Origin: an uncultured Flavobacteriales bacterium
Lineage (GTDB): Bacteria > Bacteroidota > Bacteroidia > Flavobacteriales > UBA7312
NCBI GenBank assembly: GCA_913048435.1
Contig: CAJWWC010000001.1
Span: forward strand, 151,281 to 215,280
Direction: 5' to 3'
Length of the DNA stretch: 64,000 nt
Part shown: in pieces, positions 1-64,000 of the stretch
Numbering within the stretch: position 1 is the first letter of the stretch
Layout: every line of letters starts with the position of its first letter
Position numbers and translations under genes: made by a program
The notes under the pieces: model-generated
What the model was told of the DNA's origin: nothing
The model's input: the letters and a program-made list of their open reading frames with translations, nothing else
Database searches by the model: none

Positions 1-1040
1 TTAATCTGTTGCTCATCTTCTTTTTTACAGATAAGTAGGGTGTTTTTATTGTCGATAATAATATAGTTTTCTAAACCTTGAACAACAACTACTTTATCAT
101 TAGGCGCATTGATAATGTTATTTTTAGAATCATAAATCATAATATTTTCGCCAATAATTCCATTTTGACTTTCGTCTAGTTTTAAATGACTATATAATGA
201 GCCCCAAGTTCCTAAATCACTCCAACCAAAGTCAGAAGGGTAAACAAATACATTATCAGCTTTCTCCATTAAGCCGTAATCAATTGAGATGTTTTTACAC
301 CCAGGGAAAATACGATTAATGAACTCTTCTTCTTTTTCCGTATTGTAATAATCGTTACCATCTTCAAATCTATCGTATAAATCTCTTAAGTGTTTTCTTA
401 GCCCAAGAGTAATAGCTTTGGCACTCCAAACAAATATTCCAGAATTCCATAAAAAGTCACCGCTCTCTAAAAATTTTTGTGCTAGTTCTAGATCAGGTTT
501 TTCTGTAAATGTTTTAACACTATGTATGTTATTATGCTGTTTAGAATTTTCTTCGTTAAATTGAATATAGCCATATCCAGTATCTGGTCTTGAGGGTTTT
601 ATGCCTAAAGTTAAAAGCAAATTATTTTTTGAACATACTTCAAAACACTCAGTAATAATTTTTGTGAATTCCTCTTCATTACTAATCAAATGATCTGAAG
701 GCGCTACAATGATATTAGCATCAGAGTTCTTTTGATTAATTTTGAAAGATGCGTAGGCAATACATGGAGCAGTATTTCTCATCGATGGCTCACATAAAAT
801 ATTGTCTTCCAATACATCGCTGAGTTGTTCTAAACATAAATCCTTGTATTTTGCATTAGTAACTATAAGGATGTTTTCTACAGGGCAAGACTTCGCTAAT
901 CGTCTAAAAGTTTGTTGTATTAGTGTCTCACCTGTTCCTAGTATATCTAAAAACTGTTTTGGAAATGTATTTCTACTCATTGGCCAAAATCTAGAGCCAA
1001 TTCCACCAGCCATTATAACGCCGTAGTTATTAGTGTTCAT
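1..1040 (-). CDS. manC: Mannose-1-phosphate guanylyltransferase, cut by the left window edge
   Basis: This frame is absent from the ORF track because it has no stop inside the window. Reading the minus strand from the ATG at 1040 gives about 346 codons. The N-terminus carries the sugar-nucleotidyltransferase signature AGGIGSRFWPMSR, followed by VAPSDHLI, FTEKPD and a late GWSDLGTWGSLY segment, all typical of GDP-mannose pyrophosphorylases. The enzyme converts mannose-1-P and GTP to GDP-mannose in the cytoplasm. Family members of this type are about 355-360 residues, so only a few C-terminal codons should be missing. It lies 31 bp downstream of the SprT-like gene on the same strand. Its product would feed gmd and fcl, which lie in the polysaccharide locus far to the right. 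Confidence 0.93.
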   Translation of the reverse strand, partial: MNTNNYGVIMAGGIGSRFWPMSRNTFPKQFLDILGTGETLIQQTFRRLAKSCPVENILIVTNAKYKDLCLEQLSDVLEDNILCEPSMRNTAPCIAYASFKINQKNSDANIIVAPSDHLISNEEEFTKIITECFEVCSKNNLLLTLGIKPSRPDTGYGYIQFNEENSKQHNNIHSVKTFTEKPDLELAQKFLESGDFLWNSGIFVWSAKAITLGLRKHLRDLYDRFEDGNDYYNTEKEEEFINRIFPGCKNISIDYGLMEKADNVFVYPSDFGWSDLGTWGSLYSHLKLDESQNGIIGENIMIYDSKNNIINAPNDKVVVVQGLENYIIIDNKNTLLICKKEDEQQI

Positions 1041-1071
1041 TTTATGTTTGTTATTCTCCAAAAATACAAAA

Positions 1072-1653
1072 TCAAATTTGCACTTCTGCTAATGGGTTAA
1101 AAAGATAAATTCTATTGTTATTCAAGGACTTGCACTGAAAACGTGTTCTAATTTTCTTGTTCTTTATATACTTTTTTCCATTGGGAGTTGAAAAAATACT
1201 GCCAAACGGAATGTCAGAAATGGTAAGCGTTGGGTTTTCATCATATTTTCTTAGTGTTTTTACAAGATTATAATCTGAATTACTAGAGGCCATAGGATTC
1301 TTCAAGTGAATTAACAAGCATTGCTGTATATCATCGGGAAAAATATAGATTATTCTTAATAATAAAAATTTAAAAGTTTTTTTCCATTCTTTTCCATGCG
1401 GTTTGACTTTATTTTTATACTTATCCCATGTGATCATGTGCGCTATTTCGTGAGTAAGCGTAATTAAAAATGAGTATTTATTTAAATTATTATTAATACT
1501 TATAGTATGAGTATTTGATTTAAATGGACTCCTATAATCTCCATTTTTTGACTCTCTAGCGCTTTTAATAACTATTTTACAATTATAATTTGAAAGCCAC
1601 CCTTTTATTATAGAATAAGCATTATTTGGGATGAACGACTTATAATCTTCCAT
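1072..1653 (-). CDS. SprT-like zinc metalloprotease-family protein
   Basis: The 193-residue protein has the zinc-binding HEIAH motif at residues 68-72 and a third conserved histidine in PHGKEW near residue 86. This is the arrangement of the SprT-like domain. A basic C-terminal part with scattered cysteine follows. Bacterial members are poorly characterised; eukaryotic Spartan relatives cleave DNA-protein crosslinks. No signal peptide is visible, so it should be cytoplasmic. It sits between the metal exporter (29 bp upstream) and manC (31 bp downstream) on the same strand, so cotranscription is likely. The family call is firm, the substrate unknown. Confidence 0.8.
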   Translation of the reverse strand: MEDYKSFIPNNAYSIIKGWLSNYNCKIVIKSARESKNGDYRSPFKSNTHTISINNNLNKYSFLITLTHEIAHMITWDKYKNKVKPHGKEWKKTFKFLLLRIIYIFPDDIQQCLLIHLKNPMASSNSDYNLVKTLRKYDENPTLTISDIPFGSIFSTPNGKKYIKNKKIRTRFQCKSLNNNRIYLFNPLAEVQI

Positions 1654-1682
1654 TTTAAAGTGTTTAATTATATTTAGTTTGA

Positions 1683-2789
1683 CTATAGACCAAAAATAAA
1701 CGCTGTGTAACCTGTAATTATAGCTATTAAAAAGCCTGAAACAGATATAATTAATCCATCTTTTTTATTTTCTGCAATTAATGGAAATATTCCATCACCA
1801 CTAGTAGCTATTGCGGCAGCTATTAATGCTTCTATAGGGAAACCAGGGGTTGTAATATATGCAACTGCAACTGCAATCATGCCCCCACATCCTGGGATTG
1901 CTCCAATAAAAGCTGATATTAAGATGATAATATAAGCTGAAGAAGACATCCATTCATTAAAGGTTTGAGCTCCAACAAGTATATCAATTACAAAGTTGGT
2001 AATCAATAAAGCTATAAAAACGTACGAAACAACTAATGCAACATCCATTATAGCATGATATAAAGTTGATTTTAGATCATCGTCCTCACAAAAACAATCT
2101 CCTTTATGATAATATCTCTTTATTAAATAATATATAATACATGTAATGCTTAGAAATATTGAGACCCAATATGTTAAATTTGAAATTATATCAAAACTTC
2201 CTCCCCACAATGCAATAATTGAGCCTGGAGCTAAAAAAATTGACATCAACACAATACTATAGAAACCAACTTTATCAATTAAAACACTCAAATGATTGTT
2301 TTTTTTAGTTTCAATTGTATTATTATACGTATGAAATCTATGTTGTTGTTCGTATTTTGGGCTAATATCAAAATTATCACAAATAAAACCAGCAACAAAT
2401 CCAACAATTAATCCAATCAAAGTAATTGTAATGTATGCTGTTATATTGCCTTTAATATCAGCTGCCTCACTTGAAGCTCCTAATAAAACAAAAGACCCTT
2501 CGCCTAACGTACTAATAAATGAGGCGAACAAACCTCCAAATGATATTTTTTTATTTTTGTAGAGAGATGCCACTACTATTGTTGCTCCGCAACCAGGAAT
2601 AGCTCCTAATAAAGAACCTATTGCCGAGAATGTCCATTTGTTGTATATTGGTTTTAACTTTTCTTTAAGCTTTTTTTTAGTTATAAAACTAATTAAAGCG
2701 AAACCAACAATTGATATGGAAACGTAGCCCCCAATACCACCAGAAGCATCAAGATTTTCTAGTATAAATGACCAAATTTCAAAGTCCAT
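1683..2789 (-). CDS. Putative 10-TM metal exporter (ArsP_2 / 'putative manganese transporter' family)
   Basis: A 368-residue polytopic membrane protein. The motif GAIPGCG occurs twice, near residues 62-68 and 296-302. Each copy is followed by a helix and a glycine/acid-rich segment (STLGEGS and ATSGDGI), so the protein is an internal duplication of two halves. This matches the family annotated as a putative 10-TM heavy-metal exporter or manganese transporter. A hydrophilic loop in the middle carries His, Cys and Asp residues (YHKGDCFCEDDD) that could bind metal. A 41-residue lipoprotein gene lies 27 bp upstream on the same strand. The transported ion cannot be told from sequence. Confidence 0.7.
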   Translation of the reverse strand: MDFEIWSFILENLDASGGIGGYVSISIVGFALISFITKKKLKEKLKPIYNKWTFSAIGSLLGAIPGCGATIVVASLYKNKKISFGGLFASFISTLGEGSFVLLGASSEAADIKGNITAYITITLIGLIVGFVAGFICDNFDISPKYEQQHRFHTYNNTIETKKNNHLSVLIDKVGFYSIVLMSIFLAPGSIIALWGGSFDIISNLTYWVSIFLSITCIIYYLIKRYYHKGDCFCEDDDLKSTLYHAIMDVALVVSYVFIALLITNFVIDILVGAQTFNEWMSSSAYIIILISAFIGAIPGCGGMIAVAVAYITTPGFPIEALIAAAIATSGDGIFPLIAENKKDGLIISVSGFLIAIITGYTAFIFGL

Positions 2790-2816
2790 TTAATTTTTAT
2801 GATTATTAAACTAATT

Positions 2817-2942
2817 TTATAATTTTTTCGATGTTGAAAATGATGGACAATTACAGTCTTCTTTCAATATACTACACGAGCTAAAACTAAACACAAGCAA
2901 AATGATAAAAAATAAAACTAATATTTGATTTTTATATTGCAT
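2817..2942 (-). CDS. Small lipoprotein, 41 aa, missed by the ORF track
   Basis: Translating the minus strand from the ATG at 2942 gives a 41-residue protein: a short lysine-bearing N-terminus, a hydrophobic helix, and the lipobox-like FSFSSC with Cys23 as the likely lipidated residue. The mature part would be only 19 residues and contains DCNCPSF. It ends 27 bp before the metal exporter on the same strand. A TAnnTTTG-type box (2959-2966) lies 16 bp upstream of the start. The signal peptide, promoter and operon position support a real gene. The function is unknown; a role at the periplasm or membrane linked to the exporter is inference. Confidence 0.6.
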   Translation of the reverse strand: MQYKNQILVLFFIILLVFSFSSCSILKEDCNCPSFSTSKKL

Positions 2943-2958
2943 TGTTATCTGATGCCGT

Positions 2959-2966
2959 CAAAAATA
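2959..2966 (-). promoter_or_regulatory. -7 promoter box of the small lipoprotein/metal exporter unit
   Basis: On the minus strand this reads TATTTTTG, a match to the Bacteroidota -7 consensus TAnnTTTG, 16 bp before the lipoprotein ATG. I find no TTG at the expected -33 distance. It is divergent from the mlaE box at 3002. Confidence 0.35.
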
Positions 2967-3001
2967 CTAATATGCTTTTAAGTAAGCCACATAAATATTA
3001 T

Positions 3002-3009
3002 TATTTTTG
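3002..3009 (+). promoter_or_regulatory. -7 promoter box of mlaE-mlaF
   Basis: TATTTTTG matches TAnnTTTG and ends 7 bp before the mlaE ATG, so the transcript would have almost no leader. No clear -33 TTG is visible. Confidence 0.4.
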
Positions 3010-3016
3010 AAGTTAA

Positions 3017-3760
3017 ATGATGGATAGCGTAAAAACTTTTGGTTTGTATCTCAATATGTTGGGAAACGTTTTTAGTCGACCTGAAAATAAAAAGGTTTAT
3101 TTAAAGCGAATTGTAGATGAAATTATCAAACTTGGGATTAATTCATTAACGATTGTTTCCATTATTTCGTTGTTTATGGGTGCCGTCGTAACTATACAAA
3201 CAGGTTTGCAGTTAAGTAATCCTTTTATTCCTAAATATTTAATAGGATATGCTACACGAGAGTCACTCATTTTAGAATTTTCTCCTACTATGATTGCTCT
3301 TATTTTAGCTGGTAAGGTAGGTTCTAGTATTGCATCTGAAATTGGAACAATGAGGGTCTCAGAACAAATTGATGCTTTAGAAATTATGGGTATAAACTCT
3401 GCAGCTTTTATCATACAGCCGAAAATTATTGCATCTATATTATTTTTCCCTTTTCTTGTTACTATTAGTATGGGAATAGGCATGTTTGGTGGATTTTTAG
3501 CCGCAACCCTTGGAGGTATAATCAGTAAGCCAGAATTTTTACAAGGACTCATATATTGGTTTGAACCTTTTTATATTTTTTATGCTCTGGTAAAAACAGT
3601 TTTTTTTGCGTTTGCTATTTCATCTATTTCATCTTTTTTTGGATACTATACAAAAGGAGGCGCCTTGGCTGTCGGAAAATCTAGCACCAAATCTGTTGTT
3701 TACAGTTGTATAATTATTCTAATTATAAATTTTATACTTACACAATTAATGTTGGCATGA
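3017..3760 (+). CDS. mlaE: MlaE-family lipid ABC transporter permease
   Basis: A 247-residue inner-membrane protein of the MlaE/YrbE permease family. It has about five to six hydrophobic segments and the conserved stretch around GSSIASEIGTMRVSEQIDALE (residues ~95-115), the region that contacts the ATPase. MlaE with MlaF moves phospholipids between inner and outer membrane to keep outer-membrane asymmetry. It starts with two ATG codons in tandem; the first is used here. The mlaF ATG overlaps its stop codon (ATGA), implying translational coupling. No MCE-domain protein (MlaD) is adjacent, so the substrate-binding part must be encoded elsewhere. Confidence 0.9.
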   Translation: MMDSVKTFGLYLNMLGNVFSRPENKKVYLKRIVDEIIKLGINSLTIVSIISLFMGAVVTIQTGLQLSNPFIPKYLIGYATRESLILEFSPTMIALILAGKVGSSIASEIGTMRVSEQIDALEIMGINSAAFIIQPKIIASILFFPFLVTISMGIGMFGGFLAATLGGIISKPEFLQGLIYWFEPFYIFYALVKTVFFAFAISSISSFFGYYTKGGALAVGKSSTKSVVYSCIIILIINFILTQLMLA

Positions 3761-4503
3761 TCCAAGTAAAAAATATATTCAAGAATTTTGGTGAAAATCA
3801 AGTGTTAAATGATATTAACTTTACATTTCATGCTGGTAAGACCAATCTTGTTATAGGAGCTAGTGGTTCTGGTAAAACAACACTAATTAAATGTATGGTA
3901 GGTTTACACCAAACAGATTCTGGTAGTATATTATTTAATGAGTCATCGTTTAATGATTTAGCAAAAAAGGAAAAGAGAAAATTAAGAAAAGAAATTGGAA
4001 TGCTTTTCCAAGGAGGAGCATTGTTTGATTATTTGACGGTTGAAGAAAATATAGCTTTTCCTATTACTATGTTTACAAACATGCATGACGAAGAAAAAAG
4101 AGAAAGAGTTAATTTTTGTTTACAAAGAGTTAATCTAACAAATGTTAATAAGTTATTTCCCTCTGAATTAAGTGGTGGTATGATGAAACGTGTAGCTATT
4201 GCCAGAGCTATTTCTATGAAACCGAAATATTTATTTTGTGATGAGCCCAATTCAGGATTAGATCCTCAAACCTCAATTATTATAGATAATCTTATCCAAG
4301 AAATTACTGAAGAGTATAATATTACAACAATAGTCAATACTCATGATATGAATTCAGTTATGGAAATAGGGCAGAACATTGCTTTTATTGATAAAGGAAG
4401 ACTAGCTTGGAGTGGAGATAAAGAGTCTATTTTGCACTCAAATTTAAAAGAGTTAAATGATTTTGTATTTGCTTCTAAACTCTTTAAAAAACTAAAAATT
4501 TAA
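3757..4503 (+). CDS. mlaF: MlaF-type ABC transporter ATPase
   Basis: The ATPase partner of the MlaE permease, 248 residues from the corrected start. The ORF track begins at 3706, but those first 17 residues lie inside mlaE in another frame. The ATG at 3757 overlaps the mlaE stop as ATGA and gives the normal MIQVKNIFKNFG beginning. Walker A is GASGSGKT (34-41), the signature is LSGGMMKR, and Walker B is YLFCDEP followed by NSGLDP. The D-loop and H-loop (VNTHDM) are intact. A strong hairpin directly follows the stop codon, so the two-gene unit ends here. Confidence 0.93.
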   Translation: MIQVKNIFKNFGENQVLNDINFTFHAGKTNLVIGASGSGKTTLIKCMVGLHQTDSGSILFNESSFNDLAKKEKRKLRKEIGMLFQGGALFDYLTVEENIAFPITMFTNMHDEEKRERVNFCLQRVNLTNVNKLFPSELSGGMMKRVAIARAISMKPKYLFCDEPNSGLDPQTSIIIDNLIQEITEEYNITTIVNTHDMNSVMEIGQNIAFIDKGRLAWSGDKESILHSNLKELNDFVFASKLFKKLKI

Positions 4504-4506
4504 AAA

Positions 4507-4528
4507 AACAGCCCAATTTTGGGCTGTT
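4507..4528. terminator. Bidirectional rho-independent terminator between mlaF and the T9SS gene
   Basis: An 8-bp perfect stem (AACAGCCC / GGGCTGTT) around a 6-base loop, with an A-run on its left and a T-rich stretch on its right. It stands between two convergent genes and can serve both. Confidence 0.8.
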
Positions 4529-4545
4529 AGTAAAATTTATTTTTT

Positions 4546-6420
4546 CTAGTGAATGATAATCTTCTTAATCAATTTATTATCATTTATTTTATTTAGACTA
4601 ATAAAATAAACTCCTTTTTCAAAATTCTTTAAGCTGATATTTTTATTCACTGAGCCATAAATATTAATATCTTCTGACAAAACTTTTCTTCCCATCATAT
4701 CTGTAATTCTTAATTGACCATATACTGTTTCATTGGTAAATATTTGAATATTAAATTCTCCTTTTGATGGATTCGGATAAACTGATAAACTTATCTTTTT
4801 ACTGTATTCATTGGTACTTACATTTACACCCACTACATTAGGGTCAAAATTTAATCTTACACATGGAGCAAAGGTTGTATATAGCCAAGCACCTGGATCC
4901 ACTCCTTCTTGAATACCATCAATATCTTGAACTAAACTTTCGCTATTGTTTGGATTATTACCTGAAGTATTTATAAACACAGTGTCGACTCCGTTATAGC
5001 TGGCAAATACTGTTGGAAGAACAACTTGTCCAGCATCTAAAATAACTGGTGGATCAAATGATATATCAAACCAGTCTCCAGCAAAATCACCAAAATTTAG
5101 CATTTCTGTTTCTACCAGAAAACTAATTTCGCCGCTTTGTGTGTCAACCGTATTAAGTCGTATTGTTCCTTGCGCATTTGGGGTGGTTCTTTCATCCAAT
5201 CGAACTTTTACACTGTACAATGTACTTGTTGAATAAATATCATACACGTTTCCATATTGTCTTGATCCATCACCATTTATTGCATATCTTCCAAAATTGG
5301 TAACATTATCTCCATTATCTCTGGCATAGATATGGTCAGAAACACTAAAAGTTCGCCTTAGGGTATCTGTAATGACATAATCGTTATCGTCTTTTCCAAT
5401 TATGTTTGCTGTGTAGGTACCAATTTCTGTTGGCGAAAATCCATCATTAACAAATAAGCTGTCTTTATCACTTGAAATTAGTGAAAGACCAATACTTTGA
5501 GCATTAAAATTCTCAGATGGTATTTCAGCATGTATTCTCATACTGTCAATGGTGTTGAAACCCACATTTTCAATGTAACCCCCATAAAAACACTCTGTGG
5601 CAGAGATTTGTTCTAATGGCATAATTCTGTATGATGTGCCTCCAAAATATGCGCTTGGAACATTATTAAAGCTATTAAGAATATTTGATGCGTATGGTTG
5701 AGTTTTGATAATTTTTACATCATCAATCATCCAATAATAGTGAGAAGCAGTATTTTCACCCACTGCCCAATCAAAACGAATTTGAACACTATCTTGTAGC
5801 GCAGCTATTTCAGTTATTATCACTTCAAAGTTTACGGTTCCTGATAAAACATTTACAGTGCCTATTTCATTAACTTGAAAACTTGTTGCAGATTCCCAAC
5901 CAGAACCATTATTAATACTTACTACCAGTTCATGCGAACTAAAACAACACCATCTGTAAGCATGTTCAAAGCTTAATGTTACATTAGAATCATTTGATAA
6001 ATCAATATAGGGTGATGTTAGTTGGCCTTTTTTTTCAGTATAAGCAGACACAGGTAAACCTGCGTTAGATCCATCAGCATCAAAAATCATCCAACCATTT
6101 GAAGCAGATTCAGATTCCAGTAAATAAGGTATTTCACCTGCATAGTCTCCATTAGAGCCGTCAAAATCTTGTGACCAAATATTACCATCGTCTCCACTTG
6201 TAGTCCATGCTGGATTAAGAGAGGAGTTATTACCGTCAAGGCCTTCTCTAAAGTCCTCATACCATATGATATCAGCACTATCTAAGTTAGAAATTTCAAG
6301 GGACCGTATTTGATCATAAGTAGAGTTGTTGTTAGCAGTGCTCAGTATCGATTTAAAAGTTTCTTGCGAAAAAGAATAGTTTACAAACAACACCCCAAAA
6401 ATTAATAAATTATATTTCAT
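4546..6420 (-). CDS. T9SS type A cargo protein with jelly-roll-like N-terminal domain
   Basis: A 624-residue exported protein. The N-terminus is a signal peptide ending near YSFSQ. Residues ~50-240 look like a MAM/concanavalin-type beta-sandwich, ending in YYWMIDDVKI. A middle beta-rich region resembles proteins that carry adhesion or structural modules. The last ~80 residues contain YPNPSKGEFN and end KLIKKIIIH, the type A sorting domain recognised by the type IX secretion system, so it should be on the cell surface or released. The next gene upstream is a full-length paralogue with the same architecture. I see no catalytic motif. Confidence 0.85.
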   Translation of the reverse strand: MKYNLLIFGVLFVNYSFSQETFKSILSTANNNSTYDQIRSLEISNLDSADIIWYEDFREGLDGNNSSLNPAWTTSGDDGNIWSQDFDGSNGDYAGEIPYLLESESASNGWMIFDADGSNAGLPVSAYTEKKGQLTSPYIDLSNDSNVTLSFEHAYRWCCFSSHELVVSINNGSGWESATSFQVNEIGTVNVLSGTVNFEVIITEIAALQDSVQIRFDWAVGENTASHYYWMIDDVKIIKTQPYASNILNSFNNVPSAYFGGTSYRIMPLEQISATECFYGGYIENVGFNTIDSMRIHAEIPSENFNAQSIGLSLISSDKDSLFVNDGFSPTEIGTYTANIIGKDDNDYVITDTLRRTFSVSDHIYARDNGDNVTNFGRYAINGDGSRQYGNVYDIYSTSTLYSVKVRLDERTTPNAQGTIRLNTVDTQSGEISFLVETEMLNFGDFAGDWFDISFDPPVILDAGQVVLPTVFASYNGVDTVFINTSGNNPNNSESLVQDIDGIQEGVDPGAWLYTTFAPCVRLNFDPNVVGVNVSTNEYSKKISLSVYPNPSKGEFNIQIFTNETVYGQLRITDMMGRKVLSEDINIYGSVNKNISLKNFEKGVYFISLNKINDNKLIKKIIIH

Positions 6421-6437
6421 GATTATATTTTTAGAAT

Positions 6438-6467
6438 AAAAAAAGCAGACATTAGCCTGCTTTTTTT
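6438..6467 (-). terminator. Rho-independent terminator of the second T9SS gene
   Basis: Perfect 11-bp stem AAAAAAAGCAG / CTGCTTTTTTT with an 8-base loop. On the minus strand it lies 17 bp past the stop of the gene ending at 6484 and ends in a T-run. It makes each T9SS paralogue a separate transcription unit, unless read-through occurs. Confidence 0.75.
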
Positions 6468-6483
6468 AAGATTTTTTTTAAAA

Positions 6484-8397
6484 TTACTTAATAATTATTT
6501 TGTTAATATTACTTATTCCATCACTATTTGTTAGTGACACTGTGTATATACCTGTTTTAAGTTCAGATAAATTAACTTTGTATGAAATGTTATTTTCAAT
6601 ATACATTGTGTAAACTATCTGCCCTAAAACATTCGAGATTTCTAATAACTGATTTTCAGCAGCATTTGATATTTCAAGATTAAATACACCATTATTTGGA
6701 TTAGGATAAATATTGAATTTTACCTGATTACCTTTTTCAGCTATCGAAGCCGGTGGAGCTGGTCCAGTAGCATTTGGATCAAAATTTAATCTTACCATTG
6801 GTGCTGTAGTTGTATAGTACCAATCTCCTGGATTACCATTTGGTTGAGTGCCATCGATATCCTGTAACATTGTTTCAGCCACATCTGTGTTTCCAGAAGT
6901 TCCAATTACTAATGTATCAACCCCATTATATGCAGCTGATATAGTTGCCAGAATAACATCTCCTGCAAACACTTGAACTGGTGGGTCAAACATTATATTA
7001 GTCCAACCATCAGTATACTCACCAATATTAATTTCAGGCGTTTCAGTATAAAAAGCATATGTTGTGGGATTAGCTTCTGTACCATCTCCTGGAATAACTG
7101 TATTCAATATACCTTTAACCATACAGTTTGGTGATGTAGCAGGATGAGCACGTACTTTAATTGCGTAAATCGTAGCATCGGCATATATATCGAATACATT
7201 ACCTCTTTGCTCACTACCCTCATTATTTACATATGATCCACCAGTGTAGTCGCCAGACATACCAGCGTCGTCTCTAGCGTATTCATATTCAGTAACTTCA
7301 AAAGATACTGAACTTGTTTCAGTCTGAGTTCCATTTTCATCAGCTGCGTACATTTCTGCAGTATATATTCCCGCGCTTGTAGCAGTAAAAAAATCATTGC
7401 AATATAAAGTGTCTTGATCTAATGAAATAGTGTTAACACCATCACTTTGAGTACTAAAGCCTTCATTTGTAATTGTGGCATAAACTCTTGCACTATCAAG
7501 GGTATTTAAACCCATATTTTGAATGTAACCAGCAAAATTGTAAGCTGTTGCTTCAGCTTGTGATTTTGGAACTGTAGGATATGAAGTGCCTCCAAAGTAT
7601 GTACTTGGTAAAAGATGTAAAGCTTGGTTTAACTTCAATGCAAATTCAGGTAAAGGGTTGATTACTATATCATCCACTGCGAAACCACTAGCCCAGCTGC
7701 CACCATCCGACCAAATGAATCGTATTTTAACATTAGATGATGTTGAGTCAACATATTCACTTAAGTCAAAAGCAGCTGCTTGCCATGCCTGAGTTTCAGG
7801 AAGTGGACCGCTCATGTCTTCCCAGCTTGTTCCGCTGTCAACACTAATCTCAACTGAAGCATCACCACCACCCCAGTTTTTATCATGATAAAATTCGAAC
7901 AAAAGCCACATGTTTGATTGACCTGTAAAATCAAATTCAGGTAATTCTAAAACTTCAAATGATAGATCACAATTATTATTTTCGTTCGGAGCCGTTCCAC
8001 CTGGTAAACATGAGTCATCATTTGTCATGGCAAATGTTGTATGATCGTCTAGGTAAGTCCAATATCCACCGGCACCAGCATCTTGACTATTACCAGTAAA
8101 AAAACCACTAACCTGAACTGTACTTCCTCCTAAAGGTATAAAGTAATTTTGTTCCGAGCTTGACGTTGACATGGAATCAGGTAAAGAAGGTACTGTTACA
8201 TTCTCGAAATTTTCACAATAAAACTCATCAGAACAATCAACAGCAGCTGATCTTTGTTCCATTGCAATTTTGATTACTTTAGGTAGATTATTATCGATTG
8301 ATTTTTTATTCGCCATTTTAACGTTAGTATTAACATTTTGGGCAAATGAAAAACCAACAATTATAAAAGAGGCTACAATAGAATAAATTTTTTTCAT
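6484..8397 (-). CDS. T9SS type A cargo protein, paralogue of the downstream gene
   Basis: A 637-residue exported protein with a signal peptide (ending near GFSFAQ) and a type A sorting domain (IYPNPNNGVFN, C-terminus INKIIIK). The middle half shares clear landmarks with the 4546-6420 product, for example YFGGTSY, QRGNVFDIY versus QYGNVYDIY, and VRLNFDPN just before the sorting domain. The N-terminal module again has a beta-sandwich look with Trp/Gly-rich strands. Local duplication followed by divergence is the simplest explanation. It is probably a surface or secreted adhesion or binding protein; no enzyme motif is seen. Confidence 0.85.
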   Translation of the reverse strand: MKKIYSIVASFIIVGFSFAQNVNTNVKMANKKSIDNNLPKVIKIAMEQRSAAVDCSDEFYCENFENVTVPSLPDSMSTSSSEQNYFIPLGGSTVQVSGFFTGNSQDAGAGGYWTYLDDHTTFAMTNDDSCLPGGTAPNENNNCDLSFEVLELPEFDFTGQSNMWLLFEFYHDKNWGGGDASVEISVDSGTSWEDMSGPLPETQAWQAAAFDLSEYVDSTSSNVKIRFIWSDGGSWASGFAVDDIVINPLPEFALKLNQALHLLPSTYFGGTSYPTVPKSQAEATAYNFAGYIQNMGLNTLDSARVYATITNEGFSTQSDGVNTISLDQDTLYCNDFFTATSAGIYTAEMYAADENGTQTETSSVSFEVTEYEYARDDAGMSGDYTGGSYVNNEGSEQRGNVFDIYADATIYAIKVRAHPATSPNCMVKGILNTVIPGDGTEANPTTYAFYTETPEINIGEYTDGWTNIMFDPPVQVFAGDVILATISAAYNGVDTLVIGTSGNTDVAETMLQDIDGTQPNGNPGDWYYTTTAPMVRLNFDPNATGPAPPASIAEKGNQVKFNIYPNPNNGVFNLEISNAAENQLLEISNVLGQIVYTMYIENNISYKVNLSELKTGIYTVSLTNSDGISNINKIIIK

Positions 8398-8490
8398 AGT
8401 TAAATAGTTAAGAAATTATCAGTTATGTGTCCACGAATTTACGGTATTTTTTAATAAATCCTACAATGGTCAACAAGTATTTGTGTTATT

Positions 8491-11370
8491 TTAATTATAA
8501 TTATCGATACTCTCACATGAGCACACCAAATTTCTATCTCCGAAAGCATCGTCAACACGACTTACATTTGGCCAGAATTTATTCTCATTGACAAAAGAAA
8601 GCGGAAATGCTGCTTCTTTTCGGCTGTATGGTTTTTTCCAAATATCACTAGCTATCAAATTAATTGTATGTGGAGCATTTTTTAACACATTATCTTTTTC
8701 GTCATATTGTCCACTTGCAACATTATTAATCTCATTTCTAATAGATTTCATAGCTGCAATGAATTTATCCAATTCTTGTTTACTTTCACTTTCAGTGGGT
8801 TCAACCATAAGCGTTCCAGCTACAGGAAATGAGACTGTAGGTGCATGGAACCCATAATCCATAAGTCGTTTTGCTATGTCCGTAACTTCTATACCAATAT
8901 CCTTGAATGGTCGGCAATCTAGTATCATTTCATGAGCCACTAAATCATTGGGATTGGTATATAATATGTTGTAGTCATCTTTTAATTCTTTTTTTATGTA
9001 GTTGGCATTTAAAATAGCTACTTCAGTTGATTTTGTTAATCCTTCTTGACCTAACATTTTGATGTAGGCATATGAAATACACAACACTAGTGATGAACCC
9101 CATGGTGCTGCAGAAATTGCAGAAATTGCTTTTTCACCTCCTGTTGGAATAAGGGGGTTGGAGGGTAAGAATGGTTTTAAATGCTCTACCACTCCTATTG
9201 GTCCCATCCCTGGACCTCCTCCTCCATGAGGAATAGCAAATGTTTTATGAAGATTAAGATGACATACATCAGCTCCAATAATAGCTGGATTTGTTAATCC
9301 AACTTGAGCATTCATGTTAGCGCCATCCATATACACTTGTCCTCCATGTTGATGAATGATACTTGTCACTTCAATTACTGATTCTTCAAATACACCATGT
9401 GTAGATGGGTAAGTAATCATCAAAGCAGCTAAATTTTCACTGTGTTCTTCTGCTTTTGCTTTAAGATCATCAACATTAATGTTACCCATTTCATCGCATT
9501 TAGTAACAACTACTTTCATGCCTGCCATTGTTGCTGAAGCTGGATTCGTTCCGTGAGCAGATGAAGGAATAAGGCAAATGTTTCTATTGCTTTCATTTCT
9601 GCTTTGGTGATATGCTCTTATTACCATTAATCCAGCATATTCACCTTGAGCACCCGAGTTGGGCTGTAATGATATACCGTCAAAACCAGTAATTTCACAA
9701 AGGGATTCTTCAAGTTCGTGAAACATAATTTGATAGCCTCGAGCTTGATTTATCGGTGCAAATGGGTGTATATTACTAAATTCACTCCAACTTAAAGGAA
9801 AAAGCTCAGCAGCAGCATTTAGTTTCATAGTACATGATCCCAATGGTATCATAGAATGATTTAATGCTAAATCTTTGTTCTCCAATCGTTTAATGTAGCG
9901 CATCATTTCGGTCTCACTGTGGTAAGTGCTAAATACCTTGTGTTGCATATATGGGCTTTCTCTGTACAATTCTTTTGGGATAAAGGAATTGGCATCTAAA
10001 TAATTTCCGCTCAACACATTTTTTATTAATTCGGTTGGGTCAGAGTGATTACAGCTTTTTGCAAATACTGTTAGAATATCATTTATATTTTGAAGACCAT
10101 CTTTTTCGTCAATTGAAATAGAAAGATGTTTATCATCTATATAATTAAAATTCATCTTAGCATCTTCAGCAAATACCCTGAGTGTATCAATAGACACGTC
10201 ATTTATATTAACTAAAATAGTGTCAAAGTAATTTTTATTGAGTTGTTTGTAGCCCAATTGCTCTAAACCTTCAGTTAATACACATGTTAGGCCGTGTATT
10301 TTTCTAGCAATATTTTTCAATCGTTTTGGACCGTGATATACACCGTACATTCCCGCCATAACGGACAGTAACACTTGAGCAGTACAGATATTAGACGTTG
10401 CTCTTTCTCGCTTGATATGTTGTTCTCTTGTTTGAAGAGCCATTCTCAATGCTCTATTGCCTTCAGCATCAATTGTGACACCGATAATTCTGCCAGGAAT
10501 ATTTCTTTTATAGCTTTCTTTTGTAGCGAAATAGGCCGCGTGAGGACCGCCATAACCCATAGGTATTCCAAAACGTTGGGTCGTTCCAACTACGACATCT
10601 GCTCCCCATTCACCAGGAGGTGTTAAAAGAGTAAGGCTTAATAAATCGGCTGCCACAGCAATACCAACATTATTATTTTTAGCATCTTGCGCTAAAATTT
10701 TATAGTTTTCAATATTACCATATTTGCAAGGATACTGAACTAACATACCAAAAACATCATCAGAAAAAATGAAATCAGAATGTTCAACAATTTGAAGTTT
10801 TATGCCAATAGGAGTAGCTCTTGTTTTTAGGACATCTATAGTTTGAGGAAAGCAATCTTTAGAAACTAAAAATGTACAAGCTTGGGCTTTTTTCTTGTCT
10901 TTGTGTCTAGCATTAAATAGCATTATCATTGCTTCAGCCGCTGCAGTCCCTTCGTCTAACAATGAGGCATTAGCAATTTCCATAGCAGTCAAATCAGTTA
11001 CCATGGTTTGATAATTCAATAAAGCCTCAAGTCTGCCTTGTGCAATTTCAGCTTGATATGGCGTGTAAGCCGTATACCAACCCGGATTTTCTAATATATT
11101 TCTTTGAATAACGCCAGGAAGAATAGTGTTGTAATAGCCCAGTCCAATGTAAGATCTATAATTTTTATTTTTTTGACCTAGCATTTTCATATGATCAAGT
11201 AACTCAGATTCGTTAAGAGCTTTAGGCAAATCCATTTTCTTTGTTAGTCGGATAGCTTGAGGAATAGCAAGGTCGATAAGCTCACTAATATTAGAAACTC
11301 CAATCTTGTTAAGCATGTTTTCTTGGTCGCTTGGTCGTGGGCCGATATGGCGTTCTGAGAACTGATTCAT
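8491..11370 (-). CDS. gcvP: Glycine dehydrogenase (decarboxylating), P-protein of the glycine cleavage system
   Basis: A 959-residue single-chain P-protein, the usual length for the fused alpha-beta type. It starts [11 protein letters not shown], typical for the family. The PLP-binding segment [20 protein letters not shown] lies around residue 700, and the conserved GSCTMKLN and EPTESE stretches are present. It decarboxylates glycine with PLP and passes the aminomethyl group to lipoyl-GcvH. No gcvH or gcvT is adjacent, so the complex is encoded in pieces. A TAnnTTTG box on the minus strand lies 21 bp upstream of the start. No glycine riboswitch is visible in the short 77-bp leader region. Confidence 0.97.
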
Positions 11371-11391
11371 ATTATTAATTTAATTAGAGTA

Positions 11392-11399
11392 CAAAAATA
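11392..11399 (-). promoter_or_regulatory. -7 promoter box of gcvP
   Basis: TATTTTTG on the minus strand, matching TAnnTTTG, 21 bp before the gcvP ATG. The -33 element is not recognisable. Confidence 0.4.
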
Positions 11400-11447
11400 T
11401 GAAATGAAGTTGTAATTTGATGAACTAATATTCTATATTTTTAGCTA

Positions 11448-12317
11448 GTGGATTTGCTGAAAAAATTTGGTCAATTTGTAGTTTACAGTAATGTCTTTGT
11501 ATCATCTTGTGTCCTTGCACTGTGTCAAAGTACTAGCATAATAATAGGTGTCGATTCATCACATCTTTTACCATTTGTATTTTTCTCAACTTTATTTGCC
11601 TATAATTTTCAACGTATAGTGAGGTTTAATCCAATCAAAGGACAATCAGCACATCTAGACTGGCTCAATAAGAATAGACTATTTATAATTTTAATAACTG
11701 TAATTAGCTTATTTCTGTCCGTTTATTATGCCTTGACTTTGTCATTTTCGACATTTTATTTTTTGATACCTGCCTCAATCATTAGCTTGTCTTATCCAAT
11801 CAAGATAATTCCTTTAGGAAGTCAAATGGTTTCCTTGAGAGAACTGCCAAGAGCCAAAATATTTCTTATAGCATTAGTTTGGTCTATAGTTAGCGTTGTT
11901 CTAGTCACTCTTGAAAATGATTCATTTTATAGTCTTGATACTCTATTGCTTTTTATCAGTAGATTTAGTTTTGTTTTGGCAATAACAATACCTTTCGACA
12001 TTAGAGATTTAAAATATGATGATTTATCATTGAAAACGATTCCTCAAATTTTTGGTGAGCAAAAAGCAAAAATGATAGCGTTGTATTGTCTTGCTTTTTT
12101 TGAACTGATTTCTATATTTCACTTTTTTGTTGGTCATTTTTCGTGGCAGCTTTTATTAGCACTGATCCTTACTTCTTTTCTAAGCGGAATTTTGGTAATT
12201 AAATCCTCTCAATTAAATAATAATTTCTTCTTCTCTTTCTGGGTAGAAGGAGCAAGTATAATAATGTATTTACTTCTTTTTATATTCCCATTGGCTTTTG
12301 GTATCTTAGCCCTCTAA
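11448..12317 (+). CDS. UbiA-like prenyltransferase-family membrane protein
   Basis: A 289-residue protein with about eight hydrophobic segments. The stretch FDIRDLKYDDLSLKTIPQIFG (residues ~184-204) resembles the second aspartate-rich motif of UbiA prenyltransferases. The first motif (normally NDxxD) is replaced by YNFQRIVRFN near residue 52, so activity on prenyl diphosphates is doubtful. No good ATG exists; GTG at 11448 is the best start. A near-consensus box TATATTTT lies 7 bp upstream. It precedes kynU by 9 bp on the same strand, so cotranscription with the kynurenine genes is likely, although no metabolic link is obvious. Confidence 0.6.
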   Translation: MDLLKKFGQFVVYSNVFVSSCVLALCQSTSIIIGVDSSHLLPFVFFSTLFAYNFQRIVRFNPIKGQSAHLDWLNKNRLFIILITVISLFLSVYYALTLSFSTFYFLIPASIISLSYPIKIIPLGSQMVSLRELPRAKIFLIALVWSIVSVVLVTLENDSFYSLDTLLLFISRFSFVLAITIPFDIRDLKYDDLSLKTIPQIFGEQKAKMIALYCLAFFELISIFHFFVGHFSWQLLLALILTSFLSGILVIKSSQLNNNFFFSFWVEGASIIMYLLLFIFPLAFGILAL

Positions 12318-12326
12318 TTTAACATC

Positions 12327-13595
12327 ATGCAAAATACTTTAGAATTTGCCCAAGATTCTGACCAGCAAGATGAGCTGTCAGCTTACAGACAACGTTTTTA
12401 TCTTCCTAAAATTAATGGGAAGGATGCACTTTATTTTACTGGCAATTCTTTAGGATTACAGCCAAAAAGCACTAGGGAATATGTTCAGCAGGAGTTAGAT
12501 GACTGGGCGAAATATGGGGTTGAAGGTCATTTCGAAGCCAAAAATCCGTGGGTATCTTATCATAAAATATTATCCAAGCCATTTGCTAAATTAGTAGGAG
12601 CAAATAATCAAGAGGTTGTTGCTATGAATGGGCTTAGTGTTAATCTTCACCTGATGATGGTTTCATTCTATCAGCCAACTTCCAAGCGTACTAAAATTAT
12701 CTGTGAAGCAAAAGCATTTCCTTCAGACCAATATATGCTTGAAAGTCAAGTTAAATTTCATGGCTTAAACCCAGATGACACTATTGTAGAGGTTTACCCT
12801 CGTGATGAAGAACACACCATAAGAGAAGAGGATATATTATCAACCATTGAAGAGGTTGGAGATGAATTGGCTCTTGTCTTTTGGGGCGGTGTAAATTATT
12901 ACAGTGGTCAAGTCTTTGATATGGCAAAAATTACCGAAAAAGCGCATGCTCAAGGCGCTTATGTTGGCTTTGATTTAGCCCATGCTGTAGGCAATATTGA
13001 ATTGAAGTTACACGATTGGAATGTTGATTTTGCCTGTTGGTGTTCTTACAAGTATTTGAATGCTGGTCCTGGTAGTATTTCCGGTGTTTTTGTACATCAA
13101 AAGCATGATAATAATTCCAATTTACTGCGCTTTGCAGGTTGGTGGGGGCACGATGAAGAACGTCGTTTTTTGATGGAAAAAAACTTTGTGCCGATGCAAG
13201 GAGCACAAGGTTGGCAATTAAGTAATGCTCCTGTTTTTGCGATAGCTCCTTGTAAGGCTAGTATGGATATTTTTGATGAAGTAGGTATGTCTCGACTAGT
13301 GTCTAAAAGTAAACGTTTGACAAACTATATGGAATTTGTATTCAATGATATATCATCTAGATACGATAATTGCGATTTAGAGATTATCACTCCAAAAGAT
13401 GAAAAATATAGAGGTTGTCAATTGTCTGTTTTATGTCACGGTCAGGGTAGGTCGATGTTTGACTTTATTACAAAAAAAGGCGTTATTGCAGATTGGAGAG
13501 AACCAAACGTTATTCGTTTTGCACCTGTCCCACTATACAATTCCTTTGAAGATATATATCAGTTAGGTCAAATCATAGAAAAAGCATTATCATGA
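12327..13595 (+). CDS. kynU: Kynureninase
   Basis: A 422-residue PLP enzyme, the normal length. The PLP lysine is Lys242 in [10 protein letters not shown], and the cofactor-binding aspartate is in [10 protein letters not shown] near 214-223. It cleaves kynurenine or 3-hydroxykynurenine to anthranilate or 3-hydroxyanthranilate plus alanine. The kynurenine monooxygenase gene overlaps its end by 4 bp (ATGA), so the pair makes 3-hydroxyanthranilate, either for quinolinate/NAD synthesis or for tryptophan breakdown. Tryptophan dioxygenase, formamidase and 3-hydroxyanthranilate dioxygenase are not in this window. Confidence 0.96.
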
Positions 13596-14929
13596 GAAAA
13601 AAAGTTACAATAGCGGGTGCCGGTTTGGTAGGTTCTTTAGAAGCTATCTACTTGGCCAAGCGTGGGTTTCAAGTTGAGATTTATGAAAGACGACCAGACA
13701 TGAGAAAAGTTGAGTTATCCGCTGGTCGTTCTATCAATTTAGCTTTATCTGCAAGAGGTTGGAATGCTCTAAAGGCGGTTGATGTAGATCAAGATGTGGA
13801 GAAGATGGCTATTCCAATGTATAAAAGAGTTATGCATGCAGTTGACGGTTCTCTCACTGACCAACAGTACGGTCAAGATGGTGAGGCTATTTATTCTGTA
13901 TCTCGTGGTGGTCTTAATCAATTGCTGATGAACTTAGCTGGCGAGCAAGAAAATGTGAATATGCATTTCAACTATAAGTGTGTTGATGTAGATTTAAAGT
14001 TAGCGTCTGCAATCTTTGAGCATAATGATGGAAATCAGAAAAATGTCGATGCTGATATGATTATTGGTGCAGATGGAGCATATTCTGTGATACGTTCAAA
14101 AATGATTAAGCAAGACCGTTTTCAGTATTCGCAACATTATATTGAACACGGTTACAAAGAGCTAACAATACCAGCCAATTCAGATGGCACACACAAATTA
14201 GAAGTTAATGCCTTACACATTTGGCCAAGAGGAAGCTATATGCTTATTGCTCTGCCAAACATGGACGGTAGTTTTACTTGCACACTATTTTTTCCATATG
14301 AAGGTGAGTATTCCTTTAACAGTTTACAAACCAAACAACAGGTTTACGATTTTTTCAAAGAGGTATTTCCAGATACTTTAGACTTAATCCCTAATTTGGT
14401 AGAAGAATATTTTCAAAACCCTACCTCATCATTAGCTATAATGCGTTGCAACCCTTGGACTGTCGATGATAAAGTGTTGCTCATTGGAGATGCCGCTCAT
14501 GCAACAGTTCCCTTTTATGGCCAAGGAATGAATGCAGGTTTTGAGGGCTGTTTTGTTTTAGATCAGTTAATGCAAAAACATGGCGAAGATTGGAAGGCTT
14601 GTTTTGATGAATATTCTAAAATAAGAAAGCCAGATGGTGATGGTGTTCAAGATTTATCTATGCACAATTTTATTGTTATGCGAGATAAGACCGCGGACCC
14701 TAAATTCTTACTTCAGAAAAAAATAGAACTACATTTTTCCAAAAAATATCCTGATAAGTGGTTGCCTTTGTATTCTATGGTTTCATTTAGCACTATTCGT
14801 TATTCTGAAGCATGGGAAATTGGAAAACAACAAGAAAAGCTTATGCAGAAAGTTATGGAAGTTCCTAACATTGAAGATAAATGGGAGAGTGATGAGGTGG
14901 AACAGTTGATGCTTAGTTTAATCGCTTGA
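13592..14929 (+). CDS. kmo: Kynurenine 3-monooxygenase
   Basis: A 445-residue FAD-dependent aromatic hydroxylase. The dinucleotide-binding GAGLVGS is at residues 9-15. The second FAD motif is [20 protein letters not shown], the exact KMO-type version. It hydroxylates kynurenine with NADPH and oxygen. Bacterial KMO is soluble or loosely attached; a hydrophobic patch follows the catalytic domain, but no clear C-terminal anchor is seen. It is translationally coupled to kynU upstream (ATGA) and to the MFS gene downstream (TTGA overlap), so three consecutive genes are tightly packed. Confidence 0.95.
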
Positions 14930-16143
14930 GAAAAATTTTAAAATCATATGCAAGCTTAGAAAAGCATGTTCTGCTAATGATAAGAGCAGAGTTTTTTATC
15001 CAGCTAATTGGTGCAGCTTTTTTTCTTATCCTAAATATTTATTTAGCTAAAGAGGGGTTTAGTGACCCCGAAATAGCTAACTATATCTCCTATCGTTTTT
15101 TGGCGGTAATGGTCTTAGCTTTTCCTTTGGGGTTTTACATTAAAGGTAAACGCCTAAAACCATTTTTTATGATAGGTAGTCTTGGCGTTCCTTTGGTGGC
15201 TATCGCTATGATACTTGCTATCCGTAATCGGATGTTTGTTTTTCTACCCTATTTGTTTGTGTTTTGGGGTATAGTATTTACATGTTTTCAAGTCAGTACC
15301 TTACCATACATAATGAGAAATACTTCAAAAGAAAACCAATCTCATGCAATATCTTTAAATTACGCAACACATAGTTTTGGAACAATTATTTGTAGTATTA
15401 TCATATTTATTTTAAGTCGTTCATTTAGAACTATCGATGAGGGGGTTATCCTTTTGTTCATTTCATTAGTGGGGCTTACTGGTATATTTTTCCTAATGCA
15501 AATCAAAACTGACGATGTAATAGTAGAAAAGAAAGCTATTCAATGGAAGTCTTACGACTGGATTTTGTTGTTTAAAGCCATAGTGCCAACTATAATAATT
15601 TCAGTTGGTGCAGGTTTGACTATCCCATTTATCAATTTATTTTTCTATCACGATTTTGGTGTTGATTCTTCAGAGTTTGCTGTAATAGGTGGTGGAGCTA
15701 GTTTGCTGGTCGCTTTTATGGCTTTGTTAGTTCCAAAGGTCAAAGATATATTAGGATTTAAAAAAGGTATTACACTAACTCAGTCCATTGCTGTTTTAGC
15801 TTTAGTAGCTTTAGCTACGACAGAGTTTTTTGTTGAGTATTGGTGGGCTTTACCATTGGCTATCCTATGCTTTTGGATACGTACACCTTTAATGAATATG
15901 GCTGCGCCCATGACTTCAGAGCTAACTATGAATTATGTAGGCAAGGAAAACCAAGAAATTTTATCTGCTATAACTGCTGCTATTTGGAGTGGTAGCTGGT
16001 ACTTCAGTTCTCAAATATTTAGATTTTTAAAAGGAATGGATATGCCATACGCTTATATTTTTTATATCACAGCAGCTTTTTATGCTTTTGGTGTGTTTAC
16101 TTATTATCTACTTATATTGGATTATGAAAGAAGAGCGGAATAA
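14926..16143 (+). CDS. MFS-type transporter downstream of kmo
   Basis: A 405-residue membrane protein with about 11-12 hydrophobic helices and a charged loop in the middle (IKTDDVIVEKKAIQWKSYDW), the two-bundle layout of the major facilitator superfamily. The start given is the TTG that overlaps the kmo stop as TTGA. The first in-frame ATG is 17 codons later (MIRAEFF), and the shorter start cannot be excluded. Its position suggests transport of a tryptophan-pathway compound, but this is guilt by association only. It ends 3 bp from the convergent MBL gene, with no terminator visible. Confidence 0.75.
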   Translation: MRKILKSYASLEKHVLLMIRAEFFIQLIGAAFFLILNIYLAKEGFSDPEIANYISYRFLAVMVLAFPLGFYIKGKRLKPFFMIGSLGVPLVAIAMILAIRNRMFVFLPYLFVFWGIVFTCFQVSTLPYIMRNTSKENQSHAISLNYATHSFGTIICSIIIFILSRSFRTIDEGVILLFISLVGLTGIFFLMQIKTDDVIVEKKAIQWKSYDWILLFKAIVPTIIISVGAGLTIPFINLFFYHDFGVDSSEFAVIGGGASLLVAFMALLVPKVKDILGFKKGITLTQSIAVLALVALATTEFFVEYWWALPLAILCFWIRTPLMNMAAPMTSELTMNYVGKENQEILSAITAAIWSGSWYFSSQIFRFLKGMDMPYAYIFYITAAFYAFGVFTYYLLILDYERRAE

Positions 16144-16146
16144 TTT

Positions 16147-16791
16147 TTAATTTTTCAAAAAAGGGTTATTGGTTTTTTCAAAACCGATAGTAGTAGTCGG
16201 ACCATGTCCGCAATAAATTTTGGTATTGTCATCAAGTGGTAGAAGTTTTTCTTTGATACTTTCAATTAGTCTATCAAAATCACCGCCTGGCAAATCAGTT
16301 CTGCCTATACTCATTTGAAACAACACATCTCCACTAATTATAAAATTATGCTTCTCAGAATGAAGAACAATATGGCCAGGGGCATGACCTGGAGTAAATA
16401 GAATGTCTAACTCACTTTCTCCAAATTTTATTTTTTCACCTTCATTTAAAAAATGAGAGGGTAAGGGGCTTTCTTGATAATTGTGAAATCCATAGACTGT
16501 ACAATAATCTTTCACAGAATTAAGTGTTGACACATCCAATTCATGCATAGCTAAATCTAACTTCCATTTGTCAGCAACAAAATGGTTGCCTAACACGTGG
16601 TCTATGTGACAGTGCGTATTTATTAGAAGGACTGGCTTAAGTTTATTTTCAGTAACGAAATTGCTAAGAGTTTCTTTTTCCTGATTATCATAGCAACCCG
16701 GGTCAACTATGATACATTCTTTGGTGTCGTCAAACAAAACGTAGGTGTTTTCTTGAAAGCCATTAAATGTGAAAGTTTGTATTTGTATCAT
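16147..16791 (-). CDS. MBL-fold metallo-hydrolase, glyoxalase II-like
   Basis: A 214-residue metallo-beta-lactamase-fold protein with the metal motif THCHIDH at residues 59-65. Downstream ligands are in FTPGHAPGHIVLH, SGDVLF and a C-terminal CGHGP. These are the ligands of the hydroxyacylglutathione hydrolase-like group, which hydrolyses thioesters such as lactoylglutathione. The short length (full glyoxalase II is ~250) matches the common YcbL-type subfamily, so the true substrate is open. The promoter overlaps the translation start region so closely that the mRNA should be leaderless. Confidence 0.88.
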   Translation of the reverse strand: MIQIQTFTFNGFQENTYVLFDDTKECIIVDPGCYDNQEKETLSNFVTENKLKPVLLINTHCHIDHVLGNHFVADKWKLDLAMHELDVSTLNSVKDYCTVYGFHNYQESPLPSHFLNEGEKIKFGESELDILFTPGHAPGHIVLHSEKHNFIISGDVLFQMSIGRTDLPGGDFDRLIESIKEKLLPLDDNTKIYCGHGPTTTIGFEKTNNPFLKN

Positions 16792-16795
16792 AAGG

Positions 16796-16825
16796 CAAAG
16801 ATATTTGATTTATATATCTTAGCAA
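16796..16825 (-). promoter_or_regulatory. Full Bacteroidota-type promoter, TTG-N19-TATCTTTG, for the MBL gene
   Basis: Read on the minus strand: TTG (16825-16823), 19 bases, then TATCTTTG (16803-16796), a match to the flavobacterial TTG-N19-TAnnTTTG arrangement. The -7 box ends 4 bp before the ATG at 16791, so transcription should start at or next to the start codon. Confidence 0.6.
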
Positions 16826-16837
16826 GGAATTTATACT

Positions 16838-17206
16838 ATGTCTACAATAACGTTATTTTTTTTAATTTTAATAGGTTTAGCAGCAGGATTGTTGAGTGGA
16901 TTTATAGGTGTTGGTGGTGGAATAATTATCATTCCTTTATTAATGATTTTATTGGGAATGACCCAACATCAAGCGCAAGGGACTAGTCTAGCAGTTATGT
17001 TACCACCAATTGGTATATTGGCTGCCTGGAATTATCACAAAGCGGGTTTTGTTGATTGGAAATATGCCTTAATAATTTCAGTGGCTTTTATTGTGGGTGG
17101 TTACTTAAGTTCAAAATGGGCAGTAAACGTTGACGCAAAAACACTAAAAAAAGTCTTTGGCATAATGCTACTTTTCGGAGGCTTTAAATTAATCTTTGGC
17201 AAATGA
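16838..17206 (+). CDS. Half-length TSUP (TauE/SafE) family membrane protein
   Basis: A 122-residue membrane protein with four hydrophobic segments. The N-terminal GLLSGFIGVGGGIIIIPLL is the hallmark of the TauE/SafE sulfite/anion exporter family, and QAQGTSLAVMLPP follows as usual. Full members are ~250 residues made of two such halves, so this is one half-unit; it would have to work as a dimer. It is not obviously broken, because it ends cleanly with KKVFGIMLLFGGFKLIFGK, the normal end of a repeat. It overlaps the M20 amidohydrolase start by 4 bp (ATGA). The substrate is unknown. Confidence 0.8.
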   Translation: MSTITLFFLILIGLAAGLLSGFIGVGGGIIIIPLLMILLGMTQHQAQGTSLAVMLPPIGILAAWNYHKAGFVDWKYALIISVAFIVGGYLSSKWAVNVDAKTLKKVFGIMLLFGGFKLIFGK

Positions 17207-18378
17207 AAAATCTTCAAAATAAGATAAAATCTCTTGCAGAAAATTTTTTCAAAGATACTGTTGAGATTAGGCGGCACCTACATGCTAATCCCGAACTTTC
17301 TTTTAAAGAATACAATACATCAGAGTATATTCAGCAAAAACTTACAGCATACGGTATCTCTTTTACTTCTGGATTAGTAGAAACAGGGGTTGTAGGACTC
17401 ATAAAAGGTAGAAGCCCAATTTCTCAATGCATCGCCTTACGTGCAGATATAGATGCTTTACCAATACAGGAATTAAATGACTTAGATTATACATCTAAAA
17501 ATAGTGGGGTTATGCACGCTTGTGGGCACGATTTTCATACAGCATCGCTTTTAGGAGTAGGGCGTATCCTCAATGAATTGAAAGAGGAATGGGAGGGAAC
17601 AATTAAGTTAATATTTCAGCCTGGTGAAGAAAAATTACCTGGTGGTGCATCTTTAATGATTGCCGAAGGTGTATTAGAAAATCCAAAAGTTGATAAAATT
17701 ATTGGTCAACATGTTTCGCCTGAGCTAGATTGTGGTGTAATTGGAATGCGTGGTGGAATGTTTATGGCATCAGCAGACGAAATATATATAGATATTATTG
17801 GCAAAGGAGGGCATGCAGCACTTCCTAAGGGCAGGGTAAACCCCTTGGTTATTGCCAGTAAAATTATAACAGCCTTATACGATAGGTTTGATCGAGTAAA
17901 AGACACTCCATCGGTATTTTCTCTTGGAGTCATAGAAGGCGGTTCTGCTGGCAATATTATACCTGAAACTGTTAGTTTACAAGGTACTTTTAGAGCTATG
18001 AATGAACAATGGCGTAAAGAAGCACACCAAATTATAAGAGACATTTGTTATTCTACAGCACAAGAAATGAATGGTAAATGTAATATTGATATTAAAGTTG
18101 GCTATCCTTTTTTAAAAAATGATGAGTCTTTTACAAAGCTATGTTTTGAAAATGCTCAAAAGTTCATAGGTGCTAAAAATGTGATTGAAATTTCAAAACG
18201 AATGACTGCTGAAGACTTCTCGTATTATTCGCATAATGTACCGGCTTGTTTTTACAGGCTAGGTGTGGGTATAAACAACCAAGATAGAAAACATTTGCAC
18301 AACGCTTATTTTGATGTCGATGAGTCGGCTTTAAAAAATAGTATTGGAATAATGAGTTGGCTAGCTATAAACAGTTAG
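17203..18378 (+). CDS. M20 family amidohydrolase (hippurate hydrolase / N-acyl amino acid deacylase-like)
   Basis: A 391-residue M20D-type metallopeptidase. Metal-binding segments are MHACGHDFHTAS (residues ~104-115), PGEEKLPGGA and IIGQHVSPE. The inserted dimerisation domain runs from about 180 to 290 (GKGGHAALPKGRVNP). Relatives remove acyl groups from amino acids (hippurate, indoleacetyl-amino acids, N-acetyl-diaminopimelate). It is translationally coupled to the half-TSUP gene. Its stop codon overlaps the stop codon of recQ on the other strand. Substrate specificity is not decidable from sequence. Confidence 0.9.
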   Translation: MKNLQNKIKSLAENFFKDTVEIRRHLHANPELSFKEYNTSEYIQQKLTAYGISFTSGLVETGVVGLIKGRSPISQCIALRADIDALPIQELNDLDYTSKNSGVMHACGHDFHTASLLGVGRILNELKEEWEGTIKLIFQPGEEKLPGGASLMIAEGVLENPKVDKIIGQHVSPELDCGVIGMRGGMFMASADEIYIDIIGKGGHAALPKGRVNPLVIASKIITALYDRFDRVKDTPSVFSLGVIEGGSAGNIIPETVSLQGTFRAMNEQWRKEAHQIIRDICYSTAQEMNGKCNIDIKVGYPFLKNDESFTKLCFENAQKFIGAKNVIEISKRMTAEDFSYYSHNVPACFYRLGVGINNQDRKHLHNAYFDVDESALKNSIGIMSWLAINS

Positions 18379-20564
18379 TTAGCGACATCTGAAATGAATT
18401 TTATTCTGTAAAGTCTCAATTCCTCGTCAGAATATTCATCTTCTTCAAATTCACTTCTTGCTTCGTCAAATGTTGCGCTCTCAGAATTTTTAAAAAACTC
18501 AGATAATTCTTCCTCTTGATATTCATCAATAATTTCATCAAGGTAATAGTTTAGATTGATTTTAGTGCCTGATTCTACAATTGTTTCTATTTCTGAAATT
18601 AATTCTTCTACAGTAAGCCCTTTGGCTGATGCAATATCTTCAATTGAAAGTTTTCTATCAATGCTTTGAATAATATAGACTTTGTTGCTAGACTGTTTAG
18701 CTACAGTTTTTACAACCATTTCTTCAGGTCTTATCACATCGTTATCCTCAACATACTGCTTGATGTATTTCATAAATGGTTCTCCAAACTTTTTAGCTTT
18801 TCCCTGTCCAACTCCATAAATTTGTGCTAGTTCATCGTTGTTTAAAGGGTATTGATTTGCCATATCAATAAGTGATGCTTCAGAAAAAATAATATTTGGT
18901 GGTAAACCTAACTGTTTCGCATATTTTTTTCTTAAATCTTTGAGATTGTTAAGTAAAATAGTATCAGCAGCAGCACTTTTAATATTACTTGTAATAGCAT
19001 TTTTAGCATTTATTGCATCATAGTCGTGATCTTCAGTAAAAAGAATTTTATGAGGATTTTGTAAATATTTATTTCCCTCTTCATTTATCTTTAGAACACC
19101 ATAACTTTCAATATCTTTTCTTAAAAAACCTTTGACTAGTGCTTGACGTATAACAGCATGCCAAAATCCTTTTGATTTATCCTTACCTTGACCAAAAATT
19201 TCTAATTTTTCTGATTTGTGTTGTTTAATTAATGCATTAGTTTCACCTACAATAACTTTAACTACTTCTTTAGCTTTTAATCTTTCACTTAAAGCTTTAA
19301 CGACATTTATTAATCTAACAATATATATTTTTCCATCAAATTTAGGCTTTGGATGTTTACAATTGTCACACATTTCGTTACAATCTTTTTCGTCAAATGT
19401 TTCTCCAAAATAGTGTAAAAGATATTTTCTTCTACACATTGAAGTCTCAGCAAAGGAAATGGTTTCTAGAATCAGCTGTCTTCCTATTTCTTGTTCTGCA
19501 ACGGGTTTGCCCTGTAAAAATTTATCTAATTTTTCAATGTCTCTATAGCTATAAAATGTTACACAATTTCCTTCTCCTCCATCTCTACCAGCACGTCCCG
19601 TTTCTTGGTAATAGCTTTCTAAACTTTTGGGAATATCATGGTGAATTACATATCTTATATCAGGTTTATCTATACCCATTCCAAAAGCAATAGTTGCAAC
19701 AATAACATCGACATCTTCCATGAGGAACGCGTCCTGGTGCTTAATTCTAATTTTATTCTCTAGTCCCGCATGATATGGTAGTGCATTTATACCGTTAACT
19801 TGTAGTGTTTCAGCTATCTCTTCAACTTTTTTTCTGCTAAGGCAATAAATTATTCCAGATTTGCCTTTGTGTTGTTTAATATATTTGATGATTTGTTTTT
19901 CAACATCAATTTTAGGTCTTATGTCATAATATAAGTTGTCTCTATTGAATGAGTCAAAAAAAACAGGGCATTCACTTATTCCAAGATTTTTTTGTATGTC
20001 CTCTCTAACTTTTGTTGTAGCTGTTGCAGTCAAAGCAATAATTGGTGCGCGTCCTATGTTTTCAATAATCTTCCTTAAATTTCTATATTCAGGTCTGAAA
20101 TCATGACCCCATTCAGAAATACAATGTGCTTCATCAATTGCATAAAATGAAATTTTTCTATTTCTTAAAAAATCAATATATTCATCTTTAGTTAAAGATT
20201 CGGGTGCAACATATAGTAGTTTTGTTTTGCCATTTTCAAGATCTTCTTTGACTTGTGTTATATCTTTTTTCGATAGCGAGGAGTTTAACACATGAGCAAT
20301 ACAATCATTATCATTAAAGCCTCTTATTGCATCTACTTGATTTTTCATTAAGGCTATTAGGGGAGATACAATTATGGCGCAACCATCACTCACTAGAGCG
20401 GGTAGCTGATAGCACATTGATTTACCACCTCCTGTTGGCATAATAACAAACGCGTCATTACCATCCAAAGTGTTTTTGATAATAGTTTCTTGTTGACTTT
20501 TGAAATGACTGAATCCAAAATAATTTTGAAGTTCATCTTTCAATGAAATGATATGTGTACTCAT
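18375..20564 (-). CDS. recQ: ATP-dependent DNA helicase RecQ
   Basis: A 729-residue superfamily 2 helicase. Walker A is MPTGGGKSMCY (~42-52), the DEAH box is AIDEAHCISEWGHDFR, and motif VI is QETGRAGRDG. The RecQ C-terminal zinc site is formed by CRRKYLLHYF...CNEMCDNC. An HRDC domain follows (PLNNDELAQIYGVGQGKAKKFG), then an acidic C-terminal tail. It unwinds DNA 3'-5' in recombination and fork repair. It is convergent with the M20 gene, with overlapping stop codons. In other Flavobacteriia recQ usually faces kpsF-tatC; here kpsF is missing from that place. Confidence 0.97.
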   Translation of the reverse strand: MSTHIISLKDELQNYFGFSHFKSQQETIIKNTLDGNDAFVIMPTGGGKSMCYQLPALVSDGCAIIVSPLIALMKNQVDAIRGFNDNDCIAHVLNSSLSKKDITQVKEDLENGKTKLLYVAPESLTKDEYIDFLRNRKISFYAIDEAHCISEWGHDFRPEYRNLRKIIENIGRAPIIALTATATTKVREDIQKNLGISECPVFFDSFNRDNLYYDIRPKIDVEKQIIKYIKQHKGKSGIIYCLSRKKVEEIAETLQVNGINALPYHAGLENKIRIKHQDAFLMEDVDVIVATIAFGMGIDKPDIRYVIHHDIPKSLESYYQETGRAGRDGGEGNCVTFYSYRDIEKLDKFLQGKPVAEQEIGRQLILETISFAETSMCRRKYLLHYFGETFDEKDCNEMCDNCKHPKPKFDGKIYIVRLINVVKALSERLKAKEVVKVIVGETNALIKQHKSEKLEIFGQGKDKSKGFWHAVIRQALVKGFLRKDIESYGVLKINEEGNKYLQNPHKILFTEDHDYDAINAKNAITSNIKSAAADTILLNNLKDLRKKYAKQLGLPPNIIFSEASLIDMANQYPLNNDELAQIYGVGQGKAKKFGEPFMKYIKQYVEDNDVIRPEEMVVKTVAKQSSNKVYIIQSIDRKLSIEDIASAKGLTVEELISEIETIVESGTKINLNYYLDEIIDEYQEEELSEFFKNSESATFDEARSEFEEDEYSDEELRLYRIKFISDVAN

Positions 20565-20590
20565 TTAATTTATCCAAGCTAATAATTTGG

Positions 20591-20598
20591 TACTTTTG
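20591..20598 (+). promoter_or_regulatory. Possible orphan -7 box between recQ and tatC
   Basis: TACTTTTG matches TAnnTTTG and points toward tatC, but lies about 200 bp upstream of its ATG and only 27 bp from the recQ start. It may be the promoter left from a deleted gene, or may give tatC a long leader. No -33 TTG is seen. The 236-bp gap holds no intact gene. Confidence 0.25.
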
Positions 20599-20800
20599 TA
20601 TTCAAATTAACTATTTTATAAATGTAAATAAATTTATTGATCAATTCAAAATAAATAAGTTTAAATCTAATTTAGAAATTATAAAAATTGCTTATTCTTT
20701 TTTAAGAATTGGACACATTTTACTTATTTAAAGGTATTGACAAATTATAATTTTTATTTAAATTTTTAAGATAAACTTTAAAAAGAAAGAAACTAAATTA

Positions 20801-21607
20801 ATGCAGAAAACAGATAAAAAAAAGCAAGAACAGTCTTTTTTAGATCATCTAGAGGTTCTCCGCTGGCATCTTATTAGAAGTTTTATTGCTATTTTGTTAT
20901 TTACAGTCATAGCTTTTTTATTTCCTGAGATTTTATTTGATAAGATAATATTTGCAGCAAAAGATTCTTCATTTGCAACTTACAGATTTTTTTGTTGGAT
21001 GTCAGAAACACTTAATTTTGGACAAGCTTTGTGTATCAACGAAATGCCATTTGAATTAATGAATATAAATATGTCTGGTCAATTCAGCACCCACATTATT
21101 TCTTCGGTTATTGCTGGCTTTATTATTTCTTTTCCGTATATATTCTGGGAAATGTGGTGTTTTGTAAAACCAGCACTTCATAGTAATGAGAAAAGATATT
21201 CCAAAGGTGTTGTTTTCTATACTTCTCTTCTTTTTACAATAGGTGTATTGTTTGGATATTATGCTGTAGCTCCCTTGTCTATTCAATTTTTAGGAAACTA
21301 TCAAGTTAGCCCTGAAGTAGTTAATCAAATCAATCTCAATTCTTACATATCTACTGTGACAACAGTATGTTTGGCAAATGGTGTAGTTTTTCTTTTGCCT
21401 GTATTAATATATTTTTTAAGCAAATTAGGTTTTATTACTCCTGACTTTTTGAGGCGATACAGAAGACATGCTATTGTTATGTTAATGATCATGGCAGCAA
21501 TAATAACCCCCCCTGATATAATGAGTTTAATTTTGGTGACCTTTCCACTAATGCTTCTTTATGAAGTTAGTATAAAGGTATCTACAAAGTTTCAAGATGA
21601 AGAATGA
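20801..21607 (+). CDS. tatC: Twin-arginine protein translocase subunit TatC
   Basis: A 268-residue integral membrane protein with six predicted helices. The N-terminus has the conserved [15 protein letters not shown] (cytoplasmic, binds twin-arginine signal peptides). The first periplasmic loop and [32 protein letters not shown] follow in normal TatC order. It exports folded proteins with TatA, which is not in this window. An A-rich Shine-Dalgarno-like AAAGAAAGAAAC precedes the ATG. It overlaps lptB by 4 bp (ATGA). Confidence 0.95.
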
Positions 21608-22329
21608 AGATTGCAGCTAAAAATATAGTTAAGACTTATCGAAATAAAAAAGTTGTTAATAAAATTTCGCTTGAAATAAAACAGGGAGAAATTGTTGGGT
21701 TACTAGGCCCAAATGGAGCTGGTAAAACTACAACTTTTTATATGATGGTTGGTTTAGTAAAGCCTGACGATGGATGTATTTTTCTAGAAAAAGAAAATGT
21801 GACTAGTCAGCCAATGTATCGTAGAGCTCAAATGGGAATTGGTTATTTAGCTCAAGAAGCATCGATTTTTAGAAAGCTATCTGTTGAGGACAATATATTA
21901 GCTGTTCTTGAAATGACAAATTTATCAAAATCTGCACAACTCGAGAAGTTAGAATCTTTACTTAGTGAATTTGGATTATTATCAATTCGTAAAAACTTGG
22001 GAGACTTGCTTTCTGGCGGAGAAAGACGAAGAACAGAAATTGCTCGTTGTTTGGCAACTGATCCAAAATTTATTTTACTAGATGAGCCCTTTGCTGGGGT
22101 TGATCCTATTGCTGTAGAGGATATTCAGCGAATTGTATCAAAATTGAAAGATAAGAACATAGGAATACTTATTACTGACCATAATGTCCACGAAACGCTT
22201 TCAATTACCGACAGGGCTTACTTGTTATTTGAAGGTAAAATTCTGAAATCTGGAACAGCTGACGAACTGGCGGCTGACGATCAAGTCAGAAAAGTATATT
22301 TAGGTAAGAATTTCGAATTAAGAAAATAA
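21604..22329 (+). CDS. lptB: LPS export ABC transporter ATPase LptB
   Basis: A 241-residue ABC ATPase with Walker [10 protein letters not shown] (~35-43), signature LSGGERRR, and Walker [17 protein letters not shown], the classic LptB form. It powers the LptFG complex that pulls lipopolysaccharide from the inner membrane to the outer surface. The length and the [15 protein letters not shown] segments fit LptB better than other ABC ATPases. It is coupled to tatC and ends 3 bp before the convergent purS gene. Confidence 0.94.
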
Positions 22330-22332
22330 TTT

Positions 22333-22584
22333 CTAAGCTGATTTAATTTTAAAATTGTAAGCTTCCATAATTTGGTTACACAGTATTTCAGAACAGGCTT
22401 TGTCAACTTTTTTACTAGCTTCGACCTCACTGGTTGCCTCTATTTCTAAAGTTATATGTTTACCGATTCTAACATTAGTGATTTCTGGAAGGCCAACATT
22501 TTTCATGCTACCACTGACAGCTTTTCCTTGTGGGTCCAATAGTGCCTTTAATGGCATTATGTCAATTTCTGCTATAAATTTCAT
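22333..22584 (-). CDS. purS: Phosphoribosylformylglycinamidine synthase subunit PurS
   Basis: An 83-residue protein of PurS length with the conserved DPQGKAV segment near residues 17-23 and NVRIGKHI in the middle. PurS bridges PurQ and PurL in the two-part FGAM synthase of purine synthesis. No purL or purQ is adjacent. Many Bacteroidota also have the long single-chain PurL, so whether this subunit is functional depends on the rest of the genome. Its ATG overlaps the pssA stop by 4 bp. Confidence 0.85.
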   Translation of the reverse strand: MKFIAEIDIMPLKALLDPQGKAVSGSMKNVGLPEITNVRIGKHITLEIEATSEVEASKKVDKACSEILCNQIMEAYNFKIKSA

Positions 22585-23312
22585 TTAAATTGATTTTTGA
22601 TAATCGACATCACAATATACAAAATTAAAATTATTGGAACAGATTCTAAGCATAAGATTGATAATAATATTATACTTATTGTAATTAGTAAATATCGGAA
22701 CTTATTTTCTGACCAATTATAGGATTTAAATTTTAGCGCTATCATACTTAAATTAGATATCATTAATAAACTAAATATAAATACATTAATTATAATAACC
22801 TCTTTTCTGTAAATTAAATCATATACAAACCCTTCTTTGTATTCTGCAATGAATGGGATAGAAATAAAAAAAAGTGCATTGGCAGGTGTTGGTAAGCCAA
22901 TGAATGAATTGCTTTGTTTGTTATCAATATTGAATTTTGCCAAACGATAAGCTGAAAATAATGGTATTAAAAAAGCAATGTAAGGCGTGTAATGTGTTGA
23001 ATAATTACTCAGGTTATTAGTTGCTGTAAAGTAGCTTTCTGTTTCTAGAAAAAATAATAATTGAAAAACGATGATTGAAGGAGCCAAGCCAAATGTAATT
23101 AAGTCTGCCAAACTGTCTAGCTGTTTTCCCATTTCGCCATTAGATTTAAGTAATCTAGCAAAAAAACCATCGAAAAAGTCAAGAAATGCGCCTAAAAGGA
23201 TGCATGTAGAAGCTAATGTTAAGTTACCGCCAAAGGCAAAAAGGATAGCTAAAATACCGAATGCTAGGTTTGCTAAAGTAATTAGATTGGGTATGTGTTT
23301 AAAAATGCTCAA
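22581..23312 (-). CDS. pssA: CDP-diacylglycerol-serine O-phosphatidyltransferase
   Basis: A 243-residue membrane enzyme with the CDP-alcohol phosphatidyltransferase signature DGFFARLLKSNGEMGKQLD plus SLAD, i.e. DG-x2-AR-x8-G-x3-D-x3-D. It makes phosphatidylserine, the precursor of phosphatidylethanolamine, the main phospholipid of this group. About seven to eight hydrophobic segments are visible. Its start is 34 bp from the divergent lnt start. Confidence 0.93.
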   Translation of the reverse strand: MSIFKHIPNLITLANLAFGILAILFAFGGNLTLASTCILLGAFLDFFDGFFARLLKSNGEMGKQLDSLADLITFGLAPSIIVFQLLFFLETESYFTATNNLSNYSTHYTPYIAFLIPLFSAYRLAKFNIDNKQSNSFIGLPTPANALFFISIPFIAEYKEGFVYDLIYRKEVIIINVFIFSLLMISNLSMIALKFKSYNWSENKFRYLLITISIILLSILCLESVPIILILYIVMSIIKNQFK

Positions 23313-23346
23313 TAAATACGATATTTGCTATGCAATAATACAAAAG

Positions 23347-24873
23347 ATGTTTCGCAAACTACTACTTTGCCTTATTTCAGCTTTATTTTTGGTGCTTTCA
23401 TGGCCACCATCAGGTTTTCCATTACTCATTTTTAGTGCTTTTGTGCCTTTATTTTTTGTTGTGAAAGACCTTCAAAAGAAAAGATTCGCTTTTGTCTATT
23501 CTTTTTTGGTTTTTGCTTTGTGGAACTCATTCACAACTTACTGGATTTATTATGCCAGTTTGTTTGGTGTTGTGGCAGCGGTTTGTGTAAATAGTTTTTT
23601 GATGGCTGGTGTGATTACTCTGTTCTTATGGTTAAAATCAAAGTTTAACGATAGACGTTCATGGTGGGCGCTTATCAGCATATGGTTAAGTTTTGAGTAT
23701 CTTCATTTAAATTGGGATTTGTCTTGGCCTTGGTTAACTTTAGGAAATGTATTTGCTCATTATCCTGAATTTATACAATGGTATGAATACACTGGCACTT
23801 TAGGAGGAAGTCTATGGATATTATTAGTTAATATTATTGTATATCACTCCATAAAAAATAAATCTAAATATGTTTTATCACTTACAGTTGTTGGTTTGCC
23901 AATCTTATTCTCATTTTTAATTAATACTAAGAATGAAACAGGAAAAGTCGTTGAGATTGTGGTGGTACAACCTAATATTGACCCTTATTTTGAAAAATTT
24001 ACTGACCTAACTTCTATGCAACAATTAGAAAAGTTTATCGAATTAGCTGAAAGTAAATTAAATTCATCTACCAATTATTTAATAGGTCCAGAAACAGCTA
24101 TAGTTGATGGGGTATGGGAAAATAAAATCGAAAATTCTACAGAAATAAAGAGATTGTTAGAATTAATTGAAAATTACCCTCAATTGAATATCATTGTTGG
24201 TGCAGTCACTTACAAAGCTTATTCTAAATCTGACAAAATTCCCAAAACAGCACGCCAGTTTGTAGGTTCAGATGATTATTATGATGTTTTTAATTCTGCT
24301 ATTCAAATAAATACTTCTGAAATATCTGTTTATAATAAGTCTAAGTTGGTTCAAGGTGTAGAGTTTACGCCCTTTCCAGCATTTCTAGAGAACTTTGAAT
24401 TTTTAGCTATTGACTTGGGTGGAATTACTGGCAGTCTTGGTACGCAAGATTATAGAGAAGTATTTGAATCTAATTCAGCAAAAATTGCACCTATAATTTG
24501 TTATGAATCTATTTTTGGAGAATTCATTAGTCAGTATGTAAGAAATGGCGCTGATTTGTTTACAATTATTACCAACGATGGGTGGTGGAAAGATACGCCT
24601 GGATATAAACAACATTTAAATTATGCTAGTCTTAGAGCTATTGAATGTAGGAAAGCAATTGCTCGTTCTGCTAATACAGGAGTTTCCGCCCTCATTGATT
24701 GTAAAGGAATAATAACAAATGCCACCCGATGGGATGAGGAAACAGTAATAAAAGGTCGTTTAGAAACGAACACAACTCAAACTTTTTATGTTAAGTTCGG
24801 CGACTATATCGGTCGAATATCTACTTTTATTTCTGTATTGTTTTTATTATTTGCATTGGCTAAAAGGTCATAA
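23347..24873 (+). CDS. lnt: Apolipoprotein N-acyltransferase
   Basis: The ORF track starts this frame at 23071, but that part lies inside pssA on the other strand. The ATG at 23347 gives a 508-residue protein with the expected N-terminal membrane region (MFRKLLLCLISALFLVLSWP). The C-terminal part is a nitrilase domain with the catalytic triad in GPETA (Glu), YNKSKLVQGVEF (Lys) and ICYESIFGEF (Cys). It adds the third acyl chain to lipoproteins. A last hydrophobic helix closes the protein. Confidence 0.94.
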   Translation: MFRKLLLCLISALFLVLSWPPSGFPLLIFSAFVPLFFVVKDLQKKRFAFVYSFLVFALWNSFTTYWIYYASLFGVVAAVCVNSFLMAGVITLFLWLKSKFNDRRSWWALISIWLSFEYLHLNWDLSWPWLTLGNVFAHYPEFIQWYEYTGTLGGSLWILLVNIIVYHSIKNKSKYVLSLTVVGLPILFSFLINTKNETGKVVEIVVVQPNIDPYFEKFTDLTSMQQLEKFIELAESKLNSSTNYLIGPETAIVDGVWENKIENSTEIKRLLELIENYPQLNIIVGAVTYKAYSKSDKIPKTARQFVGSDDYYDVFNSAIQINTSEISVYNKSKLVQGVEFTPFPAFLENFEFLAIDLGGITGSLGTQDYREVFESNSAKIAPIICYESIFGEFISQYVRNGADLFTIITNDGWWKDTPGYKQHLNYASLRAIECRKAIARSANTGVSALIDCKGIITNATRWDEETVIKGRLETNTTQTFYVKFGDYIGRISTFISVLFLLFALAKRS

Positions 24874-25114
24874 TTAAATTTTGTTCTTCATTATTTGATG
24901 ATGCTTCTACATTTAGTATAATATTTGTTGGAGTATTTTTTTTAAAATAGTGTTAGTATTTTTCCTAAAAATTATAAGAATATTGCCAATTATAAAAACA
25001 GTCGTAATAATCATTTCGCAAATTTTCATAATTTCTCATAGATAAAATTTCAATAATTTTTAAAAAATTTAATAAAGCTGTTTAATTTGATATTTTAATG
25101 GCTTGAATATTGTT

Positions 25115-25122
25115 TAGTTTTG
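25115..25122 (+). promoter_or_regulatory. -7 promoter box of the pabB-tilS operon
   Basis: TAGTTTTG matches TAnnTTTG and ends 5 bp before the pabB ATG. A TTTG lies 25 bp upstream, somewhat far for a -33 element. The 254-bp gap (24874-25127) holds no convincing gene. Confidence 0.35.
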
Positions 25123-25127
25123 TGCTC

Positions 25128-26423
25128 ATGCGTCAGACTGCAGTATATAACATTTCAGAAATAGAATTTTTCAAAAAACGTTTAACATCTTGGGCTTCAC
25201 AGTTTGAGCAATCGGCTGTTTTACAAGGAACTACAGATGAAAATAGCGGTTTGTATTTAAAGTACGATATGTTAGTTGGTGTTGATGCCCTTGATGAGCT
25301 TTTTTCTGAAAAAGATAGTTTTAATAACTTATTTAACTTCCATTATCACAAACAAGATTGGCTTTTTGGTTATATTTCTTATGATTTGAAAAACGAGATT
25401 GAAGATTTGAAATCCGAAAATTTAGATTTTTTAAACTTTCCACACTTGCATTTTTTCCAACCTAAGTGGGTATTTGAAATCATAGACGACCAAGTCATGA
25501 TTCATTTTCCCACAAATGTAGAGCGTAAAGAAATACAACTTTTATTTAAGGAAATTATGCATTTTGAATTGAAGGATACCTCCAACGGAACTGTAAGTGT
25601 TGAAGCAAGAATTAGCAAGGAGGAATACATTGAAGGATTTAAAAAATTACAACAACACATCTTTAGAGGAGATATTTATGAGGTTAACTATTGCCAAGAA
25701 TTTTTCGTAAAAAATGTGGATTTAAACCCTATTACTGTTTATCAAAACTTATATAACGTTTCAAAACCACCTTTTGCAGCCTTTTACAGATGTCAAGATA
25801 AGCACCTAATGTGTGCTAGTCCAGAGCGATTTCTCAAAAAAGATTCTAAAATGCTAATTTCTCAACCCATAAAAGGAACAAGAAAAAGAAGTGCAAAAGT
25901 AGATGAAGATAATCGTTTAAAAAATGAATTGTTACACTGTCCTAAAGAACAATCTGAAAATGTGATGATTGTTGATTTAGTTAGAAATGATTTGTCCAAG
26001 ACTGCTAGTCCCTTATCCGTGAAAGTACAGGAGCTTTATGGTATTTATTCTTTTCCTCAAGTACATCAAATGATTTCTACAGTAATTTCAGAATTGGAAG
26101 AAAATATACCTTGGACGGAAGCCATTCGTCACACCTTTCCAATGGGTAGTATGACTGGAGCACCTAAGATTAGCGCTATGCAGCTTATTGAAAAGATAGA
26201 AGTTTTTAAAAGAGGGTTGTACTCTGGTGCAGTTGGATTTGTTACTCCTGATTCTAATTTTGATTTTAATGTTGTTATAAGAAGTATACTTTATAATTCT
26301 ACTAATCAATATGCATCTTTGCCAGTAGGTAGTGCTATAACTGCAAATGCCAATCCGCATGATGAGTATGATGAATGTTATTTAAAAGCAAAAGCTATGA
26401 TGGAGGTGCTAAATGCTGGATAA
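25128..26423 (+). CDS. pabB: Aminodeoxychorismate synthase component I
   Basis: A 431-residue chorismate-binding enzyme. The track begins at a TTG (25110), but the ATG at 25128 is preferred because a -7 box overlaps the earlier codon. Conserved blocks are QPIKGTRKR, SENVMIVDLVRNDLS and the MGSMTGAPKI segment near the C-terminus. PabB with PabA makes 4-amino-4-deoxychorismate for folate. Anthranilate synthase I is the main alternative, but the length and the KGTRKR motif favour PabB. No pabA is adjacent. It overlaps tilS by 11 bp. Confidence 0.9.
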   Translation: MRQTAVYNISEIEFFKKRLTSWASQFEQSAVLQGTTDENSGLYLKYDMLVGVDALDELFSEKDSFNNLFNFHYHKQDWLFGYISYDLKNEIEDLKSENLDFLNFPHLHFFQPKWVFEIIDDQVMIHFPTNVERKEIQLLFKEIMHFELKDTSNGTVSVEARISKEEYIEGFKKLQQHIFRGDIYEVNYCQEFFVKNVDLNPITVYQNLYNVSKPPFAAFYRCQDKHLMCASPERFLKKDSKMLISQPIKGTRKRSAKVDEDNRLKNELLHCPKEQSENVMIVDLVRNDLSKTASPLSVKVQELYGIYSFPQVHQMISTVISELEENIPWTEAIRHTFPMGSMTGAPKISAMQLIEKIEVFKRGLYSGAVGFVTPDSNFDFNVVIRSILYNSTNQYASLPVGSAITANANPHDEYDECYLKAKAMMEVLNAG

Positions 26424-27732
26424 ACTAAAATCTTTTATAGCTGAATATCAATTGGTAGAACCTAATGATCGATTACTTCTAGCAGTTAGTGGTGGTAAAG
26501 ATAGTGTTTTGATGGCTCACCTTTTTCATCAATTAGACTATACTTTTGCAATAGCTCATTGTAATTTTAAATTAAGAGCAAAAGATAGTGATGCCGATGA
26601 AAAGTTCGTTGAAGAATTAGCCCATAAATTAAACGTTACTTTTTATTCTCAATCATTTGATACCAAGACATATGCTATTGAAAATAAATTATCCATTCAA
26701 ATGGCAGCTAGAGATTTGCGATATAAATGGTTTGACAATTTGATTAATAAAGAGGGGTATAAAAAAATTGTAACAGCTCATCATCAAGACGATGCCATAG
26801 AAACTTTACTAATTAAAAAAAGTAGAAAATCTAGTATTGGCGCTATGCAAGGAATTCCAGTTAAAAATGACAATATTATAAGACCTTTTCTGCCTTTCGG
26901 AGTAAAGCAAATTCAAAATTATATTTTAGAAAATTCTATTGAATTCAGAGAAGACAAATCTAATTCATCTGCTCAATATCAAAGAAATATTATCAGAAAA
27001 TCATTGCAATATGAAAGTCAAGATAAAAGAGTTAAATATCTTAATGAGATAGAAAAGAATAAAAATATCTATTCCAAGCTTCTCGAAAAATGTGAGAGAT
27101 ATAAAATTAAATTTTGTGAAGACAAAAATAGTGGCATTTTCTTACCATTTGAATACCTTGCCAAGCAAGATGAAAAGCAAGAAATTTTATACGAATTACT
27201 AAAGTATTACGGACCATTTTCTTGGCGAGATGTTTTTTCTCTAATTGATAGTGAAGTTGGTAAGTATGTAGCCAACTCTGATTACAGAATTGTTAGAGAA
27301 CGACAAGGACTATTTCTTTCAAAAATATCAGATGATTTAAAAGAACAGCTTTTAATTAATATTAACGATACAGTGTTAACTTACCCTATCAGTATCAAGC
27401 TAAGTATTTACAATGTCAAAGATTTCAAACTCATTAAGAACAGTCGTTTAGCTGCTTTGGACTACAATAAACTTTACTTCCCACTAATACTGCGTCCTTG
27501 GCAAAAGGGTGATATTTTTACTCCATTAGGAATGAAAGGTAAAAAGAAAATTAGTGATTTTATGATTGACGAAAAATTTTCTACATATCAAAAAGAAAAT
27601 ACTTGGGTAATTTGTTCGTTAGATAACATAGTTTGTATAGTAGGTCACCGTATTAATGATGAATTCAAACTTGTACCTGAGACAGAAAAAGTATATCTTG
27701 TCGAACCTTTGATTAATGAATATGAAAAGTGA
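26413..27732 (+). CDS. tilS: tRNA(Ile)-lysidine synthase
   Basis: A 439-residue N-type ATP pyrophosphatase with SGGKDS at 26-31, HCNFKLRAKDSDADE and HHQDDAIETLL, followed by a central helical part and a C-terminal domain with RPWQKGDIFTPLGMKGKKKISDFM. It changes the wobble cytidine of tRNA-Ile(CAU) to lysidine, an essential step. It overlaps pabB upstream and the following membrane gene, in one packed run. Confidence 0.96.
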   Translation: MLDKLKSFIAEYQLVEPNDRLLLAVSGGKDSVLMAHLFHQLDYTFAIAHCNFKLRAKDSDADEKFVEELAHKLNVTFYSQSFDTKTYAIENKLSIQMAARDLRYKWFDNLINKEGYKKIVTAHHQDDAIETLLIKKSRKSSIGAMQGIPVKNDNIIRPFLPFGVKQIQNYILENSIEFREDKSNSSAQYQRNIIRKSLQYESQDKRVKYLNEIEKNKNIYSKLLEKCERYKIKFCEDKNSGIFLPFEYLAKQDEKQEILYELLKYYGPFSWRDVFSLIDSEVGKYVANSDYRIVRERQGLFLSKISDDLKEQLLININDTVLTYPISIKLSIYNVKDFKLIKNSRLAALDYNKLYFPLILRPWQKGDIFTPLGMKGKKKISDFMIDEKFSTYQKENTWVICSLDNIVCIVGHRINDEFKLVPETEKVYLVEPLINEYEK

Positions 27733-28213
27733 TATTATATTTGAAGAAAGTCAATATTTAGGCTACAACAGACTCTCATTTTTAAGGAGAATGGTTTTAG
27801 CTTTATTTTGTTTTTTATCATATTATTGGTCAGGTCAATCTATTGATACTGAAGGTTCAGGAAGCCTTTTATTTTTTTTAGGTGTATCAATAATTATCAT
27901 TTCAGCAATTCTTGTTTTTATCCTTCATTACCGAACAATAGTAGAAAATGGCAGTCTAATTTTGGATGGACTTTGGACAGCTAGAAAAGTAAAAATTGAT
28001 TTATCATCAATTAAAGAAATAAGTAAAGTAAAGTACAGTCGTTTCTTTTTTAATAGGGCAGTATATAACTTACACCTAAGAGGAGCAATCCATTTTTATA
28101 CACGAGGAAAAGAGTGTGTCCAACTCACTGATAAAGATGGTCTAAAATACCTCATAGGCACTCAAAAACCTACAGAATTGTTAAGAGTACTAAAAGAACA
28201 ATTAACAAAATAA
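27716..28213 (+). CDS. Conserved hypothetical two-helix membrane protein
   Basis: A 165-residue protein with two hydrophobic segments at about residues 26-42 and 50-72, followed by a cytoplasmic-looking C-terminal domain of about 90 residues (VKIDLSSIKEISKVKYSRFFFNRAVYN) that resembles a small PH-like or beta-rich module. I do not recognise a characterised family. The first ATG overlaps the tilS end by 17 bp; a second ATG (27722) is equally possible. It lies between tilS and dsbD in the same run, with a 2-bp gap to dsbD. Confidence 0.7.
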   Translation: MNMKSDIIFEESQYLGYNRLSFLRRMVLALFCFLSYYWSGQSIDTEGSGSLLFFLGVSIIIISAILVFILHYRTIVENGSLILDGLWTARKVKIDLSSIKEISKVKYSRFFFNRAVYNLHLRGAIHFYTRGKECVQLTDKDGLKYLIGTQKPTELLRVLKEQLTK

Positions 28214-28215
28214 TT

Positions 28216-30204
28216 ATGAAAAAATATCTTATTTCCTTAATATTAGTAGTTCCATCAATTCTTTTCTCTCAAATCTTTAACCCAGTTGAATGGAAATTTT
28301 CTCTTGAGGATTTAGGAAGTAGTGAGTACAAAATTATTTTCAAAGCAAGTATTGATGATGGGTGGTATTTGTATTCTCAATTTGTTGAAGATGACGGACC
28401 TTTACCGACTACTTTCACTTTCTTCGAATCAGACGGCTATGAGCTTATTGGCACGACACAAGAGGGTGAGCCCAAACAAGAATACGACCCTAATTTTGAT
28501 ATGGTTTTATCTTATTTTATTAAAGAAGCTACATTCAGTCAAAAAGTTAAAGCAATTAGTCCTGATACCCAAGTCGATGGGGAGTTAATGTTTATGGTTT
28601 GTGATGCTACTCAATGTTTACCACCAGAATATGTTGATTTCTCTTTCATCTTAGGCTCAGCGTCTGATCAAGTCGAAACTAAGGATGTTGATGACGAAGA
28701 AAGTGTCTCATATCTTAATTTAGTATCAACTGATACTGAAGAATCTGAAAATGAAAATTCTAATAGAAAAGGCATGTGGAGCATATTTTTGATTGCTTTT
28801 TTAAGTGGCTTTGCGGCTCTGTTAACTCCATGTGTATTCCCTATGATACCAATGACAGTGAGCTATTTTACTAAGCAAAGTAAAAGTAGAGCAAAAGGTA
28901 TTTCTAATGCCATTATTTATGGTATATCTATCATTATTATTTACGTTGGACTAGGGGTAGGCGTATCTGCGGCATTTGGTCCTGAAGTGCTTAATAGTAT
29001 GGCTACTAACGCCTATTTTAATATTGCATTTTTTTTACTTCTTGTAGTTTTTGCGGCATCATTCTTAGGAGCTTTCGATTTAACATTACCACATTCCTGG
29101 ATAAATAAAGCTGACAAAGCCTCTGATAGAGGTGGTTTTATTGGCATATTTTTTATGGCATTGGTTTTAGCCTTAGTATCATTTTCATGTACAGGACCTA
29201 TTGTTGGAACTTTATTGGTAGAGGCTGCATCAGGTGGTAGTTATTTGGGACCAATTATTGGTATGCTAGGCTTTTCATTAGCTATTGCTTTACCATTTGC
29301 ACTTTTTGCAGCATTCCCTGGTTGGTTAAACACATTACCTCAATCAGGTGGTTGGCTAAACTCGGTAAAAGTTGTTTTAGGATTTTTAGAGTTAGCACTT
29401 GCATTTAAATTCTTATCTAATGCAGACTTAGTATGGCAAACACACCTTTTGGAAAGAGAAGTGTTTATTGCTATATGGATTATCATATTTGGCTTCTTAA
29501 CAATGTATTTGTTAGGAATATTCAAGTTGGCGCACGATAGTGATTTAAAATATGTTTCGGTAGGTCGATTATTCACTGCTGTAATGACGGGAATGTTTAC
29601 AGTTTATATGATACCAGGTTTGTGGGGTGCTCCATTAAAAATTATAAATGCTTTCCCTCCTCCAATGCACTACAGTGAATCGCCATATGGTGTAGGTTAT
29701 ACTCAAGGCGGAGGAATTACTACTTCTCATTCTGAAGAGGAAGGTCAACATTTAGGTCCTCAAGGAATTATGGTTTTTCACGACTACGATAAAGGAATAG
29801 CCCATGCTAAAAAAGTAGGATTACCAATAATGATAGACTTTACAGGTTGGGCATGTGTAAATTGCCGTAAGATGGAAGAGCAAGTGTGGTCAGATTCAGA
29901 GGTTAAAAGAATACTTACTGAAGATGTTGTTCTTATTTCTTTGTATGTAGATGAAAGAACACCTTTGACTAAAGACGAACAATACGAGACGACTATAGCT
30001 GGTAAAAAGAAAAAGGTTAGAACAGTAGGCGATAAATGGACAGTTCTACAAGCCGAAAACTACAAAACCAACTCTCAACCATATTATGTTATACTGGATA
30101 ATGATGAAAATCAACTTGGGGTTTCTGCTAACTATCAAGATTATGGTGAGGTAGATTTATTCAAAACTTGGTTGAAAGAAGGCATAAACGAATTTTATCA
30201 GTAA
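28216..30204 (+). CDS. dsbD: DsbD-type thiol:disulfide interchange protein
   Basis: A 662-residue three-part protein. A signal peptide (ending near ILFSQ) is followed by an N-terminal periplasmic DsbD-alpha-like domain with the cysteine pair in CDATQC (~126-131). An eight-helix membrane domain follows, with LTPCVFPMIPM and FSCTGPIVG holding its two cysteines. The C-terminal thioredoxin-like domain has WACVNCRKME. It passes electrons from cytoplasmic thioredoxin to periplasmic proteins. All six expected cysteines are present. Confidence 0.93.
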   Translation: MKKYLISLILVVPSILFSQIFNPVEWKFSLEDLGSSEYKIIFKASIDDGWYLYSQFVEDDGPLPTTFTFFESDGYELIGTTQEGEPKQEYDPNFDMVLSYFIKEATFSQKVKAISPDTQVDGELMFMVCDATQCLPPEYVDFSFILGSASDQVETKDVDDEESVSYLNLVSTDTEESENENSNRKGMWSIFLIAFLSGFAALLTPCVFPMIPMTVSYFTKQSKSRAKGISNAIIYGISIIIIYVGLGVGVSAAFGPEVLNSMATNAYFNIAFFLLLVVFAASFLGAFDLTLPHSWINKADKASDRGGFIGIFFMALVLALVSFSCTGPIVGTLLVEAASGGSYLGPIIGMLGFSLAIALPFALFAAFPGWLNTLPQSGGWLNSVKVVLGFLELALAFKFLSNADLVWQTHLLEREVFIAIWIIIFGFLTMYLLGIFKLAHDSDLKYVSVGRLFTAVMTGMFTVYMIPGLWGAPLKIINAFPPPMHYSESPYGVGYTQGGGITTSHSEEEGQHLGPQGIMVFHDYDKGIAHAKKVGLPIMIDFTGWACVNCRKMEEQVWSDSEVKRILTEDVVLISLYVDERTPLTKDEQYETTIAGKKKKVRTVGDKWTVLQAENYKTNSQPYYVILDNDENQLGVSANYQDYGEVDLFKTWLKEGINEFYQ

Positions 30205-30216
30205 AAGAATACTTTC

Positions 30217-30783
30217 TTGGATTTTTATTTTGCAATAGAGGTTATTTCTGTCTTTTTTGGCTTATTGTTTTTAGTGTTACTCATTAGGCAAAATATTTTA
30301 TGTTGGTGGTTTGGAATTGCAGGCTCTTTATTAAGCATTTTTTTATTCTACCACAATAGATTATATTCAGAAGCGATACTCTATACGTATTACGTTTTTA
30401 TGGGATTTTATGGCTATAATTACTGGAGCAATAATAAATCTAAAAACAATTTATCTTTAAAGGTTAGTGAAAAGGGATTAGCTTTTCATTTGATGGCAAT
30501 AGTGGGTTCTGCTCTAACTGCTATTAGTTTAGGTTGGTATTTTGAAAATTATTCAGACGCCAACTCTCCATACTTGGATGCACTAACTACTATATTCAGT
30601 TTCTTTGCTACTTACCTTGAGGCTAAAAAAATTCTTTCAGCTTGGATTTATTGGATAATAATTAATGGATTAACTATTGGGTTGTACTTAACAAAAGGGT
30701 TAGACATTTATTCTATTCTATCTTTTATATATTGCGTGATGTCGTTTATCGGATATATCAAGTGGAAAAAAGAGCTTGTCTAA
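30217..30783 (+). CDS. pnuC: PnuC nicotinamide riboside transporter
   Basis: A 188-residue membrane protein with about seven hydrophobic segments and typical PnuC features: WWFGIAGSLLSI, YYVFMGFYGYNYW, ATYLEAKKILSAWIYWI. It takes up nicotinamide riboside by facilitated diffusion driven by phosphorylation inside the cell. The start is a TTG 12 bp after dsbD; no upstream ATG is in frame. The gene ends 1 bp before the convergent secA stop. With kynU/kmo in the same window, the cell may have both salvage and tryptophan-derived NAD routes (inference). Confidence 0.88.
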   Translation: MDFYFAIEVISVFFGLLFLVLLIRQNILCWWFGIAGSLLSIFLFYHNRLYSEAILYTYYVFMGFYGYNYWSNNKSKNNLSLKVSEKGLAFHLMAIVGSALTAISLGWYFENYSDANSPYLDALTTIFSFFATYLEAKKILSAWIYWIIINGLTIGLYLTKGLDIYSILSFIYCVMSFIGYIKWKKELV

Positions 30784-30784
30784 T

Positions 30785-33700
30785 TTATTTTCCGTGACAT
30801 TGTTTGAATTTCTTTCCGCTTCCACATGGGCATGGTTCATTTCTACCCACTTTTTGTTCTACTCTTACCGGTTGTAGGCGGGTTTGTTTTTTTGGTTCAG
30901 TGTTTGCATTGCCACCAATATCTTGACGGCCAGTTTGTAGTTTTTCTCTAGCAATTTTTTGCTCTTGTTGGACAGAAGTTTGTTCAGGAAGATTAGCTTT
31001 CATTAAAAAGGAGACGATATCTTTATTCACTTTTTCTATCATCTGTTTAAATAAGTTGAACGACTCAAACTTATAGATTAAAAGTGGGTCTTTTTGCTCA
31101 TAAGTAGCATTTTGAACGGATTGTTTTAAGTCATCAAGCTCTCTAAGGTTCTCTTTCCAAGATTCATCAATTATAGCTAAACTTACGCCTTTTTCTATAG
31201 ATAAAGGTATGTTTCCTCCTTCAGATTCAAAGGCTTCTTTCAAATTGGTAACCACCTGTAAGGTTTTTAAACCATCGGTAAATGGAATTACAATGTTTTG
31301 ATAGGTCGCCGATTGGTTTTCATATACGTCCTTAATGACAGGGTACGTCTTTTGCGCAATAACATCCGACTTTATTTTATAATTTATTATGGCATTTTGG
31401 TAAAGCATATTGGTTAAGTCCTCAGATTTTAGTGATTTGAATTCGGCTTCATCAACTGGGCAATCAATGCTCAAAAAACGAATAAGTTCAAGTTTGAACC
31501 CTTCAAAATCCTGTAATGTTTGATACTCATTAACAATGGTCTCTGAGGTATCGTAAATCATATTATCAATATCTACAGCTAGTCTTTCGCCAAATAATGC
31601 GTGTTTTCTTTTCTTATAGATGACGGTTCTTTGAGCATTCATGACATCATCATACTCAAGTAGTCGTTTTCTTATACCAAAGTTGTTTTCTTCTACTTTC
31701 TTTTGAGCACGTTCAATGGACTTGGTTATCATAGAGTGTTGTATGACTTCACCTTCTTCAAGACCCATTCTATCCATCATTTTAGCAATTCTATCTGAGC
31801 CAAACAATCGCATTAAGTTATCCTCTAGAGATACAAAGAATTGTGATGAACCAGGGTCTCCTTGACGTCCTGCACGACCTCTTAGCTGCCTATCAACTCT
31901 TCGAGAGTCGTGGCGTTCAGTACCAATGATAGCTAATCCGCCATTTGCTTTGACTTCATCAGAAAGTTTGATATCTGTACCACGACCCGCCATATTAGTT
32001 GCTATGGTCACATTACCACCTTTTCCAGCTTCGGCTACAATGTCGGCTTCTTTTTGATGAAGTTTTGCATTAAGTACATTGTGCTTAATATTTTTCATTT
32101 TAAGTAGTCTACTAAGTAGCTCTGAAATTTCTACAGAGGTTGTACCTACTAAAACGGGTCTTCCTTGCTTACTCAATTCAACAATCTCGTCTATAACTGC
32201 ATTGTATTTTTCTCTTGCAGTCTTGTAAACTTTGTCTTCTTTATCATCTCTTTGAATAGGGCGATTTGTAGGAATTACAACTACATCTAATTCATAGATA
32301 TCCCAAAATTCTCCAGCTTCAGTTTCAGCCGTACCGGTCATTCCAGAAAGTTTGTTGTACATTCTGAAATAGTTTTGTAGAGTAATGGTAGCAAAGGTTT
32401 GGGTTGCTGCTTCTATTTTTACGTTTTCTTTAGCCTCTATAGCTTGGTGTAGGCCATCAGAATAACGTCTTCCGTCCATGATACGACCGGTTTGTTCATC
32501 AACAATCTTTACTTTGTTATCCATTAAAACGTATTCTACATCTTTCTCAAAGAGTGTGTAAGCTTTTAGTAATTGATTTACTGAGTGAATACGTTCACTT
32601 TTGATGGAATAATCTCTCATTAGCTCGTCTTTTTTGACGAGCTTTTCTTTTTCTGATAAATCGGATTTTTCTAGTAAAGCTATTTCAGCACCGACATCTG
32701 GCATAATAAAAAAGTTGTTATCGTCTGAATTGCTGGTTATTAGGTCAATTCCTTTGTCGGTCAGTTCAATAGCATTGTGTTGTTCATCAATTACAAAAAA
32801 GAGGTCTTCATCGACTTTTGGCATCTCTTTGCCTTGATCTTGCATGTAGAAGTTTTCTGTTTTTTGCAATAAAGTTCTTACGCCATCCTCGCTTAAGTAT
32901 TTGATGAGCGCTTTATTTTTAGGAAGTCCTCTATACGCTCTAAGTAATTTAAAACCTCCTTCTTTGTCGTTTCCTTCATTAATTAGTTTTTTAGCATCAG
33001 CTAAAACTGTATTAACAAATTTCTTTTGAGCATCTACTAGGGAGCTGATTTTATGTTTCAATTCACCAAATTCGTGTTTATCGCCTGTAGGTGTAGGTCC
33101 AGAAATGATTAATGGTGTACGTGCATCATCAATTAATACTGAATCCACCTCATCAACAATAGCATAATTATGAGGTCTTTGAACTAAATCTTGAGGCCTT
33201 CTAGCCATATTATCTCTTAAGTAATCAAAGCCAAACTCATTGTTTGTTCCATATGTAATGTCAGCCAAATATGCCTTTCTTCTTTCTTCAGAGTTAGGCT
33301 GATGTCTGTCAATACAGTCTATTGTTAATCCGTGAAATTGATAAATAGGACCCATCCATTCGCAGTCTCTTTTTGCTAAATAATCGTTAACCGTCACTAG
33401 GTGAACACCTTTTCCTGCTAAGGCATTTAAATAAACGGGTAGGGTAGCAGAAAGTGTTTTACCCTCACCTGTCTGCATTTCTGCAATCCTACCTGAGTGT
33501 AATACATATCCACCAATTAATTGAACGTCATAATGAACCATATTCCATTCAATTTCATTTCCTGCAGCTATCCATTTGTTATGAAAGGTAGCTTGTCCTC
33601 CCTTAATCTCTACATTGCTATATTCTGTAGCCAAGTCCTTATCAAAGTCATTGGCAGAAACAATAATGTTACCTTGTGAAAAGCGTAAGGCTGTTTCTTT

Positions 33701-34048
33701 TACAACTGCAAAGGCTTCTGGCAAAATCTCCTCAAGCTTTTCTGCGGTTGTATTAGTGATTTCTTTTTGTAGTTTATCTATTTGGCTGTATATATCTTCC
33801 TTTATTTGAGGTTCTATTTCAAAATTTTCAACTTTTTCATAAAGAGATTTAATATCACTTTCTAGCTTATGATTAGCGTCTTTTATTTGTTTTTTGAAAG
33901 ATTCGGTTTTTTGCCTTAGTTCGTCGTTAGAAAGTGCTTGAATAGATGGATATACTGATTTAATCTTATCAATGATAGGATTAATCTCTTTTAAATCCTT
34001 ATCATATTTATTTCCAAAAATTTTTTTTGTAAAATCAAATAGTCCCAT
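30785..34048 (-). CDS. secA: Preprotein translocase ATPase SecA, long form
   Basis: 1087 residues, about 190 longer than E. coli SecA, as is usual in Bacteroidota, where the helicase domains carry insertions (for example ~330-430 with [14 protein letters not shown]). Walker A is [12 protein letters not shown], and the [29 protein letters not shown] and AGRGTDIKL motifs are intact. The C-terminus holds the SEC-C zinc motif [15 protein letters not shown]. It drives secretion through SecYEG. A -7 box lies 33 bp upstream of the ATG. Confidence 0.97.
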
Positions 34049-34081
34049 CTCTTAAATTTATACTGTTAAATAACGGACTAG

Positions 34082-34089
34082 CAAATTTA
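34082..34089 (-). promoter_or_regulatory. -7 promoter box of secA
   Basis: TAAATTTG on the minus strand, matching TAnnTTTG, 33 bp before the secA ATG. It lies after the terminator of the upstream DUF2795 gene, so secA has its own promoter. The -33 element is unclear. Confidence 0.4.
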
Positions 34090-34123
34090 CTTTTTTAAGA
34101 AATATATATCGCTTTTTGAATAC

Positions 34124-34146
34124 AAAAAAAGCTGCTAATTTGCAGC
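34124..34146 (-). terminator. Terminator of the DUF2795 gene
   Basis: A 5-bp GC-rich stem GCTGC / GCAGC with a 6-base loop, followed on the minus strand by a T-run of seven. It starts 8 bp past the stop codon at 34155. Confidence 0.65.
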
Positions 34147-34154
34147 CTAATTTA

Positions 34155-34376
34155 TTAATATTCGTCCTCGTTAAAGAAGAAATCGTCTTTATCTGGATAA
34201 TCAGGCCAAATATCTTCAATTGAATCAAACATTTCGCCATCATCTTCTAGTTCTTGGAGATTTTCTACAACTTCCATTGGTGCACCTGATCGAATTGCAA
34301 AATCTATAAGCTCATCTTTGTTTGCAGGCCAAGGTGCGTCTTCAAGTTTTGATGCTAGTTCTAATGTCCAGTACAT
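34155..34376 (-). CDS. DUF2795 domain protein
   Basis: The track starts this frame at a TTG (34397). The ATG at 34376 is better: the strong promoter at 34395-34424 overlaps the TTG, and MYWTLELASKLEDAPWPANKDEL begins at the normal place. The 73-residue acidic protein matches the small DUF2795 family that is common in Bacteroidota, with the conserved WPANKDELIDFAIRSGAP segment (N-terminal 40 residues) and an acidic tail ending FFFNEDEY. The function is unknown. It is monocistronic, with its own promoter and terminator, which suggests strong independent expression. Confidence 0.85.
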   Translation of the reverse strand: MYWTLELASKLEDAPWPANKDELIDFAIRSGAPMEVVENLQELEDDGEMFDSIEDIWPDYPDKDDFFFNEDEY

Positions 34377-34394
34377 AACTTTAAATTTTTTTTG

Positions 34395-34424
34395 CAAAAG
34401 TAATTTTTTTAGTCAAATAGACAA
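34395..34424 (-). promoter_or_regulatory. Full promoter TTG-N19-TACTTTTG for the DUF2795 gene
   Basis: On the minus strand TTG (34424-34422), 19 bases, then TACTTTTG (34402-34395). The spacing and both boxes fit the Bacteroidota consensus. It leaves an 18-base gap to the ATG at 34376 and rules out the TTG start used by the ORF track. Confidence 0.65.
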
Positions 34425-34430
34425 GACTTT

Positions 34431-34979
34431 TTATGACCTGGGATTCCAAGGAATTTCATTAGCATTTAATTTTTTTGTTAAAAAACGACTTAGTACAAAC
34501 AAATAGTCTGATAATCGATTTAAATATTTGAGAATTAAATTAAATTGAAGTGTAGTCTCTGGTAATTCAACAACCAAGCGTTCTGCTCTTCGGCAAATAC
34601 ATCTTGCTATGTGACAATATGAAACAATTGTGTGCCCGCCTGGTAAAATAAATGATTTCATTACTTCTAAATCTTCATTCATTTTATCAATTTCATTTTC
34701 AAGCAGATTGACATCTTTTTCATCAATAAGTGGAAGTTTCATTTTATTGGAAGTGCTATCATAAGCCAGTAATGCTCCTATCGTGAACAATCGATCCTGT
34801 ATTTCAATTAACATATCATAGGATTGTTGTTCAATATTTTGATCTCTAATTAAGCCAATGTGTGAGTTCAGTTCATCAATTGTACCATATGCGTCAATTC
34901 TTAAATTATTTTTTTTTACTCTTTTACCTCCTAACAGTTGAGTTGTTCCTTTGTCCCCTTTTTTTGTGTAAATCTTCAT
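34431..34979 (-). CDS. PduO-type cob(I)alamin adenosyltransferase
   Basis: A 182-residue protein starting MKIYTKKGDKGTTQLLGGKRV, the ATP-binding P-loop-like N-terminus of PduO-type adenosyltransferases. YGTIDELNSHIG and the cofactor-site segment RCICRRAERLV with NRLSDYLFVLSR follow. It transfers the adenosyl group of ATP to cob(I)alamin, which supports enzymes such as methylmalonyl-CoA mutase. It lies 9 bp after the LolD-like gene in a minus-strand operon. No riboswitch is seen. Confidence 0.93.
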   Translation of the reverse strand: MKIYTKKGDKGTTQLLGGKRVKKNNLRIDAYGTIDELNSHIGLIRDQNIEQQSYDMLIEIQDRLFTIGALLAYDSTSNKMKLPLIDEKDVNLLENEIDKMNEDLEVMKSFILPGGHTIVSYCHIARCICRRAERLVVELPETTLQFNLILKYLNRLSDYLFVLSRFLTKKLNANEIPWNPRS

Positions 34980-34988
34980 TGTTTAAGT

Positions 34989-35684
34989 TTATTGCTTGTG
35001 TGGTTTATTGTTTTCATCGCTTTCTATTTCACCGTCTTTAAGCCTAATTATTCGATGTGCATAATGTGCAATGTCTTCCTCATGTGTTACAATAATTATT
35101 GTGTTACCATTCTTATGAATATTTTGGAAAAGAGCCATAATTTCTTCAGATGTTGTGCTGTCAAGGTTACCAGTTGGTTCATCAGCTAGAATTATAGAAG
35201 GATTGTTTACCAAAGCTCTAGCTACTGCTACACGCTGTCTTTGTCCTCCTGAAAGCTCATTTGGTCTATGTTTAATTCTATCTGAAAGATTTACTTTATC
35301 AAGAGCATTTAATGCTTTTTGATTTCTTTCTTTTTTATCAAAACCAGAGTATACTAGTGGTAGCATAACATTCTCTAGAGCTGAGGACTTGGGAAGTAAA
35401 TTGAAGCTTTGAAAAACAAAACCTATTTCTTTGTTTCTGATTTCAGCTAATCTATTATCCTTTAATGAGCTTACATTTTTATTTGCTAGCTTGTAATTTC
35501 CTTTTGTAGGAGTGTCCAAACATCCTAGAATATTCATTAGAGTTGATTTGCCTGAACCAGACTGTCCCATAAGAGCAACAAACTCATTTTTTTCTATGGA
35601 AATACTAATATTTTTCAACGCTTTGATAACTTCATTACCAACATGAAAATGCCTTGAAATATTATTTACTTCGATAATTGCCAT
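34989..35684 (-). CDS. LolD-like ABC transporter ATPase
   Basis: A 231-residue ATPase of the MacB/LolD/FtsE group: Walker [10 protein letters not shown] (40-48), Q-loop [11 protein letters not shown], signature [15 protein letters not shown], Walker [13 protein letters not shown]. Such ATPases serve lipoprotein release (LolCDE) or MacB-type efflux. No permease gene is adjacent, so its partner lies elsewhere. It is 9 bp upstream of the adenosyltransferase and 18 bp downstream of the methyltransferase remnant. Confidence 0.88.
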
Positions 35685-35702
35685 ATATTTTTGTAAACTT
35701 AA

Positions 35703-36206
35703 TTAAAAGCGTAAAATAAAATTTTGCTTTACTTGTTCTTTCCTAAAAAAGATAATTCCTGCGAAAAATAAATCAATACTTACAGTTATTTTTTTTTTAG
35801 AAATTATTTTTTTCCACAATATATTATACTCTTTTGATTTATGAATATTGTAAATAAATACAATACTTTTATTGTGAAAAAAATTTAAGTTTTTTTCTTT
35901 TGTAAATAGCTCTAGAAAATTGCTGTTCATGATATCAAAAAATATAAAGTCTAAAGTTTGCAAACATTCATTTTCTTTAATATCTTTTAGATTAAGTACT
36001 TTTTTTAAATTATAGTAATTAATTATTCTGTGTATTAATTTTGAATACTTTAGTTTTACAAAATTGAAATTTTGATTTTTTTTGGAGCTTTTATCATTCA
36101 AAACTTTAACGATAAAATCATAAACAAATGGAGAATGAATACTATATTTAGATTTGCTAAATAGTAAATAATACAGATAATCTATATAAAATTGCAGTTT
36201 ACGCAC
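35703..36206 (-). CDS. Internally deleted SAM methyltransferase-like protein (probable remnant)
   Basis: This 167-residue product starts like a Bacteroidota class I SAM methyltransferase family (MRKLQFYIDYLYYLLFSKSKYSIHSPFVYDF) and ends like it (VSIDLFFAGIIFFRKEQVKQNFILRF). Relatives I know of are about 240-260 residues. Here the middle is short, and no glycine-rich SAM motif I (ExGxGxG) is present. Only DFIFFDI and IHKSKEYN look like late-domain pieces. The frame is open, so this may be a recent internal deletion or a repurposed small protein. The homology statement rests on memory of the family, not on a search. Confidence 0.55.
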   Translation of the reverse strand: MRKLQFYIDYLYYLLFSKSKYSIHSPFVYDFIVKVLNDKSSKKNQNFNFVKLKYSKLIHRIINYYNLKKVLNLKDIKENECLQTLDFIFFDIMNSNFLELFTKEKNLNFFHNKSIVFIYNIHKSKEYNILWKKIISKKKITVSIDLFFAGIIFFRKEQVKQNFILRF

Positions 36207-36222
36207 TTTAAAAATTTTATAA

Positions 36223-39200
36223 CTATCTCAATAATGTAATTGAGCCCTTTTTTTCTATTTTATTACCTGTCATATTAGATTCTACTTTTAGTAGGTATAA
36301 ATACACCCCTGAGGGTACTTGATTTCCGTTATTGTATGAGCCGTCCCATGATTTATTTAAATCATTACTTTGAAATATAGTCTCTCCAAATCGATTAAAT
36401 ATTTCTAATTTATATTTTACACCTTGAACAGAATATACTGATACTTCAAAGTTATTGTGTAAGTTATCGAAATTACTTGGTGTAAAAGAATTTGGTACAT
36501 ATACCTCAAATATTTCTTTAAAGTTAGCTTTAATATTATCTGTGTGCTCCACTGCATAACCTACATTTAAATTATTTAAATTAGGGCTTAGGATATTTTT
36601 TTCTAGTTCCCAATGAGAAAATCTCCAGCCATCAGATGCAATAGCTTCTAAATTAACAGATTCACCTGCAGCGTAAGAAACTGTCAGTGTAGTATCTTCA
36701 ACAATAATATTGTTGGCTCTAATTTTACCGCTAGCAATAGGAAATATGTCGTAAGTAACATCATAAAAAATATTAGCATCATAAAATATAGTTATGGTAT
36801 CAGATTTGTCAACACTAAATGAAAAAATAGGTGATATTGATTCTCCTGAAAAATAATTATTATTTGAAATCATATACAAATAATCCCAAGCTAAATTTGA
36901 TTTTGCTTCCAGATTAATATTTGTTCCATAAAATTCAGTTGATGTATAAGGAAATGATGTAATTACACTATTATTTATTTCGATTTCTACTTCGGCGTTT
37001 GCTGGTTCAACAATGTAAGTTAGATTAAACATTTGTTGGTTTAGATGTAATATTATAGTATCCGAACTGTTAGTTGATACATTGACATTTTCAACAGCGG
37101 TATTTGGAGAAAATGAATGATTTGAACTACTCCAAAATCCCATTTCCCAACCTAAATTTGGTTGAGCACCAATAGTTAAGTTAGTATTTTCTGGAAACGA
37201 TTGTACGTGGGGAAATGTTGTAATTGAACTACCGTTAATTAAAATATTACCAGCTCCAACTGGTTCAACTAAAAAAGTAATATCATTAGCATCAAAATAA
37301 AACACGATAGTTATATCGCCTAAAAGCTCTAATGAGAATTCCGTATCGGTTTCATTGTAGTTATAATTATCATTACTAATAATTTCATAGTAAGAGAAAT
37401 TGCCACTAGTGACACTAAAATCAATATCAATTCCACCAAAGAATTCTCCGTTCAATGGAGTGTTAGATTCATTAACATCGAAAAAGTTATTAAAATCAAC
37501 TTCGCCAATACCATTAATTACTACGTTTACATTGAATGGTCCTTCAACTTCATAGCAATCTACAATTGCAGCGTTCAAAAATGTACAGCGATCATTCATG
37601 AATTCTTTCATGTCATTGACATTATCCATCCATTCGTTGTAGGTACCTCCCCACATGTCAATTTGGTCTTGCATTTCAGGCTCTATTATCCCTATTAGAC
37701 TATCAAGGTGAGCAATCATAAATTCACAAGATAAATAAGAATTTGAAAGATTTGACCATCTGTTAATGTAATTGTCAAAAAATTCTTCATTTTCAATCAA
37801 AGCATTCCAAATGGGTATGTGCCCTTGACCACCAATATTCCCTAATGACTCAGGGTCGCAAGGGTCGGCATCGGGACCATCATTAGGAATACCTGTGTAA
37901 TTAGCACCGTGGTCAAAAGTATTGTCCATATCCCAAAGAGCGTAGCGCCATTTCTTTTTGTCTCCATCCTCTTTAAGACCCCTCCACCATGCTGTATTCC
38001 AATTTAGCCAATCAGAATTTACTATGTAAGAATTAAGAATGAAGTAATCAATTAAACTCCCAACATTATAACGATCTTTGACGTATTCGTAATTGGCTTG
38101 AACACTCATGTCATTGCCGGTTATGTAGTTTCTTATATCATTCCATAAATTTTCAACATCGTTAGGGTTTTGTTCATCTGTTAATACATCTACCCATGTT
38201 ACGCCCCAAGTTTTTAGAAATGCTACAGAATCTTGATCGTAATACTTATCTGTAAAGTCTAAATCATCCACTTTTTCTCTAAGTTCGTATACGCCCCAAT
38301 ATTCACCATTTAGATACATGACGCACGATTCATGTGAACGTTCATCAAGTCTCAACTTAGCAACTTGTGATAGAGACTGTACATAAGCATCTCTGATATG
38401 TGCCCCTGAGCTTCCGTAAGCAAATGGATAGTTGTCGTTTGCAGCACATTTTACAATAAATCTTTGGAATCTATCTCTATCAATATCATTAAAAACTTCA
38501 CCTTTAATTGCATAGTTATAACCAAATTGATCTCTTGTGATGTAATCAAATCCTCTTTGTTGATAGGCCCAAGAATCATTTCCGTGTTCGTTAAACTCAC
38601 CTCTAGCTTTATCAAATAAACTACCATCGGGGTTATAGATTTCAAAAGTTCCAAATGGCTCTATTTGATTTCCTCCAGCAATTAATTCATATAGTTCAGG
38701 AGTATTAGGATTATTCGACTCTCTTCCTGAAACAGAGAGAATTTTAACGGTATGTGAAGTTCCGATGAAAAAGGTGCCAAATTCCATGAAACTAGGTAAT
38801 ATTTCTGGATTATCACTGTATGCAACAGCTTTAAGAACGGTCGTGTTATTAATAGGTATTGGGCCATTATATTCATTGTCACTATTATCAGGTAAGCTGC
38901 CGTCGGTTGTGAAAAATATAGTTAATCCAGGATCTGCATCAATAGTTACATTAATAGGATTAGGACTAATACCAGGTGCTGGGTTGAAAGATGGTTTTGT
39001 AGCATATTCTATATATCCGCCTGTGTTTATGTTTCCAGGAGTAGGATTAGTGAATATACCCATAGAAGCATCTGTGTAAGTTAATCTTCCCCTTGACGAA
39101 TTAGTAAGACATGGTTTGATAAATACAGAGTCAATGATGGTTGTCCCATCAGGATCTGTTAAAATAATCCATTCATTACCCTTAGTTTGGTGCAGTTTGA

Positions 39201-39513
39201 AATTAGTATGTATAAAACCTGCGTTTATTTCGCTTCTACCAGAGCAGAAAATTAATAAATGTTCATTAGGGTTAATGTTTACATCAGAAGTGAACTGCCA
39301 TTTAGTTAGGTTGTTATTTTTATCGCTAACATAATAACCATTAAGATTTATAACTGTGTTAGAGGTGTTGTAAAGTTCAAACCAATCTTCATATTGTCCA
39401 TAGTTATCTAGATTATTTTCAAAATTGGCAGCAGAATATTCATTTATTATGATTTGACTATGCGAAATCAAATAAAGAAAAAAAGTGAATAAGGTTATAG
39501 GGATAAATCTCAT
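36223..39513 (-). CDS. CotH-kinase-family exported protein with lamin-tail, chitobiase-C-like and repeat domains, T9SS type B
   Basis: The ATG at 39513 is chosen over the track start (39564) because it begins a clean signal peptide (MRFIPITLFTFFLYLISHSQ). 1096 residues. In order: lamin-tail domain (~21-140, NEYSAANF, WFELYNTS), a chitobiase C-terminal-like domain with FFTTDGSLPD (~205), a CotH kinase-like domain (~250-640, including YELREKVDDLDF and WRYALWDMDNTFDHGANY), four ~80-residue beta repeats (~660-1010), and a C-terminal gliding-motility/type B sorting domain (VPNSFTPSNFDNLHN to the end). CotH-like proteins have a kinase fold; the activity here is untested. It is first in a four-gene minus-strand operon. 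Confidence 0.85.
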   Translation of the reverse strand: MRFIPITLFTFFLYLISHSQIIINEYSAANFENNLDNYGQYEDWFELYNTSNTVINLNGYYVSDKNNNLTKWQFTSDVNINPNEHLLIFCSGRSEINAGFIHTNFKLHQTKGNEWIILTDPDGTTIIDSVFIKPCLTNSSRGRLTYTDASMGIFTNPTPGNINTGGYIEYATKPSFNPAPGISPNPINVTIDADPGLTIFFTTDGSLPDNSDNEYNGPIPINNTTVLKAVAYSDNPEILPSFMEFGTFFIGTSHTVKILSVSGRESNNPNTPELYELIAGGNQIEPFGTFEIYNPDGSLFDKARGEFNEHGNDSWAYQQRGFDYITRDQFGYNYAIKGEVFNDIDRDRFQRFIVKCAANDNYPFAYGSSGAHIRDAYVQSLSQVAKLRLDERSHESCVMYLNGEYWGVYELREKVDDLDFTDKYYDQDSVAFLKTWGVTWVDVLTDEQNPNDVENLWNDIRNYITGNDMSVQANYEYVKDRYNVGSLIDYFILNSYIVNSDWLNWNTAWWRGLKEDGDKKKWRYALWDMDNTFDHGANYTGIPNDGPDADPCDPESLGNIGGQGHIPIWNALIENEEFFDNYINRWSNLSNSYLSCEFMIAHLDSLIGIIEPEMQDQIDMWGGTYNEWMDNVNDMKEFMNDRCTFLNAAIVDCYEVEGPFNVNVVINGIGEVDFNNFFDVNESNTPLNGEFFGGIDIDFSVTSGNFSYYEIISNDNYNYNETDTEFSLELLGDITIVFYFDANDITFLVEPVGAGNILINGSSITTFPHVQSFPENTNLTIGAQPNLGWEMGFWSSSNHSFSPNTAVENVNVSTNSSDTIILHLNQQMFNLTYIVEPANAEVEIEINNSVITSFPYTSTEFYGTNINLEAKSNLAWDYLYMISNNNYFSGESISPIFSFSVDKSDTITIFYDANIFYDVTYDIFPIASGKIRANNIIVEDTTLTVSYAAGESVNLEAIASDGWRFSHWELEKNILSPNLNNLNVGYAVEHTDNIKANFKEIFEVYVPNSFTPSNFDNLHNNFEVSVYSVQGVKYKLEIFNRFGETIFQSNDLNKSWDGSYNNGNQVPSGVYLYLLKVESNMTGNKIEKKGSITLLR

Positions 39514-39537
39514 GATTTTGTCGTTAGCAGTTACATG

Positions 39538-39565
39538 CAAATATAAGCTAAACTCAACCAACAAA
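39538..39565 (-). promoter_or_regulatory. Promoter of the CotH-led operon
   Basis: TATATTTG (39545-39538, minus strand) is a consensus -7 box 24 bp before the ATG at 39513. A TTTG (39565-39562) lies 16 bp further upstream, slightly closer than the usual 17-23. It also supports the shorter start, because the track start at 39564 would lie inside the promoter. Confidence 0.5.
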
Positions 39566-39618
39566 AAAATAACATTAGTCTAATGCTAATTTTCTGAAAC
39601 CCTATTTACAATAATATA

Positions 39619-41526
39619 TTATTTATTAACCTTAATCATTGATACACTTCTGGAAATAAATTCTGTCAGACTTTTGCCTTTCAACAAACCTTGAGACAAT
39701 AAAGCTAAATCAAGAACTTGATCGATTAACTTAGATTGTGTTTTTTTATCAGTCTCATTTAATATTTTGTTGCTTATCGAGTGATTAGAATTTACTATCA
39801 AGTTATAACTTTCAGGTAAATCTCCAAACATATTCATTCCACCTGAAAGTTTTTGTTGTTCTTTCATCCTACGCATAAACTCACTTTGAGTAATAACAAA
39901 TGGTGAATCAGATGTTGATAAACCTTCAATTTTAACGTTAAACATTTTATCATCTATCTTTTTTTCAATTATTTCTTTGAGATTCTTTTCATCTTCTTCA
40001 CTCATTAGTGAAGGTGTTACATCATCTTTTTCAATAAGTTTATCAATTGTATCGGAATCAACTCTAGCAAATTGAATATTATTGTTATCTGATTCTAGTT
40101 TTGATATTATATGACTTACTAGAGGTCCATCTAATTCTATAACTTCATAATTCTTCTCATTTGCACTGTTTATGAAGCTGTCCTGTTCATCTTTGTTGTG
40201 AGTGTATAAAATTACTATTTTACCATCTTTATTTGTTTGATTGTTTTTGACGCGGTCAACTAATTCTGTTAAAGTAGAGTGTATTTCATTTGTGTTTTTG
40301 TAGAGACAGAAATCTTTTGCTTTTTCAAAAAACTTTTCTTCAGTAAGCATTCCGTACTCAATAAAAACTTTTATTTCATTCCATTTTTTTTCAAAATCCT
40401 CTCTGTCGTTTTTGAACATGCTAGCAAGCTTATCCCCAACTTTTTTAGTAATGTATTTTGATATTTTTTTTACATTACCATCGGCTTGCAAGTATGATCG
40501 TGATACATTTAATGGTATGTCTGGAGAATCTATTACACCATGAAGAAGTGTTAAAAATTCAGGCACTATATTTTCAACATTATCAGTTATAAATACTTGA
40601 TTGCTGTACAGATTGATCTTGTTCTTCTGTACTTCTAGGTTATTTTTTAGTTTGGGAAAATATAGTATGCCAGTTAAATTAAATGGATAATCAACATTTA
40701 AGTGAATATTAAAAATAGGATCATTAAATTCTGTCGGATATAATTCTCTGTAAAAATTCGAATAATCCTCATCATTTAAGTCTTGAGGAGTTTTAGTCCA
40801 AGCCGGATTTGTATTATTGATTATATTGTCAACAACCTTCTCAATCTGTTTAATATCACCTTTGTCGTTTTTTTTACCCTTTGGGTCATCAACAAATATT
40901 TTTTTTGTTCCAAATTTAACTTGCACTGGAAGGAATTTACAATAGCGGTTAAGAATTTCACTTAACCTATTTTGCTCAAGAAATTCTTTCGAATCCTCAT
41001 CTATATGTAAAATTATATCTGTGCCTTTTGTTTTTTTTGTTGTTTCTTGTATTGTATAATTAGGTGATCCATCACATGTCCATTTTACGGCAGTACTATT
41101 AGCTTTTTGACTCTTCGTAATTATTTCAACTTGCTTAGATACCATAAATGAGGAGTAAAAACCAAGGCCAAAATGACCAATAATTGAATTTTTAGCATCA
41201 GAATCTTTATACTTGTTAACAAACTCTTCAGCTCCTGAAAAAGCTATTTGGTTGATGTACTTGTCAACCTCTTTTTCTGTCATTCCAATACCATTGTCTC
41301 TTATGGTAATAGTTTCATTTTTTTTATCAACTATAACCTCAACTTTTAGTTTGTTAATATCTGTTTTTAACTCTCCAACCGATTTTAGTGTCTTTACTTT
41401 TTGAGTAGCATCGACAGCATTAGAAACTAATTCCCTGAGAAATATTTCATGATCTGAGTATAGGAATTGTTTAATGATGGGGAAAATATTCTCGGTTTGA
41501 ACATTTATATTACCTTTTTTAGACAT
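39619..41526 (-). CDS. htpG: Molecular chaperone HtpG (Hsp90)
   Basis: A 635-residue Hsp90-family protein. The N-terminal GHKL ATPase motifs are ELVSNAVDA, DNGIGMT and GHFGLGFYSSFMV. The middle-domain catalytic region contains DIPLNVSRSYLQ. The C-terminal dimerisation domain is present, including MRRMKEQQKLSGGMNMFG. It is cytoplasmic and helps fold client proteins under heat or oxidative stress. It starts MSKKGNINVQTENIFPIIKQ, a normal HtpG N-terminus. I cannot see a recognisable promoter in the 130 bp upstream. Confidence 0.97.
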   Translation of the reverse strand: MSKKGNINVQTENIFPIIKQFLYSDHEIFLRELVSNAVDATQKVKTLKSVGELKTDINKLKVEVIVDKKNETITIRDNGIGMTEKEVDKYINQIAFSGAEEFVNKYKDSDAKNSIIGHFGLGFYSSFMVSKQVEIITKSQKANSTAVKWTCDGSPNYTIQETTKKTKGTDIILHIDEDSKEFLEQNRLSEILNRYCKFLPVQVKFGTKKIFVDDPKGKKNDKGDIKQIEKVVDNIINNTNPAWTKTPQDLNDEDYSNFYRELYPTEFNDPIFNIHLNVDYPFNLTGILYFPKLKNNLEVQKNKINLYSNQVFITDNVENIVPEFLTLLHGVIDSPDIPLNVSRSYLQADGNVKKISKYITKKVGDKLASMFKNDREDFEKKWNEIKVFIEYGMLTEEKFFEKAKDFCLYKNTNEIHSTLTELVDRVKNNQTNKDGKIVILYTHNKDEQDSFINSANEKNYEVIELDGPLVSHIISKLESDNNNIQFARVDSDTIDKLIEKDDVTPSLMSEEDEKNLKEIIEKKIDDKMFNVKIEGLSTSDSPFVITQSEFMRRMKEQQKLSGGMNMFGDLPESYNLIVNSNHSISNKILNETDKKTQSKLIDQVLDLALLSQGLLKGKSLTEFISRSVSMIKVNK

Positions 41527-41656
41527 AATTATAATTTTTTTATGAATATTAACAATTACTGTGCCACGCTTAAATATGCTGACAAATCAAGTTGTAATGT
41601 TAAATTTTATTAACTAATCTGCAATTTTGACATATGAACAGAAAAATATAAATTGA

Positions 41657-42415
41657 TTAAACTTTTTTTATGATAAATTGCTTAATTTTAGAAGTATTTT
41701 TTCTAATCAAAGTTCCTACACTTCCAATTCTATTTCTACGGATTGCTTTGTAATCCTCAAAAGTTTTTAATAAAATATTTTTTATGTTTTTATTGCTGAT
41801 ACCACCAACTCTCATTCTGGTTATAACTTTTGGAATATAATTAAGTTTTATACTACTATCTTTTAAAATTCTTAACATGAAATCATAATCTGCAGATATT
41901 TTATATTGCAAGTCAAATTTACCATGTTTTTTATAAATTTCCTTTTTTAAAAACATTGTTGGGTGAGGAGGTGTCCACCCTTTTTTTAAAAGCTTTTTGT
42001 GAAACTCACAACTTTGCCAGTATCTTAGTACTTTATTGGTGTTAATTTTGTCAATATACTGTAAGTCACCGTAAATGCCATCCAGATCATTTACTTCAAA
42101 TTTATTTATTATGTGATTTAAAATATTTTTTTCGTAAAAAATATCGTCAGAGTGTAAAAAACCTATTATATCGCCACTCGCCTTTTCGACTCCCTTGTTT
42201 AATGCATCGTAAATACCCATATCTTTCTCAGAAAAAAATTTTATGTTATTATTTTTTTCTAAAAGTGGTGCGATTTTTTCATAAGTAAAGTCGGTTGAAA
42301 GACCATCAATGATTATTATTTCGATATTTTTTACATTTTGTCTAAGTATAGACAATATGCATGATTCGATAAAATGACCTCGATTAAATGTAGCTGTTAT
42401 AATTGAAATTTTCAT
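41657..42415 (-). CDS. Family 2 glycosyltransferase
   Basis: A 252-residue GT-A enzyme with ITATFNRGHFIESCILSILRQ at the N-terminus, IIIDGLSTD, and the metal-binding HSDDIFY segment (DxD equivalent). SADYDFMLRIL is the usual acceptor-side motif. It resembles WcaA/WcaE-type transferases that add sugars to surface polysaccharides. It points away from the rest of the locus and lies 139 bp from the divergent wecA-like gene. Donor and acceptor cannot be told. Confidence 0.88.
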   Translation of the reverse strand: MKISIITATFNRGHFIESCILSILRQNVKNIEIIIIDGLSTDFTYEKIAPLLEKNNNIKFFSEKDMGIYDALNKGVEKASGDIIGFLHSDDIFYEKNILNHIINKFEVNDLDGIYGDLQYIDKINTNKVLRYWQSCEFHKKLLKKGWTPPHPTMFLKKEIYKKHGKFDLQYKISADYDFMLRILKDSSIKLNYIPKVITRMRVGGISNKNIKNILLKTFEDYKAIRRNRIGSVGTLIRKNTSKIKQFIIKKV

Positions 42416-42554
42416 TAAATAAAATGACTATGGCAATATTAATAAATTTAAACTCACATCTAGTATTTATGCAAAATTTTTATTCTAAAACACATTTAAA
42501 AAAATCAAATATTACGTTTTTTTTCTATATTTATGCCATTCTATATAATATCGT

Positions 42555-43655
42555 ATGAGCTTTTTTGGCGAATATATATCCACTTTTTTTAATGACAATC
42601 TGTTAGTATTGGTTTTGACAACCCTAATTTTGTCCTTTATCAGTTCTTACAGAACATTTCCAATGATAGTTTATATTAGTTTAAAGAAAAATTTAACAGC
42701 TAAGCCAAATGATAGAAGTTCACACAAAAAAAATACTCCTCAGTTGGGTGGAGTTGGAATTTCTTTTGGTGCATTTTTTATAGCTGGAGTTTTTGGCTCC
42801 TTCATGTTAGATAACCGAGAAATGTCGATTTTACTTTCAATAGCAGCATCGCTTGTGATTTTATTTTCAGCTGGAATTAAAGATGATATTTTTGGCTTGT
42901 CTCCAAAACTCAAATTATTTACTGAAATAAGCTCTGCATTGATATTTATGTTATTAACGGATATAAGAATAGATAGCTTTTATGGTTTATTTGGAATTTT
43001 TGAGTTACCGAAATTGGTTTCTTATTTTTACACTATTTTTGTTTTCATAATAATCATCAATTCATATAATTTAATTGATGGTATTGATGGTTTAGCAGCT
43101 AGTATTGCAATCTTAATATTAAGTTATTTTTTATATTTTTTTATAATTTCCAAATCTATACTAGCAATTGTATGTGTTTCATCAATTCTTGGAAGTATTA
43201 TAGCTTTTTTGAGATTTAACATTAGTAATGGAAAACGTAAAATTTTTATGGGAGATGTAGGTTCTTTAGTTATTGGTTATATTTTAGCTGTGTTTACTAC
43301 CATGATTCTTTCTACAAAATTTAGTTCTATTGAAGTTATTTCTAACAAGCCTGTTTTTATATTAGCCTTATTTGCATTTCCTTTTATTGATACATTGAGA
43401 GTATTTATTATTAGAGGAATTTCAGGAAGGAGTCCATTTTCAGCTGATAAAAATCATCTTCATCATAAATTATTAAAAGCAGGATTCTCACATATTCAAT
43501 CTACTATTTTAATCCTCTCATATTGTTTTTTAATTATTCTTTCATCATATATATTTTTTAGTCCTGATATTTTACAACATTTTATGACAATATTAGTGTT
43601 ATCAGTATTATTTCTTTTATTATTGTCATGGTTGATAACAAGAATTAAAAAGTAA
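42555..43655 (+). CDS. WecA/MraY-family undecaprenyl-phosphate glycosyl-1-phosphate transferase
   Basis: A 366-residue membrane protein with 10-11 hydrophobic helices. Family motifs are PNDRSSHKKNTPQLGGVGI (~50-68), the magnesium-binding NLIDGIDGLAAS, MGDVGSLVIGY and the cytoplasmic HLHHKLLKAGFSH (HxHH). It transfers a sugar-1-phosphate, probably GlcNAc-1-P, from a UDP-sugar to undecaprenyl phosphate and so starts a lipid-linked repeat unit. It stands at the head of the polysaccharide locus, which supports an initiating role. Confidence 0.88.
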   Translation: MSFFGEYISTFFNDNLLVLVLTTLILSFISSYRTFPMIVYISLKKNLTAKPNDRSSHKKNTPQLGGVGISFGAFFIAGVFGSFMLDNREMSILLSIAASLVILFSAGIKDDIFGLSPKLKLFTEISSALIFMLLTDIRIDSFYGLFGIFELPKLVSYFYTIFVFIIIINSYNLIDGIDGLAASIAILILSYFLYFFIISKSILAIVCVSSILGSIIAFLRFNISNGKRKIFMGDVGSLVIGYILAVFTTMILSTKFSSIEVISNKPVFILALFAFPFIDTLRVFIIRGISGRSPFSADKNHLHHKLLKAGFSHIQSTILILSYCFLIILSSYIFFSPDILQHFMTILVLSVLFLLLLSWLITRIKK

Positions 43656-43690
43656 ATCAAAAATTAATAAGTCTTCTTATCTTTTTTAAG

Positions 43691-43698
43691 TACTTTTG
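43691..43698 (+). promoter_or_regulatory. -7 promoter box before the polysaccharide-locus regulator
   Basis: TACTTTTG matches TAnnTTTG, 52 bp before the ATG at 43751. It could drive the long plus-strand run that begins here. No -33 TTG is found. Confidence 0.35.
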
Positions 43699-43750
43699 TT
43701 ACTTAATTTAGTTTACACAAATAATTTATTTGAATCTTTCATATCAATAA

Positions 43751-44269
43751 ATGCTTAGTTCATTAATTACTTCAAAAACTAGACTTCGAGTTCTCGTAAA
43801 GTTTTTCATTAGAGCGGCCAACAGAGGACATCTTAATTCTCTTGCCACAGAGTTTGGTGAGTCTACTAATGGCGTTCGTAAAGAACTAAATAAACTCAAA
43901 GATGCTGGTTATTTAGTTAGTGAAAAAGAACAAAATAAAGTTATCTACAGAGCTAATACTAGTCATCCACTATATTCTGTTTTACAGCAGCTGGTTAAAA
44001 AACATCTCAGATTAGATGAAATTGTTGAAATTATTGTTAAACGTATTGGTGATGTTGAGAAGATTATATTAATTGGAGATTATGCGAGAGGAAACGATTC
44101 AGGACTTATTGAATTGCAGCTGATATCTGGAAATAAAAATATAAAATATATTAACGAACTAGAGGTTAAATTAAAAAATAAAATCGGAAGAAGAGTTAAA
44201 TTTTCAACTGCATCAAGTGATAATGGAATTTTACTTTACGACAAAAAATTAATGCACTATGAAAATTAA
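43751..44269 (+). CDS. Winged-helix regulator with degenerate nucleotidyltransferase domain
   Basis: A 172-residue protein. Residues ~1-75 form an ArsR/MarR-like winged helix ([27 protein letters not shown], then wing residues KNKVIYR-like). Residues ~100-170 look like an MNT-type nucleotidyltransferase fold: [24 protein letters not shown]. The active-site GS is changed to GD and the DxD pair is lost (LIEL in its place), so catalysis is unlikely. Similar proteins are found beside ugd in polysaccharide loci of Flavobacteriia (from memory), suggesting a local regulator. It overlaps ugd by 11 bp. Confidence 0.75.
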
Positions 44270-45650
44270 ATCTATTTCTTGTATTGGAGCTGGCTATGTA
44301 GGTGGTCCAACTATGGCAGTAATTGCTTTAAAATGTCCACACATTAGAGTACATGTTGTTGATGTCAACAAAGAGCGAATAGATGCTTGGAATGATGATA
44401 ATTTGGATAACTTGCCAGTTTATGAACCAGGTTTAGCTAATGTCATTAAAAAGGCAAGAGGTCGTAATTTATTTTTTTCAACTGAAATAGATAAAGCGAT
44501 TGAAGAATCTGAAATGGTATTTATTGCAGTTAATACACCTACGAAGACTTACGGTGAAGGCAAAGGGCAAGCTGCTGATTTGAAATATGTCGAACTCTGT
44601 GCACGAACAATTGCTAGAGTTGCGAAAACAAATAAAATAGTTGTAGAAAAGTCAACTTTACCTGTTAGAACTGCTGAAGCAGTACAAAATATACTAAATA
44701 CATCTAAAAATAATGTTAGCTTTGAAGTACTATCAAATCCAGAGTTTTTAGCTGAGGGTACAGCCATTGAAGATCTTTTCAAGTCTGATAGAGTTTTGAT
44801 AGGAGGTCAGCAAACGGATAGTGGTAAAGCAGCAACATCTGCACTTGTCGATATTTATTCTAATTGGATTCCCAAGGACAAGATATATACAACCAACGTT
44901 TGGTCCTCTGAATTATCAAAATTAGTAGCGAATGCTTTTTTAGCACAAAGGATTAGCTCTATCAATAGTATATCTGCCCTATGTGAAGCCACTGAAGCTA
45001 ATGTTGAGGAGGTTGCCCATGCTATTGGAATGGATTCTAGAATTGGAAATAAGTTTTTGAAATCTTCAGTCGGTTTTGGAGGCAGTTGCTTTCAAAAAGA
45101 TATTTTAAATTTAGTTTATATAGCAAAGTCTCTTGGTTTAAATGAAGTTGCTGAATACTGGATTCAGGTTATTAAAATTAATGACTACCAAAAACAGCGT
45201 TTTGCAAAAAAAATAATAACTTCACTTTTTAGTACGGTTTCTGGAAAAAAAATAACTCTATTTGGTTGGGCATTTAAAAAAGATACTAATGATACAAGAG
45301 AATCAGCAGCTATATATGTTGCAGATATACTTATTGAAAATGGAGCTGAAATATGTGTGTATGACCCAAGGGTGAGTGAACAACAAATGCTAAGTGATTT
45401 AGATCGTTTGAATAGTCGTTCAATTGAGGAAAATAAAAAGGCATTGAATTATTATTCTGAACCACTCAAGGCTTGCGAAAATTCTCATGCAATAGCAATC
45501 ATAACAGAGTGGGATGAGTTTAAATTTTTGGATTGGAATAAAATTCGTGATTTAATCGTTAGTCCTGCAAAAGTTTTTGATGGAAGAAATATTTTAGATA
45601 AAGAAGATCTTGAAAAAATAGGTTTCGATGTGTTTGCAATAGGAAAATAG
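44259..45650 (+). CDS. ugd: UDP-glucose 6-dehydrogenase
   Basis: A 463-residue NAD-dependent dehydrogenase. The N-terminal Rossmann motif is GAGYVGGPT, and the catalytic cysteine is in [20 protein letters not shown] and [17 protein letters not shown] follow as in the animal-type UDP-glucose dehydrogenases rather than the shorter TuaD type. It oxidises UDP-glucose to UDP-glucuronate, an acidic building block and the substrate of the epimerase at 54502. It overlaps the regulator upstream and lies 5 bp before fcl. Confidence 0.96.
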
Positions 45651-45655
45651 ATTAA

Positions 45656-46624
45656 ATGAAAAAAAGTAATAAATCATTAAAAATATATGTTGCAGGTCAC
45701 AAAGGGATGGTAGGCTCAGCATGTGTTAGATTATTAGAAAGTTTAGGATATACTAATTTAATAGTTCGGATTTCAAAAGATTTAGATTTAAGAAATCAAT
45801 CACAAGTCTATGATTTTTTCAGACATACAAAGCCAGATGTTGTAATCGATGCTGCTGCAAAAGTAGGTGGTATTTTAGCCAACAATGAATATCCTTATCA
45901 ATTTTTGATGGAAAATATGCAAATTCAAAATAATTTGATCGGTGCGGCTCATGAATTTAATATTTCTAAATTCATCTTCTTGGGTAGTTCATGTGTCTAC
46001 CCTAAGTTAGCACCACAACCTATAAAAGAAGAATATTTGCTAACTGATTATTTAGAACCAACAAATGAGTGGTATGCTATTGCTAAAATATCTGGAATAA
46101 AATTATGTGAATCAATACGAAAACAATTTGGTAAAGACTTTGTTAGTTTGATGCCAACAAATCTTTATGGTTCCAATGATAATTTTGACTTGCAAACCTC
46201 TCATGTATTACCTGCGATGATAAGAAAATTTCATGAAGCTAAAGAAAATAATCATTCTGATGTTACTCTTTGGGGCACAGGATCACCTATGCGTGAGTTT
46301 CTTCATGTTGATGATTTAGCCAATGCCGTCATTTTTGCACTTGAAAATATATTACCTGACTTTCTATACAATGTTGGCTCTGGAACTGATGTAACTATTA
46401 ATGAATTAGCAAAGATAATTCAATCTCATGTTGGTCATAGAGGAATAGTTAAATGGGATACAACTAAGCCTGATGGTACACCAAAAAAATTACTGGATAG
46501 TTCAAAAATGATGCAATTAGGATGGAGTCCCAGCTACAATTTAAACTCGGGAATAGCTAAAACATACACATGGTTTTTGGACAACAAAGTTGATTTAAAA
46601 GAAGTAAAATTTGAAATTAATTAA
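45656..46624 (+). CDS. fcl: GDP-L-fucose synthase
   Basis: A 322-residue SDR-family enzyme with VAGHKGMVGSACVRLLE at the N-terminus, the Ser/Tyr/Lys catalytic set in GSSCVYP and NEWYAIAKISG, and PTNLYGSNDNFD, all diagnostic for Fcl/WcaG. It converts GDP-4-keto-6-deoxymannose (from Gmd) to GDP-L-fucose by epimerisation and NADPH reduction. Gmd is usually the direct neighbour; here it is 6.5 kb downstream with the cys and kds genes in between. It overlaps the DUF2061 gene by 14 bp. Confidence 0.95.
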   Translation: MKKSNKSLKIYVAGHKGMVGSACVRLLESLGYTNLIVRISKDLDLRNQSQVYDFFRHTKPDVVIDAAAKVGGILANNEYPYQFLMENMQIQNNLIGAAHEFNISKFIFLGSSCVYPKLAPQPIKEEYLLTDYLEPTNEWYAIAKISGIKLCESIRKQFGKDFVSLMPTNLYGSNDNFDLQTSHVLPAMIRKFHEAKENNHSDVTLWGTGSPMREFLHVDDLANAVIFALENILPDFLYNVGSGTDVTINELAKIIQSHVGHRGIVKWDTTKPDGTPKKLLDSSKMMQLGWSPSYNLNSGIAKTYTWFLDNKVDLKEVKFEIN

Positions 46625-47003
46625 AAGACATCTTTTCAAAACCGTTAGTTGGCGCTTAATAGGTACTCTAGATACTTTAATTTTATCTTGGGTTATCACT
46701 GGTAATTTTCTAACAGGTTTTAAAATAAGTACAATTGAAGTTGTTTCAAAAATGGTACTGTATTATTTACATGAACGTTTTTGGTATAAATCTAAAATTT
46801 CAAATAGCTCCAAACGACATATTTATAAAACTTTTAGTTGGCGCTTTTGGGGTACTCTTGATACTATTTTAATTGGTTGGCTTATTTCAGGAGATCCATA
46901 TATAGGTCTACAAATTGGATTTGCAGAAATTATAACTAAAATGATTTTATATTATATACATGAAAAAGTTTGGTATAAAACTAAATTTGGATTAAAAAAT
47001 TAA
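46611..47003 (+). CDS. Tandem DUF2061 membrane protein
   Basis: A 130-residue protein made of two copies of a ~60-residue unit. Each has the pattern KRHxxKTxSWRxxGTLDTxxxxWxISG, then a helix, then TKMxLYYxHExxWYK. This is the DUF2061 unit, which has two membrane helices. The genes overlap (fcl end), and cysC follows after 7 bp. DUF2061 genes are often found beside sulfate-activation genes, suggesting a role with sulfate or PAPS, but the function is unknown. The two repeats are clearly diverged, so the duplication is old. Confidence 0.85.
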   Translation: MKLIKRHLFKTVSWRLIGTLDTLILSWVITGNFLTGFKISTIEVVSKMVLYYLHERFWYKSKISNSSKRHIYKTFSWRFWGTLDTILIGWLISGDPYIGLQIGFAEIITKMILYYIHEKVWYKTKFGLKN

Positions 47004-47010
47004 TGTTTGC

Positions 47011-47601
47011 ATGAGTAACATAGTATCACATAATTTCAATGTCTGCAAGTCAGATCGAGAAAAAATACACCAACACAAGGCATTTTTAATTTGGTTTACT
47101 GGCCTATCTGGCTCGGGTAAGTCTACTATTGCGAATGCTTTGGAATCTAAACTCAATAGTTTCAATATATCATCTTATACTTTAGATGGTGATAATGTCA
47201 GATTTGGTATTTGTAATGATTTAACATTTTCATCAGAGGATAGATCTGAAAATATTCGAAGAATAGCTGAAGTTTCCAATTTGTTTGTTGATGCAGGAAT
47301 AGTAACTTTGGCATGTTTTATTTCTCCTTATGAAAAAGATAGAGAGGGTGTAAGAAAGACCGTTGGTTCGAAAAATTATATTGAAGTGTTCATTAATACC
47401 AGTTTAGATGAATGTGAGCGCAGAGATGTAAAGGGTCTATATAAAAAAGCAAGAGCTGGTGAAATAAACAATATGACAGGAATATCCGATCCTTATGAAA
47501 CTCCAAGATGTCCTGATTTAGAAATTGATACATCTAAGTATTCAGTAGAAGAGTCAGTTGAAAGAATTTTTAAATTTTTAGAAAAAAGATTATATGACTA
47601 A
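47011..47601 (+). CDS. cysC: Adenylylsulfate kinase
   Basis: A 196-residue kinase with P-loop GLSGSGKST (31-39), the LDGDNVRFG motif, FISPYEKDR and the DPYETP lid segment. It phosphorylates APS to PAPS. It stands alone rather than fused to CysN. It overlaps cysD by 8 bp. The presence of this kinase and the absence of a nearby CysH reductase point to PAPS as end product. Confidence 0.95.
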   Translation: MSNIVSHNFNVCKSDREKIHQHKAFLIWFTGLSGSGKSTIANALESKLNSFNISSYTLDGDNVRFGICNDLTFSSEDRSENIRRIAEVSNLFVDAGIVTLACFISPYEKDREGVRKTVGSKNYIEVFINTSLDECERRDVKGLYKKARAGEINNMTGISDPYETPRCPDLEIDTSKYSVEESVERIFKFLEKRLYD

Positions 47602-48499
47602 TTATGTTATTACTCATTTGAGAGAATTGGAATCAGAAGCAATTTTTGTTATTAGAGAAATAGCTGCGCAGTTTGAAAATCCCGTGCTGTTATTTTCAGG
47701 AGGCAAGGATTCCATTTTACTTACTCATCTAGCAAAAAAAGCCTTTTTCCCTGCCAAAATACCTTTTCCTTTAGTTCACATAGATACGGGACATAATTTT
47801 CCCGAAACTATAGATTTTAGGGATAATTTGGTAAAAAAATTAGGTGTAAAGTTAATTGTAGGTTCAGTACAAAACGCCATTGACAATGGAAGGGTAATAG
47901 AAGAATCCGGAGCTAATGCATCAAGGAATTCATTGCAAATAGTTTCATTGCTTGATACATTAGAAGAACATAAAATTGACGCTGCTATGGGTGGCGCTCG
48001 AAGGGATGAGGAAAAAGCTAGAGCTAAAGAGCGTTTTTTTTCTCACAGGGATGAGTTTGGTCAGTGGGATCCCAAGAATCAACGCCCTGAACTGTGGAAT
48101 TTATTTAATGGACGAAAGCATTTTGGCGAGCACTTTAGAGTTTTTCCTATTTCCAATTGGACTGAGATGGACGTTTGGGAATACATTAAATTAGAAAATA
48201 TAGAACTTCCAAGTTTATACTTCTCACATGAAAGAGAATGTGTTTTAAGGGATGGAGTTATTTTAGCAAATTCTAAATTTATTAAACTAAAAAAAGGTGA
48301 AGAAGTGAGAACTATGACCGTTAGATACAGAACCTGCGGGGATATGCCAATAACTGGTGCAGTAGAATCAACAGCCAATAGCCTTGATCAAGTTATTAAA
48401 GAAATCTCCTACACAAGAACAACTGAAAGGGGTGGTCGTGCAGATGATAAGCGAGCAGAAACTGCTATGGAAGATAGAAAAAAACAAGGGTATTTTTAA
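47594..48499 (+). CDS. cysD: Sulfate adenylyltransferase subunit 2
   Basis: A 301-residue N-type ATP pyrophosphatase with SGGKDS (~35-40), GGARRDEEKARAKER and the C-terminal RADDKRAETAMEDRKKQGYF, all hallmarks of CysD. With CysN it makes adenylylsulfate from ATP and sulfate. It lies between cysC and cysN with an 8-bp overlap and a 3-bp gap. Confidence 0.97.
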   Translation: MTNYVITHLRELESEAIFVIREIAAQFENPVLLFSGGKDSILLTHLAKKAFFPAKIPFPLVHIDTGHNFPETIDFRDNLVKKLGVKLIVGSVQNAIDNGRVIEESGANASRNSLQIVSLLDTLEEHKIDAAMGGARRDEEKARAKERFFSHRDEFGQWDPKNQRPELWNLFNGRKHFGEHFRVFPISNWTEMDVWEYIKLENIELPSLYFSHERECVLRDGVILANSKFIKLKKGEEVRTMTVRYRTCGDMPITGAVESTANSLDQVIKEISYTRTTERGGRADDKRAETAMEDRKKQGYF

Positions 48500-48502
48500 A
48501 TT

Positions 48503-49762
48503 ATGAAATCACAAAATATACAATTATTAAGATTTACAACTGCTGGAAGCGTTGATGACGGTAAAAGTACACTTATAGGGCGTTTGCTTTACGACAGTAA
48601 ATCAATTTTTCAAGATCAAATAGACGCAGTGGAAGAGTCTAGTAAAAATAAAGGCTTTGATTATATTGATTTATCACTTCTAACAGATGGTTTAAAATCA
48701 GAAAGAGAGCAAGGGATAACCATAGACGTAGCATATCGTTATTTTGCTACCCCAAAGCGTAAGTTCATAATTGCTGATACGCCAGGACACATACAATACA
48801 CTCGAAACATGGTAACTGGAGCGTCAACAGCTAACCTAGCTATTATACTCATTGATGCAAGAAAAGGCATGCAAGAGCAAACACATAGACATGCTTTTAT
48901 CGCTTCATTATTAAGGATTCCTCACGCAATAGTATGTGTTAATAAAATGGATTTAGTAAATTTTGATGAAAAAATATATGACAATATTGTAAGTGAATTT
49001 AAAGCCTTTTCATCTAAATTAGATATTAAAGATATTCAATTTATTCCTATTTCAGCATTGGATGGAGACAACGTTGTTAATCGTTCAACAAATATGGAAT
49101 GGTATGAAGGTAGCACCTTAATGTATCATTTAGAAAACGTTCATATCTCGAGTGATTACAATCATTTAGATTGTCGTTTTCCTGTACAAACTGTTATTCG
49201 ACCACATACTTTAGAACATCAGGATTATAGAGGTTTCGCTGGCCGAATTGATGGAGGCATATTTAAACCTGGAGATAAGGTTAAAATTTTACCATCTGGA
49301 TTTACCTCAACAATTAAAAAAATTGATTTGAATGGTATAGCTGTAGAGGAAGCTTTTACACCAATGTCTGTGAATATTACATTAGATGATGAAATTGATA
49401 TTAGTAGAGGAGACATGATAGTGAGAGAAAATAATGTGCCTGAAGTCAGCCAAGATTTAGAAGTTTTAGTGACTTGGATGAGTCAAAATCCTCTGCAACC
49501 CCGAACCAAAGTTGTTGTCAAGCATACAACTAGAGAATGTATAGCTATGATTAAGGAGATAATATATAAAGTTGATATAAATACACTTCATCGCATTGAA
49601 AACATAAATTTTGTTGAAATGAATGATATTGCTAGAGTGTCTATAAGAACCTCCAAGCCCTTATTTTATGATACATATAAAAAAAATAGACAGACAGGTA
49701 GTTTAATTATTATTGATGAACAAACCAATGAAACTATTGGTGCAGCCATGATTATAAGGTGA
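48503..49762 (+). CDS. cysN: Sulfate adenylyltransferase subunit 1 (GTPase)
   Basis: A 419-residue EF-Tu-like GTPase: P-loop GSVDDGKST (15-23), DTPGH, NKMD, then two beta-barrel domains. GTP hydrolysis drives the unfavourable APS synthesis by CysD. The length is that of a stand-alone CysN; it is not fused to CysC. Its stop overlaps the GTG start of cysQ. Confidence 0.97.
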   Translation: MKSQNIQLLRFTTAGSVDDGKSTLIGRLLYDSKSIFQDQIDAVEESSKNKGFDYIDLSLLTDGLKSEREQGITIDVAYRYFATPKRKFIIADTPGHIQYTRNMVTGASTANLAIILIDARKGMQEQTHRHAFIASLLRIPHAIVCVNKMDLVNFDEKIYDNIVSEFKAFSSKLDIKDIQFIPISALDGDNVVNRSTNMEWYEGSTLMYHLENVHISSDYNHLDCRFPVQTVIRPHTLEHQDYRGFAGRIDGGIFKPGDKVKILPSGFTSTIKKIDLNGIAVEEAFTPMSVNITLDDEIDISRGDMIVRENNVPEVSQDLEVLVTWMSQNPLQPRTKVVVKHTTRECIAMIKEIIYKVDINTLHRIENINFVEMNDIARVSIRTSKPLFYDTYKKNRQTGSLIIIDEQTNETIGAAMIIR

Positions 49763-50574
49763 ACAAAGACTTGTTAAAAATAGCTATTACTGCTGCACTA
49801 GAAGCAGCTAAAGAAATTTTAAAGATTTACAATGAGTCTGACGATTTTGATGTACAGTTTAAATCTAATGATTCACCACTTACGAAGGCAGATCTTGTTT
49901 CAAACCAAATTATTGAATCACATTTAAATCAAACTAATATTCCAATTCTTTCTGAGGAAGGCAAAGATATTTTATATAATGAGCGTAAAAACTGGACTCA
50001 ATTATGGTTAGTTGATCCAATTGATGGTACTAAGGAATTTATTAAAAAAAATGGTGATTTTACTGTAAATATAGCTTTAATTGAAAATCATAAACCTGTT
50101 TTAGGAGTAGTGTATGCACCAGTTTTAAATGAGTTATATTTTTCATCTTTTTCATTAGGAAGCTTTAAAGTAATTGTTGATTTGGCAGATTTTAATGTTA
50201 ATAATTTAATTGATTCGGCACTAAAATTACCTTTACCCAAAGTTGATAAGACTTATACAATCGTAGCTAGCCGTTCTCATCTTTCAGATGAAACTCTAGA
50301 TTTTATAGAAAACAAAAAGAAAATAAAAGGAAATGTTAATTTAATCTCCAAAGGAAGTTCCTTAAAATTATGCTTAGTGGCTGAGGGTTTGGCAGATTGC
50401 TATCCTAGATTTGCCCCTACTATGGAGTGGGATACTGCTGCTGGACAGGCTATTTGTGAGCATTCTGGATGTAGTGTAATTGATTGGATAACAAAGAAGG
50501 ATTTAATCTACAATAGGAAGAAACTTGTTAATAATTGGTTTGTGGTTAATCAACCACCAACTATGAATAAATAA
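49759..50574 (+). CDS. cysQ: 3'(2'),5'-bisphosphate nucleotidase
   Basis: A 271-residue inositol-monophosphatase-family enzyme with WLVDPIDGTKEFIKKNGDFT (metal site) and WDTAAGQAI (second signature). The start is GTG, overlapping the cysN stop. It hydrolyses PAP, the by-product of PAPS-dependent sulfation (or reduction), to AMP. PAP inhibits sulfotransferases, so this gene completes a PAPS supply and recycling unit. Confidence 0.93.
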   Translation: MNKDLLKIAITAALEAAKEILKIYNESDDFDVQFKSNDSPLTKADLVSNQIIESHLNQTNIPILSEEGKDILYNERKNWTQLWLVDPIDGTKEFIKKNGDFTVNIALIENHKPVLGVVYAPVLNELYFSSFSLGSFKVIVDLADFNVNNLIDSALKLPLPKVDKTYTIVASRSHLSDETLDFIENKKKIKGNVNLISKGSSLKLCLVAEGLADCYPRFAPTMEWDTAAGQAICEHSGCSVIDWITKKDLIYNRKKLVNNWFVVNQPPTMNK

Positions 50575-50577
50575 ATC

Positions 50578-51525
50578 ATGAATTTATTAAACATCGCTAA
50601 AAGAGTTTTTGAAATTGAGTCAAATGAAATTGCTAATTTGTCTAGTCTGTTAACTATTGATTTTGAAGAGGCTGTAAATTCGATTTTTAAATGTAGAGGC
50701 AAGTTAATTATTTCTGGTATAGGTAAATCAGGAATTGTTGGAAAAAAGATAGCCTCAACTTTAACTAGTACTGGAACACCAAGTTTTTTTCTTCATCCTT
50801 CCGATGCATTTCATGGAGATCTTGGTATGGTTGAAAAAGATGATATAGTTCTTTTAATTTCTAACTCAGGTGAAACAGATGAAATACTAAAATTAATTCC
50901 CTCTTTTAAACAACAAGAAAACATAATTATTTCAATTACCGGAAATCAAGACTCGTCTCTAGCAAAAAATTCAAACTTTAATTTAAACATTTCTGTTACC
51001 AAAGAAGCATGTCCATTGCAATTAGCTCCAACCTCGTCTACCACATCCACAATGGCTATGGGAGATGCATTAGCTGTAGCTTTAATGAACTTAAGAGGTT
51101 TTAAAGATGTTAATTTTGCAAAGTTTCATTTGGGTGGCACTCTTGGAAAAAGACTTTTACAGAACGTTGGACATGTAATGAAAAAAGATAATCTTCCACT
51201 TGTCAATGAAAATGATTCAATAAAAAAAGTAGTTAATGTAATAAGTTCTGGAAAATGTGGACTAGCTGTTGTTGAAAGTAAAAAAAAGATTAGAGGCGTA
51301 ATCTCTGATGGTGATATTAGAAGAGCTATGGAATTTAACGAGATAAATTTTTTTCAACTGAAAGCTAAAGACATTATGACTAACAAGCCTCAATCAGTTT
51401 ATGAGACTACAAAATTAAATGTTGCAGTTGATTTAATGTTTTCAAAGAAGATAAATTCCTTGATTGTTAAAAATGAAAAAGAACAACTAACTGGAATTGT
51501 TCAGTCTTATGATATAGGAATTTAA
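50578..51525 (+). CDS. kdsD: Arabinose-5-phosphate isomerase (KpsF/GutQ family)
   Basis: A 315-residue protein: a SIS sugar-isomerase domain (~30-180, with SGIGKSGIVGKKIASTLTSTG and APTSSTTSTMAMGDALA) followed by two CBS domains (~200-315, with ISDGDIRRAM). It makes arabinose-5-phosphate from ribulose-5-phosphate, the first Kdo step. In many Flavobacteriia the homologue lies next to recQ and tatC, but here it lies with kdsB and kdsA. The gaps to its neighbours are 3 and 2 bp. Confidence 0.93.
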   Translation: MNLLNIAKRVFEIESNEIANLSSLLTIDFEEAVNSIFKCRGKLIISGIGKSGIVGKKIASTLTSTGTPSFFLHPSDAFHGDLGMVEKDDIVLLISNSGETDEILKLIPSFKQQENIIISITGNQDSSLAKNSNFNLNISVTKEACPLQLAPTSSTTSTMAMGDALAVALMNLRGFKDVNFAKFHLGGTLGKRLLQNVGHVMKKDNLPLVNENDSIKKVVNVISSGKCGLAVVESKKKIRGVISDGDIRRAMEFNEINFFQLKAKDIMTNKPQSVYETTKLNVAVDLMFSKKINSLIVKNEKEQLTGIVQSYDIGI

Positions 51526-51527
51526 AT

Positions 51528-52289
51528 ATGAAAAAAGTAATAATAATACCAGCTCGACTTTCATCTTCTAGATTAAAAAATAAAGTACTATTAGATCTTA
51601 AAGGAAAAACCATATTACAACGAGTATTCGAGAAATGTATTAAAGTTAATGATGCAGTTGTATATATTGCTACTGATAGTAAAAGAATACAAAACAGTTG
51701 TTTGAATTATACTTCCAATGTAATAATGACAAGTGTAAGACATAAATCGGGAACCGAAAGAGTAATTGAAGCTCTCAAAAATTTACAATATGATTTTGCT
51801 GTAAATGTTCAAGCTGACGAACCTTTTATTAACCCTTTATTAATTGAAAAAATTTTTGAAGAATTGATTAAAAAAAATGTACAAGTAGTTACTGCTTGCA
51901 CAAGATTATTTAACTCGGACGAACTTTTTGACTCTAACACAGTTAAATTAGTAAAGGATATTAATAATAACGCTTTATATTTTTCTAGATCATGTATCCC
52001 ACATTTGTCAAAAAAAAATCAAATATTATTGGATCAAAAGAAATTTTTTAATGAAGTGCCTTTTTTTAAGCACATAGGGATTTACGGATTTAAAAGAAAT
52101 TTTATTAATAATTATAGTTCATTAAAAAAGAGTAATTTAGAAAATATTGAAATGCTCGAGCAACTTAGAATTTTAGAAAGTGGTTTTAAAATTAATGTAG
52201 TGGAATCAAAATTTAAATCAATTGGAATTGACACAGAGGAAAATTATATAAGAGCAAAAGAAATTATGGAATTTAAATTTAATAATTAA
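51528..52289 (+). CDS. kdsB: CMP-Kdo synthetase (3-deoxy-manno-octulosonate cytidylyltransferase)
   Basis: A 253-residue sugar-CMP transferase. It starts IIIPARLSSSRLKNKVLLDL, the nucleotide-binding loop of KdsB; NVQADEPFI is the metal/nucleotide-binding segment. It activates Kdo to CMP-Kdo for lipopolysaccharide or capsule. It is placed between kdsD and kdsA. NeuA-like CMP-sialate synthetase was considered, but the sequence order and context favour KdsB. Confidence 0.93.
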   Translation: MKKVIIIPARLSSSRLKNKVLLDLKGKTILQRVFEKCIKVNDAVVYIATDSKRIQNSCLNYTSNVIMTSVRHKSGTERVIEALKNLQYDFAVNVQADEPFINPLLIEKIFEELIKKNVQVVTACTRLFNSDELFDSNTVKLVKDINNNALYFSRSCIPHLSKKNQILLDQKKFFNEVPFFKHIGIYGFKRNFINNYSSLKKSNLENIEMLEQLRILESGFKINVVESKFKSIGIDTEENYIRAKEIMEFKFNN

Positions 52290-52305
52290 TTTATTACAAC
52301 AAAAT

Positions 52306-53136
52306 ATGCATGATTTTTTAGAAGAAATCCCAAACTTAAAATTTACTAATTCTCAAAATTTCTTTTTGATATGTGGTCCTTGTGCCATAGAAAGTGAAGA
52401 TATGGCTTTACGGATTGCTGAAAAAGTAGTTACGATAACTGATAAATTAGAGATTCCTTATATTTTTAAGGCAAGCTTTAAAAAAGCTAACAGAAGTAGA
52501 ATAGATAGTTTTACTGGAATTGGTGATGAGAAGTCATTGAACATTTTAAAAAAAGTATCAGATACATTTAAAATACCAACTACAACTGATATTCACGAAT
52601 CCAAAGATGCTGAAAAAGTTTCTGAATATGTAGATATTTTACAAATACCTGCATTTTTAGTTCGTCAAACAGATTTGGTTGTTGCTGCTGCTAAAACTGG
52701 TAAGGTTGTTAATTTAAAAAAAGGACAATTTATGAGTCCAAGTTCTATGACATACGCAGTTCAAAAAGTTAAAGATTCTGGAAATCAAAAAGCTTGGATA
52801 ACAGATAGAGGAACTATGTTTGGTTATCAAGACATGATAGTTGACCTTAGGGGAATCCCAGAGATGCGAAAAATTGCACCACTAATTTTAGATGTCACAC
52901 ATTCATTACAAAAACCCAATCAAAATTTAGGAATTACTGGAGGAAATCCTGAGATGATTGAGGTTATTTCAAGAGCAGGTGTTGTTAACAATGTAGATGG
53001 TTTATTTATTGAAACCCATTTTGATCCAAAAATTGCAAAAAGTGATGGAGCAAACATGTTAAATTTAAAAAATCTTGAGTCACTTTTAAGTAATTTAGTA
53101 GCAATAAGAAAAATCATTAATAATTTAAAGAACTAA
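52306..53136 (+). CDS. kdsA: 3-deoxy-8-phosphooctulonate synthase
   Basis: A 276-residue DAHP-synthase-family protein with [22 protein letters not shown] and TDIHES, the KdsA signature. It condenses arabinose-5-P with phosphoenolpyruvate to Kdo-8-phosphate. The Kdo-8-P phosphatase (kdsC) is not in this run. It lies 16 bp after kdsB and 4 bp before gmd. Confidence 0.95.
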
Positions 53137-53140
53137 AATC

Positions 53141-54220
53141 ATGAAAGTAGCACTAATTACTGGCGTTACAGGACAAGACGGCTCATATTTAGCTGAGTTA
53201 TTACTTGAAAAAGGTTATATGGTCCACGGTATTAAAAGAAGATCATCTTCTTTAAATACTGAGCGTATTGATCACATATATCAGGATCCTCATGATGAAA
53301 ATCCAAGATTTAAATTACACTATGGAGACTTAACAGATTCTTTGAATATTACCAAAATTATTCAACTGTGCCAACCAGATGAAATTTATAATTTGGGTGC
53401 CATGTCACATGTTAAAGTTTCATTTGATATCCCTGAATATGTTGGACAAGTTGATGCGTTAGGAACTTTAAGGATTTTAGAGGCAGTTCGTTTGTTAGGA
53501 TTAGAAAAGAAAACTAGAATCTATCAAGCATCAACTTCTGAGTTATATGGTGGAATGCCGGAAAATAAAAATGAAAAAGGATTTTACGATGAAAATTCTT
53601 CTTTTTATCCAAGATCACCGTATGGTGTTGCCAAAATGTATGGTTTTTGGATAACTAAAAATTACCGAGAAGCCTACGATATGTTTGCATGTAATGGTAT
53701 CTCGTTTAACCATGAATCACCAAGAAGAGGAGAAACTTTTGTAACTCGTAAAATTACTCGCGCAGTTGCTAGAATTGCACTAGGACAACAAGATAAATTT
53801 TATCTCGGAAATCTTGATGCAAAACGTGATTGGGGTCACGCCAAAGATTATGTTAGAATGATGTGGATGATTCTTCAAGCAGATAAACCAGAGGATTGGG
53901 TAATTGCAACTGGAGAAACAACAAGAGTAAGAGATTTTGTTGTATTATCATTTAGAGAAGTTGGTATAGAACTAGAATTTATTGGATCTGGTATTTGTGA
54001 AAAGGCTCGTGTAGCTTACTGTAGTGACGAAAAATATCAATTAAAAATAGGTAAAGAAATTTTATCTGTGGATTCACAATACTTTAGACCAACTGAGGTG
54101 GATTTGTTAATCGGTGATCCTACAAAAGCAAAGAAAAAGTTAGGATGGTTACCAGAATATAATTTATCCTCAATTGTCAAGGACATGGTTAAATCTGATA
54201 TCAATTTATTTAAAAATTAG
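53141..54220 (+). CDS. gmd: GDP-mannose 4,6-dehydratase
   Basis: A 359-residue SDR enzyme with [19 protein letters not shown] at the N-terminus, [16 protein letters not shown] and the conserved [17 protein letters not shown]. The catalytic Tyr/Lys pair is in [11 protein letters not shown]. It makes GDP-4-keto-6-deoxymannose for Fcl. A 281-bp non-coding gap follows, the first long break in the run. Confidence 0.97.
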
Positions 54221-54501
54221 AAAATTATTTGTAAATGAGCTAAAATTTATGTTAACAAAAAGTTAGAGAATAATATATATTTTACATTTAGTTAATCTGA
54301 ATAATCGTTTAAATAGATAAAATACTTTTAGAATTTTTATAATATTATAGATATCACATGCTTAATTAGTTTAAATCTTAAGATTTGTAAATTTTTGTTA
54401 TGAATGTTTGAGTTTAGCTAAAGTTTTTGACAATTGAAATATTTTAAATAGAGTTTAAATTAAATATATAGCTTTTGATTTATACTCTTTCTTAGAAAAA
54501 A
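54221..54501 (+). other. 281-bp AT-rich gap without a gene
   Basis: Very AT-rich spacer between gmd and the epimerase gene. I see no ORF with a credible start, no clear terminator hairpin and no exact TAnnTTTG box. It marks the boundary between the tightly packed precursor genes and the looser assembly genes. Confidence 0.5.
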
Positions 54502-55524
54502 ATGAAAAAGAAAAAAATTTTATTGACTGGTGTCGCTGGTTTCATTGGATTTCATTGTTGCTCTAAACTGTTAAATTTAGGATATTTAGTATATGGAATT
54601 GATAATATCAATGATTATTATGATATTAATTTAAAGTATGCGAGATTAGAGGAGCTCGGTTTAAAAAAGCATGAAGCCAAAGTTCATTTAAATGAAGTTA
54701 AAAGCATTAAATTTAATAATCTAAAGTTTAAAAGGATTGATTTATCAGATAATGATGAAATTGACATTTTATTTCAAAATCAAAAGTTTGACATGGTATG
54801 TAATTTAGCTGCTCAGGCTGGAGTGAGATATTCAATTGATAACCCTAACGCTTACATCAATAGTAATATTAACGGATTTTTAAATATACTTGAAGGGTGT
54901 CGTAAATATAATGTTAAACACTTAGTTTATGCAAGTAGCTCTAGTGTTTATGGTAAAAATAAAAAAATACCATTTGAAATAACTGATAATGTAGATAACC
55001 CTATTAGTTTATATGCAGCGACTAAAAAAAGTAATGAATTAATGGCTCATACATACGGACATTTATTTGGTTTTAAAACAACTGGTTTACGTTTTTTTAC
55101 TGTATATGGCCCTTGGGGTAGACCTGATATGGCTTATTATTTATTTGCTAATGCAATTACAAAAAATAAACCGATTAAAGTTTTCAATAATGGAAACATG
55201 CGAAGAGATTTTATTTACATAGATGATATTATATTGGGTATTGTAGGAATTTTAGAGAAAAATGTTGATAATAGACACCACTATAAAATTTATAATATTG
55301 GCAATAATAAAACTGAAAATATTGAGGATTTAATAAAACTTATTGAAAAGAATATTGGAAAAAAAGCAGTTAAAAAAATGTATCCAATTCAGCCAGGTGA
55401 TGTCCCAACAACTTTTGCTAATGTGGATGCATTAAAAAATGACATTGGTTATACACCAAATACTTCTATTGAAGATGGACTTAAAAAATTTATCGATTGG
55501 TTCATGAAATATCATAATTTTTGA
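54502..55524 (+). CDS. NAD-dependent epimerase, UDP-glucuronate 4-epimerase-like
   Basis: A 340-residue extended SDR protein. The N-terminus is LLTGVAGFIGFHCCSKLL with GIDNINDYYDINLKYARL, the pattern of CapI/GAE-type UDP-glucuronate 4-epimerases. The catalytic set is SSSSVYG and YAATKKSNE. TVYGPWGRPDMAYYLF is also diagnostic of this group. It would turn UDP-GlcA (from Ugd) into UDP-GalA. The substrate call is inference from motif resemblance. Confidence 0.85.
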   Translation: MKKKKILLTGVAGFIGFHCCSKLLNLGYLVYGIDNINDYYDINLKYARLEELGLKKHEAKVHLNEVKSIKFNNLKFKRIDLSDNDEIDILFQNQKFDMVCNLAAQAGVRYSIDNPNAYINSNINGFLNILEGCRKYNVKHLVYASSSSVYGKNKKIPFEITDNVDNPISLYAATKKSNELMAHTYGHLFGFKTTGLRFFTVYGPWGRPDMAYYLFANAITKNKPIKVFNNGNMRRDFIYIDDIILGIVGILEKNVDNRHHYKIYNIGNNKTENIEDLIKLIEKNIGKKAVKKMYPIQPGDVPTTFANVDALKNDIGYTPNTSIEDGLKKFIDWFMKYHNF

Positions 55525-55547
55525 ATTTCAAATAACCCGTTTAAATA

Positions 55548-55843
55548 ATGACTAGAAAAATTATATACAATTGTAATATCGCTAATTGGCAACAAGGAAA
55601 TAGGTTAAAATGGTTTTTTGCAAAAATGAACAAATTTCATTTAATGATTATGAAAACGATAAATACATATTAGTAGTGATTAACATTAATATTATAAACA
55701 AATGTCAATGGCTATATTTTGAAATTTCGAAAAAGAATAATTTTTTAATTACATTAGATTTTAATTATCTACATTATTGTAGACCTGGACATGATTGTAA
55801 TTATAAAGGTCAATCTAAAGACTTTGATTTTTTAATTATTTAA
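55548..55843 (+). pseudogene. Frameshifted fragment of an unrecognised protein
   Basis: One frame starts ATG at 55548 (MTRKIIYNCNIANWQQGNRL..., 41 codons). A second frame (track ORF at 55610, 77 codons) continues with DYENDKYILVV to FLII, including HYCRPGHDCNYKG. Joined by a shift near 55625 they would make one protein of ~97 residues. The join is my reading; either frame could be meaningless. I do not recognise the family. Confidence 0.35.
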
Positions 55844-55853
55844 AATAAATATT

Positions 55854-56021
55854 ATGAAATTTAAATTTGACTATCAAAGACCAAAAGTTGAAGCTGAAAT
55901 CGGATTTAACCACATGTAAAATCTAGAAATAGCAAAAGAAAAATTGGGATGTAAAGCATAAATTTATTTGGGAGAATTAATTCAAGAGATGGTTATTTCA
56001 GATTTAAATGAAATAAAATAG
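55854..56021 (+). pseudogene. Remnant of a NeuB-like (sialic-acid synthase family) gene
   Basis: Reading one frame from ATG 55854: an N-terminal RPKVEAEIGFNHM, a TAA, then NLEIAKEKLG, a second TAA and further codons to a TAG at 56021. The segment AEIGFNHM-x-NLEIAKE matches the N-terminus of NeuB/PseI-type synthases (AEIGxNHxG-xxxxAKE), with the first stop in the place of the expected glycine. About 56 of the usual ~330-350 codons remain. The two in-frame stops make function impossible without readthrough. Confidence 0.6.
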
Positions 56022-56115
56022 TAAACTAATGAATACCTTTGGTAGTCTATAAAATTTTTAAATTAAAGATATCGTAAGCGATTAAATTAGATGATAAATT
56101 AAGTAAATTTTATTG

Positions 56116-57159
56116 ATGAAAATTAAAATGATTGAGACTATAGTTATAATCGATTCGTTTGGACTTAATGGTGGTGCTGAAAAAGTTATGTTGAATACTT
56201 ATTTAGCACTAAAAGAAAAAAAACAGGTTTATTGTTACTTACCTACAAACTCTTTTTTTTCAAAAAAGATTGATGCATCTAATTTATACGAGTTCAATTC
56301 TGTTTTTGATATAATAAGTCAAATAAAAATTCATAAACCGACTAAAATTATTCTTAACAATAAAAAATCACTTCAATACCTTATACCATTAAAGTTGTTC
56401 TATCCAAAAAGACAATTTTACTACCATTCTCACGGATATTTTAGAAATTTATTAGAACAGATTGTTTATACATTTTTTTTATTGCCTTTTTTACACAAAA
56501 CAATTTGTGTTAGTAATAGCATAATTAAAAATCACAATGCTTTATTAAAAAAGAATAAAAAACATCTACTTGTTTACAATGGGTTTAATTTTCAGTTTAA
56601 ATCAATAAAACGAGATGATGACAAATATATTAATATCTTTTTTTGGGCTCAATTACGAAATTGGAAAGGCCATTTATTTTTATTAGAAGTAATAAAAGAA
56701 ATAAAAATCCCGAATGTAAAATTTAATTTTGTAGCTTCAGTACAGGATTCTGAAAGTGAAAATTTATTAAAAAAAATAAAAAATAAAATTATCGAATATG
56801 AAATTCAGGATAAAATCATTTTTCATTTAAATATAAAAAATCATCTAGAATTTATAAAATCCAAGGCAGATATTTCCTTAAGTTGTTCCCAATTAAAAGA
56901 TCCATTACCAACAATTATTATTGAATCTTTAAGTATGGGAATACCAGTCTTAGCAACAAATATTGGTGGTAGTGAAGAAATTTTAAAGGATTACCCACAA
57001 ATGTTGACTGATATCAGACAAAGTGAGTTTCTCAATAAACTAAAATTTTTAATCAATTCTCTAGAAACTATAAATCGGGATGAATTAATACTTATTTATG
57101 AGAAGAAATTTATGTTCAAAAATTTTAATAATTCTATAGTTGAAATTATTAATGATTAA
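56116..57159 (+). CDS. Family 4 (GT-B) glycosyltransferase
   Basis: A 347-residue protein from the ATG at 56116 (the track uses the TTG one codon earlier). The N-terminal half has DSFGLNGGAEKVML, the typical GT4 donor-domain loop. The C-terminal half has DPLPTIIIESLSMGIPVLATNIGGSEEIL, the E-x7-E sugar-nucleotide motif. It adds a sugar from a nucleotide donor to a lipid-linked chain. It overlaps the flippase by 8 bp. Confidence 0.87.
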   Translation: MKIKMIETIVIIDSFGLNGGAEKVMLNTYLALKEKKQVYCYLPTNSFFSKKIDASNLYEFNSVFDIISQIKIHKPTKIILNNKKSLQYLIPLKLFYPKRQFYYHSHGYFRNLLEQIVYTFFLLPFLHKTICVSNSIIKNHNALLKKNKKHLLVYNGFNFQFKSIKRDDDKYINIFFWAQLRNWKGHLFLLEVIKEIKIPNVKFNFVASVQDSESENLLKKIKNKIIEYEIQDKIIFHLNIKNHLEFIKSKADISLSCSQLKDPLPTIIIESLSMGIPVLATNIGGSEEILKDYPQMLTDIRQSEFLNKLKFLINSLETINRDELILIYEKKFMFKNFNNSIVEIIND

Positions 57160-58291
57160 TTTACCTGTTTCCAAAAATTTAATTTTTCAATCATTAGCCG
57201 TAGGCATTCGTTCTATTTTAATTTTTTTATTTGTCTATTTTGCTACACAAAAAATTGACAACACAAGCTTATCAATACTTTTAAGTCAATTTACCTATGC
57301 CTCTATATTTTCACACTTTATATGTTTTGGTTTTGATTATTCTTTTATACAGGAAGGTGAAAAAAAAACTGATTTAAAAAGCTTTTATTTTAAGATAGTT
57401 TTAGGTAGTGTATTTACTTTATTAATCATAAAATTACAAGGGCTTGATTATAAGATATTTTTATACTCAATAGCGATTGCTAGTTCATCAATATTTAAAG
57501 GTTTAGTTAGGCTAAATCAAACCCATATGCTTGATTTTATTGTAAATTTTTCAACTTTATGTATTTTTTTGTTTTCTGTTAAAGTTTTAAATATTAATGA
57601 TTTTCTAGATTATTTAGCATTAAGTATATTTATACCCAACTTACTTGCCTTATTTAATCAGTTAAAATTTAGTTTAGAGGAGACATTTCATAAGGCATAT
57701 CGATCAGTTCTAAAATCGTTGCCACTTTCTATTTACGCAATTACAAGTTATCTATGGCTGAATGTTGATGTTTATGTGTTTGATTATTTAGACAAAATTG
57801 ACAATTATAGTAACTTTACTGTTCCTAATAGGTTTTTTATTAATTTAACAATGATACCTGTTATTTTAATGAATTATAGAATTGCGAAAATTTTTATTAA
57901 TAATTATGATTTAAATAAAGTTTTTAAAGAGTTTAATTTGATTGGTATTTTGTTGTTTTTGGTTGCTTTTTTTATTTCTGGCCCTTTAATTACTTTCATC
58001 ACAAATGATACTGTGTCACTATCCAATTTCCACAAATTATTGTTCAGCTCTATTGTATACATGAGAACTATAAATACTTTTTTTTCAATGTTAATTTTGA
58101 AAAATTTCAATAACTGGATAAGGTTTTTCACAATTTTTATTACACTTATCTTACATATTATTATTTTATATTTTTCTATAGTAAAATATGATTGGATTGG
58201 AGCGCTGTATGCATTAGTGGCTACAACACTAGTATTTGTTACAATTAATTTTGTTCTAACCAAAAAGTATTTATATGTTAAACAAAATTAA
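57152..58291 (+). CDS. Wzx-like polysaccharide flippase
   Basis: A 379-residue membrane protein (from ATG 57152; the track uses a TTG four codons earlier) with about 10-12 hydrophobic segments, few charges, and the architecture of the PST/MATE family flippases. No strongly diagnostic motif is visible; the call rests on hydropathy, length and place in the locus. It would move the undecaprenyl-linked repeat unit across the inner membrane. It overlaps the upstream GT and the downstream NTase-fold gene. Confidence 0.7.
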   Translation: MINLPVSKNLIFQSLAVGIRSILIFLFVYFATQKIDNTSLSILLSQFTYASIFSHFICFGFDYSFIQEGEKKTDLKSFYFKIVLGSVFTLLIIKLQGLDYKIFLYSIAIASSSIFKGLVRLNQTHMLDFIVNFSTLCIFLFSVKVLNINDFLDYLALSIFIPNLLALFNQLKFSLEETFHKAYRSVLKSLPLSIYAITSYLWLNVDVYVFDYLDKIDNYSNFTVPNRFFINLTMIPVILMNYRIAKIFINNYDLNKVFKEFNLIGILLFLVAFFISGPLITFITNDTVSLSNFHKLLFSSIVYMRTINTFFSMLILKNFNNWIRFFTIFITLILHIIILYFSIVKYDWIGALYALVATTLVFVTINFVLTKKYLYVKQN

Positions 58292-59294
58292 GCTTGAAGT
58301 AAAAAACCATTTTAAACACTCTTTTTTTTCTGGAGTTTTATTTTATTCTGGTAGTTTTTCACGAAATGAAATTTCAGTAATTGATTCAGTTTTGTTAAGT
58401 GACATGGAATTATTTTATGTCTTTTCTGAAAAAAAAGATTTTAAAAAATTAAAAACTTCTATAAATCAACTTGAACAAACATTAAAAATAAATAATATCG
58501 GAATTACTCAAAATTTTGAAATTGAAATTGAAGGAATTCATTTTGAAGAGCTAGAGCTAATAAAGGATAGACTTATGGTGCATGAATATGAAGCATTAAA
58601 AAACAATGACATAATATTTGATAATTTAAATAGACCTTCTCTTTTTTTAGGCTTAAAAGTTGACATAAAAAGTGTATATGATATACTTCTTCATAGAATA
58701 CTTAACCAAATATCTTTATCATTTAATTTTTATAAAAAAAAATTAAACAATGTTTTTTACAATAGATCATTAAAGAATATCTCAGACTTTATAACATATG
58801 ATTATCTACAGTCTAACGATCATAATAAAAACTGGGTTAGTAAAAAATCTGACAGAAAAACTGTATTTAATCAATCAGAAAAGCTAAAGTCTTTTAACCA
58901 TTTTGATCTTAACTTAAATATAGAAGATTACTCTAATGTTGGATCATTTAATGTATATAAAAATATATTTATTCATTGGATTAATCATTACAATCAAAAT
59001 AATAATGAATTAATTTATAGTAGAGTAAATAATAAATCTTCAATTGCTAAAATTTATAGTTATTTAGTTCAATTTTTACTAAGAATTTTTAACAAGAAAG
59101 CCCTTTCAATTAGAGAACTCTTGAATGTTTATGAAAGAATACTTTTGGATTCCAATTCTTTTATTGAATTTAATACAAAAATTGTAAAAGGTTTAAAACC
59201 ATATGGATTTTCAAATTACACTTACATATTGTTAAATGGTTGTTATTTTTCTTATTGGCTACGTCATTATAAATACTACAAATCTTTAAAATAA
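58275..59294 (+). CDS. Nucleotidyltransferase-fold protein of unknown role
   Basis: A 339-residue soluble protein. Near the N-terminus FYSGSFSRNEISV followed by LLSDMELFYVF reads as the GS...DxE active-site pattern of the Pol-beta-type nucleotidyltransferase fold (G26-S27, D43-x-E45). FEIEIEGIHF at ~81-90 could supply the third acidic residue. The rest is helical and basic, with no family I recognise. It overlaps the flippase gene by 17 bp and shares one base with the alkaline-phosphatase-family gene. It might transfer a nucleotide or phospho-group to a sugar or protein; this is inference. Confidence 0.6.
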   Translation: MLNKIKLEVKNHFKHSFFSGVLFYSGSFSRNEISVIDSVLLSDMELFYVFSEKKDFKKLKTSINQLEQTLKINNIGITQNFEIEIEGIHFEELELIKDRLMVHEYEALKNNDIIFDNLNRPSLFLGLKVDIKSVYDILLHRILNQISLSFNFYKKKLNNVFYNRSLKNISDFITYDYLQSNDHNKNWVSKKSDRKTVFNQSEKLKSFNHFDLNLNIEDYSNVGSFNVYKNIFIHWINHYNQNNNELIYSRVNNKSSIAKIYSYLVQFLLRIFNKKALSIRELLNVYERILLDSNSFIEFNTKIVKGLKPYGFSNYTYILLNGCYFSYWLRHYKYYKSLK

Positions 59295-60382
59295 TGCTTA
59301 TAGTATTCATAGATGCTTTACCGGCGTCAAAAAACTTTCAGATTAGAGATTTTAAAAAATCTAAATTAGTACCCAACTTAGGCTATAGTGTTAATTTACA
59401 CAATGAAATATTCAATGGCAAAAGTCCAGATCAAATGGGTTTTTTTGGAGAATATCTTTACAACCCTAATCCTTCTATTATAAAAAAGACTTTTTTTTCC
59501 TTTTTAAACATATTAGAATATGCTCCCTTCAAATTAAGCTCCTTATTTAAGATTTTCCTAAGAAGGTTTTTTAATATAAGATTTGGACAAATTCCTTTTA
59601 AATTAGTTCCTTTTTTTAATAGAGATGGTAAATATCCTTTTATCGGTGAATGTGATTCAATTCTAAATAAATTTCAATGTTTTATAACCGATGATTTAAA
59701 AAACGGATTAGGAAATAGAGATATAGTTGCAATTGATAATATAAATTCTCACTTAAAAAATAATTCTCCTAATAAAAATCTATTTTTAAGTTTATGTGAT
59801 CTAGATGGTATAGGTCATAAATATGGCACAAATTCCGATGAGTATAAAAATAGACTTAACTTTCTTGAAAAACACATAAATAAATTAACTAACGATTACA
59901 GTAAGCAATTTCCAGATGAAAGCATAATTGTATTAAGTGATCATGGAATGTCAAATGTTAATGGTTTCATAGATGCTCGTAAAGTTATTTCAGAAATTAA
60001 AAATGAATATAATGTTAAATTCTTTTATGATAGTTTATATATGCATGTTTTTGTTGATAATTCTACTAGCAAAAACAATCAACTTATTGAAATAAATAAA
60101 AAATTAAGCAGCAATTTACCATTACATTGTTTTTCAATAGAGGAGCGAATTAAATATGGTGTTACTAATAAAAAATTTGGAGACCTTTTATTTGTTATAA
60201 ATGATAAATTAGCATTCAGTCCAAATCTATTCGGATTTTTGAAAATGAAAGCATATCATGGATATTTACCACTATCTGAGGATAATAAAGGTATTTTTCT
60301 TCATAAGAATTTAAAAATAGATATCTCAAACAATGAAGTTTCATCACTAAATGCAAATCAAATAATAAATGATTCGTTATAA
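59294..60382 (+). CDS. Alkaline-phosphatase-superfamily phosphodiesterase/phosphatase-like protein
   Basis: A 362-residue protein with the metal-site series of the superfamily in order: D7 in FIDALP, probable nucleophile S32 in LGYSVNLH, NGKSPDQMGFF (cf. TGxxPxxHG), DLDGIGHKYGT (D...H), LSDHGM (DH), and YHGYLP near the C-terminus. This resembles nucleotide pyrophosphatase/phosphodiesterases. It has no signal peptide, so it should act in the cytoplasm, unlike secreted relatives. It follows the NTase-fold gene with a one-base overlap, so the two may work on the same substrate. Its exact reaction is unknown. Confidence 0.7.
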   Translation: MLIVFIDALPASKNFQIRDFKKSKLVPNLGYSVNLHNEIFNGKSPDQMGFFGEYLYNPNPSIIKKTFFSFLNILEYAPFKLSSLFKIFLRRFFNIRFGQIPFKLVPFFNRDGKYPFIGECDSILNKFQCFITDDLKNGLGNRDIVAIDNINSHLKNNSPNKNLFLSLCDLDGIGHKYGTNSDEYKNRLNFLEKHINKLTNDYSKQFPDESIIVLSDHGMSNVNGFIDARKVISEIKNEYNVKFFYDSLYMHVFVDNSTSKNNQLIEINKKLSSNLPLHCFSIEERIKYGVTNKKFGDLLFVINDKLAFSPNLFGFLKMKAYHGYLPLSEDNKGIFLHKNLKIDISNNEVSSLNANQIINDSL

Positions 60383-61469
60383 TTTATCATTCCTAAGTAT
60401 TGTATTTTTAAGTTTAACAGCTTTGCTGATTCAGTACTTTTTTTTAAATGGTTTTTATGATGAAAATAATTTTCTCTTCTCATATTATGGAGATGATTAC
60501 AACTATATAAATAATTTTAAAAATTTAAAATATTCAGACATTAAACTTTCTGGATTAGCAAAAGAAGGAGTTATAACTCCTTACAATGCACTTCTCTTTT
60601 TTATTATTAATTTTGGAGGTATTTATTTTTATTTTTTTGTAGAGTTCTTATTATTTGTTTTATCAAATTATTGTTTTTATAAAACTTCACAAACATTTTT
60701 AAATATAAAATATAGAAATTGGGCTTTAATATTCTACTTAATTTTACCACTAAGATATATTTGGTTATTTTCTTTTTATAAGGATTCCTTAATTTTAAGT
60801 TTATCGATAATTTTCGTTTATGTCTTTTATTTTAAAAAAGACAAACTACTATCTTTACTAACATTTCCAATGCTTTTTTTATTGAGGCCAATATTCTCAT
60901 TAATATTTTTGTTAGGTAAATTAAATTTCAAGTATTTTTTTAGGTTTATATATATTTTTATACCCATTTTCATTCTTAGTTTCTATTTATTATCAGATTA
61001 TTTATATTTTTTTAGAGATGAAAGAATTCTTGTTGTCTATGAAAAGTTACAAGAATTTCCGCTTAATGAGTCAGGGGTGTTGAATCCGATATTACCATTT
61101 TTTTTATGGATTATCACTTTAATTCAACCTCTTTATAGATCTACTGATTCTCTTCTGATATGGAGTTCAATAAATACTGTAGTTAAATTTGATGCATTGA
61201 TAAAATTAGCATTAATAACTCCAATTTGTCATGGATTATTATTTTTCAGAAATCATCTTAAACAACCTAATTTTTCTATTGTTTTTAAATTATTATGTAG
61301 CCTTTCTCTTGCAATATTATTAGGTTTTTTATTTTTAACTAATAGACACTTTATAATTTTTTTACCGTGGCAAATTTTATTTGCTTTATACATGATTAAT
61401 AAAAATGGATTTAATCTAATGTACAAGACAGGTTTTTTGATTTTACTTATTTTTATTTTTTTAAATTAA
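60369..61469 (+). CDS. Wzy-like polytopic membrane protein (candidate polymerase)
   Basis: A 366-residue very hydrophobic protein with about 9-11 helices. A large hydrophilic loop after the first helix contains YYGDDYNYINNF and ends in KEGVITPYNALLFF. LRYIWLFSFYKDSLILSLS is typical of EpsG/Wzy-like polymerases that carry a periplasmic loop. A GT-C glycosyltransferase is an alternative. It overlaps the previous gene by 14 bp. No other Wzy candidate is in the window. Confidence 0.6.
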   Translation: MIRYNLSFLSIVFLSLTALLIQYFFLNGFYDENNFLFSYYGDDYNYINNFKNLKYSDIKLSGLAKEGVITPYNALLFFIINFGGIYFYFFVEFLLFVLSNYCFYKTSQTFLNIKYRNWALIFYLILPLRYIWLFSFYKDSLILSLSIIFVYVFYFKKDKLLSLLTFPMLFLLRPIFSLIFLLGKLNFKYFFRFIYIFIPIFILSFYLLSDYLYFFRDERILVVYEKLQEFPLNESGVLNPILPFFLWIITLIQPLYRSTDSLLIWSSINTVVKFDALIKLALITPICHGLLFFRNHLKQPNFSIVFKLLCSLSLAILLGFLFLTNRHFIIFLPWQILFALYMINKNGFNLMYKTGFLILLIFIFLN

Positions 61470-61501
61470 TTCTCTTAGCATAATTTTTAATATTCTACCG
61501 C

Positions 61502-62380
61502 ATGAATTTTGACAACTTTTTTTCGCTAGGTATAGGGGTAAATCCAGTTTTACAAGATCAAATAAGAGATGTTTTAAATTTTAAATTTATTAAACATTCA
61601 AATAAATGGGATGTTAAAAAAAGTTTTGTAGTATTAATGTATTCATTAAAATTAAAGCATAAGAATTTTTTAATTTATAATACTAGCATTTTAAATATAT
61701 TACTTTGTATTATACTGAAAATTCGATTAAAAAAAGTTATTTTTCATCTACATGATCCCATTCCTCATTCTGGAATTTTGAACCCAATAATTTTTTTGAT
61801 TAATTATTCACTTGTTTTTTTATCAGATGATGTTTGTGTTTTTTCTGAAAAGTTAAAACTCCAAGTACAGAAAATTTATTTTAAGAAAAAATGTCATATT
61901 GTAACCCATGGTTCTTTAAGATTTAATTTTATAAATAAATTCTTAAATGAAAAAAGAGTTGTTGTGGGTTTTTTTGGAAGGAACATGCCTTATAAAAACT
62001 ATCAAAAATTTGTAGATTTTGTTAAATCAAATCCCAATATTTTTTTTGTCACAGTTGGTCAAGGATATCCTAAAATAAATTTAAAAAATCACAAACTGTT
62101 TTCAGGAGTTATTGAAAAAGATTTATATTTTTCTTTAATGGCAAGTGTAGATTATGTTTTTTTTTCTCATTCACAAATTTCTTACAGCGGAATTCTGAAT
62201 GACGTTGAAGCTTTAAATAAATCATTATTAGTTGATGAAAAAAACTACACTATTTTAAATTATAAAAAGAAATATGATTTTAATAAAGTAAGCTTAATTA
62301 AACAAAGACATGATTTAAATAATGTTTTAAACGGATGGGACCAATATAAACACGAAGTTCTTCAAATTATAAATATTTAA
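61502..62380 (+). CDS. Short GT-B glycosyltransferase
   Basis: A 292-residue protein. VIFHLHDPIPHSG fits the N-terminal domain of GT4-like enzymes, and VVVGFFGRNMPYKNYQKFVDFV opens the C-terminal Rossmann half. The usual E-x7-E loop is only weakly present (FSHSQISYSGILNDVEALNKSLLV), and the protein is short, so activity is less certain than for the GT4 at 56116. It follows the Wzy-like gene after 32 bp. Confidence 0.65.
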   Translation: MNFDNFFSLGIGVNPVLQDQIRDVLNFKFIKHSNKWDVKKSFVVLMYSLKLKHKNFLIYNTSILNILLCIILKIRLKKVIFHLHDPIPHSGILNPIIFLINYSLVFLSDDVCVFSEKLKLQVQKIYFKKKCHIVTHGSLRFNFINKFLNEKRVVVGFFGRNMPYKNYQKFVDFVKSNPNIFFVTVGQGYPKINLKNHKLFSGVIEKDLYFSLMASVDYVFFSHSQISYSGILNDVEALNKSLLVDEKNYTILNYKKKYDFNKVSLIKQRHDLNNVLNGWDQYKHEVLQIINI

Positions 62381-62382
62381 CT

Positions 62383-63360
62383 ATGCATTTAATAATAGGC
62401 GGTTCAGGTTTTGTAGGGTCTTTTTTAATTAAAGAGCTACAAGACTATAAAGTTCATAATTTAGATAAAAATCCAAGTCCTTTTTTTGATAATATTACAG
62501 ATATTGGAGATATCAGAAATATAAAAGAAATAAAAATACCCAAACAAACTAAGAGCATTGTTTTGCTTGCTGCTGAACACAGAGATGATGTATCCCCAAC
62601 TTCGTTATACTATGATGTTAATGTACAGGGAACTAAAAATGTACTGAAAAAGATGGATGAATCAGGCGTCACAAATTTAATTTTTACGAGTTCTGTGGCA
62701 ATTTATGGATTAGATAAAAATAATCCAGATGAAAATCACATTCATGATCCATTTAATCACTATGGTAAAAGTAAATGGCAAGCAGAAAAAATTATAAGAA
62801 ATTGGTTTGTTAATAATCCTGAAGGTAAATCTGTAACTATCATACGCCCCACCGTAATATTTGGAGAAAGAAACAGGGGTAATGTATTCAACCTTTTAAG
62901 ACAAATTAGCTCAGGTAAATTTTTAATGATCGGTAAAGGACAAAATAAAAAATCTATGGCTTATGTTAGAAATGTAGTTAGATTTATCAAAGATAGGCTG
63001 GAAAAACAAGAGATAGGTTACAAAGTTTTCAATTATGTTGATAAACCAGACTTTAGCATGAATGAACTAGTTTCAGTGATCGAGCAGAAAATGAATTTGA
63101 ATATTCCCAAACTGAAAATCCCTTATTGGGCTGGAATGATTGGCGGATATTGGTTTGATTTTTTGTCAAAGATTACAGGAAAGAAGTTGTCAGTTAGCTC
63201 AGTTAGGGTGAAAAAGTTTTGTAAAACTACCCAGTTTAACGCAACCAAAGCGCATAATTTGTTCGAAGCTCCGTATTCGTTGAAAGATGGAATAGATAAA
63301 ACACTTGAGTATGAATTTATTAATCCCCCAAAAGATGATATTATTTTTTATTCAGAATAA
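62383..63360 (+). CDS. NAD-dependent sugar epimerase/dehydratase
   Basis: A 325-residue SDR protein with IGGSGFVGSFLIKEL (NAD-binding), SSVAIYG and HYGKSKWQAEK (catalytic Tyr/Lys), and IRPTVIFGERNRGNV. It resembles the WbpV/WcaG-like group that epimerises or reduces UDP-linked amino sugars, but the substrate is unclear. It starts 2 bp after the glycosyltransferase. The next expected partner, an initiating sugar transferase, is not seen; a decayed 361-bp gap follows. Confidence 0.8.
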   Translation: MHLIIGGSGFVGSFLIKELQDYKVHNLDKNPSPFFDNITDIGDIRNIKEIKIPKQTKSIVLLAAEHRDDVSPTSLYYDVNVQGTKNVLKKMDESGVTNLIFTSSVAIYGLDKNNPDENHIHDPFNHYGKSKWQAEKIIRNWFVNNPEGKSVTIIRPTVIFGERNRGNVFNLLRQISSGKFLMIGKGQNKKSMAYVRNVVRFIKDRLEKQEIGYKVFNYVDKPDFSMNELVSVIEQKMNLNIPKLKIPYWAGMIGGYWFDFLSKITGKKLSVSSVRVKKFCKTTQFNATKAHNLFEAPYSLKDGIDKTLEYEFINPPKDDIIFYSE

Positions 63361-63721
63361 TTTATAACATAGCATTCAATAAAAAACCAGCAAATCTTGC
63401 AGGTAAGAAATTCAAATGTGGATTTGCTAAGAAAGATGAGCTGTCAATTAAAGTGAGGGGGGAAATGCTTTCAAAATTATCTAGTTTAAAAGCGTGTTTA
63501 GGGGCTTAAAACTTATATTTTGTAGCATATAACATTTATTTAAATTACAATTAAAAAAAATAATATGTGAAAAATATTGAGTTATGTTAAATTTATTTTC
63601 TAACATACCAATGAGAGTAGTCTATTAATCTAATTTTGATATTTCAACAAAACAATTGCTATTTTTCAAATTAAACCAATTCAATGCCAGTATTAAGAAA
63701 TTATATAATTATTTTTGAATA
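63361..63721 (+). other. 361-bp gap with a start-less open frame
   Basis: No intact gene. One frame is open from the end of the epimerase gene to a stop at 63509 (coding for FNKKPANLAGKKFKCG... to LKACLGA), but it has no good start codon. Its GC content looks higher than the surroundings. The rest, 63510-63700, is AT-rich and featureless, followed by the -7 box at 63710. Confidence 0.45.
63710..63717 (+). promoter_or_regulatory. -7 promoter box of the Wza-like gene
   Basis: TATTTTTG matches TAnnTTTG, ending 4 bp before the ATG at 63722. This would give a leaderless transcript. No -33 TTG is seen. Confidence 0.35.
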
Positions 63722-64000
63722 ATGAAAAACTTAAAATTATTACTATTTACAGTTATTCTTTTAGCAGCTTGTTCTACTAAAAATCAACTTATCTATTTAA
63801 AAGATTCAAATAAGTATGAAAAGTTTTCAAAAATTGACCATACATTACAAAGTAGTATTATTATGCCTGGAGACATATTAAAGATTGATGTCCAAACTGT
63901 AGTGCCTGAGGCTGCTATTGCATACAATAAAATTTCCTCTAATAATTTTTCTAATAATAATTTGGATCAACTAAAGCTCGATGGCTATCGAGTCGATGAC
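63722..64000 (+). CDS. Wza/BexD-like polysaccharide export lipoprotein, cut by the right edge
   Basis: 93 codons are visible and the frame runs off the window. The N-terminus is a lipoprotein signal (LLLFTVILLAAC, lipidated Cys19). The mature part begins STKNQLIYLKD and has IIMPGDILKIDVQTV, the start of the polysaccharide export (SLBB/Poly_export) domain found in outer-membrane export channels. This is the first gene of the export machinery that would complete the locus. Confidence 0.85.
   Translation, partial: MKNLKLLLFTVILLAACSTKNQLIYLKDSNKYEKFSKIDHTLQSSIIMPGDILKIDVQTVVPEAAIAYNKISSNNFSNNNLDQLKLDGYRVDD

Follow-up and report, generated by a model that had tools for sequence, protein, structure and literature searches.

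Phosphate-linked groups are found in bacterial polysaccharides through the LicD/CDP-choline, CDP-glycerol and phosphoethanolamine systems, with which the two genes described here share a proposed logic of activation and transfer of the group. They differ from these systems in that such a transferase was not recognised in the scanned locus and in that the phosphatase-like member of the pair lacks a membrane anchor. For the individual proteins, the closest described enzymes are KNTase (ANT(4')-Ia) and the DNA-polymerase-beta-like nucleotidyltransferases on the one hand and, on the other, the NPP family of the alkaline-phosphatase superfamily (PF01663) together with the PafA/SPAP-type alkaline phosphatases of the same superfamily. 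In KNTase, Mg and the phosphates of the nucleotide are bound by residues Ser39, Arg42, Ser49, Asp50 and Glu52 (PMC4631478), whilst in NPP and SPAP an Asn that binds phosphate, Asn111 of NPP, forms a hydrogen bond to a phosphate oxygen (PMC3145672).

The window, a 64,000-nucleotide stretch of a 1.24-Mb, 66% complete Bacteroidota assembly that gene content and neighbours in the genome set probably place in Flavobacteriales, contains a polysaccharide locus of the WecA...Wza-Wzc type in which two unusual genes, here designated NT and AP, are flanked by a Wzx-like gene on one side and a Wzy-like gene on the other (Table 1). The locus starts with a WecA-like initiating transferase at 42555, followed by nucleotide-sugar genes; its middle portion encodes the PAPS genes cysC, cysD, cysN and cysQ, the Kdo genes kpsF, kdsB and kdsA and a GDP-mannose dehydratase, and from there the order is GT4, Wzx-like, NT, AP and Wzy-like. 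Next come a gene for a glycosyltransferase-like protein (61502) and one for an epimerase (62383); the Wza- and Wzc-like export genes after them run past the end of the window. Neither the Wzx-like nor the Wzy-like protein has a Pfam match, and both names were assigned from position and hydrophobicity only.

The PAPS-making set of the capsule locus is complete (47011-50574) and yet no sulfotransferase was recognised among the scanned locus proteins. Elsewhere in the genome, Sulfotransfer_3 proteins are encoded on contig C5 (two, at L099 8993-9919 and 13736-14590) and contig C6 (one), the C5 pair being located in a second polysaccharide-type locus. With a PAPS set in one place and Sulfotransfer_3 proteins in another, the capsule locus may provide PAPS for this second locus. 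Adjoining cysC is a gene (46611-47003) whose 130-aa product contains two DUF2061 repeats. The Kdo genes (50578-53136) are found inside what is a Wzx/Wzy-type locus; in seven related genomes kdsA is 58-62% identical and occupies a different, conserved setting, so that no locus comparison could be obtained from it. Near the start of the locus (43751-44269), a 172-aa protein combines an ArsR-like helix-turn-helix (weak NCBIfam matches) with a degenerate nucleotidyltransferase-like GDYARG...IELQLI stretch and may regulate the polysaccharide genes. Downstream of the window, the same contig encodes a 1468-aa repetitive secreted protein (L093 8147-12553) with 'WNDSTYTESG'-type repeats and a sorting-like C-terminal end.

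An earlier note on this DNA described NT and AP as two open reading frames sharing a single base, and this is confirmed by a TAATG junction in which the TAA stop codon of NT occupies 59292-59294 and its last A is the first base of the AP start codon. The same note took the overlap, together with the lack of export signals, to suggest a shared cytoplasmic substrate; the overlap does not set the pair apart, since genes overlap at each of the junctions GT4/Wzx, Wzx/NT, NT/AP and AP/Wzy. As the five-gene run overlaps throughout, the overlap is a sign of an operon and is not specific to NT and AP. The reported lack of export signals is borne out, with no signal or transmembrane segment in either protein (maximum 19-residue hydropathy 1.34 for NT and 1.24 for AP) and in-frame room for just 5 and 7 codons, respectively, upstream of the start codons. 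In AP, the Asp7 strand comes first and is preceded by 7 open codons only, too few to accommodate a signal peptide. These features support a predicted cytoplasmic location for both proteins.

Table 1. Features of the NT-AP region, in window positions
Feature	Position	Strand	Basis or remark
GT4 glycosyltransferase	56113..57159	+	PF00534 profile match; overlaps next gene
Wzx-like polytopic membrane protein	57140..58291	+	Position and hydrophobicity; overlaps NT by 17 bases
NT, 339-aa nucleotidyltransferase-like orphan	58275..59294	+	KNTase-type motif residues
NT residues 26-45, GS-x2-R ... SD-x-E, predicted nucleotide and metal site	58350..58409	+	Motif
Acidic strand EIEIE (NT residues 82-86), which may supply a third carboxylate	58518..58532	+	Manual alignment, inferred
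AP, 362-aa signal-less alkaline-phosphatase-superfamily protein, PF01663-like	59294..60382	+	Profile match and alignment
AP Asp7, metal ligand, N-terminal strand	59312..59314	+	Alignment
AP Ser32, likely nucleophile (NPP: Thr)	59387..59389	+	Ungapped register
AP Glu53, position of invariant NPP Asn	59450..59452	+	Alignment
AP D171-x3-H175, metal ligands	59804..59818	+	Alignment
AP D216-H217, metal ligands	59939..59944	+	Alignment
AP His322, metal ligand	60257..60259	+	Alignment
Wzy-like polytopic membrane protein, 9 hydrophobic segments	60369..61469	+	Position and hydrophobicity; AP overlaps its start by 14 bases

AP is the more readily classified of the two. It matches PF01663 at 41.3 bits (cut-off 23, E=2e-10), the match spanning residues 159-238, and when AP was aligned with 11 PF01663-type (NPP) proteins recovered from Bacteroidota genomes, D7, D171, H175, D216, H217 and H322 all fell in fully invariant metal-ligand columns. 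The earlier claim of a superfamily member with a full set of metal ligands is thereby upheld for six of six positions, and the nucleophile it proposed, Ser32, also finds support. Whilst the aligner placed a gap at this point and Ser32 was assigned by motif spacing, the ungapped register S32-H36-G42-P45-G49 reproduces that of the NPP residues T-H-G-P-G (+4, +10, +13, +17) within the motif T-F-P-N-H...G..P...G, so that Ser32 is probably the nucleophile. In 11 of the 11 compared NPP-type proteins, position +21 from the nucleophile is the Asn that binds phosphate; in AP it is Glu53. The predicted active site is thus altered at two positions, with Ser for Thr and Glu for Asn.

In the identity of all its two-metal ligands, the order and spacing of its motifs and a profile score above cut-off, AP resembles the NPPs. 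It differs from them not only in Ser32 and Glu53 but also in lacking a signal peptide, in the restriction of the profile match to part of its length and in the position of its gene in a capsule operon; the Bacteroidota NPPs compared are exported or membrane-anchored, whereas AP has neither signal nor transmembrane segment. Weak similarity to NCBIfam PafA (NF042991, 26.3 bits against an equivalog cut-off of 650) and to PDB 5tj3 was also seen, but AP again departs from PafA/SPAP-type enzymes in the replaced Thr and Asn and the missing signal peptide. PADLOC gave a weak HEC-01B hit covering AP residues 124-185 (17 bits, E 9e-4), which was judged to be due to chance, as was a PRD-domain match in the family-profile scans. 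From its sequence, AP can be securely assigned as an alkaline-phosphatase-superfamily enzyme with an intact metal site that falls outside the exported NPPs compared.

The evidence for NT is of a different kind. The GS...DxE pattern reported at residues 26-45 is present, with GS at 26-27 and DxE at 43-45 in a motif set of G26, S27, R30, S42, D43 and E45. The bare pattern G[ST]-x(7,18)-D-x-[DE] occurs in 5% of shuffled sequences and in 68 of 700 ORFs. A fuller pattern, GS..R..SD.[DE], appears in 1.9e-4 (0.019%) of shuffles and, among 787 ORFs, only in NT and the KNTase control (pUB110); because this pattern was framed after NT had been seen, the shuffle figure should be taken as indicative and not as the outcome of a blind test. 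Residues Ser27, Arg30, Ser42, Asp43 and Glu45 of NT come in the same order as the KNTase site residues and lie next to two hydrophobic strands, and by eye the EIEIE strand resembles the KVEVNF strand of KNTase, which carries Glu76. NT and KNTase thus have in common the GS-x2-R ... SD-x-E residues, the hydrophobic strands and an acidic third strand, but the overall sequence match is not significant, the GS-to-D spacing of NT is longer by five residues, its C-terminal part is longer and unrelated (KNTase has 256 residues) and its gene has a capsule setting.

The profile searches that the earlier note proposed, which placed AP, left NT without any match: no nucleotidyltransferase family was matched in Pfam, NCBIfam, PHROG, PADLOC or PDB, and family-profile scans with the whole and the split protein returned chance matches only. 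Single-sequence structure models of NT and AP reached pLDDT values of 34-36 (33.8 for NT) and were unusable. Of the two enzyme classes originally named, the alkaline-phosphatase superfamily is supported by profile and full ligand set, and the nucleotidyltransferase class by motif only. The rarity of the fuller pattern in shuffles and ORFs nevertheless makes NT a probable nucleotidyltransferase, an assignment that is likely rather than proven.

Recurrence was examined in two slightly overlapping sets, 396 genomes from the phylum and 398 from the order (about 790 Bacteroidota genomes). In neither set did whole-genome searches recover a full-length AP relative or an NT relative with the motif, and the ten genomes of the family contained relatives of neither. 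Partial matches of AP to NPPs were obtained (22-37% identity, E about 1e-5 to 1e-10) and, since these were seen, orthologues with 30% full-length identity should have been seen as well. The AP matches in Bacteroidota proved to be NPP or PafA-like proteins, of which those with a readable N-terminus carry signal or lipoprotein-like sequences, and an AP-like match in another genome (G399) was a chance one overlapping unrelated genes with stops. The motif was absent from all weak NT matches in the 398 order genomes; one of these matches (L049) proved to be a lipoprotein of polysaccharide export. Nothing besides NPPs came from plasmids, phages, viral contigs or E. coli, and a consensus probe for AP (A1, composed partly from the window sequence, for searching only) found nothing further. 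Two scans of an all-phyla genome collection used short stretches of the query peptides, by which only close relatives are detectable. The literature searched contained no description of two such genes in a polysaccharide locus. In other phyla, polysaccharide loci do include proteins annotated 'alkaline phosphatase family protein' and 'nucleotidyltransferase', which we take as a lead and not as evidence. The NT-AP pair is thus rare in Bacteroidota. The earlier note had read the genes as a dedicated two-gene module and offered recurrence as its own test; no recurrence was found in the Bacteroidota genomes searched in depth, or in other phyla by the short-peptide scans that detect close relatives, and that claim is not supported.

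What, then, might the two proteins do? For a pair of cytoplasmic phosphoryl/nucleotidyl enzymes encoded in a capsule operon, the best explanation is the tailoring of a precursor or lipid-linked unit before flipping, and we tentatively suggest that NT and AP act jointly in a Wzx/Wzy-type capsule operon so that either the repeat unit or a sugar precursor receives a phosphate-linked group at this stage. NT, acting as a KNTase-like enzyme, would transfer an NMP onto a small molecule or sugar to give an NDP- or NMP-activated intermediate. With its NPP-like two-metal site, AP would then use Ser32 to attack the resulting diester or pyrophosphate bond, forming a covalent Ser-phosphoryl intermediate. 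From this the phosphoryl group would go either onto a sugar hydroxyl, in a transfer reaction, or onto water, in a trimming reaction that leaves a phosphomonoester. We infer the catalysis by NT, the common substrate, the substituent and the direction of the chemistry. Consistent with joint action are the PF01663 score, the complete AP ligand set, the KNTase site residues of NT, the absence of export signals, the tight overlapping run and the fact that both chemistries work on phosphate esters. Counting against it are the failure to find recurrent pairing, an overlap that is not pair-specific, the lack of a profile match for NT or of a usable structure model, and the absence, among the scanned locus genes, of a recognised donor gene for a common phosphate-linked group (choline, glycerol, ethanolamine or ribitol). 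Activation followed by transfer or trimming is our preferred version, and about as likely as two independent functions. It is doubtful that the pair represents an undescribed cytoplasmic polysaccharide module of KNTase-like nucleotide activation, in which a signal-less alkaline-phosphatase-superfamily phosphotransferase with a Ser/Glu active site then joins the activated group onto the repeat unit ahead of the flipping step.

If the functions are independent, AP would hydrolyse a diester of some kind, such as a nucleotide sugar or a lipid pyrophosphate, and NT would modify a different substrate, the two tailoring or housekeeping enzymes being adjacent by chance. This is a substantial possibility, short of an even chance: capsule loci are mosaic, the pair was not found to recur and, with the whole operon overlapping, the adjacency of NT and AP says little. 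However, chance adjacency is not the simplest reading of two side-by-side cytoplasmic phosphoryl/nucleotidyl enzymes that are both rare in the phylum. The pair might instead serve as a writer and eraser or in quality control, NT adding an NMP such as AMP to a pathway sugar or protein and AP, as a phosphodiesterase, removing it. The metal site of AP is complete, and NPP-type enzymes cleave nucleotide diesters, which are the type of product made by KNTase-like enzymes; but no capsule-locus precedent was found in the literature searched and, with Ser and Glu in place of the NPP Thr and Asn, NPP activity of AP cannot be assumed, and we consider such a cycle unlikely. Finally, NT may be no nucleotidyltransferase at all: it might be an unrelated orphan such as an acceptor-binding protein or a divergent glycosyltransferase, with an accidental GS..DxE. 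The lack of a profile match at E values of up to 10 and the frequency of the bare pattern in shuffles are compatible with this, but the scarcity of the fuller pattern in shuffles and ORFs and the hydrophobic strands in the right places beside both motifs make it improbable. Taken together, these results describe a gene pair that is real and unusual, and not a demonstrated module.

Were NT and AP unrelated in function, they would be one more unexplained gene pair in a variable capsule locus. Known alkaline-phosphatase-superfamily enzymes that build glycans and lipids, the phosphoethanolamine or phosphoglycerol transferases, act on the outer side of the membrane. If our preferred reading of joint activation and transfer or trimming is correct, a soluble cytoplasmic enzyme of this superfamily paired with a nucleotidyltransferase would mean that phosphate-substituted surface sugars can be made by another route, and NT and AP would provide two marker genes for predicting phosphate-linked substituents from sequence.
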